This document shows positions 1-38,898 of a stretch of DNA of 38,898 bases, piece after piece (positions within the stretch are counted from its first letter, which is position 1; the number at the start of each line of letters is the position of its first letter). The DNA comes from a bacterium (GTDB lineage Bacteria > CLD3 > SB21): assembly GCA_016787925.1 (NCBI GenBank), contig JAEUSK010000195.1, positions 1-38,898 on the forward strand. Reading direction: 5' to 3'. Both the position numbers and the translations under genes were made by a program. Under the pieces are notes generated by a model. It had not been told where the DNA came from and ran no database searches. It was given only the letters and a program-made list of their open reading frames with translations.

Positions 1-399
1 TTTGGATGGGGCCTTCAGCATAATCCGGCCATTTGGAGCGAGAAAAAATTGCCCGTGGACTTGTCGATCGCGATGTTTACGCAAACGATGAGGCAGGGAA
101 ACTTTTTTGAAATGAGAGCCAGCGCGATCGGATTCACAGCAGGTAAACAGTATGGCAAACGCTTTCTAAATTTCAGCCCTTATGCAGGCCTGATGTTTGA
201 AAAATCATACATGAGATTTACCTACGACTATTTAGATGCTACGGGTGCAAGCGAGCGTGTCAGCATCAAACTGAACGGCGAAAACCAGATCCGATTCACT
301 GTTGGCGCAAGCTTGCGAGTCCTTATTGGTAATTTGAATGTGGATTACAGTTTTGCTCAATTTAGCGCATACAGCGCCGGATTAACATTCGCATTATAA
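1..399 (+). CDS. Outer-membrane beta-barrel protein, C-terminal part (DUF6588-like)
   Basis: The reading frame is open from the first base of the window, so the gene starts upstream and only about 132 C-terminal residues are visible. The part seen alternates polar and hydrophobic or aromatic residues, as expected for beta-barrel strands. It begins with a FGWGLQHN segment and has LPVDLSIAMFTQ, which resembles the conserved stretch of the DUF6588 outer-membrane family known from Bacteroidetes. It ends in short amphipathic strands (NLNVDYSF, YSAGLTFAL). There is no internal domain that would give a substrate. The first ATG in frame (position 49) lies inside the conserved region and is not a credible start. 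Assignment to a beta-barrel is fairly safe; the exact family rests on recall of the pattern. Confidence 0.6.
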   Translation, partial: FGWGLQHNPAIWSEKKLPVDLSIAMFTQTMRQGNFFEMRASAIGFTAGKQYGKRFLNFSPYAGLMFEKSYMRFTYDYLDATGASERVSIKLNGENQIRFTVGASLRVLIGNLNVDYSFAQFSAYSAGLTFAL

Positions 400-444
400 A
401 TTTTTAAACTCATTTTCATTACATCAGAAAAAAAGGATCATACC

Positions 445-837
445 ATGAGAATTATTCTCACCTCATTCATAATGCTAACCTTGCTGTCGAGCATGCGAGT
501 TATGACTCAGGACAAGAAGGAGCCTGCGGTCGGTGAAATGAAACAGTATTTTTTTGTAATGTTGAAAAGAGGTCCTAATCGCGGGCAAGATTCTGTCACG
601 TCAAGGAAACTACAGGAAGGCCACATGGAAAATATCGAACGTATGGCCAATGAAGGCAAACTTGCTATTGCAGGCCCCTTTGGCGATAACGGCGACTGGC
701 GTGGAATTTTTATTTTTGACATGAAAACCATGGAGGACGTCATAAAAGAAGTTGAACAAGATCCGGCAATACGGGCAGGACGGCTCTCATATGAAATTCA
801 TCCCTGGTGGGCTGAACGCGGTGTAAAGTTACCTTAA
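445..837 (+). CDS. Secreted YCII-related domain protein
   Basis: 130 residues. Residues 1 to about 21 form a hydrophobic signal-peptide-like segment after MRII. The mature part has a YCII/dimeric alpha-beta barrel pattern: a first strand YFFVMLKRGP, a helix containing LQEGHMENIERMANEGKLAIAGPF, a strand GIFIFDM, and a C-terminal EIHPWW. YciI-like proteins are small dimers, often of unknown reaction, with a His/Asp pair; here the H of EGHMENI is the likely equivalent. An AAGGA ribosome site lies about 8 nt before the ATG. It ends convergently with the permease on the other strand, 48 bp away. A secreted member is less usual than the cytoplasmic form. The molecular function is not known. Confidence 0.75.
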   Translation: MRIILTSFIMLTLLSSMRVMTQDKKEPAVGEMKQYFFVMLKRGPNRGQDSVTSRKLQEGHMENIERMANEGKLAIAGPFGDNGDWRGIFIFDMKTMEDVIKEVEQDPAIRAGRLSYEIHPWWAERGVKLP

Positions 838-885
838 GAAGAATTCAGGTCAATATGACATCGGTACATGTCACGGGCACACGTT

Positions 886-2241
886 TCATTTCTTTTCAAA
901 CGGCCACCATTGCTTCATTCTTGCTGTAATCATGTACGCAGTTATACCCAGGCATGTTACGATTAGTCCCGAAATGGCAAATTGCCATCCCGTGGAAATA
1001 AAGATAAAGAACCAGATCACGACCACGAGAATTACAGGAAATGGGTAAAGAAACATCCTGAACGGCAAGTGCGCTGTACCGTTTCGTTTGCGCAGCATGA
1101 TCACCCCTATCGCCTGTCCGATAAACTGGACAATGATACGCATCGCGAGAATGGCCGTGATAACGTCGGATAGTTTGAACAACAGACTGAATACAAAGGC
1201 CGTCGCACCAAGTCCCAATAAGGAAACGTAAGGAAAGTTTTTTGTCGGATGCAGTTTTGCAAAAACGCTGAAAAATCTTCCGTCTACCGCCGCGGCATAA
1301 GGAATACGTGAATACCCGAGCATGACAGAAAAAAGAGATGCAAACGCCACCCATAGTACAAACACCGTAACCAACATCGCTGCAGACGGGCCGTAGATAG
1401 TTTCAATAAAAGTGCTGACAATAAAATCCGAATGCTGCGCATCCTGCCACGGAATTACGCTGACCACGCTGATATTCATCGCGAGATACAGAACTGCAAT
1501 ACCGAATACAGAAATAAAGATGCTGCGCGGAATATTTTTTCCGGGATCTTTTATTTCGCCTCCCAGATGGCACACATTGTAGTATCCGAGATAACTGTAT
1601 ATCGTTTTAACCGAGGCCTGTCCAAGCGCAACAAAGAACATCGTGTTCATTATCACCGACGGATCGTCAGGAATAAAATCATTGTGAATGGTCCCGTGGG
1701 TCACTCCGCCCCAAATGATCCACCCCATCGTGATAAGTACGCCGGTCCAAAGCAATACACTGATCTTGCCGATGGATTCGATTCGACGGTATAGCAATAG
1801 CGTGAGGACAATTACTACTCCTCCCGAGACACACTTTTGTTCAATCGAGCCCATACCGGGAATGAGATAACTGAAATACAGCGAAAAGCCTATCGAGCCT
1901 GACGCTATAACCAGCGGCGCCTGAAAAAGCGTTTGCCATACGAGCAGAAACGACAATAACCGCCCCCAAGAGTTTTCCCCATATGCCTCTTTAAGGAAAT
2001 TGTAGCTCCCGCCTGCCTTTGGGTTGGCCGCTCCGAGTTCCGCCCAGATCATACCATCGATCAGCGAGATCACCGCGCCGGCGATCCACGCAAGGAGAAA
2101 ATAAGGACCGCCCATGATCTGAATCACAAGTGAAAGAACCACGAATGGGCCTATGCCGACCATGTCGATCATATTGATGGCCGTTGCCTGTATAAGTCCA
2201 AGCTCGCGTTTCAGTTTAGGTTTTTCTGCTGCGCTGTTCAT
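886..2241 (-). CDS. APC-family amino-acid permease
   Basis: 451 residues with about 12 hydrophobic segments. The first helix has the discontinuous glycine motif of the amino acid-polyamine-organocation superfamily (MVGIGPFVVLSLVI). It is followed by the conserved NPKAGGSYNFLKEAYG and by GGEIKDPGKNIPRSI after helix 6, both hallmarks of APC transporters. The length is normal for the family. It would import an amino acid or related amine across the inner membrane; the substrate cannot be read from the sequence. No good Shine-Dalgarno precedes the ATG. The gene stands alone, divergent from the BON-domain gene. A second, different APC permease lies at 5221-6531. Confidence 0.88.
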   Translation of the reverse strand: MNSAAEKPKLKRELGLIQATAINMIDMVGIGPFVVLSLVIQIMGGPYFLLAWIAGAVISLIDGMIWAELGAANPKAGGSYNFLKEAYGENSWGRLLSFLLVWQTLFQAPLVIASGSIGFSLYFSYLIPGMGSIEQKCVSGGVVIVLTLLLYRRIESIGKISVLLWTGVLITMGWIIWGGVTHGTIHNDFIPDDPSVIMNTMFFVALGQASVKTIYSYLGYYNVCHLGGEIKDPGKNIPRSIFISVFGIAVLYLAMNISVVSVIPWQDAQHSDFIVSTFIETIYGPSAAMLVTVFVLWVAFASLFSVMLGYSRIPYAAAVDGRFFSVFAKLHPTKNFPYVSLLGLGATAFVFSLLFKLSDVITAILAMRIIVQFIGQAIGVIMLRKRNGTAHLPFRMFLYPFPVILVVVIWFFIFISTGWQFAISGLIVTCLGITAYMITARMKQWWPFEKK

Positions 2242-2286
2242 CTATATTTTTTCAGGTTTCTGTGTCAAAAATACTAAACAAATTTG

Positions 2287-2315
2287 TTGACATCACATTA
2301 GTTCTTATGTATAAT
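2287..2315 (+). promoter_or_regulatory. Consensus sigma-70-type promoter of the BON gene
   Basis: TTGACA (2287-2292), a 17-bp spacer, and TATAAT (2310-2315): all twelve hexamer bases match the consensus. It points toward the BON-domain gene, about 170 bp downstream, which implies a leader of roughly 160 nt. Confidence 0.8.
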
Positions 2316-2434
2316 AATTTAAACACACTTTCTGGCAGCTTATGCTGTTAACAAAAAACAAAGACGTGTGATTAGTATCTTCTGAAACTCAGCCAGGGGT
2401 TCTAAATTAATTCTTTTGTAAAAAATAAATTACA

Positions 2435-2454
2435 GATCGGACGAATGTCCGATC
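2435..2454 (+). promoter_or_regulatory. Perfect hairpin in the leader of the BON gene
   Basis: GATCGGAC-gaat-GTCCGATC is a perfect 8-bp stem with a 4-nt loop. It ends about 30 nt before the start codon and is followed by the AAAGGAG ribosome site. There is no U-run, so it is not a terminator. It could protect the mRNA, bind a regulator, or influence translation; which of these cannot be decided from sequence. Confidence 0.55.
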
Positions 2455-2484
2455 ACAAAGTAAACTAACCAAAGGAGAAAAACC

Positions 2485-3078
2485 ATGAAAAAGCTTGTGA
2501 GATCACTTCTATTGACCTCCGTGCTATGCATCACAGCCGGTTTTGCGGTTACCGGTTTTCTTTACCCGCAAAACATGGATCAAAACAAGATCGTTCCAGC
2601 TAACGATCCTGCTGTTGAAATTTTTGTGGAAGTCAACGTTTCAGATATACAGCTTGCTGAAGAGGTCAACGCCAAAATCAAAGATTTTGTTTTCTATGGC
2701 GTTTTCGACTACGTCACGGCGGATGTGGTGAACGGCACGGTGATCCTAAACGGATGGACACATGAAATGTGGATCGCCGATGTTCTTGTAAAGAAACTCT
2801 CTAAAATTGATGGTGTGAAGCATATCGACAATCGATTGCAGCAGGCGTCCGGGTCAGAGGAATTGGCGCACCGTGCCGTCAGAGCTATTTACAGTGACGG
2901 GATGTTTGAAAAATATTCTTTTGGCGCTTACCCGCCCATACATGTCGTGGTCAATAATAATACGATCATCCTGGCAGGAACGGTTTCGAGCGCAATCGAG
3001 CGCGAGCGCGCGGCATACCTTGTGGATTTTAAGACCAATGCTGTGACTATTTATAATCAATTGGAACTTAATAAATAG
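2485..3078 (+). CDS. Periplasmic protein with two BON domains (OsmY-like)
   Basis: 197 residues. An N-terminal signal peptide (KKLVRSLLLTSVLCITAGFAV) is followed by two BON domains. The first spans about residues 55-115 (IKDFVFYGVFDYVTADVVNG then TVILNGWTHE, ending VDNRL-like HIDNRLQ). The second spans about 125-195 (AIYSDGMFEKYSFGAYPPIHVVVNNNTIILAGTVSS, ending AVTIYNQLEL). BON domains bind phospholipid or other hydrophobic ligands, and OsmY-type proteins are envelope-stress factors in the periplasm. AAAGGAG sits about 7 nt before the ATG. A fully consensus promoter and a hairpin leader precede it, so strong expression is likely. A strong terminator follows directly. Confidence 0.85.
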   Translation: MKKLVRSLLLTSVLCITAGFAVTGFLYPQNMDQNKIVPANDPAVEIFVEVNVSDIQLAEEVNAKIKDFVFYGVFDYVTADVVNGTVILNGWTHEMWIADVLVKKLSKIDGVKHIDNRLQQASGSEELAHRAVRAIYSDGMFEKYSFGAYPPIHVVVNNNTIILAGTVSSAIERERAAYLVDFKTNAVTIYNQLELNK

Positions 3079-3100
3079 AGACTTTAAGAAAGAAAAACAA

Positions 3101-3134
3101 AAACCCGTTCGTTTTAGACGAACGGGTTTTCTTT
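3101..3134. terminator. Bidirectional rho-independent terminator
   Basis: AAACCCGTTCG and CGAACGGGTTT form an 11-bp perfect stem around a 7-nt loop. A T-rich run lies on the right and an A-rich run on the left. It sits between the convergent BON gene and the lipoprotein gene and can serve both. Confidence 0.85.
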
Positions 3135-3153
3135 AAGAAAAAATAGCCGAAAA

Positions 3154-3693
3154 TTACTTCTTCGCCGTCATCATTGCAGTCAATTCGGCATGAATAGCAT
3201 CATCTTTATCCAATGCTTCTTTTGCCGCCATAAGATCATCTTTCGCTAATGCTTCTTTGGCTGCAGCTACAGCTGCTTCGCATTCTTTTACCATAGCTTC
3301 TTTTTTCATCATCTTAACCTTTGCCATCATCGCTTTGTCTTTACCCATAGCCGCATGACCTTCTTCAGCTTTAGCAAGACGAGCTGTTAACTCTGCTTTC
3401 ATAGCTTCCTGAGCGGCCGGAGCAGCTTTCGCAGCGGCGTCAAACGCTTTGGCAGCATCCATATAAGCTTTTTTCGCTTTATCCCATTCTTTGGCTTTGA
3501 CGGCCGTTTCGCCTGCAGTCATTGAAGCGGTGGCGGCATCATACTGATCTTTGACATACATGGCCGCATTCGCGCCATCAGCCGCAGTCTTGGCTGCTTT
3601 GGCTTTGTTGATATCTTCCGTCGGCGGGCCGCCGCATCCGATCAAAACCATAAGCGCTAACGCTGTTGATCCGAGAACAATTCTTTTTAACAT
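3154..3693 (-). CDS. Ala/Lys-rich helical lipoprotein
   Basis: 179 residues. The signal peptide ends in a lipobox LIGC, so Cys20 is the probable lipid anchor. The rest is almost entirely Ala, Lys, Glu, Met and Asp in heptad-like patterns: long amphipathic helices with repeated DAA/KAA, AKEWDKAKKAYMDAAKAF and AKDDLMAAKEALDKDD units. This recalls DUF4398/TPR-like and Lpp-like envelope lipoproteins. No catalytic motif is visible. GGAGG lies 4 nt before the ATG, and a promoter (3783-3811) can be read upstream. It is probably an abundant periplasmic spacer or scaffold protein; the precise role is unknown. Low complexity makes family assignment unreliable. Confidence 0.75.
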   Translation of the reverse strand: MLKRIVLGSTALALMVLIGCGGPPTEDINKAKAAKTAADGANAAMYVKDQYDAATASMTAGETAVKAKEWDKAKKAYMDAAKAFDAAAKAAPAAQEAMKAELTARLAKAEEGHAAMGKDKAMMAKVKMMKKEAMVKECEAAVAAAKEALAKDDLMAAKEALDKDDAIHAELTAMMTAKK

Positions 3694-3782
3694 AAATCCT
3701 CCGTTTTTCCGACAAGGTTACCAAACACAAAAATCTACCTTATCGAATGGGTTTTTTTGTTACTGTGTTTAGGGTTATACGC

Positions 3783-3811
3783 ATAATACAACTTCTAAAA
3801 TTGAGATGCAA
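3783..3811 (-). promoter_or_regulatory. Sigma-70-type promoter of the lipoprotein gene
   Basis: Read on the minus strand: TTGCAT (3811-3806), 17-bp spacer, TATTAT (3788-3783). It lies about 90 bp upstream of the lipoprotein start codon. Confidence 0.6.
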
Positions 3812-3866
3812 CAAATTTGAAAAGTCAGTTTTATCATTTCCGTGCGTTAAGAATTATAAACCTCTC

Positions 3867-3895
3867 TTGACAATCTTCATGAATATAATTATTCT
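3867..3895 (+). promoter_or_regulatory. Possible promoter of the Rieske oxygenase gene
   Basis: TTGACA (3867-3872), a 17-bp spacer, then TATTCT (3890-3895). The -35 is perfect and the -10 matches four of six. It is about 110 bp upstream of the start at 4007. Confidence 0.45.
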
Positions 3896-4006
3896 TTTTT
3901 ATCAAATCATTCCCATTCACATTCTTAACCTAATTTCCTCTGACAAGGACAGCGGGTACATTTCTAAGCAGAACATATTACAAACTAAGAATTAAAATGC
4001 CGATCC

Positions 4007-5104
4007 ATGATTAATCGTCACGATCTTCCGAATTTTGCAGAAAATTATTTAGTCATAGAACCGCTTGAGCGCTCCGAGACCATTCCGTCTACCTGGTATA
4101 CTGCGCCGAATGTATTGAATTTAGAAAACGAATGCATCTTTTCGGCATTCTGGCAATACGCCGGCCATCTCGCGCAAGTTGAAAACCCGGGCGATTATTT
4201 TTTGACAACCGTTGCCGATAATCCTGTGGTGGTCGTGCGGGATAAAGACAATCTGCTGCGCGCATTTTATAACGTATGCCGCCATCGGGGCGGGCCGCTC
4301 GCCACAAAGGACGGTAATTGTAAAGTATTTCAATGCCAATACCACGGCTGGACGTATCTGCTTGACGGCTCGCTTCGCGGCGTTCCGGATTTTGACCGCG
4401 TGGAACTTTTTGACAAAAAAGACTACGGACTTACTCCGATACATGTGGACGTATGGGAAGGCCTGATCTTTGTGAATCTTTCGAAGTCACCTCCCAAACT
4501 GCATTCGTTTTTTGATGGCATCCCGGAACGCATCTCGCCGATTCGCCTCGCAGAAAAAAAATTCTACAAACGCGTTGAGTACCGCGTTCAATGCAACTGG
4601 AAAGTCTATGTGGATAATTATCTCGAAGGGTATCATCTGCCATTCGTTCATCCCGAACTGTGTAAGATGCTCGATTACGCACAGTACGTTACTGAGGCGT
4701 TTCCCCACTATTCGTTGCAGTTCAGCCCATTTACCGATCAGAATAACGTCTATCAAGATAATGACGGACAAGCTTTTTATTACTGTGTTTTCCCGAATTT
4801 CATGTTGAATATCCTGCCCGGACGGCTTCAGACCAATTCGGTCATTCCCATAAGCCACGATGTTACGCGCGTGGTATTCGATTATTTTTATGACGATATT
4901 TCCTCGCAAAAAGCACGGCAGATCGCAGAGGACGATATGCGTTACAGCGACCTTATTCAGCTCGAAGATATCGATATATGTGAACACGTTCAAAAAGGAC
5001 TTTCTTCCAAAGCTTATCACCGTGGGCGATTTTCCGTAAAACGCGAACTAGGCGTTTATCACTTCCAAAGCCTGCTTAAAGAAACATTCAGAAAATTTCT
5101 ATAA
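4007..5104 (+). CDS. Rieske non-heme iron oxygenase, alpha subunit
   Basis: 365 residues, typical of ring-hydroxylating oxygenase alpha subunits. The N-terminal Rieske [2Fe-2S] domain shows Cys91-x-His93 and Cys110-x2-His113 (VCRHRGGPL and CQYHGW). The catalytic domain has NYLEGYHLPFVHPEL, giving the mononuclear-iron ligands His210 and His215. The third acidic ligand is probably in QLEDIDICEHVQKG near the C-terminus. Enzymes of this group hydroxylate aromatic rings or demethylate quaternary amines, using electrons from a separate reductase. No reductase or beta subunit is adjacent. The neighbouring amino-acid permease hints at an amine substrate, but that is inference only. Start chosen at the first ATG; there is no clear ribosome site. 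Confidence 0.88.
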   Translation: MINRHDLPNFAENYLVIEPLERSETIPSTWYTAPNVLNLENECIFSAFWQYAGHLAQVENPGDYFLTTVADNPVVVVRDKDNLLRAFYNVCRHRGGPLATKDGNCKVFQCQYHGWTYLLDGSLRGVPDFDRVELFDKKDYGLTPIHVDVWEGLIFVNLSKSPPKLHSFFDGIPERISPIRLAEKKFYKRVEYRVQCNWKVYVDNYLEGYHLPFVHPELCKMLDYAQYVTEAFPHYSLQFSPFTDQNNVYQDNDGQAFYYCVFPNFMLNILPGRLQTNSVIPISHDVTRVVFDYFYDDISSQKARQIAEDDMRYSDLIQLEDIDICEHVQKGLSSKAYHRGRFSVKRELGVYHFQSLLKETFRKFL

Positions 5105-5220
5105 AAAGCACAACGCCCTTCTTTCATAGCTCATGTCGTTTTTGTGTTATTTCCTTCAAGTAAAGTGAACCGTGGTTTGTGTTGTGTGAATCCGGCCGGT
5201 CATTACATTTTGGGTGCTAA

Positions 5221-6531
5221 ATGGAGTTTCCTAACGATTTACGGCGCGAATTAAGTCTTTTGGACGCCACCATGATTAATGTCGGAACGATCATCGGCTC
5301 TGCGATTTTTATTGTTCCCTCCACGATCGTTCATCACGTTCAGTCTTCAGGTTTGGCCATGCTGGTCTGGACTGCGGCGGGCATCATTAGTATTTTCGGC
5401 GCTTTGTCTGTTGCCGAACTCAGCGCCGCAATGCCCAAAGCCGGCGGACAATACAATTATTTGCGCGCGGCATACGGCCCTGCTTGGGGATTCCTGTACA
5501 GCTGGTCTGCATTTGCCGTGATCAATACCGCTTCGATCGCCGCCATTGCCGTTGCAGCTGCAACTTTCTTTGGATATTTTGATCCGATGAGTTTCTGGGA
5601 TATCAAACTGCTCGCGATCGCAAGTATTATAGTATTAACGGCGATCAATGCGCTCGGCCTCAAGGCCGGCGTTTGGTTCCAGAATGTTTTTACTTTTTCA
5701 AAAATGGCGGCGTTGGTCGTTTTAATACTACTCAGCATTTTCGGCGGTTCAATGCAGAATATGGAACCTTTATTTCATTCGGTTTCCGGCTTATGGGGTT
5801 CGCTGGGATTAGCTATGATAGCTGCTCTATGGGCCTACGACGGCTGGATTGAAATCACCTACGTAGCCGGTGAAGTCAAAGAACCGCAACGTAATCTTCC
5901 GCTTTCAATCATTCTTTCAACAGTCATAGTGATCATCCTGTACCTTCTCGTCAATTTCGCTTACATATATGTGTTGTCGGTGAGCGCCGTTTCACATTCC
6001 ACGCTTGTCGGATCGGATGCGGCGGTTGCGTTAATCGGCCCGATTGGCGCGGCGGCGATCACCGTAGCGATCATCGTTTCAATGATCGGCGCCAATAACG
6101 GAATCGTATTTACGGCGGCCCGGATTCCCTATGCACTGGCCAAAGAGCGGCTATTTTTCAATGCCATGTCGAAGGTTCATCCAAAATTCAACACGCCGAT
6201 GAATGCATTGATTTTTCAAGGAATATGGGCCTGCATATTGACGCTGACCGGCACATTTGATCAATTGATCACCTATGTGGTTTTTACGTCTTTTCTTTTC
6301 TATGCGATGTCGTGCGGATCGGTATACATACTCCGGCGTAAATTTCCCGCTATGGATCGTCCGTACAAAACATGGGGCTACCCTTTCACGCCGGTCATTT
6401 TTATCCTATGCGCTCTTTGGCTTGTGATTAACACCATTCTGGAAGCGCCGAAAGATGCGGCCGTCGGCGCTATGATCATATTATCTGGGCTTCCGCTCTA
6501 CCTGTTCTTTATAAAGAAATCAAGCGCTTGA
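5221..6531 (+). CDS. APC-superfamily permease, LAT/SteT-like
   Basis: 436 residues with about 12 membrane segments. The opening helix reads NVGTIIGSAIFIVPSTI, with the glycine-rich substrate-binding break of APC transporters. AMPKAGGQYNYLRAAYGP follows helix 2, and ALWAYDGWIEITYVAGEVK precedes helix 7. The YDGW-EVK-P signature is typical of the L-type amino-acid transporter group (bacterial SteT/YkbA), which exchange neutral amino acids. It follows the Rieske oxygenase on the same strand after 116 bp and could supply its substrate. This is a different subfamily from the permease at 886-2241. The substrate is not determinable here. Confidence 0.87.
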   Translation: MEFPNDLRRELSLLDATMINVGTIIGSAIFIVPSTIVHHVQSSGLAMLVWTAAGIISIFGALSVAELSAAMPKAGGQYNYLRAAYGPAWGFLYSWSAFAVINTASIAAIAVAAATFFGYFDPMSFWDIKLLAIASIIVLTAINALGLKAGVWFQNVFTFSKMAALVVLILLSIFGGSMQNMEPLFHSVSGLWGSLGLAMIAALWAYDGWIEITYVAGEVKEPQRNLPLSIILSTVIVIILYLLVNFAYIYVLSVSAVSHSTLVGSDAAVALIGPIGAAAITVAIIVSMIGANNGIVFTAARIPYALAKERLFFNAMSKVHPKFNTPMNALIFQGIWACILTLTGTFDQLITYVVFTSFLFYAMSCGSVYILRRKFPAMDRPYKTWGYPFTPVIFILCALWLVINTILEAPKDAAVGAMIILSGLPLYLFFIKKSSA

Positions 6532-6641
6532 TTTCGCATTGAGGTTTTTTATGATTTAATAAAACTTGTTTCATGAAAGAAGTTGCATTACTTTTAAATA
6601 TTCCAAAATAATTTTTTCTACAAAACCGATAAGGTGTCGCC

Positions 6642-8207
6642 ATGAAAAAAACATTGATGCTTTTCCTTTTTCTGTATGCAACCCGGGCCGTAGCGCAGAT
6701 CAACGACCCATCTATGAAAATCATCAAGATGGATGTTTTTAAGAATGGGAGTTCATTCGTTGTTTTTGAAGGGAAGATCACCCTCACGCAAGGCGTGGGA
6801 ACGATCCGGGGTATTCCGGATGCCGCGTTTGGGACGTTGTGGGTTGCGTCGCTCGAAAAAGGAATTCAGATCGATGAATTAAAAGCCGTTCGCGAGAAAA
6901 AAGCCGTCAAGAGGAATGCGGAGAGTCTGTTAGACATGCTTAAGGCCAATACCGGTAAAAAAGTCGTTTGGCAGCATCGTTCAGAAAAGGTCTCGTCCAT
7001 AACGGCAGTACTGGAAACAGTTACCGGCACAGACGAAAGGATTTTAGTTACTCTCAAAAATGCAAATCAAACAATCACGGCGCAGGTTTCTGCTTATTAT
7101 GACTTTTTTGAATTTCCTGAGAGTTTTACAAATCAAATTGACGACACGACGCAAACAACTTCTCTGCAGATCAAGACTAATTCTACTCTGTCTGAAGCGG
7201 CGTTTCAAATGGTATATTTTCAATCCGGCATAGGATGGACGCCATCATACCGCATTGACCTGGCGGATGAAAAAACGGCGCAACTGGTATTATCTGCTTC
7301 CCTGATCAATGACGCTCAAAACCTGAGCAATACACGTCTCAGCCTGGTAGTAGGTTTTCCTCATTTTATTTACAGCGACATCGAATCGCCGCTAACCATG
7401 CGTCAGTCCTTGTCCCAATTTCTACAGTCGCTGTCCGGCGCGGATAACCCTTATGCACAGCGGTATACCAGCCCTCTAGCCAATCAATCCATAATGTATG
7501 AGCGCTCCATAAACATGACGGGCGAAACGGATTTTGGCAATTTCAAATCGCGTGAAGGCGTCGCAGAAGAAGATCTTTTCTTTTACGATCTCTCTAAAGT
7601 CACATTGCGCAAAGGCGAGCGAGGACAGTATAACATCTTCTCTGCGTCCGTACCGTACGCGCATATTTTCGAAGTGAATCTTCCCAACGCCCTCAGCAGC
7701 GACGGTTATGCCGTTGAAAAGAAAGAGCCTTACCAGGTTTGGCATTCCATTAAATTGGAAAACAAATCTTCACAGCCTTGGACAACAGGGAGTGCGATAA
7801 CATTTCAGAACGGAAAACCTCTAGGCCAGGATATTCTCAGATATACGGCCGTCAAATCTTTTACGACCGTAAAAATCACGCAGTCGCCTGACCTGCGCGT
7901 GACGGAGGAAGAAAAAGAAACTACACGAAAAGAGGAAGTCCGTAAGAAAGACGGTTACTACTATGATCTCGTTACTATTACAGGAGAGATCGTGATCACT
8001 AATTATAAGAATAAGGACGCGCGCGTGATTGTCACACGCCCAATCACAGGCAAGATCATCACAGCAGAAAACCAGCCAAAAATTACTCAACCGGCCATGA
8101 TGCGCAATGCGCTGAATCTCGAAAACAACGTTGAATGGGACGTCTCAGTTAAAGCCGGCGAAGAGAAAAAAATAATCTACACGTATGAAATATTTCTGCG
8201 GCGATAA
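6642..8207 (+). CDS. Secreted DUF4139-type protein
   Basis: 521 residues with an N-terminal signal peptide (KKTLMLFLFLYATRAVA). The first third has beta-rich MDVFKNGSSFVVFEG and GVGTIRGIPDAAFGTLW, reminiscent of the start of DUF4139/mucoidy-inhibitor MuiA-like proteins. The middle has FQSGIGWTPSYRIDL and ASLINDAQNLSNTRLSLVVG, the recognisable core of DUF4139. The C-terminal part has ITNYKNKDARVIVTR and VSVKAGEEKKIIYTYE. Family members are periplasmic or surface beta-sandwich proteins of unknown function. It is followed after 80 bp by the GH113-like lipoprotein, which may share transcription. Confident on family, not on role. Confidence 0.75.
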   Translation: MKKTLMLFLFLYATRAVAQINDPSMKIIKMDVFKNGSSFVVFEGKITLTQGVGTIRGIPDAAFGTLWVASLEKGIQIDELKAVREKKAVKRNAESLLDMLKANTGKKVVWQHRSEKVSSITAVLETVTGTDERILVTLKNANQTITAQVSAYYDFFEFPESFTNQIDDTTQTTSLQIKTNSTLSEAAFQMVYFQSGIGWTPSYRIDLADEKTAQLVLSASLINDAQNLSNTRLSLVVGFPHFIYSDIESPLTMRQSLSQFLQSLSGADNPYAQRYTSPLANQSIMYERSINMTGETDFGNFKSREGVAEEDLFFYDLSKVTLRKGERGQYNIFSASVPYAHIFEVNLPNALSSDGYAVEKKEPYQVWHSIKLENKSSQPWTTGSAITFQNGKPLGQDILRYTAVKSFTTVKITQSPDLRVTEEEKETTRKEEVRKKDGYYYDLVTITGEIVITNYKNKDARVIVTRPITGKIITAENQPKITQPAMMRNALNLENNVEWDVSVKAGEEKKIIYTYEIFLRR

Positions 8208-8287
8208 ATAATTCCTCAAATATTGATCGATTAGTTTGATAATAAATATCAGGATAAATACGGATGACCTGATAAGGAGAGGTGTTT

Positions 8288-10372
8288 TTGCGTCTAGCAA
8301 TCATATTGACAATTTTTATTCTCATTGGATCCTGCAAGAAGGCCGATAATCCTATTCGTCCGGTTCAACCCATCGCCTATAAAATTGTAGTCCCGGACTC
8401 GCTCATTCGAATTAAAAATGATCTGAAAAAATTCTATGAACGGTGGAATGCAAGACAGGATTTGCCTTTTACTTTTTCCGACTCTGCAGAACATGATTTA
8501 TTAATCAACGACAGCATTGAATATCATAACAGTTATTTCCAACTCATTCATGATACCATACACTATAAGAACGAGCGCCTGCCTCTGCTGTCAACCCTTA
8601 TTGCCGTTAAAGCCAATGGCCATATTCAAATTGTAACGCATAGTTCCGTTCGTATGTGGTTTTTACTCGAAGCCTTGTTCGAGCTTTTTGAAAACTATGC
8701 CGATCGTTCTGAAGCAATTTTGATTCACTCCGGAAGACAAATAGTTCTCAAATCTTATAAATCCGACTCCGGCTGGATTGACGATCTGAATGTTTTTGAA
8801 AGCCGGCGCCAATATGAACGGCAGTCCGCGGCAGAAGAGCCGTACTTCAAGCTCAGCGGGGGCGTAATCGCGTATGATTCTACTATAATCAGTGCGGCCT
8901 TGTCTCATTATCCATCGCGATTTGTGAAGAAGTTTCGCCCCACCATTTTCGTTTATCCTGATTACGAAACTAAGTCACAGATCTTCAGCAACGTTATGGA
9001 GTATTCGTACGATCTTTCAAAAAACCAGATTCATATCGTTGACTGTCCTCTGACCCGGTCGCGTTTTACGGAAATCGTTTCCGTTTATTTTGCTACCCAA
9101 ATATATGGTACCGCTTTCCCGCGCCTGACTGAAGGGCTTGGTATTTTTTATTCAAAAACTTATTTTGGAAAGTCTTTTTCGTGGTGGAATTCAAAACGTT
9201 CTTTACTGCGCTTGATAGATAAAACCAATCTTCTTTCAAAACCCGCAGAAAATGAAAATACGTTTTTATACACCTATCTTTCGGTTCTATTCTGGACGGA
9301 AAATCACAGTAACGTTGAATCGGTTTTTAAATCTCCCAACGCCTATATCCAAAATTTTACTCCCGAAGTGACAACGGACAAGAGTCTTGACCGGAAAATA
9401 GATTCTATTCCGTATTTCAAAGGTTTCTCCTATGCGCATTCCAATGGCGTTACAACCGGTTATATGTCCAAACAATCCAAAGAATCGCTGAAAGCGCTGC
9501 GTGAAATCGGCGCCGATGCCATTTCCATTACGCCGTTCGGATACGCCAAAAACGAAAACGAAAGCACCGTCTATTTCGTTCTGGATAATACGTGGGACGA
9601 GACGTTGGCTTCGCTTTTCAAGGCAAATGAAGACGCGCAGGCTCTTGGAATGCATGTCATGATGAAACCACATATCTGGCTTGGCAACGGAAAATGGTGC
9701 GGCGAGATACATATCGCGGATGAGAACGAATTGAAAAGATGGGAAAATGCATATTGTCAGTTTATTACTTATCACGGCCTGATCGCGGAACTCGCCGGCA
9801 TGCAAAGTTTATGTGTTGCTGTGGAATTACCTCACATGGTAAAACATACCGACATCTGGCGCAGAATTATCCGATGCGCACGCGTCGCTTTCAGCGGGCC
9901 GCTGACGTACGGCGCAAACTGGATGGACGAATACGAAGGCATTATTTTTTGGGATGATCTTGATTTTATCGGTATCCAGAGTTATTTCCCATTATCCAAA
10001 TCTAAAAGCGAGTCAGTTTCAGACATGCGCGCCCATGCAAAAACATTGTCGTCTACACTTTCTGAATTTTCAAAAAAATGGAACCGTCCGATCGTTTTTA
10101 CCGAAGCGGGATTCCCAAGTATCGAATACGGACTTATGAATCCGCATCAGGAAGATTTTTCGCAAAACAAATCCGAAGAATCTCAGTCGATGGGCTACTC
10201 TGTATTATTTGAGGAATTTTCACGGCAACCGTGGTTCAAAGGGTTTTATTGGTGGAAATGGGAAAGCGGGAATTCTTCCAGGCGACGCTCGGATAAATCG
10301 TTTCATATTCGCGGGAAAAAAGCAGAATCGGTTGTCAGACAATATTACCTTAACCGTGTTGGAACTAAATAA
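8288..10372 (+). CDS. Lipoprotein with C-terminal GH113-like glycosidase domain
   Basis: About 694 residues. I choose TTG at 8288 because AAGGAG (8274-8279) is 8 nt away; the in-frame GTG at 8282 is only 2 nt from it. The protein then begins MRLAIILTIFILIGSC, a lipobox with Cys16. Residues to about 370 form a domain I do not recognise, rich in aromatic residues and having a metalloprotease-like size but no HExxH. From about residue 375 a TIM-barrel-like domain begins (FKGFSYAHSNG, GADAISITPFGY, MHVMMKPHIWL). It carries AVELPHM and FTEAGF, which supply the two likely catalytic glutamates, and ends WFKGFYWWKWESG. This is the pattern of GH113 beta-mannanase-like proteins. The substrate is uncertain. 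Confidence 0.78.
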   Translation: MRLAIILTIFILIGSCKKADNPIRPVQPIAYKIVVPDSLIRIKNDLKKFYERWNARQDLPFTFSDSAEHDLLINDSIEYHNSYFQLIHDTIHYKNERLPLLSTLIAVKANGHIQIVTHSSVRMWFLLEALFELFENYADRSEAILIHSGRQIVLKSYKSDSGWIDDLNVFESRRQYERQSAAEEPYFKLSGGVIAYDSTIISAALSHYPSRFVKKFRPTIFVYPDYETKSQIFSNVMEYSYDLSKNQIHIVDCPLTRSRFTEIVSVYFATQIYGTAFPRLTEGLGIFYSKTYFGKSFSWWNSKRSLLRLIDKTNLLSKPAENENTFLYTYLSVLFWTENHSNVESVFKSPNAYIQNFTPEVTTDKSLDRKIDSIPYFKGFSYAHSNGVTTGYMSKQSKESLKALREIGADAISITPFGYAKNENESTVYFVLDNTWDETLASLFKANEDAQALGMHVMMKPHIWLGNGKWCGEIHIADENELKRWENAYCQFITYHGLIAELAGMQSLCVAVELPHMVKHTDIWRRIIRCARVAFSGPLTYGANWMDEYEGIIFWDDLDFIGIQSYFPLSKSKSESVSDMRAHAKTLSSTLSEFSKKWNRPIVFTEAGFPSIEYGLMNPHQEDFSQNKSEESQSMGYSVLFEEFSRQPWFKGFYWWKWESGNSSRRRSDKSFHIRGKKAESVVRQYYLNRVGTK

Positions 10373-10410
10373 TAACCTGCCGTAAGTAATTTTTTCTGTG
10401 CTTAATATTA

Positions 10411-11895
10411 CTACTCAACCAATCGCCTCGTGATCTCTTCCTGGGCCAACTGCCCTGAACTAAAAGTGCAAACAAAGTTTTTCAAATATCTGAGATCATC
10501 CCCGATATAAGGATTGCCGCAAGCGATGAGAAGATGCTCTTTGTTTTGAAATAGGGATTCTAACGCATTTTTAATTGCATCAGGCAGCTGATATTTTTTC
10601 TGCCACGCCATCGGCTTCACATCCGTGATAACAACTACCCTCTTGAATGCTGATAAATCCGGAATTGGCAACTCTATTCCCGACAATTCCGTTTCAAATA
10701 TTTTCATGGTGCTCACATGTTCTTTGATATAGCTGAAACTACTTCGATCAGTTTGAATCAACCACACGGCGGAGCCTTCTCCGGAATGTTTATCAGGCCA
10801 TTTTCCTTTTTTTGTTATAAAACATTGCTGCGTTACGTGTTGCGCAAACTGCACATGCTCATTATTTCCAACGATCTTCATTGCGGTAGAACCATCTGTA
10901 AACCGATTAACGAACAATCCTAATTCTTTTTTGGCGTGTAATATCCTTTCAACCGATTTGTCCAGCTGTGCTCTCGATTCAGAACTATTATCAACTAAGC
11001 GTCGGAGAATCGCGCATGCATTTTCGACACTAACGGGGATCAGCAACTGATCTGCGCCTGCATCAAAAACTTTTGTAACCGCTTCTTTCTCGGAAAATTG
11101 ACTTGTTACCGCGCCCATCATCAGAGCGTCGGTGATGATAAGCCCTTCAAATTTCCACTGAGTTCGAATCAAATCAGTTAGAATTTTTTTCGACATCGTT
11201 GCAGGCAAACCCGAAGCATCCAGCGAAGAAACGGCGATGTGTCCGACCATCATGGCGCCAACTTCCGCTTCGATCGCGCGACGAAATGGGCGAAATTCCA
11301 TTTCCTCCAGCCTCGTTCGTGAATGAGGTAGAATGGGCAATTCTTGGTGCGAGTCCGTCTGCGTATCTCCGTGTCCCGGAAAATGTTTTGCTGTTGCCAT
11401 CATGCCGTTGTCCTGCAATCCTTTAATGTACGCCAATCCGCACGAAGCGGCCGTTTCCGCATCTTCACCGAAGGAACGAATATTGATGATTGGGTTGTCG
11501 CGGTTATTATTGACATCGAGAACCGGACTGAAATTCTGGTGAATTCCCATGGCGCGTGATTCAAGTGCGGTAATTTTGGCAACATCATAAATAAGTTGAA
11601 CGGAGTTTTTCCCGACCGCTTCGGCAAGGCCCATGAAGTATGGAAAACTTGTTGCACCGCTGACCTGCTGACCCAATCCTCGTTCCAGATCAGCAGAAAA
11701 GAGTATCGGTTGCTGGCTAATGCTCTGAAGGCGGTTGAGCGAATGAATTACTTGTTCAATATCGCCGCCAAAAACAATAAAACTCCCGATGTGAAACTCT
11801 CTGATCAGATCTTCTGCCTGCTTCAGGTCAAATTCCGGATCATGAAAATCTAAACGCGGGACGATCAACTGTCCTATTTTCTCGTCTAAATTCAT
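10411..11895 (-). CDS. Glycoside hydrolase family 3, NagZ-like beta-N-acetylhexosaminidase
   Basis: 494 residues. It contains the diagnostic GH3 beta-N-acetylglucosaminidase motif KHFPGHGDT (170-178) followed by D181-S182-H183, the Asp-His dyad that acts as general acid/base in NagZ. The nucleophile is Asp256 in ITDALMMGAV. Residues 1-330 are the TIM barrel. The remaining 165 residues resemble the C-terminal domain found in two-domain Gram-positive and Bacteroidetes NagZ proteins. No signal peptide is visible, so a cytoplasmic location in peptidoglycan recycling is likely, although related GH3 enzymes can act on other N-acetylhexosaminides. It converges on the GH113-like gene with a 38-bp gap and no clear terminator. 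Confidence 0.87.
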   Translation of the reverse strand: MNLDEKIGQLIVPRLDFHDPEFDLKQAEDLIREFHIGSFIVFGGDIEQVIHSLNRLQSISQQPILFSADLERGLGQQVSGATSFPYFMGLAEAVGKNSVQLIYDVAKITALESRAMGIHQNFSPVLDVNNNRDNPIINIRSFGEDAETAASCGLAYIKGLQDNGMMATAKHFPGHGDTQTDSHQELPILPHSRTRLEEMEFRPFRRAIEAEVGAMMVGHIAVSSLDASGLPATMSKKILTDLIRTQWKFEGLIITDALMMGAVTSQFSEKEAVTKVFDAGADQLLIPVSVENACAILRRLVDNSSESRAQLDKSVERILHAKKELGLFVNRFTDGSTAMKIVGNNEHVQFAQHVTQQCFITKKGKWPDKHSGEGSAVWLIQTDRSSFSYIKEHVSTMKIFETELSGIELPIPDLSAFKRVVVITDVKPMAWQKKYQLPDAIKNALESLFQNKEHLLIACGNPYIGDDLRYLKNFVCTFSSGQLAQEEITRRLVE

Positions 11896-12049
11896 ACCAA
11901 TATTTTCTAATTTTTTTTCCTATATAATATAGTAATTTCGATGAAACACTTTAGGATTTTTTTGAATGAATTCATACAGCGGCTTCATACCTTGCCTTTG
12001 ATTCCGGAAAACTTTATTTTTCCGACCTAAGATTTTTCTAAATAGATTT

Positions 12050-13621
12050 ATGATTACATCCAACGCCGCTATGAAGAATATTTTTGAGAAATCTGAAAAG
12101 CTTATAACCAGTTGGACATTAATTCTGCCTTTATTATTCTTTCTTTATGTCGCTGCGCTATTCGGTACCACCGCGATCCTGCAAGACGGGTTGTTTGAGC
12201 GGGACGGATATTACCATGCCCGATTCGCGCAGATGATGCCTGAACGCGGTCTCGACAGGTCATTTCCATGGACACAACTCAGCACCTGGCGGGAAAATTT
12301 CTGCGACAAAGAATTTCTGTACCATCTCGCGATGATGCCGTTCGCGCAGATCGGACATGATCCGATTTTTGGAGCGCGATTATTTGCGCTTCTACTGTCG
12401 ATATCTGTTCTGGTAATTTTGTTCGCGCTGCTTCGCGCGCATCATTGCCGGTGGCCGATATTTTTTACTGCCCTGCCGCTCGCGGCAGGAGGGCTTTTCA
12501 TCGCGCGGCTCGGAATGATTCGCTCTCATGTCCTGAGCATGGCAATTCTGATGATTGGAATTCATTTTCTTCTTAAAGAAAAATGGCGCGCGCTCTTTGT
12601 TCTCGGATTTGTTTATGCATGGAGTTATACCATGCCTTTTGTTCTGCTCATGACCGCCGTACCTTTTGTGATTGGGAAATGGATCGGAAAAGGCGGCTTC
12701 GACTGGAAATTGCCGCTAGCCGCAGGTGCAGGTTCGATACTCGGGCTCGTCATTCATCCCTATTCGCCATTGACGCTCGAGACGTTTCTTACTTATTTAC
12801 AGGTTTTCAGTATTGGGATGCAGGGAACCGGCACTTCAGGTTTCGAGCTGGGGAACGAGATCTATCCTTATTCCTTGCCGGTATTTTTCAATATCTATCC
12901 GTTCATCGTTATTTTGGTTCCGGCGCTCTTGGCGTTCGTAATTTTTCGCTGGGAAAAACTCACTGCTGTAACAGCAGGCCTCGTTTTCGCCGCGTTTTTT
13001 TGGTTGGGAATGACGGCGGCATCCCCACGCTTTGTAGAATATTCCGTTTTGATGCTCGCTGTAGCCTGTGCGTTTGTCGTGCGCGATACCATTTCCGTGA
13101 GCCCACAAGCGGCCTCTTCATTCCTGAATAAGCCTCAACTACGAAAAATAATAGTTATCCTATCGATGGCTGCGCTTGTCGGGTTTCATATCCGCTCCAT
13201 GAATTTTTACATCCATTATCAAAGTAAAGCTGCGCCTCCGCGCTATTTTAAGAATGCATCTCAATGGATGGCACGGCATATGGAACCGGGCGAAACGGTG
13301 ATCAATTTGTTCTGGGATGATTTTCCGGACCTTTTTTACGACGGCGCGCGGCAGCGATATATCTGGGGGCTCGATCCCACCTATTCGATTCGAGAGGATC
13401 ATGAAAAGGCGGCGTTACTTGAACGGTTTCGCAGACACGAACTTTTCCTTGACGGTTCCGGGTTGTCGCGCGCATTCCAATCCCGTTACCTTATCCTGCG
13501 AGCCAAACGCGAAGCCGGTTTCCCGGAACTGGCATTCCCCCCTTTCCGAAAAGTCTATGGCGATAACAGCGCCGTTATTTATGTGGTTGGCCAAAATCGG
13601 CCGGCTGATGTAGAGCGCTGA
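12050..13621 (+). CDS. GT-C-like multi-pass membrane glycosyltransferase
   Basis: 523 residues with about ten membrane helices in the first 380 residues and a soluble C-terminal part. After the first helix comes LFERDGYYHARFAQMMPERG. An acidic residue followed by Tyr/His in this first large loop is the active-site pattern of GT-C enzymes such as STT3/AglB and PMT. The C-terminal domain (MARHMEPGETVINLFWDDF, later YGDNSAVIYVV) is like that of related polyprenyl-phosphate-dependent transferases. A function in transferring sugar from a lipid carrier at the outer face of the membrane is inferred. A second ATG seven codons in is an alternative start. There is no obvious promoter or operon partner. 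Confidence 0.65.
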   Translation: MITSNAAMKNIFEKSEKLITSWTLILPLLFFLYVAALFGTTAILQDGLFERDGYYHARFAQMMPERGLDRSFPWTQLSTWRENFCDKEFLYHLAMMPFAQIGHDPIFGARLFALLLSISVLVILFALLRAHHCRWPIFFTALPLAAGGLFIARLGMIRSHVLSMAILMIGIHFLLKEKWRALFVLGFVYAWSYTMPFVLLMTAVPFVIGKWIGKGGFDWKLPLAAGAGSILGLVIHPYSPLTLETFLTYLQVFSIGMQGTGTSGFELGNEIYPYSLPVFFNIYPFIVILVPALLAFVIFRWEKLTAVTAGLVFAAFFWLGMTAASPRFVEYSVLMLAVACAFVVRDTISVSPQAASSFLNKPQLRKIIVILSMAALVGFHIRSMNFYIHYQSKAAPPRYFKNASQWMARHMEPGETVINLFWDDFPDLFYDGARQRYIWGLDPTYSIREDHEKAALLERFRRHELFLDGSGLSRAFQSRYLILRAKREAGFPELAFPPFRKVYGDNSAVIYVVGQNRPADVER

Positions 13622-13717
13622 AATAATTTATTTTACTTTTTGAAAATTTGTTTAAAGAATCCAAATAAATTCAAATACGAAACGTATTTTGATTGATAAC
13701 CACCACGAGGACGTCGT

Positions 13718-14416
13718 ATGAATATCAAAGACAAAACAGCAATTATAACCGGCGCCGGACGCGGTATCGGACGAGCCGTCGCGCTCGCGCTTGCAAGAGA
13801 AGGCGCCAATCTCGTGCTGGCGTCAAGAAGTAAAAAAGAACTGGACAGTGCGGCCGATGAGGTGCGCGCTTGTGGCGTGAAAGCCGTCGTTATGCCAACC
13901 GATATGCGCAACGAAGAGCAGGTTCGCGCCATGGTGCAGGCTTCGGTAAAAGAATTCGGCGCACTGCATGTCCTTATCAATAATGCCGGGCTTGGTTATT
14001 TTAAAACAGCGGCGGAACTAAAAACTTCCGAATGGGACGAAATGTTTTCGGTCAATCTTCGCGGCGTATTCATCGCAACCCAGGCCGCGATTCCGCACCT
14101 GCGTTCGGCCAAAGAAAGTTTTGTTATCAATATCGCTTCGCTCGCAGGCAAAAATACTTTTGTCGGCGGAAGCGGATACGCGGCGACGAAATGGGGATTA
14201 CGCGCTTTCAGTCAATGCCTTATGCTCGAAGAGAGACAGCATGGAATTCGCGTTCTGGCGGTATGTCCGGGTTCCGTGGATACGTCCTTTTCGGCGCACT
14301 CTGCAAAAAAGGACATCATCCGTCCCGAGGACGTAGCGGATACGATCATCATGGCGCTGCGGATGCCGCAAAGGAGTATGGTCAGTGAGATCGACATTCG
14401 ACCGACTAATCCGTAA
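13718..14416 (+). CDS. Short-chain dehydrogenase/reductase
   Basis: 232 residues, a classical SDR. It has the cofactor motif TGAGRGIG (11-18), NNAG (88-91), catalytic Ser141, and the YxxxK pair Tyr154 and Lys158 (GYAATKWG). The motif CPGSVDTSF follows strand 6. Arg in ASRSKK after strand 2 suggests NADP preference. The closest types are 3-oxoacyl-ACP reductase (FabG)-like and sepiapterin-reductase-like enzymes, but the substrate loop is not diagnostic. A GAGG ribosome site precedes the ATG. It is monocistronic as far as I can see. Confidence 0.9.
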   Translation: MNIKDKTAIITGAGRGIGRAVALALAREGANLVLASRSKKELDSAADEVRACGVKAVVMPTDMRNEEQVRAMVQASVKEFGALHVLINNAGLGYFKTAAELKTSEWDEMFSVNLRGVFIATQAAIPHLRSAKESFVINIASLAGKNTFVGGSGYAATKWGLRAFSQCLMLEERQHGIRVLAVCPGSVDTSFSAHSAKKDIIRPEDVADTIIMALRMPQRSMVSEIDIRPTNP

Positions 14417-14581
14417 TCAAAAAATCATCGCTCTGAGCATCTTGACACGGACGTGCACAAATTTGTCAACCGATAAGTTTGCCGCAGCTTGCCATGATAA
14501 AGTTGATCTATGACTAGCACAAATATCGAACCAATGGAAATAATGAAGTTGTGGCTTTATTGGAGGGAAATTTGAATTTAG

Positions 14582-14656
14582 TGGGCATTACTGGATTCGA
14601 ACCAGTGACCTCTCGCGTGTGAGGCGAACGCTCTGAACCAGCTGAGCTAAATGCCC
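14582..14656 (-). tRNA. tRNA-Val (anticodon CAC)
   Basis: Minus-strand cloverleaf. Acceptor stem GGGCATT/AATGCCC (14656-14650 with 14589-14583); D arm GCTC...GAGC; anticodon stem TTCGC/GCGAG with loop CTCACAC, giving anticodon CAC; T arm ACTGG-TTCGAAT-CCAGT; discriminator A at 14582. The 3' CCA is not encoded. All stems pair, with one G-T at the base of the anticodon stem, so it should be functional. A damaged second copy lies about 50 bp upstream. Confidence 0.93.
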
Positions 14657-14702
14657 ATAACAATTAAAATACTAAAATGTTTTTTTTCTTTCGTGCGTAT
14701 GA

Positions 14703-14755
14703 GTGACCTCTCGTCCCGCCCCGGCGGGACTCTGAACCAGCTGAGCTAAATGCCC
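14703..14755 (-). pseudogene. tRNA-Val relic with palindrome in place of the anticodon arm
   Basis: On the minus strand it starts with the same acceptor strand, D arm and CAGAG as the intact tRNA-Val. The 15 bases of the anticodon region are replaced by the 16-bp TCCCGCCCCGGCGGGA (plus-strand 14714-14729), which with its flanks makes an 18-bp palindrome. CGAGAGGTCAC follows as in the intact gene, and then the T arm and 3' acceptor strand are missing. It cannot fold as a tRNA. Confidence 0.8.
14713..14730. repeat. GC-rich palindrome inside the tRNA relic
   Basis: GTCCCGCC-cc-GGCGGGAC, an 8-bp perfect stem with a 2-nt spacer, far more GC-rich than the surrounding intergenic DNA. It occupies exactly the place of the anticodon arm relative to the intact copy at 14582-14656. 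Confidence 0.8.
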
Positions 14756-14771
14756 ATTGATTTAACAAAAG

Positions 14772-15545
14772 TTATCTTGAAGCGTCATCTTTCATTTTGA
14801 AAAACTGCGCATCGCCCCATAAACGCTCAAGATCATAGAACTCCCGCGTTTCTTTTTGAAATACGTGGGCGATCACGTCTATGTAGTCAAGCAAAACCCA
14901 TTTCAGCGATGAATGGCCTTCCTTGTGATGAACCCGCGCGCCCGACTTCTCAAGTTCATCCTGCACATGATCGGATATGGCTCTTGCATGCATATCCGAC
15001 GTGGCGGTGCACATCACAAAATAATCCGTTACGCTGGTTAATCCTTCCAGGTCCGCCACCACTACGTTTTCAGCTTTTTTTTCATACATCAGTTGGGCAA
15101 TGCGCTTCGCTAAATGCAGTCCGGGCGCGTCAGATTCGGGTACGGATGGTTTTACAGATGCTGAGGACGGCTTAGTTTCATGATACGCCTCTAATTCTTT
15201 TTCAATCTCCGCGGGGGTAAGTCTCTCCAGATCGTCATTGACAATATCTTCCGCGACGTCCACCAACCGCCTTTTCAACTCTTTTGTTGACTTAGTTTTG
15301 GGCGCTATGCTTTTCTTAACTGCAGAAGCCTTTTTCGTTTTTACCTTAGGCTTCGCCGATCCGGCTATTTTCGCCGTTGCAGCGGATTTTTTTACTGTAA
15401 CTTTTTTTGATTTGGAAACAGGTTTCTTGACCGCGGTTTTTTTCGTTTTTGACGTTGCCTTTTTTGCCGGTTTACCTGTGGTTTTCTTTTTTACCGGTTT
15501 AACCGCCGTGGTTGTTGTCTTTTTCTTCTTTTTTGCAATTGCCAA
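14772..15545 (-). CDS. rsfS: Ribosomal silencing factor RsfS with Lys/Ala-rich N-terminal tail
   Basis: 257 residues from TTG at 15545. I prefer this start over an upstream ATG (15593) because GGAG lies 8 nt before it and the upstream codons encode nothing conserved. The last 115 residues are a standard RsfS/Iojap domain: AKRIAQLMYEKKAENVVVAD, then TSVTDYFVMCTATSDMHARA, then HHKEGHSSLKWVLLDYIDVI, then FYDLERLWGDA. RsfS binds L14 of the large subunit and blocks subunit joining when nutrients are short. Usual RsfS proteins are about 105-130 residues. The extra 140 residues are Lys-, Ala- and Thr-rich (KKTAVKKPVSKSKK, KPKVKTKK), like a histone H1 tail, followed by an acidic helix. The tail probably binds nucleic acid. 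Confidence 0.88.
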   Translation of the reverse strand: MAIAKKKKKTTTTAVKPVKKKTTGKPAKKATSKTKKTAVKKPVSKSKKVTVKKSAATAKIAGSAKPKVKTKKASAVKKSIAPKTKSTKELKRRLVDVAEDIVNDDLERLTPAEIEKELEAYHETKPSSASVKPSVPESDAPGLHLAKRIAQLMYEKKAENVVVADLEGLTSVTDYFVMCTATSDMHARAISDHVQDELEKSGARVHHKEGHSSLKWVLLDYIDVIAHVFQKETREFYDLERLWGDAQFFKMKDDASR

Positions 15546-15812
15546 GATAATAACTCCAAACGATAAATTTTCGTGGCTAATATAAACCTCCAACTCCTGA
15601 AAATCAAGATATTATCCGTGAGGTTCTATATTTTAAATCGTCACGTTGATCCGTTTAATGCCGTCCGCTACGACGCGATGGAAACAAAACTCATATTGAC
15701 TTTTAGTCATTTTTTATCCAATTTGACTCTGTTCAAAAAAACCATTGTTCTCATCATTTTCCAAGCCGTGACTTTTTTTATTTCAAAACCGTTGTAAATA
15801 TCGAGGCTTCAA

Positions 15813-16364
15813 TTGGAGTACGAACTCAATTCTTTTCGATTGGATCAGTGCGGCAAACCAAACATTCATGATTCCGTTTTCATCGCCAATACCGCCTCCA
15901 TTATCGGCCAAGTGACCCTTGCCGAAAACTGCGGAATTTGGTTTGGGGCGGTCCTGCGTTCCGATATGGCACCGATATCGATCGGGAAAAATTGTAATAT
16001 TCAGGACAACGCGGTGGTTCATGTGGACTTCGGATTTCCCACGCTGATCGAAGACAACGTATCGGTAGGCCATAGCGCGATCATCCACGGCGCAACCGTT
16101 CGAAAGAATTGTATAATCGGAATGCACTCGACGCTGCTTAACGGCGCTGAAATCGGTGAAAACTGCATCATTGGCGCAGGTGCGATAGTTATGCAGGGAC
16201 AGGTCATCCCTCCCAATTCCATTGTGATGGGCGTTCCGGCCAAAGTCAAAAAACAAGCTGACGAACAAACGCTTATCGCGATCCGGCGTAATTGGGAAAT
16301 TTACAGCGACTTCGCAAAACAATACCGCCAATCGAAATATCATCGCCTTAAAGAATCTTTGTAA
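15813..16364 (+). CDS. Gamma-class carbonic anhydrase-like hexapeptide protein
   Basis: 183 residues with left-handed beta-helix hexapeptide repeats (IIGQVTLAENCGIWFGAVL, IGKNCNIQDNAVVH, IGMHSTLLNGAEIG, IGAGAIV). The three zinc ligands expected for gamma-carbonic anhydrases are present: His70 (NAVVH), His87 (VGH) and His92 (IIH). A C-terminal helix follows, as in YrdA/PaaY/CaiE-type proteins. The start is TTG at 15813 with GAGG six bases before it. Some family members are active carbonic anhydrases; others act as thioester hydrolases. It is followed after 33 bp by the transporter pair, so co-transcription and a link to bicarbonate or pH balance are plausible but inferred. Confidence 0.85.
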   Translation: MEYELNSFRLDQCGKPNIHDSVFIANTASIIGQVTLAENCGIWFGAVLRSDMAPISIGKNCNIQDNAVVHVDFGFPTLIEDNVSVGHSAIIHGATVRKNCIIGMHSTLLNGAEIGENCIIGAGAIVMQGQVIPPNSIVMGVPAKVKKQADEQTLIAIRRNWEIYSDFAKQYRQSKYHRLKESL

Positions 16365-16397
16365 TATACTTTCAATTCATTTACATAGGAGTTTGCT

Positions 16398-17816
16398 ATG
16401 AGTAACGAACCTGTTTCGCCAAATAGGATCTTCTCGCGTCCAGTCATGCTTGGAATATTCATATTTCTTGTGTTGGGTATTATCATGATTTTCTCAACAG
16501 AACCCGTCTTCCAAAAATCAGACGATGGACAATGGCTATTTCTCAGTATTCCGTTCGAATTTATTCTCTTTGCGCTGACTTTATTTGGCGTTGCGCTTTT
16601 TCATCATTACGTTTTGCAGGTTGCGCTTACCGGCCTTGCAGCTATTTTGATTTTCAAATTAGGATTTACGACTTTTAATCTCATCGACCACGTTCATCAT
16701 GAATGGGAGATTTTGATTAACTTACTCGGCCTGTTGCTTGGATTTGCCATTCTCGCCAAACATTTTGAGGAATCCAAAGTCCCTGACATTCTTCCCAAGT
16801 ATCTTCCTTCAGGATGGATGGGAGGTTTTGTCCTATTGTGCCTTGTATTCGTCTTGTCTTCTTTTCTCGATAATATCGCTGCCGCCATGATCGGAGGAAC
16901 GATCGCTCTGGTTGTCTTCAAAGGCAATGTACACATCGGCTACCTCGCTGCGATTGTAGCTGCGAGCAACGCAGGCGGCGCGGGCAGCGTGGTCGGCGAT
17001 ACGACGACGACGATGATGTGGATTGACGGCGTTAGTTATATTGACGTATTGCCGGCATTTGTTGGCGCCTTTTTCGCGCTTCTTTCTTTCGGGTTTATTG
17101 CCGCTAAGCAGCAGCACGGTTTTCAGCCTCTTGTAAAATCCGACATGGAAAATATCAACATTGACTGGGGAAAAATCGTGGTTGTCGCTCTCATACTTGT
17201 CGGCGCCATTTCAACCAACGTTCTTCTTGACTTTCCCGCGGTTGGCGTGTGGATCGCTATCTTCATTGGCGCGACTTTCAGGAAAACAGCCTGGCATGAG
17301 CTGCCCGGCGCCTTAAAAGGTGCCCTCTTCCTTCTTTCGCTGGTCATGTGCGCATCTATGATGCCGGTGGATGCCCTGCCTCCCGCCACATGGCAGTCTG
17401 CCTTTTCGCTTGGGTTTGTTTCGGCGGTTTTCGATAATATTCCGCTCACCAAACTGGCTCTCGATCAGGGCGGATACGACTGGGGCATTTTAGCTTATGC
17501 CGTGGGATTCGGCGGATCCATGATCTGGTTTGGTTCATCGGCAGGTGTAGCGCTGTCCAATATTTTTCCAAAAGCAAAATCAGTGGTGTTCTGGCTGAAA
17601 GATGGCTGGCACGTTGCAGTCGGTTACGTTATCGGTTTTTTTATAATGTTGTATATTGTCGGTTGGAATCCGCATGCTCCGCATAAGGAAGACAAGGGAA
17701 CCGAAGTAAAAGAACATTCACAAATGATAGAAAAGAATTGTGAAAAAGACGATTGTTGTAAGCCCGGACAAGTGAAAGCGTCTTTGCCCGGTGGACACCT
17801 GGTTGTGATAAAATAA
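16398..17816 (+). CDS. Ion-transporter-superfamily membrane protein (NhaD/citrate-transporter-like), copy 1
   Basis: 472 residues with about 11-12 membrane helices. The central regions SSFLDNIAAAMIGGTIALVVF and SAVFDNIPLTKLAL form a repeated (F)DN(I)-containing helix break, as in the two inverted halves of IT-superfamily carriers (NhaD, ArsB, CitM). GGAGSVVGDTTTTMMWIDG is a second conserved stretch. The carrier probably exchanges Na+, H+ or an anion across the inner membrane. The C-terminal tail is rich in His, Lys, Glu and Cys (HPHAPHKE, CEKDDCC), suggesting metal sensing or binding. AGGAG precedes the ATG. Copy 2 follows after 138 bp, with a terminator between them. Confidence 0.8.
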   Translation: MSNEPVSPNRIFSRPVMLGIFIFLVLGIIMIFSTEPVFQKSDDGQWLFLSIPFEFILFALTLFGVALFHHYVLQVALTGLAAILIFKLGFTTFNLIDHVHHEWEILINLLGLLLGFAILAKHFEESKVPDILPKYLPSGWMGGFVLLCLVFVLSSFLDNIAAAMIGGTIALVVFKGNVHIGYLAAIVAASNAGGAGSVVGDTTTTMMWIDGVSYIDVLPAFVGAFFALLSFGFIAAKQQHGFQPLVKSDMENINIDWGKIVVVALILVGAISTNVLLDFPAVGVWIAIFIGATFRKTAWHELPGALKGALFLLSLVMCASMMPVDALPPATWQSAFSLGFVSAVFDNIPLTKLALDQGGYDWGILAYAVGFGGSMIWFGSSAGVALSNIFPKAKSVVFWLKDGWHVAVGYVIGFFIMLYIVGWNPHAPHKEDKGTEVKEHSQMIEKNCEKDDCCKPGQVKASLPGGHLVVIK

Positions 17817-17839
17817 AGTTTCGACATTTCAATAGATCA

Positions 17840-17874
17840 AAACCTCACGGGTTAGGAACTCGTGAGGTTTTTTT
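17840..17874 (+). terminator. Rho-independent terminator after transporter copy 1
   Basis: AAACCTCACG...CGTGAGGTTT forms a 10-bp stem that extends inward (G-T, then GTT/AAC) to a 3-nt loop and is followed by a run of Ts. It separates the two paralogous transporter genes. Confidence 0.85.
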
Positions 17875-17954
17875 GATGATGTAAGAGTAATCGCCTTATG
17901 TGAAATTTGAATGTCCTGTGTTTAATTTTTGTTAATTAACTTAAGGAGTGTGCC

Positions 17955-19373
17955 ATGAGTAGCGAACCTGTTTCGCCCAACAGAATTTTTTCCCGCCCCG
18001 TCGTGATCGGAATTTTTGTCGTGCTCGTCATCGGTATTCTTTTGCTGTTTGCGCAGGAACCTGTTTTTCAGAAATCGGATTCCGGCCAATGGATGTTTCT
18101 GGGAATTCCATTCGAGTTTATTCTTTTTGCATTGACCCTTCTGGGCGTTGCGCTGTTCCATCATTATGTTCTGCAGGTTGCTTTGAGCGGACTTACCGCT
18201 ATCCTTATTTTTAAATTCGGGTTTTCAGAATTCAACCTCATCAATCATTTACACCATGAGTGGGAAATCTTGGTTAATCTGCTCGGACTATTACTTGGAT
18301 TTGCTCTGCTTGCCAAACATTTTGAAGAATCGAAAGTACCGGAAATGCTGCCCCGATGGCTGCCGGGCGGGTGGCTGGGCGGATCAGTTCTGCTTTTCCT
18401 TGTGATGATACTCTCGTCTTTTCTTGACAATATAGCGGCGGCCATGATCGGCGGAACGATCGCAATGGTCGTTTTTAAGGGTAATGTGCACATTGGTTTC
18501 CTTGCCGCAATCGTCGCAGCAAGTAATGCCGGAGGCGCAGGAAGCGTGGTCGGCGATACCACAACGACGATGATGTGGATCGACGGCGTTAGCCCTCTCG
18601 ATGTTACACATGCTTTTGTCGGGTCGATTGTGTCATTTCTGGGATTTGGTTTTATCGCTGCCAGGCAACAGCATGCCCTACAACCTTTGGTAAAAGCAGA
18701 TATGGAGAACATCCAAATTGACTGGGGTAAAATCTTGATTGTAATTATCATCCTGGCCGGCGCGATCACAACCAACTTCCTTTTGGATTTCCCTGCCGTC
18801 GGCGTATGGATTGCTATTCTCATTGGCGCGGCCTTTCGCAAAACGGCTTGGCATGAATTGCCCGGCGCTTTGAAAGGCGCTGTATTTCTGCTTTCACTCG
18901 TCATGTGCGCATCTATGATGCCGGTTGATGCCCTTCCGCCTGCATCCTGGCAGACCGCATTCTCACTTGGATTTGTTTCTGCGGTATTTGACAATATTCC
19001 ATTAACCAAGCTGGCGCTGGAACAGGGCGGTTATGATTGGGGTATCTTGGCCTATACGGTTGGTTTCGGTGGTTCTATGATTTGGTTCGGCTCCTCTGCG
19101 GGCGTCGCTCTGACCAATATGTTCCCAAAAGCCAAGTCGGTTGTGTTCTGGATCAAAGACGGCTGGCATGTTACACTCGGCTATATCATCGGCTTTTTTG
19201 CTATGCTGTATCTCGCAGGATGGCACCCGCATGCTCCGCACAAGGAAAAGAAACAAATGGAAATAAGGGAACATTCACATATAATGAACACGACAGAAAA
19301 AAAAGATGACGGCTGTAAATCGGGGCAACGCATAGCCTGTTTACCCGATGGAAAAACTGTGGTACTCAAGTAA
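17955..19373 (+). CDS. Ion-transporter-superfamily membrane protein (NhaD/citrate-transporter-like), copy 2
   Basis: 472 residues, the same length as copy 1 and alignable from end to end without visible gaps. The identical opening SNEPVSPNRIFSRP is changed to SSEPVSPNRIFSRP, and the SSFLDNIAAAMIGGTIA, GDTTTTMMWIDGVS and SAVFDNIPLTKLAL motifs are preserved. The main differences are in helix-lining hydrophobic residues and in the cytoplasmic-type tail, where the Cys cluster CEKDDCC of copy 1 becomes EKKDDGC. AAGGAG lies close before the ATG. Its own transcription is likely, because a terminator precedes the pair's second member. Both copies look intact, so they may differ in regulation or metal response. 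Confidence 0.8.
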   Translation: MSSEPVSPNRIFSRPVVIGIFVVLVIGILLLFAQEPVFQKSDSGQWMFLGIPFEFILFALTLLGVALFHHYVLQVALSGLTAILIFKFGFSEFNLINHLHHEWEILVNLLGLLLGFALLAKHFEESKVPEMLPRWLPGGWLGGSVLLFLVMILSSFLDNIAAAMIGGTIAMVVFKGNVHIGFLAAIVAASNAGGAGSVVGDTTTTMMWIDGVSPLDVTHAFVGSIVSFLGFGFIAARQQHALQPLVKADMENIQIDWGKILIVIIILAGAITTNFLLDFPAVGVWIAILIGAAFRKTAWHELPGALKGAVFLLSLVMCASMMPVDALPPASWQTAFSLGFVSAVFDNIPLTKLALEQGGYDWGILAYTVGFGGSMIWFGSSAGVALTNMFPKAKSVVFWIKDGWHVTLGYIIGFFAMLYLAGWHPHAPHKEKKQMEIREHSHIMNTTEKKDDGCKSGQRIACLPDGKTVVLK

Positions 19374-19430
19374 ATTGATCAGGATATTAGCATCCTATTA
19401 CGGAATGTCTTAACTGTTCAGGAGAAAATC

Positions 19431-20225
19431 ATGATTCAAAGCACCAAGGTCCGTTTCGGTGAATGGATCACCGAAGCATGGAATTTGTTGACGGCAAAGT
19501 GGCAAACCTGGGTTGCCATGACGATCATATTCATTTTTCCTATCATACTGATATATGGATTCATGCAGTACTTCAGTTTCACGACCCAACCTGCCATAAC
19601 GGAAGAGAATATAATTCAGTCTCTGATTGATAGTTTCATGCAGTCGATGACGCTGGGCCTTGTGACGCAATTTATGATTTCTTTTGCCTCAGCTTTTTTT
19701 ATCGGCGGTATTTTCAATACGGCTTTTAAACAAATGAACGGAGAAGAGATCTCGCCGTCGGATATATTTAGCGGAACTGAATTTTACGTGAACATTCTCG
19801 TTGCGAGCCTTATTGTGAGTCTCTTAGAATTTGCCGGCGCATTCTTATGTTATATCCCTTCGCTTATCGTACGCGGATTATTTTTTATGACAATTCCTTT
19901 GATCGTCAGAAAAAACCTCGCGCCGCTTGACGCAATGAAGGAAAGTTTTAATGCCACTAAAGGCGATTGGGTGATGTATACGCTTTTTGCGTTTGTTGTC
20001 GCTTTGCTCTCGGCCTTGGGCGTAATCGCATGTATCGTAGGCGTCGTATTCACACTGCCTTTGCTGTTTCTTACGACCGCCGTAGCGTATCGCGATTGTT
20101 TTGAACCGGAATTGAAGCCCATGTCCCGCGTAGACGAACTCTACAGCAAGTATTGCAGAAATTGCGGCGCTTCGATTCCTGTCAGCTCAAGTTATTGTGA
20201 TAAATGTGGAGTGAGTCAGGTATGA
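19431..20225 (+). CDS. Multi-pass membrane protein with C-terminal zinc ribbon
   Basis: 264 residues. Five or six hydrophobic segments span residues 25 to about 225 (TWVAMTIIFIFPIILIYGF, FMISFASAFFIGGIF, NILVASLIVSLLEFAGAFL, YTLFAFVVALLSALGVIAC). The layout resembles the DUF975/glycerophosphoryl-phosphodiesterase-membrane-domain type of integral protein. The last 27 residues contain CRNCGASIP...YCDKCG, a zinc-ribbon with two CxxC pairs. This combination is common in uncharacterised bacterial proteins that may sense or scaffold at the membrane. AGGAG precedes the ATG. No operon partner is obvious; function unknown. Confidence 0.72.
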   Translation: MIQSTKVRFGEWITEAWNLLTAKWQTWVAMTIIFIFPIILIYGFMQYFSFTTQPAITEENIIQSLIDSFMQSMTLGLVTQFMISFASAFFIGGIFNTAFKQMNGEEISPSDIFSGTEFYVNILVASLIVSLLEFAGAFLCYIPSLIVRGLFFMTIPLIVRKNLAPLDAMKESFNATKGDWVMYTLFAFVVALLSALGVIACIVGVVFTLPLLFLTTAVAYRDCFEPELKPMSRVDELYSKYCRNCGASIPVSSSYCDKCGVSQV

Positions 20226-20403
20226 TGAATTTCAAATTCTCACATTCTAGCCGCATCGCTGGAGTATTTTCAACTTCGAAGAATGAAAAACATAAACAAG
20301 AAATGAAAAACTATCACGTTGCCGAAAAAGCGCTTTGACATTTTTTGTTTTTTGTTTAGTGTTTTGCATTAGCATGGGGTCGGGTAATAGCTGAAAATGA
20401 AGT

Positions 20404-21120
20404 ATGGGCGTCGAAAAAAAAGTTCGTGAAACCTCGGAATATCATTCTAAAATAAAGGACTGGTCCAGCGAAGACCGGCCGCGGGAAAAACTGGAACAGC
20501 GCGGATCGGCTGCATTGACCGATGCGGAACTGCTCGCTATACTCATCGGCAGCGGAACGAAACGCATTACCGCGCTCGACCTTGCAAAAACGCTGATCGG
20601 CGATTACGGGAATATAGCGGAATTGGCCAAATGTAATTTTCAGGAATTACGTCAGTTCAAGGGTATCGGCAAGGTTAAAGCGATCAAACTTGTTGCGGCA
20701 TTTGAAATCCTCCGAAGAATACAGGCGCATCGCCCGAAAGAAAAAGTGAAAATAAAAACACCGGACGATGTCGCCGACAAATTCATCCCATTATTACGCG
20801 ACCTTAAAAGAGAAATTTTTCAAGTGGTCCTTCTGGACAGCGCCAATAGGGTGATACGCGAGGTGACCATTTCCGAAGGGACGCTCAATGCCAGCCTTGT
20901 TCACCCGCGCGAAGTATTTAAAGCGGCAATTGATGATCGTGCTGCCAGCGTGATTCTTCTGCATAATCACCCCAGCGGAAATTCCGAGCCGAGCGCAGAA
21001 GATATTTCGATCACGGAACAGCTTCGCCAGGCCGGTAAGATCATGGGCATTCCCGTGCGGGATCATATCATTGTGGGCGGTGCGCACTATACCAGCCTTG
21101 CTAAACTGGGTTATTTATGA
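20404..21120 (+). CDS. radC: RadC-family JAB/MPN protein
   Basis: 238 residues, normal for RadC. The N-terminal UPF0758 part has DRPREKLEQRG and LTDAELLAILIGSG. A helix-hairpin-helix follows (ELRQFKGIGKVKAIKLVAAFE). The JAB/MPN metalloprotease-like domain has LLHNHPSGNSEPSAED, which supplies the HxH...S...D zinc ligands. Despite the name, a role in DNA repair is not established. The family is often linked to mobile elements, but this is the ordinary chromosomal form. A 15-bp-flanked MITE-like element lies just downstream, between radC and ruvA. Confidence 0.92.
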   Translation: MGVEKKVRETSEYHSKIKDWSSEDRPREKLEQRGSAALTDAELLAILIGSGTKRITALDLAKTLIGDYGNIAELAKCNFQELRQFKGIGKVKAIKLVAAFEILRRIQAHRPKEKVKIKTPDDVADKFIPLLRDLKREIFQVVLLDSANRVIREVTISEGTLNASLVHPREVFKAAIDDRAASVILLHNHPSGNSEPSAEDISITEQLRQAGKIMGIPVRDHIIVGGAHYTSLAKLGYL

Positions 21121-21130
21121 GTGACTTGTT

Positions 21131-21161
21131 CGCCACCAAGACTCGAAGACACAAAGAAGAG
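21131..21161 (+). repeat. Degenerate 9-bp tandem motif
   Basis: Just after the radC stop, ccaccaaga / ctcgaagac / acaaagaag read as three imperfect 9-bp units. Similar purine-rich tandem strings are common between genes in environmental bacteria. It is weak and may be incidental. Confidence 0.35.
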
Positions 21162-21176
21162 ATTTTCGATTAGTTT

Positions 21177-21191
21177 TTCTTGATACAAATG
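21177..21191 (+). repeat. Left 15-bp direct repeat (probable target-site duplication)
   Basis: TTCTTGATACAAATG, exactly repeated at 21463-21477, immediately outside both ends of the inverted-repeat element. Confidence 0.8.
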
Positions 21192-21462
21192 CTGACACTC
21201 CCCGAAAATTTCAAATCAAAAAGATAAAGATGGCTATTTGATCTCTTTATAACGAAATGAAAATATCTTAAATGGGGCTGAAGCCCCGTCTTTGTTGGTT
21301 CTTCCATAGCCCCACGCTTAAGCGTGGGGCAAAGAATATCAAGAAAAATTTGGGCTTTAGCCCAACATGTATGTGCGAAATTTTCAACATGAAATATCGT
21401 CAAGACCGCGATTTTTCAATGCTTTAGACGGAATTCAACATAAATTTTTCGGGGAGTGCCAG
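21192..21462. mobile_element. MITE-like non-autonomous element, 271 bp
   Basis: Imperfect terminal inverted repeats of about 20 bp: left CTGACACTCCCCGAAAATTT (21192-21211), and right end (21442-21462), whose complement begins CTGGCACTCCCCG. Exact 15-bp direct repeats flank it. Inside are three hairpins: GGGGCtgaaGCCCC (21274-21287), a perfect 22-bp palindrome centred on CGCTTAAGCG (21309-21330), and TTGGGCTttAGCCCAA (21350-21365). There is no open frame large enough for a transposase. It fits a miniature element mobilised in trans, with REP-like internal stems. It sits directly upstream of ruvA. Confidence 0.8.
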
Positions 21463-21477
21463 TTCTTGATACAAATG
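21463..21477 (+). repeat. Right 15-bp direct repeat (probable target-site duplication)
   Basis: Second exact copy of TTCTTGATACAAATG, abutting the right terminal inverted repeat. Confidence 0.8.
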
Positions 21478-21557
21478 AACTTGAATAGTGAGCCGTATAT
21501 TCTTACCTTTACTCACATTTGTATTTTTATTATGTTCGCATACTAATGGCTAACAGC

Positions 21558-22166
21558 ATGATCGCACATATCCAGGGAATCGTTTCAGAAAAAACTCCGA
21601 TGCGGGTTGTGATCGATGTCAGCGGCATCGGATATGAAGTGCTGATACCAATAAGCAGCTATGACAAAATCGGCGCCATTGGTGAAACGACGAAACTACT
21701 TACCTATCAGCACGTGCGCGAAGACGTTCTTCAACTATTCGGATTTTCGACGAAAGAAGAACGCGAAATGTTCCTGCTCCTGATTTCTATTTCCGGAATA
21801 GGCCCGAAGTCGGCGCTCGGTATCATCTCCAGCATCGCCGTAAAAGAATTGAAACACGCCATTGCTCACGAAAATTTAACTCTTCTCACTGCAGTTCCCG
21901 GGATAGGGAAAAAAACGGCTCAGCGGATCGTGGTAGAACTGAAAGACAAAGTCGCAAAAATGGGCGTTACGGCCGATCCGGCATCCAAATTTGCATCGTC
22001 CGGATCATCGCAAACGGCAGACGAAGCTATGATGGCTCTGATTTCACTCGGGTATCATAAATCCGTTTCAGAAAAGGCAATCGTGCGCGCGCTTCAGGAG
22101 AATCCTGACAGCCCGATGTCGCTTCAGGAACTTATCAAAGCCGCCCTGCGTTACGCTTCCGCATAA
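21558..22166 (+). CDS. ruvA: Holliday junction helicase subunit RuvA
   Basis: 202 residues from ATG 21558, matching the usual RuvA start (MIAHIQGIV) and length. ATG 21546 and TTG 21519 would add non-conserved residues, and none of the three has a clear ribosome site. Domain I is an OB fold (GIGYEVLIP, YQHVREDVLQLFGF). Domain II has two helix-hairpin-helix motifs (LLISISGIGPKSALGIIS, LLTAVPGIGKKTAQRIVVEL). Domain III, after a loose linker near residue 145, has DEAMMALISLGY and contacts RuvB. RuvA tetramers hold the four-way junction for branch migration. ruvB and ruvC are not adjacent. The MITE-like element lies about 80 bp upstream and may have displaced or supplied its promoter. Confidence 0.93.
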   Translation: MIAHIQGIVSEKTPMRVVIDVSGIGYEVLIPISSYDKIGAIGETTKLLTYQHVREDVLQLFGFSTKEEREMFLLLISISGIGPKSALGIISSIAVKELKHAIAHENLTLLTAVPGIGKKTAQRIVVELKDKVAKMGVTADPASKFASSGSSQTADEAMMALISLGYHKSVSEKAIVRALQENPDSPMSLQELIKAALRYASA

Positions 22167-22203
22167 CAAAATCGAATAATTTCATCTGGAATTCAACAAC
22201 GTT

Positions 22204-23388
22204 ATGTCAAATAACCGTTTACTGTTTCACGTTTCTTTATTTCTCTGCTTCGCTTCTGCCCAAATTAATTCACAGACTTATAATTTTATTCAAGATGATT
22301 TTAACTCAATTGAAGGCGTCGCTATAGCCGAACAGGCCATTTGGAAATTAGTCAATGCGGAACGGCAAAAGGCCGGGTTAAGCGAATTATCTTATGACGT
22401 TTCGCTGCAATCTGCCGCGCGTCAGCATTCGCAGGAAATGCTGAAGCTTAATTATTTTTCCCATACTTCTCCCATTGCCGAATTAAAAAATCCATCGGAT
22501 CGCGTTTATCGTACCGGGTTGTCGGATTATGTTGTCGGAGAAAATATCGCTGTGCACAGTTTAGACGTCGCGCACGATGAGATCGCCGCGCAATTAATGG
22601 AACAATGGATGAAGAGCCCCGGCCATCGCGCAAACATCCTGCGCCCGGAATTCACGCACATCGGCGCCGGCGTGATTTCATTCAAAGACAGTGTTGTAAA
22701 GGACACTCTCATCCGCGGCGCCCGCGGCCGATTAGTCATATATACGATACGCCATTACGGCACGCAGGTCTTTGCCGCCCGGAGTATCTCATTTTCAAAA
22801 CTGACCTTGTCCAAAAGTATTTCTGAGTTTTTGATCTTAGACTTACGGTATGATTACGACCGCGGCGCGCTGGCATCATTCAATAACTACACGCAATTTT
22901 TTCAGCCTTCCGAAGGAAAGATGTCCATATATATTGAATTTCCACTGCAACCGGCTATACAGATTTTCCTTGCGCATATTCAAAATGACTACACCAAAGA
23001 ATACACATCTTTTTTTCAGGACATCTTTGTGTATGAAAATATTCTGAAGACCATGGACAAGTTAAGCCTGATACCTTATCCGATCAGAAGCAAAGAGATC
23101 AGGATTGAAAAAAAGCCGGCGTATTTTCTGGAAGGCGAAGCTGTTGTTTTGAACGGAAATTCCAATACACAGTGTTTGATGCACGTTGATGATGAACGTT
23201 ATTACGAACTTGAAGCTGATCAAAACAAGATTTACTTCAAAATTCCGATCGTCGAGGATGGAAAAACCAAAAAGATCTTGTGGGCGTTCGGAAGCACACG
23301 GGAAAAAACTGTGCGAAATCTGTTGATGATCGATACAGCTGAGTTGAAGGTAGAAGGACCGGTAAAAAAAGTGTTTGTCAAGAATTAG
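22204..23388 (+). CDS. Secreted CAP-domain (SCP/PR1-like) protein
   Basis: 394 residues. The N-terminus LLFHVSLFLCFASAQ is a signal peptide. Residues about 40-195 form a CAP domain: LVNAERQKAGLSELSYDVSLQSAARQHS is split over the first helices, then YFSHTSP, GENIAVH, WMKSPGHRANILRPEFTHIGAGV. The His and Glu of SHTSP/GENIA and PGHR form the usual CAP cavity. The second half, residues about 200-394, is beta-rich with no domain I recognise; it ends KVFVKN. Bacterial CAP proteins are secreted and often of unknown function. It follows ruvA by 37 bp but is probably independent. It ends convergently with the GT2 gene. Confidence 0.85.
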   Translation: MSNNRLLFHVSLFLCFASAQINSQTYNFIQDDFNSIEGVAIAEQAIWKLVNAERQKAGLSELSYDVSLQSAARQHSQEMLKLNYFSHTSPIAELKNPSDRVYRTGLSDYVVGENIAVHSLDVAHDEIAAQLMEQWMKSPGHRANILRPEFTHIGAGVISFKDSVVKDTLIRGARGRLVIYTIRHYGTQVFAARSISFSKLTLSKSISEFLILDLRYDYDRGALASFNNYTQFFQPSEGKMSIYIEFPLQPAIQIFLAHIQNDYTKEYTSFFQDIFVYENILKTMDKLSLIPYPIRSKEIRIEKKPAYFLEGEAVVLNGNSNTQCLMHVDDERYYELEADQNKIYFKIPIVEDGKTKKILWAFGSTREKTVRNLLMIDTAELKVEGPVKKVFVKN

Positions 23389-23420
23389 GGAGACACCTTG
23401 TAAGCGCCGCTAATTCTTTT
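23380..23420. terminator. Possible bidirectional terminator built from two stop regions
   Basis: AAGAATTAG (23380-23388) and CTAATTCTT (23410-23418) pair around a 21-nt loop, with extra Ts after the right arm. Each arm holds the stop codon of one convergent gene, both of which end Lys-Asn-TAG. The stem is AT-rich, so termination strength is uncertain. Confidence 0.4.
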
Positions 23421-24171
23421 GTGAGCTTATGTCCGGATGTCTTACATCGGTATAACCTTTGGTGAATGGCCGGTGAAAGAAAATATCCCAAAAAAAATTT
23501 AGAATGTACCGCATCAATACGCGAACAAACCCTTCATCGTAAAATCTGCGCGCGGATGTAAAAACGTAAGCGCGATGGTAGAATCTCACTTTGCCTTCCC
23601 GACTCATCCTCCTGCCGATTTGAGTATCCTCGCTCCAAAATTCCAGTCCTGTATCAAATCCGCCGATTTTTTCGAGTAATGATCGCCGCAATGCAAAATT
23701 TCCTCCGTAGAAGACGCTCCCTTTGTTCAAGATTCGGTTTATCAAAAGTTGCGTCAACGGGACGAGCGTCCAGTGATAAAGCCACAAAATCAGCCGCCCG
23801 TACCAATTCCAGTCATGGTATTTATACGGCCCTGACATGGCGACAAGTTTCGGATCTTCTGTAAATTTTTGTTCAACACAGCGGATCAGGTGTTTGGGAA
23901 TTATGGTATCGGCATCAATATACATCAATACATCGCCCTGAGATGAGCGGTGTCCATATTCACGCGCTCTGGTGAGACCTTTGGTTGGCTCGTTTATCAC
24001 GGTCACATCGGAAAATGATCTTGCGATCTTCACTGTCTGATCCGTGCTTGCATTGTTAACCACCAGGATTTCCAGGGCACACTCCGGTTTATCTGCATTT
24101 ACCACGGATTCAAGACAGGCTCCGATAATACTCTCTTCATTATATGCGGGAATGACAATACTAATCTTCAT
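23410..24171 (-). CDS. GT2-family glycosyltransferase
   Basis: 253 residues from ATG 24171, where the classical GT-A opening MKISIVIPAYNEE begins. The longer frame from 24213 adds 14 unconserved residues. NNASTDQT binds the nucleotide sugar, YIDADT gives the DxD metal motif, and EFWSEDTQIGRR holds the probable catalytic ED region. A hydrophobic segment near residues 130-150 (LILWLYHWTLVPLTQLLI) and another near the C-terminus (VLMRYILNFFWDIFF) suggest membrane association. The sugar and acceptor are not evident. No cell-wall gene cluster surrounds it. Confidence 0.88.
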   Translation of the reverse strand: MKISIVIPAYNEESIIGACLESVVNADKPECALEILVVNNASTDQTVKIARSFSDVTVINEPTKGLTRAREYGHRSSQGDVLMYIDADTIIPKHLIRCVEQKFTEDPKLVAMSGPYKYHDWNWYGRLILWLYHWTLVPLTQLLINRILNKGSVFYGGNFALRRSLLEKIGGFDTGLEFWSEDTQIGRRMSREGKVRFYHRAYVFTSARRFYDEGFVRVLMRYILNFFWDIFFHRPFTKGYTDVRHPDISSQKN

Positions 24172-24382
24172 TTGGTTAATATATAGCGCGTGTAATGCAA
24201 CGTCAATAGCCAATAAAGGACTAATTTATAATATTATTATTTAGTTTTGATTACCGTTTTGATAACTTTGTACTATTGGACCGCATATGTAGAATAAATG
24301 CGTTCGTATACTCTAAAGCAATATACGCTAAACAATTAAACGGAATCATGTTCAACTATAATATTAACAAAATAAGGACTTT

Positions 24383-24844
24383 ATGAATAACATCACTATT
24401 CGGCTCGCAAAAAAAACCGATCTGCAGGTTCTCGTTTCCTATAATCAGAAAATGGCGAAAGAAACGGAAAATAAACAATTGGACGACGCGGTTCTCAGAC
24501 AAGGCGTTGCGAATCTCTTTGACCAACCTCAATACGGCTTCTATGGTGTTGCTGAATTTGCAGAAAGCATAGTCGGACAACTTATGATTACTTACGAATG
24601 GAGCGACTGGCGAAACGGGCTTTTCTGGTGGATTCAGAGCGTATATGTTCATCCTGATTTTCGGGGAAAGGGTATTTTCCGCCAGATGTACGAATTTATA
24701 CTTGCGGAATCTTCTAAGCACCCTGTTTGCGGAATCCGTCTATATGTTGACAAAGACAACGTCAATGCCAAAATTACCTATCAAAAATGCGGTATGGCCA
24801 TATCGCATTATGACATGTATGAAACTGAATTTGTGCGCGGGTAG
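24383..24844 (+). CDS. GNAT-family N-acetyltransferase
   Basis: 153 residues, a single GNAT domain. The acetyl-CoA motif is VHPDFRGKGIFRQMYEFIL (the FRGKGI loop is the R/Q-xx-G-x-G/A signature). The strand before it is FWWIQSVYV, and the last part, YVDKDNVNAKITYQKCGM, is the family's C-terminal NxxAxxxYxxxGF region. AAGGA precedes the ATG. The substrate is unknown. It lies just upstream of the regulatory cluster but a promoter separates them. Confidence 0.88.
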   Translation: MNNITIRLAKKTDLQVLVSYNQKMAKETENKQLDDAVLRQGVANLFDQPQYGFYGVAEFAESIVGQLMITYEWSDWRNGLFWWIQSVYVHPDFRGKGIFRQMYEFILAESSKHPVCGIRLYVDKDNVNAKITYQKCGMAISHYDMYETEFVRG

Positions 24845-24914
24845 CGCGTCAAAAATAGTGTAAAGTTTGGTTAATACTCCACGGCCAAACCGGTCAATAA
24901 ATTCAATAATTATA

Positions 24915-24943
24915 TTGACAAGAAAGGATTCTTTAACTATATT
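24915..24943 (+). promoter_or_regulatory. Near-consensus promoter of the MglA-roadblock cluster
   Basis: TTGACA (24915-24920), 17-bp spacer, TATATT (24938-24943). It lies about 115 bp before the first gene of the cluster. Confidence 0.75.
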
Positions 24944-24957
24944 TTTTATCGATTTTT

Positions 24958-24986
24958 ACGAACAAATTCCATGGGAATTCGTTCGT
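24958..24986. promoter_or_regulatory. Inverted repeat just downstream of the cluster promoter
   Basis: ACGAACAAATTCC and GGAATTCGTTCGT pair with one mismatch around a 3-nt loop. It would begin roughly 8 nt after the predicted transcription start. It may be an operator or a 5' mRNA hairpin; the absence of a T-run argues against a terminator. Confidence 0.55.
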
Positions 24987-25056
24987 ACATGTCCCACACA
25001 CCCGTCTTTTTGACAGAATTATGTTTGACAGATAGCGGCTTTTATCAGAGGCATTT

Positions 25057-25431
25057 ATGTCCGAAAAATTAAAACGTATCTTGATTGTGGATGATGAAGA
25101 AACTCTGACATTCAGTTTGTATCAGAGTTTTATAATCTCCAAGGAAAATTACGAAGTCGTCACGGCGGCTTCCGGCAACGAAGCATGGGAAAAATTTACC
25201 GAAAATCCTTTCGACGTCGTGCTCACGGATATTACAATGCCCGGTATCACGGGTATCGAGCTCTTGAAACGGGTCAAAAAAGAACGCCCACAGACTTTTG
25301 TTATCATGATGACCGCTTACGGCTCGGATGAGAAAAAGGAAGAAGCAATGAATAATGGCGCTTTCCGGTACGTTGAGAAGCCGTTTGAAATAAAGGCGAT
25401 GAAAAGTATTATCGCAGAAGCTGTAAAGTAA
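25057..25431 (+). CDS. Single-domain response regulator (receiver only)
   Basis: 124 residues, one CheY-like receiver. Acidic pocket Asp12/Asp13, phospho-acceptor Asp58 (DVVLTDITMPG), Thr86 (MMTAYG) and Lys108 (YVEKPF) are all present. There is no output domain and no histidine kinase gene nearby. It is the first gene of the co-oriented block that ends with the MglA-type GTPase, 19 bp before the next gene. It likely links a distant kinase to the DUF4388/roadblock proteins. AGAGG precedes the ATG. Confidence 0.9.
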   Translation: MSEKLKRILIVDDEETLTFSLYQSFIISKENYEVVTAASGNEAWEKFTENPFDVVLTDITMPGITGIELLKRVKKERPQTFVIMMTAYGSDEKKEEAMNNGAFRYVEKPFEIKAMKSIIAEAVK

Positions 25432-25450
25432 ACTTGAAAGTTATAATGTA

Positions 25451-26104
25451 ATGGCTCTGGTTGGTAATTTAAAAGATTTGAAACTGGCAAATATTGTTCA
25501 GTTGAACTGTCTGGAAAAAAATGAAGCGTTATTCACGCTCGATCTCCGGCAGAAAGTCGGCAAAATCTATTTTGCGGAAGGCAATATCGTTCACGCAACC
25601 TTCGGCAATTCAGAAGGTGAAGAAGCTGTTCATCAGATTTTAAAGATTAAAGAAGGGCCATTCAAAGTTGAAAACGACGTTCCGCCGCCGAAACGCACGA
25701 TTACAACGCCGTGGAGCAATCTTCTCCTGGAAGGCCTGCGAATTATTGACGAAGCGACTGAAGCAAAAGGCGATGCGCTGACCAAATTCAGTAAAGATAT
25801 AAAGAACGTTAATGGCGTTAACGGCGTTCTTATCTGCAGTATCATGGGTGAAATTCTGATGGAAGAAGGTATCGCCAACGGCAAGCGTGCATCGGCCGCC
25901 ATGGCGTTCATTACAAGAAAAATCGAAAAGATCGGACGCGCATCCAAATTCGGCACATTTAAGACCGGCATCTTAAGCGGAAAAACGGAACGAAAAGTAC
26001 TGTCAAAGTGGAACGAGGATGTGGTTGAATTAAACGTAGATTCTAAGGCTTCAATCGAAGTTATTGAACAATCTCTGTTAAAGGCCGAGTCGGCGCCGCG
26101 TTAA
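25451..26104 (+). CDS. DUF4388-roadblock/LC7 fusion protein
   Basis: 217 residues. The N-terminal DUF4388 (about 1-95) has MALVGNLKDLKLANIVQLNC, then GKIYFAEGNIVHATFGNSEGEEAVHQIL. The C-terminal roadblock/LC7 domain (about 112-215) has VNGVNGVLICSIMGEILMEE, then KVLSKWNEDVVELNVDSKAS. DUF4388 (PatA-like) domains occur in bacterial signalling proteins. Roadblock proteins bind and activate MglA-type GTPases. The fusion would couple a signal to the GTPase. It sits between the receiver gene and a second roadblock-like gene. Confidence 0.8.
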   Translation: MALVGNLKDLKLANIVQLNCLEKNEALFTLDLRQKVGKIYFAEGNIVHATFGNSEGEEAVHQILKIKEGPFKVENDVPPPKRTITTPWSNLLLEGLRIIDEATEAKGDALTKFSKDIKNVNGVNGVLICSIMGEILMEEGIANGKRASAAMAFITRKIEKIGRASKFGTFKTGILSGKTERKVLSKWNEDVVELNVDSKASIEVIEQSLLKAESAPR

Positions 26105-26126
26105 AAGATAACACGCGAAGGAATGT

Positions 26127-26564
26127 ATGAAGGATAAATTGGCAGAAATTAACAGCGTAGCAGGCGTCAAGTCCTCTTTCTTTTATTTGAATGACGGAGA
26201 AATCGTGTTTCAGTCTTTGCCGCCCGGTTTCGACCAGGATACATTCGTCGAGATCGCAAAAGATTTTGTGCAAATGGCGGCAATATGCGACAGGCTTCAG
26301 TCTGTGAGCAACGAATATGACCTTAAGTACGACAGCGGAAGAATAATAGCCTTTACCCAGCATAACTATAATCTGATCGTATTATGTGATGTCAATGTGA
26401 GCCTTGCCATGTTGCGGCTTACGATCAATGTCGCAATCGCCGACCTTGAAGCCGATAAGAAATTTCAAAAACGCGTAGCCAAAGTGGAAACGACCCGGCG
26501 TAGTTTTTTGGTGCGAAGCAATATGGATCCGGACAGCTGGACGCTCACAGAGATAGTCAACTAA
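26127..26564 (+). CDS. Roadblock/LC7-like protein
   Basis: 145 residues. The pattern is KLAEINSVAGVKSSFFYLNDGE (helix 1 and first strand), FVEIAKDFVQMAAICDRLQ (central helix), YDSGRIIAFTQHNYNLIVLCDVNVSLAMLRLTINVA (strands and last helix), which is the five-element roadblock fold. Sequence conservation is weak, and a tail of about 35 residues follows. AAGGA precedes the ATG. It is 22 bp after the DUF4388-roadblock gene, so clearly operonic. It may be a partner that forms hetero-oligomers with the other roadblock domains of the cluster. Confidence 0.65.
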   Translation: MKDKLAEINSVAGVKSSFFYLNDGEIVFQSLPPGFDQDTFVEIAKDFVQMAAICDRLQSVSNEYDLKYDSGRIIAFTQHNYNLIVLCDVNVSLAMLRLTINVAIADLEADKKFQKRVAKVETTRRSFLVRSNMDPDSWTLTEIVN

Positions 26565-26588
26565 TTTTTTGTAGGATAAGGAGAACTT

Positions 26589-27389
26589 ATGTCAAGTGTA
26601 TTAACGGGAAATTTGGCGTATGTCGAAGTGATCGATATCCTCAAACTGCTTGCATCAGGCGACAAAGACGGTAAACTATTGCTGCAAAAAGAAGACGCTC
26701 GTGAAAACGGAGAAATTTATCTCGCAGGCGGACGGGTTGTGCATGCGGTATGCGACAACTACCTTGGAGAAACGGCCTTCCGGGATCTGGTTCTTTGGCA
26801 GTCGGGCAAATTTGCATTTGAACCCGGTTCCACCACCACACAAAAAACCATTGAAAAGGACACGGGCCAGTTGCTTTCTGAAAGCACCGCTCTTTTTCAA
26901 TCATGGCAAAAAATTCATCATCTCATTCCTTCGTTTCGCATCAAATTCAAACAAACAGGACAAGAACCCCACGGTTCGATCAAGTTAAAGGGTAATGACT
27001 GGGAGATTCTGAATGCATTATCGGACGCCGAGTTGTCGGTTACCGAATTGTCTCAGAAGATGAATATGAGAGAAATGGACATTGCCGCTATTTTATACAC
27101 TCTGGTCGAGGCGGGTGTTGTCGAATCCGGCGCCGAAACGAAGCCCATACGCAAAGAGGTCGTTGATGAAAAGTTTTTCAAAACGGTTGAGAATGAGTTA
27201 ATACAGCTTATAGGCCCGGTTGCATCTATTATTGTCGACGATGTGATCGAAGGATTTGGCGAAAGCCGCAGCACATTCCCTAAAGACAAAGTGGCTGCGC
27301 TTGTGGAAGGCATCAGTAATGAAATATACGATCCCGCCAAACAGGTCAGTTTTCAGAAATTTATGTTTAAACAGATCAAATCTCTGTAA
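26589..27389 (+). CDS. DUF4388 protein with winged-helix-like and DUF8082-like C-terminus
   Basis: 266 residues. DUF4388 (about 1-95): LTGNLAYVEVIDILKLLASG, then GEIYLAGGRVVHAVCDNYLGETAF. A middle region (about 130-190) reads like a small winged helix (NDWEILNALSDAELSVTELS, AAILYTLVEAGVVE). The C-terminal segment FFKTVENELIQLIGPVASII...FPKDKVAALVEGISNEI matches what I recall of DUF8082, a helical domain in signalling proteins. There is no enzymatic motif. It carries an AAGGAG ribosome site and lies in the middle of the block. It may act as an adaptor between the receiver and the GTPase module. Confidence 0.72.
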   Translation: MSSVLTGNLAYVEVIDILKLLASGDKDGKLLLQKEDARENGEIYLAGGRVVHAVCDNYLGETAFRDLVLWQSGKFAFEPGSTTTQKTIEKDTGQLLSESTALFQSWQKIHHLIPSFRIKFKQTGQEPHGSIKLKGNDWEILNALSDAELSVTELSQKMNMREMDIAAILYTLVEAGVVESGAETKPIRKEVVDEKFFKTVENELIQLIGPVASIIVDDVIEGFGESRSTFPKDKVAALVEGISNEIYDPAKQVSFQKFMFKQIKSL

Positions 27390-27420
27390 AAATTTGTTTA
27401 CGTGAAAATCGGAGTGAAGT

Positions 27421-28197
27421 ATGGCTAAAGGTCTCAGTCTTAAATGGAAAGTGCCGATTGTTATTGTCAGCGGCGCTCTCATCATCGGAATCGGTATTAC
27501 TTTCCTTGTAGTAAAACTTGTATCAGATTCACTGCAGACGGAATTGACCGAACGCGGGAAAGCCATCGCAACCACATTGGCAAAACAGGTCGAAAGGCCG
27601 TTGGTCGGCGACGATGAGGTGGATATTCAAAATCTCGTCGATATTTCATCCAAATTTACGGCCGTATCTTATGTCTATATTTCCGATAAGGACAAAAAGG
27701 TCGCCGCACAGAAATTTAAGGTTGGTTCCTACAACCAACGCCAGGTATTGCAGGAAAGCGTGATCAAGGAAATCAAGAGCGATTACAAGATCGACCTTAC
27801 GAAGGTGGAGAATGCCACTGAGTTAGGCGAAATGGTTGAGATTGAGAATTATGAGATTTCAACTCCAATCGGCGAAAGCGTGCTGGGTTATGCCCACGTA
27901 GGCATGTCGCGGAAATATATGGATGACATCATTCGCAGCACGGCTATTTTGGTTGGCGGCGTTCTGGCTTTTTCAATAATTATGGGTATCATCGTTTCGG
28001 TGTATCTATCCAACAAACTAACCAAACAACTCTTATATCTCACGGACTCGGCTGACAAAATCAGTATGGGTGACCTGGAAAGTATCGTTCGAATAGACTC
28101 CTCAGATGAAATCGGGGAATTGGCCAATGCGATCGAACGATTACGTGAAAGCTTAAAAGCCGCGATCGACCGGTTGAAACGAAAAAAGATATCCTGA
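27421..28197 (+). CDS. Membrane sensor with HAMP domain but no output domain
   Basis: 258 residues. TM1 (about 10-33: VPIVIVSGALIIGIGITFLVV), a periplasmic region (about 34-170) with a single-Cache/PAS-like pattern ending in a strand that reads TPIGESVLGYAHVGM, and TM2 (about 178-202: AILVGGVLAFSIIMGIIVSVYL). A HAMP domain follows (about 203-252: LLYLTDSADKISMGDLESIV, then SSDEIGELANAIERL). The protein stops shortly after HAMP, with only RLKRKKIS left, so there is no kinase, methyl-acceptor or cyclase domain. In this position it may transmit a signal directly to a roadblock or DUF4388 partner. 31 bp separate it from the preceding gene. Confidence 0.8.
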   Translation: MAKGLSLKWKVPIVIVSGALIIGIGITFLVVKLVSDSLQTELTERGKAIATTLAKQVERPLVGDDEVDIQNLVDISSKFTAVSYVYISDKDKKVAAQKFKVGSYNQRQVLQESVIKEIKSDYKIDLTKVENATELGEMVEIENYEISTPIGESVLGYAHVGMSRKYMDDIIRSTAILVGGVLAFSIIMGIIVSVYLSNKLTKQLLYLTDSADKISMGDLESIVRIDSSDEIGELANAIERLRESLKAAIDRLKRKKIS

Positions 28198-28223
28198 TCC
28201 GGCATAGTTTAAGAAAAAAAATA

Positions 28224-28252
28224 TTGACTGTTGCTCTAAAATTATATACACT
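28224..28252 (+). promoter_or_regulatory. Possible internal promoter upstream of the roadblock-mglA pair
   Basis: TTGACT (28224-28229), 17 bp, TACACT (28247-28252). It is a moderate match in the only sizeable gap (146 bp) within the cluster, so the last two genes may also be transcribed separately. Confidence 0.4.
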
Positions 28253-28343
28253 TAGGCTAAAGTAATTCCCGTTCTGATTTCATACCGTATTTCTACAGCA
28301 AATAGAAAAATTTGTTAATTCTAACATAAAAAAGGGTACCGTT

Positions 28344-28859
28344 ATGTTGCAGACGAAGAAATTAAAAGACGGCAGTAAACAAATTATCCTTAACGGGAAG
28401 CAATTTGAAGGCGTCACGAAGGTTTTGTCTGAGCTGGCTTCAAAGACCAAAGCCTCTGCGATCCTGTTCGCCGACATGAGCGGCCAGTTGATCAGCCAGC
28501 GCGGAAATACCGATAAAATGAACACGACGGTGCTATCCGCTCTTGCTGCGAGTGATTTTGCCGCGACGGCCGAAATGGCTAAGCTCGTAGGAGAAGACGC
28601 CAAATTCAAACTGCTTTTCCATGAGGGCGAGAAAAGGAACGTGTACCTCTCCAACGTCGGAGATAATTTTTTCCTCGTCGTTGTGTTTGATACCAGCGTT
28701 ACGCTTGGACTGATCCGTATCTATACTAAGAAAGCTATTCAGAATCTGTTGGATATTTTTGAAGATTCAGCAAACCAAACCGACGACAGCGCGAAAGACC
28801 TGATCGATTCCGAATTCGGCTCTTTGCTCGGCGATGCTTTGGATGAATCGTTCAAATAA
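28344..28859 (+). CDS. Roadblock/LC7 protein, MglB-like
   Basis: 171 residues. The domain spans about 20-140: GVTKVLSELASKTKASAILFADMSGQLIS, then LSALAASDFAATAEMAKLVG, then LLFHEGEKRNVYLSNVGDNFFLVVVFD, then GLIRIYTKKA. The FADMSGQL and FFLVVVFD strands match bacterial MglB-type roadblock proteins. MglB is the GTPase-activating partner of MglA. The last 35 residues are acidic (DSAKDLIDSEFGSLLGD). It is 48 bp before the GTPase gene. The position and fold make it the likely direct partner; GAP activity is inferred. Confidence 0.82.
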   Translation: MLQTKKLKDGSKQIILNGKQFEGVTKVLSELASKTKASAILFADMSGQLISQRGNTDKMNTTVLSALAASDFAATAEMAKLVGEDAKFKLLFHEGEKRNVYLSNVGDNFFLVVVFDTSVTLGLIRIYTKKAIQNLLDIFEDSANQTDDSAKDLIDSEFGSLLGDALDESFK

Positions 28860-28907
28860 CGGATCTATATTGAATTATTTTAAACCAATTAATAGAGAGG
28901 CAGACTA

Positions 28908-29492
28908 ATGTTCATCAATTGGGCTTTGCAAGAGATAAACTTGAAGATAGTTTACTACGGCCCCGGTATGAGCGGAAAGACCACCAACTTAGAGTATATT
29001 CACTCCAAAATGGATCCATCCTTAGCCGGTGAACTCGTTTCGTTGAAAACCAAAGAAGATCGTACTATCTTTTTTGACTTTTTGCAATTAGAAGTCGGAC
29101 GTATTAAAGGTAAAAAACCTAAATTTAATTTGTACACCGTTCCAGGCCAGGTGTACTATGCCTCCAGCCGTAAGGTTATTTTGAATGGAGTAGACGGCAT
29201 CGTATTTGTCGCCGATTCTCAAAAGCACCGTATGGACGGCAATATTGAAACGCTGCTGGATCTTGAAAATAATTTGCGTGAAGACGGGCACAGTTTGGAC
29301 ACCTTCCCATGGGTTATCCAGTACAACAAACGTGACTTGCCGGATATTGAAACAGTAGAAAATCTTCAGAAACGCCTCAACTACTTCAGCGTTCCATATT
29401 ATGAAGCAGTTGGAATCAAGGGTAACGGTGTTTTTGATACGCTAAAAGCTATTATCAATAAAGTCGTGGGCAACGTTCAAAAACAACTCTAA
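28908..29492 (+). CDS. mglA: MglA-type small GTPase
   Basis: 194 residues, Ras-like. G1/P-loop GPGMSGKT (residues 18-25) after NLKIVYY, switch region with FFDFLQLEVG, G3 replaced by TVPGQ (76-80, lacking the usual DxxG Asp, as is normal for MglA), and NKRD (139-142) for guanine specificity. It closely follows the Myxococcus MglA pattern, including YTVPGQVYY and GVDGIVFVADSQ. MglA GTPases set cell polarity and motility and are switched off by MglB. GAGAGG precedes the ATG, and the gene ends at a strong terminator. The cluster lacks known motor genes, so the output is unknown. Confidence 0.93.
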   Translation: MFINWALQEINLKIVYYGPGMSGKTTNLEYIHSKMDPSLAGELVSLKTKEDRTIFFDFLQLEVGRIKGKKPKFNLYTVPGQVYYASSRKVILNGVDGIVFVADSQKHRMDGNIETLLDLENNLREDGHSLDTFPWVIQYNKRDLPDIETVENLQKRLNYFSVPYYEAVGIKGNGVFDTLKAIINKVVGNVQKQL

Positions 29493-29514
29493 CCACATTG
29501 ACATTATTTTTTAT

Positions 29515-29547
29515 AACCCCGCATGGTTAAATGTGGGGTTTTTTTTT
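29515..29547 (+). terminator. Rho-independent terminator of the MglA cluster
   Basis: AACCCCGCAT and ATGTGGGGTT form a 10-bp stem (one G-T) with a 6-nt loop, followed by seven Ts. The stem overlaps the ATG at 29531 of the uppP frame, which shows that this ATG is not used. Confidence 0.85.
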
Positions 29548-29572
29548 GACTTTACTAAATAAGGAAACATAT

Positions 29573-30412
29573 TTGGACTTATTTCAATCTTTTGTGGTTG
29601 GTTTAGTTCAAGGAATAACCGAGTTTCTGCCAATCAGCAGTACGGCACATGTTCGTATCATACCGTCGCTCTTGGGCTGGAACGATCCCGGCGCTGCGGT
29701 CACGGCCGTAACGCAGCTCGGAACGCTTGCCGCAGTCCTCGTGTTTTTTAAGAATGACTTATGGTCACTCACCCAGGCCGGAGCAAAATCTATCGTCCAG
29801 TTTAGACAACGAAGCCAATGGGACGTGGAGACGTTAAGACGGATCAAATTGGCTTGGTTTATTGTGCTCGGAACTTTGCCTATTGGCATATTTGGCCTGG
29901 CATTTAAGCATCAGATTGAAAATGATCTTCGGAGTCTTTCCATCATCGGATGGAGCCTGATCGGATTAGCTTTGTTATTGGGTTTAGCGGAAGTAGTTGC
30001 CAAACACCGGCGAAAGATCGAAGAGATGAATTTCCTCGATACACAAGTTATCGGCCTGGCTCAGGCTGTAGCGTTGATCCCCGGGGCGTCCCGATCTGGC
30101 GTGACCATAACGGCGGGCTTGTTCTTGGGGCTAACCCGTGAAAGCGCGGCGCGGTTTTCATTCTTACTGTCCGTACCGGCAATACTGGCCAGCGGATTGC
30201 TTGAACTCAAAGAGCTCCTGCAGCACGGTATCGGTGATGAAGGGTTGTTCAATCTCATCGTAGCTACGGTGGTTGCAGGTGTTGTGGGTTATCTGTCAAT
30301 CGCTTTTTTAATTCGCTGGCTACAGACGCGTTCGACACTGATTTTTATTGTCTATCGGATCGTTCTTGGAATCTTGGTTCTTTTTCTTGCGAGCCATCAA
30401 ATCATACGATAA
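29573..30412 (+). CDS. uppP: Undecaprenyl-diphosphatase UppP (BacA)
   Basis: 279 residues from TTG 29573. AAGGA (29561-29565) is 7 nt before this codon, and MDLFQSFVVGLVQGITEF is the usual UppP start. The in-frame ATG at 29531 lies in the preceding terminator. Family signatures: GLVQGITEFLPISSTAH near residues 9-25 (the E/S/H catalytic region) and PGASRSGVTI for the phosphate. About eight membrane helices are present. The enzyme dephosphorylates C55-PP to recycle the peptidoglycan lipid carrier at the inner membrane. A bidirectional terminator follows. Confidence 0.94.
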   Translation: MDLFQSFVVGLVQGITEFLPISSTAHVRIIPSLLGWNDPGAAVTAVTQLGTLAAVLVFFKNDLWSLTQAGAKSIVQFRQRSQWDVETLRRIKLAWFIVLGTLPIGIFGLAFKHQIENDLRSLSIIGWSLIGLALLLGLAEVVAKHRRKIEEMNFLDTQVIGLAQAVALIPGASRSGVTITAGLFLGLTRESAARFSFLLSVPAILASGLLELKELLQHGIGDEGLFNLIVATVVAGVVGYLSIAFLIRWLQTRSTLIFIVYRIVLGILVLFLASHQIIR

Positions 30413-30428
30413 TTTAGGACATATAAAT

Positions 30429-30458
30429 AAAAAGGCGCTCAAAATTGAGCGCCTTTTC
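30429..30458. terminator. Bidirectional rho-independent terminator
   Basis: AAAAGGCGCTCAA and TTGAGCGCCTTTT form a 13-bp perfect stem with a 2-nt loop. It lies between uppP and the convergent multihaem cytochrome gene. Confidence 0.88.
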
Positions 30459-30482
30459 GCATTCCGAATTTGCTTCCGATAT

Positions 30483-31658
30483 TTAAGGATGCACATCGTA
30501 AGCAGAAAGTTCTGATAAAGATTTCGTACTTCCTGTTCCGCCTACATTGTTGCCGTCTTTATGGCAAGAGTAGCAAGCCCAATCCAGTGTTACGCCGGTG
30601 GACTTACCGCTCACCAGGCGAATGGAACCCGAGCCGGTCATTGATCCAATAGTGAACATAGAATCTTTTGGAAAGGCGTTATCATTAATCTTAAAGATAT
30701 GGCTGGAAATATCTCCTTTATGCACGTTGGCCGCGACGGCTGATTTTCCGGTATACGCCATGTGGCACTTGGCACAGTCCACAGAGGCGTGCGGTCCGTT
30801 TTGAATCTTACCTGTGTGACAACCTGAACTTGTGCATTCGATTTTCATATTCCCGTTGCTGTTGTCTCTGAAGTACAAAAGGCCCTTGTGCGGATCATGG
30901 CATGTGACGCACGATAAGTTTGAATGTGGGCTTGCCTTGAGTTCATTGTACTGTTCATGATGTTCCACAAAACCGCTCTTGACCGGGACAGTAGCCGTAT
31001 ATCCTCCACGTTGATGGCATTTTCCGCAAAGCGCATTAGTACGATCAATCAGCATCGGTATGCCGTCAGGGTTGAATGCGTGCTGTGAACCTTTATCATG
31101 GCATTCTTCGCACTGGATACCGGTAAATTGAAAATTACCAAACATATTCGGTTTCCATGCGCTGTCAGGATCCGCTCCGGTGGTATGACAGACAAAACAG
31201 TTGTAATCGTACTTTGTTTCAGAAGTTTTATTGTAATCAGCAAAAGCCGACGTAGCCAGATTGTACTGATTCAGACCTTGACCGCCGCCGCTGCCGCCGG
31301 TTCCATAAACAAAGCCATCCGATTTGAGAAAACGGGCTTTCCACCCGTAGCCCCCTATTATGTACTCGAAGTCCGTCCAGGAGGTCCCGGCGGGTGGATT
31401 GGGCACTCCGGCTGATGTACCTGCCGGAAAGGTGGGAGCAACCCCGTTTAATTTCTGCACTTTGTATGGATGGCCGGATTTGACAAAATCGGCGTAGATG
31501 TCGGCGTGACAATCGGTTTCGGCACAGCTCTCCGATCCAACATAGGCCAACGGGGGCGCATCGACCAGAACTTCTTTCTTTTCGGCTTCGCAACCCACGG
31601 CAAGTACCATAAATACAAGTGAAACAGAGACTCTCAAAAAGCCTGATATTCTGTTCAT
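30483..31658 (-). CDS. Multihaem c-type cytochrome lipoprotein (8 motifs)
   Basis: 391 residues. Lipobox LAVGC gives lipidated Cys23. Six CxxCH sites (first Cys at 154, 183, 211, 250, 295, 362) and two CX4CH sites (Cys45-His51, Cys275-His281) give up to eight haems. Many extra His residues can be distal ligands. The arrangement resembles NapC/NrfB- or decahaem-type periplasmic or outer-surface electron carriers; I cannot assign it to a named oxidoreductase, and no partner enzyme subunit is fused. A 34-bp OmpR-type site lies about 125 bp before the start. AGGAGA precedes the ATG. The role is probably electron transfer at the envelope. Confidence 0.9.
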   Translation of the reverse strand: MNRISGFLRVSVSLVFMVLAVGCEAEKKEVLVDAPPLAYVGSESCAETDCHADIYADFVKSGHPYKVQKLNGVAPTFPAGTSAGVPNPPAGTSWTDFEYIIGGYGWKARFLKSDGFVYGTGGSGGGQGLNQYNLATSAFADYNKTSETKYDYNCFVCHTTGADPDSAWKPNMFGNFQFTGIQCEECHDKGSQHAFNPDGIPMLIDRTNALCGKCHQRGGYTATVPVKSGFVEHHEQYNELKASPHSNLSCVTCHDPHKGLLYFRDNSNGNMKIECTSSGCHTGKIQNGPHASVDCAKCHMAYTGKSAVAANVHKGDISSHIFKINDNAFPKDSMFTIGSMTGSGSIRLVSGKSTGVTLDWACYSCHKDGNNVGGTGSTKSLSELSAYDVHP

Positions 31659-31977
31659 ATCTTCTCCTCTTCTAAGGGTTATTGGTTATATTTGACATTA
31701 GCAGTTAAAACATGTAAGAGAGTGCAACCTCTCCGGGCAAAAAGAATTTACGCTATAAAGTTAAAGACAATTGACATTCTTACAACTTAAGTTATCCTTA
31801 ATTTTTGTTAAGGAATTGCACATTGGTTATAAATTCATCACCTGCAATGCGGCTGATTTTCCTTAACCCGGTTATCTCTTATCTGTCCTCATTCAGAAAA
31901 TCACTTGGTTGATCACACAGTGCAAATCAAAATTACCTTTTCCATTGTATCAAAGAATCTACTTCTTTTCGGTTCGT
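31659..31977. other. Intergenic region between cytochrome and ferredoxin genes, 319 bp
   Basis: AT-rich. It holds the predicted operator and promoter of the cytochrome gene (31771-31816). The rest (31817-31977) shows no gene, hairpin or repeat that I can support. Confidence 0.6.
31783..31816 (-). promoter_or_regulatory. Predicted OmpR-type operator, site A
   Basis: On the minus strand it reads CCTTAAC, ATTAAGG and ACTTAAG, so TTAA half-sites are spaced 10 and 11 bp apart, one helical turn. Nearly the same 34 bp recur at 32982-33015. It lies about 125 bp upstream of the cytochrome start codon, and a weak -10 (TAAGAAT) follows in both sites. The neighbouring OmpR-family regulator is the obvious candidate to bind it. 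Confidence 0.65.
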
Positions 31978-32280
31978 TCATTTCAGAAGGATAGCTGATT
32001 CTTCCTCAATCTGTTGTAACGTAAGCGCACACACCGGACATTCTTTTTCACACAGCATACAGCCGTTACAATGCGGAGGGTTTGCTAACCAAGGAAATGT
32101 CATCATTCCCGATGGAGGCAATTCGTTGGCTCTATACGGGCCAAGAGCCAGATATGCTAGTCTTTCGCCTTCAACACCGGACGAATTGTGAATTCTCATA
32201 TTGATTGCCCGCTCCGGGCATACATCCATACAGATACCGCATGAAATACAAAATTTTGCGTTCAATTTAAGTTTCAACAT
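31978..32280 (-). CDS. 2[4Fe-4S] ferredoxin-type protein
   Basis: 100 residues. It has two cluster motifs, Cys11-x2-Cys14-x2-Cys17-x3-Cys21-Pro and Cys71-x2-Cys74-x2-Cys77-x3-Cys81-Pro, separated by a long 49-residue insert that is Pro- and Gly-rich. The size and insert differ from short clostridial ferredoxins and look more like an electron-transfer subunit for a membrane complex. It lies 3 bp after the preceding membrane-protein gene, so the two are translated as a pair. No soluble oxidoreductase is next to it. Confidence 0.87.
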   Translation of the reverse strand: MLKLKLNAKFCISCGICMDVCPERAINMRIHNSSGVEGERLAYLALGPYRANELPPSGMMTFPWLANPPHCNGCMLCEKECPVCALTLQQIEEESAILLK

Positions 32281-32283
32281 TTT

Positions 32284-32889
32284 TCAATCTCTTCTTGTTG
32301 TTTCACTATAAAGCCTGATACTTTTTACTGCAGCGTAGACTCCGATAGCTGACAGCAGCAGGAATGATGAGTAAAATGTCATGACCGAAAGTTCGGGATT
32401 TTTGTTGGAACGCCACGAATGCATCGTATGCCAGAACGCGGTTTGTGAAGCCGTATATTCCCCACCCGGTCCTTCCATAACAAACACATATCCTATTATA
32501 TTGAGGAGGCCGCCGAATATGACCAGGTAGGTTGCAAGGCGAAAAGATTTATTTATATCTTCAGTATTACGAAATACTTTCACGACCAGGGCAGTGGCCA
32601 TAGCTACCGTACCAAATGGAACAAAGGGAAGTCCGATCTTAATATCGGCCATTAAGTCCAAATTGAGATTCAAGAAACCGAAAAGCACAGCCAGAAAAAG
32701 CGAACCATCGCGTAAAATAACATACATCATCCACCATAAATCAGCGGCAACCCGCAGCGTGAACCGCCCAACGATACGCTCAAAATAGGGTCTGCCAACG
32801 TGAAGCAGACAGGAGATGACGGAAGCCAGAATTCCAAGATCACATATGGTCTGTGCAGTCCAGATTTCCAGCGATTTGAAAGTATCCAT
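32284..32889 (-). CDS. Five-helix membrane protein, possible electron-transfer subunit
   Basis: 201 residues from ATG 32889. A TTG start at 32955 is possible but would sit almost at the predicted transcription start. There are about five membrane helices (LGILASVISCLLHVG, WMMYVILRDGSLFLAVLFGF, VPFGTVAMATALVVKVF, YLVIFGGLLNIIGYVFVM, FYSSFLLLSAIGVYAAV). His occurs near helix ends (SCLLHVGRP, AFWHTMHSW), which could bind haem b, but no known cytochrome-b motif is clear. The ferredoxin follows at once, and the operator site B is 100 bp upstream. I do not recognise the family. A role in quinone-linked electron flow with the ferredoxin and cytochrome is inferred from context. Confidence 0.6.
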   Translation of the reverse strand: MDTFKSLEIWTAQTICDLGILASVISCLLHVGRPYFERIVGRFTLRVAADLWWMMYVILRDGSLFLAVLFGFLNLNLDLMADIKIGLPFVPFGTVAMATALVVKVFRNTEDINKSFRLATYLVIFGGLLNIIGYVFVMEGPGGEYTASQTAFWHTMHSWRSNKNPELSVMTFYSSFLLLSAIGVYAAVKSIRLYSETTRRD

Positions 32890-32981
32890 GCAATGCTGTC
32901 TCGTTTCGTTCCTTGATCCTAATCTACAAATTCCCGCAATTTCACGACGAGACAAAATTAGGAAGAAATTTGTCGTTCTAT

Positions 32982-33015
32982 CAACTTAAGTTTTTCTTAA
33001 TTCTTTTTAAGGAAT
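32982..33015 (-). promoter_or_regulatory. Predicted OmpR-type operator, site B
   Basis: Differs from site A (31783-31816) at about five of 34 positions: CAACTTAAGTT, CTTAATT and TTAAGGAAT are shared. Similarity continues on the downstream side (TTG-C-TTCT on the plus strand, a -10-like TAGAAC on the minus strand). It lies about 95 bp before the membrane-protein start. Confidence 0.65.
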
Positions 33016-33028
33016 CGAAGTTGGGGAA

Positions 33029-34423
33029 CTAAACTAATGGAGGTAGTATGATGCGGAAAACAGAGCCGGTAGCATTACTTTCAAGCGTAATGGTTCCGAG
33101 ATGAATGCGGATTGCCCATTGAGCGATAGAGAGACCTAAACCCGTTCCCCCTGTTCCACGCGAGCGGTCTTTGTCGATTCTGTAAAAACGATCAAAAATT
33201 TTTGTCTGATGGTCAGGTGAAATTCCCGGACCGCTGTCCTTGATTTCGATTATGACATCTTGACTTTTTTCAACAAATACCCGGATCCTTATACTTCCAC
33301 TCGTCGGCGTATATTTTATTGCATTGTCAATCAGATTTAGTATGGCTTGCCGGAATATTGTTTTGTCAACATTGTAAAATATTCCATCGTCTCCGTCAAT
33401 ACTCGTATTTAGTTTTCTTTCATCGGCTAAGACCGACACCAAGTCAAAACTCTCATTAACAAAGGATAGAAGATTAATACGTTCCTTTCGAAGTTCCACG
33501 ACTCCGGCGTCTGCCTTTGAAAGAATTAATAAACTGTCCACGAGGTGCGTGAGCCGGTTAGTTTCTTCGAGCATACTCGCAATGACTTCCCGATAATAGG
33601 AGGATGGTTTACCTTCTTGCATACCGACCTCACCTACACTCCGTATGGCGGTCAGCGGGGTCCGAAGTTCATGGGAGGCATCCGCGGTGAACCTCTGCAA
33701 TTGTTGATATGACGATTCAACTCTAAACAGCAGATCGTTGATGCCGTTAGCAAGGTGTCCCAGTTCATCATTTGAATTTATAACAGGCAGTCTTTCTTTT
33801 AAATTTTCGGCAGTAATCTTTTTGGCTTGAATCACCATATCATCAATCGGCTTCAATGCCCGCCTGGCCATTCTGTAGCCGCTGATGGCCGCCCCTATAA
33901 GAACCAATGGGCTACTTAATAATAACATCAGCATGAATTCGTGCATTTGTTCAAATACAAGTTCCTCACTCATGGCGATGCGAATAAAGTAAGTTTTATT
34001 ACCAACTGCATGGCTCGTGGAACGGAATCTCATTAGGGTTCCATCTTCTAACACTACTGTGTATGGAATTTGATTTGGAGTAAATTCCTCTTTTTCAGGC
34101 GCTTCGCCAAGCGTGCGCTGTTGAAGCGTCTGACTTCGGTATGCAAGTGTGCCGTCACTATTCCAAATTTCTACAAATCGTTCATATCGTTTGGAATGGT
34201 GAAGCGAATCTTCGTGCTGCATATTATAAGTAATCTCCGGAGCCTGAGCTAACAATTCTTGGATAATCTCAAGATCTTCTTTAAGGTTCATATCAATTTG
34301 TTTCGTGAGATAAAAAAAAAGAAAGAGCGATGTGCTTAGGGCATACAGGAAAAGAAGCACGCTTGTAATAAGAGTATAACGAAGGGCAAGGCGTGTACGA
34401 ATGTTATGGTAACTAAAAGCCAT
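33029..34423 (-). CDS. Two-component sensor histidine kinase
   Basis: 464 residues. TM1 (about 12-40), a periplasmic sensor region of about 120 residues, TM2 (about 162-184), HAMP (about 186-240), HisKA with His251 in ADASHELRTPLTAI, and HATPase_c with N box (NLIDNAIKYTP), G1 (DSGPGIS), F box (DRFYRIDKDRS) and G2 (GGTGLGLSIA). The layout is like CusS/heavy-metal or similar sensor kinases. The periplasmic part has two His-rich spots (QHEDSLHHSKRY), which may bind a metal, but this is weak. The start ATG overlaps the stop of the response-regulator gene by one base (TAATG), so the pair is translationally coupled. Confidence 0.94.
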   Translation of the reverse strand: MAFSYHNIRTRLALRYTLITSVLLFLYALSTSLFLFFYLTKQIDMNLKEDLEIIQELLAQAPEITYNMQHEDSLHHSKRYERFVEIWNSDGTLAYRSQTLQQRTLGEAPEKEEFTPNQIPYTVVLEDGTLMRFRSTSHAVGNKTYFIRIAMSEELVFEQMHEFMLMLLLSSPLVLIGAAISGYRMARRALKPIDDMVIQAKKITAENLKERLPVINSNDELGHLANGINDLLFRVESSYQQLQRFTADASHELRTPLTAIRSVGEVGMQEGKPSSYYREVIASMLEETNRLTHLVDSLLILSKADAGVVELRKERINLLSFVNESFDLVSVLADERKLNTSIDGDDGIFYNVDKTIFRQAILNLIDNAIKYTPTSGSIRIRVFVEKSQDVIIEIKDSGPGISPDHQTKIFDRFYRIDKDRSRGTGGTGLGLSIAQWAIRIHLGTITLESNATGSVFRIILPPLV

Positions 34424-35106
34424 TATTGTATTTCTTCGCTTAAGATAAATCCGACACCACGTAAAGTATGAAGCAGCTTTGTATCAAAAGGATCATCAAT
34501 CTTTTTTCGTAAATGAGCAATGTGTACATCGATGACATTATCCAAAGGAGTGGCACGTGCCATTTCATGCCATACATTCTGGCTAAGCATCCCACGGGAA
34601 ACGATTTTATTCTTGTTTCGAAGAAGATACTCCAGTAATTCAAATTCCTTATTGGTCAACTGCAATACCTTCTGATCTCGGGAGACTTTTCTTGTTAACA
34701 AATTCATCTCAATACCTGCAAAACTTAAGTGCTGGGCTGACTCTTTTTTCCCGCGTCGCGATAAGGCGCGTATTCGAGCAACTAATTCAGGAAAGGCAAA
34801 AGGCTTAATGAGATAATCATCCGCTCCCGCTCCAAGTCCGGTTACTTTGTCTTCAACAGAATCTCTTGCAGTCAGAACAATTACCGGCGTTGATATAGAT
34901 TTCTGCCGCATGATTTCCAAGATTTCTATACCGTCGCGGCCGGGAAGCATCCAATCCAGAATCACGAGATCAAATGTTTCAGAGTTAACACGGAAAAAAC
35001 CTTCTTCACCATTGTAGGCAATGGTTGCAATAAAGCCTTCTTTTTCTAATCTCTCTTTTATGGCACGGGCTACTTTCTTTTCGTCTTCGATAATAAGGAT
35101 TTTCAT
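34423..35106 (-). CDS. OmpR-family response regulator
   Basis: 227 residues. Receiver domain with the acidic pair E7/D8, phospho-acceptor Asp51 (VILDWMLPG) and Lys in YLIKPF. The C-terminal winged helix (about 125-225) has NLLTRKVSRDQKVLQLTNKEFELLEYLLRNKN (split) and DVHIAHLRKKIDD, typical of the OmpR/PhoB type. Such regulators bind direct repeats with 10-11 bp spacing. Two matching sites are found upstream of the redox genes (31783-31816 and 32982-33015). One TTAA half-site (near 35117) lies before its own start, so autoregulation is possible. Confidence 0.94.
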   Translation of the reverse strand: MKILIIEDEKKVARAIKERLEKEGFIATIAYNGEEGFFRVNSETFDLVILDWMLPGRDGIEILEIMRQKSISTPVIVLTARDSVEDKVTGLGAGADDYLIKPFAFPELVARIRALSRRGKKESAQHLSFAGIEMNLLTRKVSRDQKVLQLTNKEFELLEYLLRNKNKIVSRGMLSQNVWHEMARATPLDNVIDVHIAHLRKKIDDPFDTKLLHTLRGVGFILSEEIQ

Positions 35107-35415
35107 AACCTATTGTTTTAAGGATACGCTAGCATCCAATTAGCGCCTATAACTTATTGCAACATAAAAGTTTTATCATAAATTTCAAATACCAAACAAA
35201 AATGAAAACTTCCGGAAAAGAATTCTCTTTGAAAACAAAAGGTTTTTCGGACATCCAAAACATCACTCCCGTGGTTCGGTCGACGGTTTCTGCATTAGCA
35301 GATCAATGTGATCGACCATGATAACCGGCCGCGGACAAGAAGAGTTTTTGTTCAAGTGATAGGTGAATAAATCGCAATTTCTTTTTCCGATCGCGCCAGA
35401 CGCACACCACGTTTA
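35107..35415. other. Intergenic region before the two-component genes, 309 bp
   Basis: Between the TonB-receptor stop and the response-regulator start. I see no credible gene, tRNA or repeat. A single CCTTAA half-site (minus strand, near 35117) is the only match to the operator motif. There is no clear terminator for the TonB-receptor gene. Confidence 0.5.
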
Positions 35416-37590
35416 CTACAATCTGATTTTGATTCCTGCATTGGTCACGAATCCGTCCGTTGGAGCATAAATTTCTTTAAATAACGGTTGTTGGCGCGTT
35501 CCGGTAAACATACTTTCAAATCGAGACTGTCGTGTGTCGAATAGATTTTCAAAATTGACGAACAGACTGAAATGATTCCATTTTCTTTCTGCCATCACAC
35601 CTTGAATCCAGTAATCACGCGTATCGTTGCCGTTACTCAATTTCTGTCGCCCGGTGTAATAGGCCTCATATCCTATTCTAAATTTCCCCTCTGCTTCATA
35701 AATTAGCACAAGCCCGATCCGATGTTTTGTCGTCACCGGAATGGTCTGAGCCAAATTTTCAGCGTGACGCTGAATATCGGTAAATGTGTATCCGGCAAAT
35801 AACTTGAATCGACCGTATCCGACCTTCAAATTGCTTTCAAACCCTTTCGTGTCGGTATATCCTTTAGTGTTCTCAAAAATATAGACTCCATTCGCCGATG
35901 AGTCCGAATTGAGTACAAAAGGTTTGTCAAGGCGCGTATAAAAAAATAACTGATTTATAGATAATGTCCATTGACCTAAAAATATCCCGGTATAATTAAC
36001 GTCCCAATTAGCCCCGGTGGAAGTTTCTGCTCTGGCTTTGTTAACATTGACCGGTCTGACATTTCTAAATCCAACTTCCTCGGACTCTTCATTAAAGATA
36101 TTTGGTATTTTATAACCTAATCCAAAACCTAATCGTGTCGTCAAACCAGGGATTATTTTATAAAATGCAGATACTCTGGGCAAAAGAAAAAAGCCATAGT
36201 TTTTTTCATAGTCAGCTCGTACGCCGGATTCCAGCTTGATTTTTTCGCTTATGGCCCAATTGTTTTGCGCAAAAGCGCCTACGGTCGTTGAAGACAGATT
36301 AAGGCTTTCCGCCCCTTTCTGACGATCATTGAAGCGGTCCGTCCATAAACTTAGGCCAACGGTCCACTCGTTGCTATTCATAACCTGCGAATAAGCGAGT
36401 TCCGAATAACTCCCCACCTGATAACCCTTGAATCGATAATCCTGCAATTCAATCCGTCTCCCGAAATAGTGAACACTCTGTTTGAGGATGAGTGTCCTGA
36501 CACGGTCAATTTTCTTTTCAAATTGAAGTTGGGTTGAAAGCCGTTGTGATCTATTTTTTTCAAAGTACGTATGGACGTCATTCGAACCGTTTTCAATGAC
36601 GTCCATGTCGCCGCCCAATCTTTTTTCTACTGACGCATTAAGCCTCAGGCTGGCCGTGGAACTTTCGTCATGATAATAAAAAATATTTGGATTAACGGTA
36701 AACCGCGTAACGTCCGGAATATCTGAGAAATTATCATTATCCGGATCGTAAGCGGTTTGCCCGTTGCCTGAAACAAACAAAGTATACCCGAGGTGATCAT
36801 ACTTCTGTGCGGCGTATGCGCTCAGATCATAACCTCCTGCCGATGTTCCATTGAGCAGCATAGAAATTTCCTTTTCTTCTTCAGGCTCTTTACTTACGAG
36901 GTTGACCACACCGGCAATTGCTCCGCCGCCGTACAAGGTTGATGCACTCCCTTTGACGATCTCAATCTGCTTGAGATCCAAGGGCGGTATCTGCATAATA
37001 CTTAATCCTCCGGCAAAACCGGAATAAAGCGGGAATCCATCCCGTAATAATTGAGTGTAGCGGCCGTCAAGCCCCTGGATTCTGAAATTGGCATTGGCCG
37101 ATGTTGCGGATGTTTGCTGAACCTGGATGCCCGTGCTTTCATTTAATTGCATACGAATATCGCCGGGTTTCATGGTAGCTTTTTCATCAAGTTCTTCCGC
37201 AGCGATCACTTCTACGCGCGTCGGCGTTTCTTCGATAGTGCGGCTGCTCCGCATGGCCGTAACCATGATCTCTTCACCTTCATGGGATCTCGGCTCCATC
37301 AGCACGACAAATATTCTTCCTTTTTCTATTGGAAAACCAACCGTATCACGACAAGTCTCATACCCCATATATGTGTATCTGAAAGTTTTTGAACCGACGG
37401 GAATATCATTAATAACAACGATGCCTTCCAAATTGGTGGTCCCGCCTCTATTTGAATTCTCAAGAATCACGTTGACACCGACCAATACTTCTTTTGTTTC
37501 TTTATCTTTGACGATAGCCGTAAAAGTGTTCTGACTGAGTAGGCTTGAAAAATTCACACAAAGCCCTACCCAACAAATAATTATTTTCAT
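35416..37590 (-). CDS. TonB-dependent outer-membrane receptor
   Basis: 724 residues. Signal peptide (about 1-19), a carboxypeptidase-regulatory-like beta domain (about 21-100: TAIVKDKETKEVLVGVNVIL, RYTYMGYE), then the plug (about 110-235) with ETPTRVEVIAAEELDEK, NFRIQGLDGRY, QIEIVKGSASTLYGGGAIAG and VVNLVSKEP. The 22-stranded barrel follows, ending TNAGIKIRL. This is the BtuB/FecA-like architecture with an FCB-type extra domain. It imports a metal chelate, cobalamin or a similar substrate. The operon partner upstream is a Cys-rich peptide often found with metal-handling receptors. No good ribosome site; 18 bp after the previous gene. Confidence 0.93.
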   Translation of the reverse strand: MKIIICWVGLCVNFSSLLSQNTFTAIVKDKETKEVLVGVNVILENSNRGGTTNLEGIVVINDIPVGSKTFRYTYMGYETCRDTVGFPIEKGRIFVVLMEPRSHEGEEIMVTAMRSSRTIEETPTRVEVIAAEELDEKATMKPGDIRMQLNESTGIQVQQTSATSANANFRIQGLDGRYTQLLRDGFPLYSGFAGGLSIMQIPPLDLKQIEIVKGSASTLYGGGAIAGVVNLVSKEPEEEKEISMLLNGTSAGGYDLSAYAAQKYDHLGYTLFVSGNGQTAYDPDNDNFSDIPDVTRFTVNPNIFYYHDESSTASLRLNASVEKRLGGDMDVIENGSNDVHTYFEKNRSQRLSTQLQFEKKIDRVRTLILKQSVHYFGRRIELQDYRFKGYQVGSYSELAYSQVMNSNEWTVGLSLWTDRFNDRQKGAESLNLSSTTVGAFAQNNWAISEKIKLESGVRADYEKNYGFFLLPRVSAFYKIIPGLTTRLGFGLGYKIPNIFNEESEEVGFRNVRPVNVNKARAETSTGANWDVNYTGIFLGQWTLSINQLFFYTRLDKPFVLNSDSSANGVYIFENTKGYTDTKGFESNLKVGYGRFKLFAGYTFTDIQRHAENLAQTIPVTTKHRIGLVLIYEAEGKFRIGYEAYYTGRQKLSNGNDTRDYWIQGVMAERKWNHFSLFVNFENLFDTRQSRFESMFTGTRQQPLFKEIYAPTDGFVTNAGIKIRL

Positions 37591-37608
37591 GTTTAATCTG
37601 ATTTTATG

Positions 37609-37956
37609 TTAAAATTTGAGTTGCGCTGATCTAACCCAAATTCTGGGCGGTTGCCAGACGGAACCGTTTGAAAAAGACGTGTTTATAGAAGTGCAATCAT
37701 AGAGGGTTTTAGAGAGATGGATTGGATAAATTTGGGAGAAAAGCTCGGAATCAAAATTAGAACAACAAGTGTAACTACATAAAGGGGAACAGCATTCAAT
37801 ATCATGATCGTCGAATGTAACTGATTCATGAAGGCCGCTCTCGATGGGCTTCGATTGTTCTGTTTCATCACAACAAGGCCAGACGGCCAGCGATAAAATA
37901 TATATGATGAATATGTTTCTTAATGCACCCATTTTCTGAATACTGTTTTTTTCCAT
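37609..37956 (-). CDS. Small Cys-rich exported protein (DUF6660-like)
   Basis: 115 residues. A hydrophobic N-terminal helix (NIFIIYILSLAVWPC) is followed by CCDETEQ and then, after an acidic stretch with DDHD, by ECCSPLCSYTCCS. The layout resembles DUF6660 peptides that accompany TonB-dependent receptors and metal-efflux genes in Bacteroidetes; the family match is recalled, not tested. The Cys/His content suggests binding of a soft metal. The ATG overlaps the stop of the preceding PorV-like gene by one base (TAATG), and the TonB receptor follows after 18 bp, so the three genes are an operon. Confidence 0.65.
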   Translation of the reverse strand: MEKNSIQKMGALRNIFIIYILSLAVWPCCDETEQSKPIESGLHESVTFDDHDIECCSPLCSYTCCSNFDSELFSQIYPIHLSKTLYDCTSINTSFSNGSVWQPPRIWVRSAQLKF

Positions 37957-38898
37957 TAAAACACATACGCGATCGCAAAATCCGACGTGCCGAACCCTAC
38001 GCCCGACCGTCGGTCAAGAATATAGGCATATTCTAATTTGAATTTTTTCTCTTTCACTACGAACGGAATTGAAAATCCTGCCGTGAGATCGGCATCATCG
38101 AGCCCGGTTCGAATAAAATATTTATCCATCAGATTCGCTTCGATTCCGAAGTGCCATTTTGAAGACTGTTTGGAATTCATTTCCAAATCGGAAACAAATA
38201 AAAGGCTTTTTAACGTCCCTTCCATCGGTAGTATATAGGCGGCACCCAATTTGGTTATCCTTGGAAATTTATCCATGGTCGTTTCATTGCCAAATCCCGA
38301 TGCGTCGCGTGAATAGTCCAGTGATTGTCCAAGTTCGTGAATCGAAAGCCCCAGCGTAAGCCGCGGCAGGGGTTTATACATCATACCGAAATCAACGCCG
38401 ACTGATGACGCGGAGACATCATAGACCTTGGTATAAATAAGTTTCGGTGTAATACCGATGGCAAATGTTTCTGTAAAACGCATTCCAAACCCAAGAAAAA
38501 TCGTATACTGGGTGTCTTCAATTTTTTCACCGGTTGTTTCGCCGTTGGACAGTCTCACTTCACTGTCTTTGAACCCGCTCTGCAAAACACCGAGGGCAAA
38601 TCCGGCCTGAGGCGGCAATGGGCGTGAAAAGCCCGCGTAGGTAAATGTTCGGTCAAAGGACAATAAACTGTACGACAAAGCAACTTCCCGTGATCTGACA
38701 AATGCCAAACCGGCCGGATTATAATACGGCGCATAGGCATTGTCCGCAACAGCGGTATAGGCGTCGCCCAATCCTTTGGCGCGCGGTCCGAGGCCGATCC
38801 GCAAAAAAGATCCCGCTTGCCCTGCCGATTCTCCGGCAAATGCAATCGAACCGCAAAGAGCGCTAAGAACGCAAAGATATTTGAAATATGTAATGCTT
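37956..38898 (-). CDS. PorV/PorQ-like outer-membrane protein (partial at 5' end)
   Basis: The frame runs to the window edge on the minus strand, so the start is not seen. The visible N-terminus reads YFKYLCVLSALCGSIAFA, a signal peptide, then GQAGSFLRIGLGPRAKGLGDAYTAV. This is the characteristic opening of UPF0164/PorV/PorQ proteins (FadL-like 14-stranded barrels). NAYAPYYNPAGLAF is also typical. The C-terminus ends in an aromatic residue (FAIAYVF), as for many barrels. PorV serves type IX secretion in Bacteroidetes, but many paralogues have other roles. TTG 38804 is an internal codon, not the start. It is the first visible gene of the operon with the Cys-rich peptide and TonB receptor. Confidence 0.85.
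   Translation of the reverse strand, partial: SITYFKYLCVLSALCGSIAFAGESAGQAGSFLRIGLGPRAKGLGDAYTAVADNAYAPYYNPAGLAFVRSREVALSYSLLSFDRTFTYAGFSRPLPPQAGFALGVLQSGFKDSEVRLSNGETTGEKIEDTQYTIFLGFGMRFTETFAIGITPKLIYTKVYDVSASSVGVDFGMMYKPLPRLTLGLSIHELGQSLDYSRDASGFGNETTMDKFPRITKLGAAYILPMEGTLKSLLFVSDLEMNSKQSSKWHFGIEANLMDKYFIRTGLDDADLTAGFSIPFVVKEKKFKLEYAYILDRRSGVGFGTSDFAIAYVF

Follow-up and report, generated by a model that had tools for sequence, protein, structure and literature searches.

Two putative TTAA-repeat operators beside a CopRS-like two-component system precede multihaem cytochrome and ferredoxin genes

Position and layout of the two sites

In the stretch of DNA analysed here (38,898 nt, referred to as the window), two closely similar short sequences lie in separate intergenic regions near the genes of a two-component system. 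The question raised by this locus is whether they are operators of the adjacent OmpR-family response regulator (RR) and, if so, how they would act on the genes behind them. The features concerned are the following:

30429..30458 (-), strong intrinsic terminator past the cytochrome gene, 13-bp stem
30483..31658 (-), multihaem c-type cytochrome lipoprotein, 391 aa, proposed target 1, with 6 CxxCH and 2 CX4CH motifs
31786..31812 (-), putative operator 1, three TTAA half-sites, before the cytochrome gene
31978..32280 (-), 4Fe-4S ferredoxin, 100 aa, second gene of proposed target operon 2
32284..32889 (-), membrane protein of no known family, 201 aa, first gene of proposed target operon 2
32985..33011 (-), putative operator 2, three TTAA half-sites, before the membrane protein/ferredoxin operon
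33029..34423 (-), sensor histidine kinase, 464 aa, CopS/CusS-like (TIGR01386, 273 bits, cut-off 292.6)
34423..35106 (-), OmpR/PhoB-type RR, 227 aa, CopR/PmrA-like, proposed binder (TIGR01387, 234 bits, cut-off 279.2)

Comparison of positions 31783-31816 with 32982-33015 showed 30 of 34 bases to be identical; the similarity described in the original prediction was borne out, and its count of 29 was not. The wider repeat around both sites is 53 nt long, gap-free and 81% identical (31764-31816 and 32963-33015). Both sites carry the predicted three TTAA half-sites 10-11 bp apart, the spacing being 11 bp and then 10 bp. Read on the plus strand, each consists of CTTAAG-N5-CTTAAT with a third TTAA 10 bp further on, and in operator 1 the half-sites are CTTAAG (31786-31791), CTTAAT (31797-31802) and GTTAAG (31807-31812). 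On the gene strand the order is CTTAA, ATTAAG 10 bp on and CTTAAG another 11 bp on, followed directly by TTGTAA or TTGATA. Since TTAA is a palindrome, the orientation of bound subunits is not readable from the sequence.

Site 1 is 125 nt from the cytochrome start (ATG 31658) and site 2 is 93 nt from the membrane protein start (ATG 32889), in line with the expected distance of about 95-125 bp to each minus-strand start. A TTG further upstream, at 32955, is unlikely to be the membrane protein start because the orthologue in the sister species aligns from the ATG. Operator 2 lies 13 nt past the end of the sensor kinase gene.

Uniqueness of the sites in the genome

The pair of sites is not due to chance, as had been anticipated. 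When the two intergenic regions are compared, their best-matching 34-mers agree at 30 bases, against at most 22 in 40 Markov shuffles, and a degenerate form of the motif, allowing up to three mismatches, gave no matches in 100 shuffles of the window. The exact pattern YTTAAK-N5-YTTAAK is found on the plus strand at 31786 and 32985 and at no other place in the window. With up to three mismatches, the longer motif matched the whole 3.6-Mb genome twice, at these two sites only; the scan with CTTAAG-N5-CTTAA-N6-TTAAGGA that had been suggested as a check also returned exactly two matches, both of them the window sites. A triple TTAA without the rest of the motif shows no genome-wide enrichment, with 6 places against 13 for a reversed control. 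It is therefore the fuller motif that is specific, the triple TTAA by itself not being rare enough to matter, and the regulon visible through the motif consists of two promoters only.

Conservation in the genus and phylum

The same intergenic regions were compared in relatives, as had also been proposed, using a phylum sample of 9 genomes in which the genus is represented by three species: the window genome (G000), its sister species (G002) and a third species (G001). In G002 the module is present, with identities of 84% for the RR, 94% for the cytochrome, 82% for the membrane protein and 75% for the kinase; the ferredoxin is there as well. Exactly two sites match in G002, in the same two places as in the window. 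In G001, orthologues of the RR, membrane protein and cytochrome are all absent, and there are zero sites. Within the phylum sample, orthologues of the membrane protein and cytochrome are absent from every genome except G000 and G002. Among the seven other genomes, one (G008) has a single look-alike with three mismatches, and the reversed control gives an equal number there.

The upstream flank of each operator has diverged in G002: at site 1 it aligns poorly, and at site 2 it carries an insertion. Conservation begins at the operator edge. Operator 2 is retained despite the insertion of about 150 nt directly before it. This insertion, between the kinase gene and operator 2 (locus L007, about 10888-11050), contains a palindromic element, GAGCCCTGCCGAAGGGCTC.

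The sensor kinase and the response regulator

The RR carries a receiver domain (PF00072) and a winged-helix DNA-binding domain (PF00486). The best-scoring models for RR and kinase are of the heavy-metal CopR/CopS type, both below their curated cut-offs; against the PmrA equivalog NF007928 the RR scores 191 bits (below the cut-off of 330), and against the PhoB model 188.7 bits (below 296.2). Of the residues through which PmrA contacts bases, the equivalents of N188 and R210 are kept in the RR, N196 is replaced by H, and H195 is not kept.

The original prediction called the pair of sites a redox regulon. The proposed targets, a multihaem cytochrome and a 4Fe-4S ferredoxin, are indeed redox proteins, but a redox signal finds no direct support, the sensor and regulator being nearest to the heavy-metal CopS/CopR models. 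Judged by these models, a metal signal for the sensor is plausible. The sensor domain has a HEDSLHH patch, kept in G002 and absent from the paralogous kinases, whose residues are possible metal ligands.

In neither the window nor G002 does a TTAA repeat precede the gene of the RR itself, which distinguishes this RR from its relatives, and autoregulation through the same box was therefore rejected. G000 (window 35107-35416) and G002 (L007 13134-13415) share an almost identical block of about 200 nt upstream of the RR. The genes past this block differ: beyond the regulator the window encodes a TonB receptor together with a protein of weak DUF6660 similarity, whereas G002 has a DedA-like gene and a CusB/RND efflux operon. 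The box is absent from both the G002 efflux operon and the TonB receptor and DUF6660-like genes of the window.

TTAA chains beside related regulators

Close relatives of the RR (42-49% identical, within the 9-genome phylum sample) were compared with distant RRs. Chains of at least two TTAA phased at 10-11 bp precede the regulator's own genes in 7 of 10 close relatives and in 1 of 18 distant RRs (Fisher test, 7e-4, a value that overstates independence because 3 of the 10 close loci are orthologues of one gene), and chains of at least three are found in 5 of 10 and 0 of 18, respectively. An eighth close relative, in G007, has a triple TTAA before its two-gene operon. When all 256 four-letter words were compared, TTAA was the best, with a best phase of 10-11 bp. 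A weight matrix was built from five relatives' sites, none of them from the window/G002 module; it ranked the two sites first and second in the 38.9-kb window (21.5 and 15.6; next 12.3) and first and second in 19 kb of G002 (19.9 and 19.6; next 12.3). Such chains as a general trait of the CopR family were rejected, since outside the phylum they accompany 2 of 80 related RRs against 2.3 expected.

Several other TTAA chains were observed. DUF2231-like membrane protein genes lie behind chains beside related RRs in two other families (L043 8347-8383 and L050 11958-11990), the DUF2231-like protein of G007 scoring below the Pfam cut-off; these genes are likely targets. In a metagenome-assembled genome named Candidatus Parcubacteria (L144), four phased TTAA lie upstream of a related RR, on a contig that is possibly misbinned. 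In all three species of the genus, a paralogous RR has a triple TTAA box between its gene and a divergent lipoprotein gene, which represents a second circuit with the same grammar and other spacer bases:

L048 2916-2941, triple TTAA box of the paralogous RR
L047 7876-7901, triple TTAA box of the paralogous RR
L045 587-612, triple TTAA box of the paralogous RR

The window sites might instead be bound by another regulator of the same genome, giving a cross-wired target set; one candidate is a paralogue of the RR, 44% identical and encoded on contig C302. The C302 regulator's own box, CTTAAGCCAGCCTTAAATGGGCGTTAA, matches the window sites in layout, in half-sites and in orientation towards the divergent gene. 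Its spacer, however, is CCAGC, unlike the TTATC and TTTTT of the window sites, and across the genus the sites and the module RR are present or absent together, while a C302-type RR also occurs in G001, which has no such sites. Binding by this or another regulator is thus quite unlikely. The 53-nt similarity might also be read as a recent promoter duplication or small repeat element of no regulatory meaning, as it reaches past the half-sites; against this, the genome holds only two copies, both are kept in G002 with the matches concentrated in the half-sites, and the independently derived matrix supports the sites, so that we regard this reading as very improbable. The second operator could nonetheless have arisen by duplication.

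The adjacent RR, which had been proposed as the natural binder, is well supported as the candidate by the conservation of the module in G002, its absence from G001, the TTAA chains of relatives and the independent matrix.

Core promoters and mode of regulation

Candidate core promoters were found next to both operators:

31758..31785 (-), putative core promoter 1, TTGTAA (31785-31780), 16 nt, TAACTT (31763-31758), kept in G002
32955..32984 (-), putative core promoter 2, TTGATA (32984-32979), 18 nt, TAATTT (32960-32955)

For promoter 2, the -10 is not shared by G002. The similarity between the sites had been said to run on into a possible -10 region; three of the four promoters of the window and G002 have a TA...T -10 at 16-18 bp, but the feature common to all four orthologous and paralogous sites is a -35-like hexamer, TTG(T/A)(A/T)A, directly after the last half-site. 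The -35 of both promoters is poor and abuts the operator. In upstream regions of the phylum, TTGAC-N17-19-TA...T is enriched (7 against 0.8 expected, in a small sample), and the Bacteroidota-type TAnnTTTG -10, considered as an alternative, is enriched less strongly in the same small sample. Over its full length, the cytochrome leader RNA is no more strongly folded than shuffled sequences (z 0.13). A small hairpin, GGAGAGGTTGCACTCTCT, is present in this leader (window 31717-31734, minus strand) and is kept in G002.

Class-II activators such as PhoB and PmrA have their operator upstream of the -35, not over the -10 or the start. Class-II activation is proposed here because the half-sites end exactly where the poor -35 (TTGTAA or TTGATA) starts. 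The operators might instead repress, the RR covering the -35 and keeping the promoters shut until a signal releases it; the half-sites do abut the -35, and direction is not readable from sequence. Nevertheless, the -35 is poor and the operator is placed on its upstream side, clear of the -10 and the start, as with PhoB and PmrA, and repression appears unlikely.

We consider it probable that both sites are operators of the RR at 34423-35106, with class-II activation of both transcription units as the likeliest mode. The partner kinase (33029-34423) would phosphorylate the RR, which would then bind head-to-tail on the phased half-sites in a PmrA-like manner, two subunits on CTTAAG-N5-CTTAAT and perhaps a third on the distal TTAA. 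Once bound, the RR would act as a class-II activator by recruiting RNA polymerase, and the multihaem cytochrome gene and the membrane protein/ferredoxin operon would be turned on together. The sites, their uniqueness, their conservation along with the module and the link between this type of site and this RR group are observed; binding, phosphorylation, the direction (activation), the stoichiometry and a metal- or envelope-type signal are what we infer.

Comparison with known systems

The boxes of CopR, CusR and AgrR are inverted repeats of the TGACA/TTACA type, for example ATKACA-N4-TGTMAT, and the PhoB pho box is made up of 11-bp direct repeats that replace or abut the -35. The window sites resemble the pho box in having direct repeats at an 11-bp phase that replace or abut the -35, and differ from it in half-site sequence and in a regulator that scores lower on the PhoB model. 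CopR- and CopS-type profiles (TIGR01387 and TIGR01386) are the best for the window RR and kinase, below cut-off, yet the window and its relatives have TTAA direct repeats and not inverted-repeat boxes. AgrR is itself a class-II activator with extra in-phase half-sites (PMC7380067), and in this respect resembles the system proposed here.

The closest operator is the PmrA (BasR) box of Salmonella, Klebsiella and Acinetobacter. In Salmonella it consists of CTTAAG and XTTAAT with 5 bp between them (PMC3973317), and its consensus is YTTAAK-N5-YTTAAK (PMC10729948). Promoters of PmrA and of PhoB have a -35 that coincides with a half-site, and contact with sigma region 4 at the -35 half-site is made by PhoB and is modelled, unproven, for PmrA (PMC4660055). 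The window sites share the first and second half-sites, the 5-bp gap, the direct repeat and a -35 at or next to a half-site. They differ from the PmrA box by a third phased TTAA at 10 bp, by a regulator and kinase that score higher on CopR/CopS models, and by their targets, which would be a cytochrome and a ferredoxin in place of lipid A modification genes.

Target genes

The cytochrome may bind eight haems, judging by its motifs; the two CX4CH motifs are CAETDCH and CTSSGCH, and all 6 CxxCH and 2 CX4CH are kept in G002. Multihaem cytochromes stand beside related RRs elsewhere in 1 of 80 loci, which therefore gives no functional hint. The gap between the membrane protein and ferredoxin genes is 3 nt. 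No relatives of the membrane protein were confirmed in a scan of 84,980 GTDB genomes, and 386 genomes searched with a profile yielded one homologue, distant and solitary, in another phylum (L073 8214-8714), near which regulator, ferredoxin and cytochrome are all absent. The AlphaFold model of the membrane protein (pLDDT 42.5) was unusable.

Significance

The regulatory device is of a familiar type; its lineage and its targets are unusual. It offers a small, complete and testable circuit of one sensor/regulator pair, two putative operators and three target genes, through which a multihaem cytochrome would be controlled in a phylum of which hardly any members have been sequenced. The operator rule, TTAA phased at 10-11 bp, is transferable to a group of this phylum's regulators, and the circuit provides a handle for finding the signal that turns on the electron-transfer module. 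A more speculative proposal, to which we give limited credence, is that in this uncultured phylum a metal-sensing system derived from CopRS has come to control, by way of a PmrA-like box with three half-sites, an electron conduit formed by the membrane protein, the ferredoxin and the multihaem lipoprotein cytochrome. If this were true, metal sensing would be coupled not to efflux but to the export of electrons or the reduction of metal.
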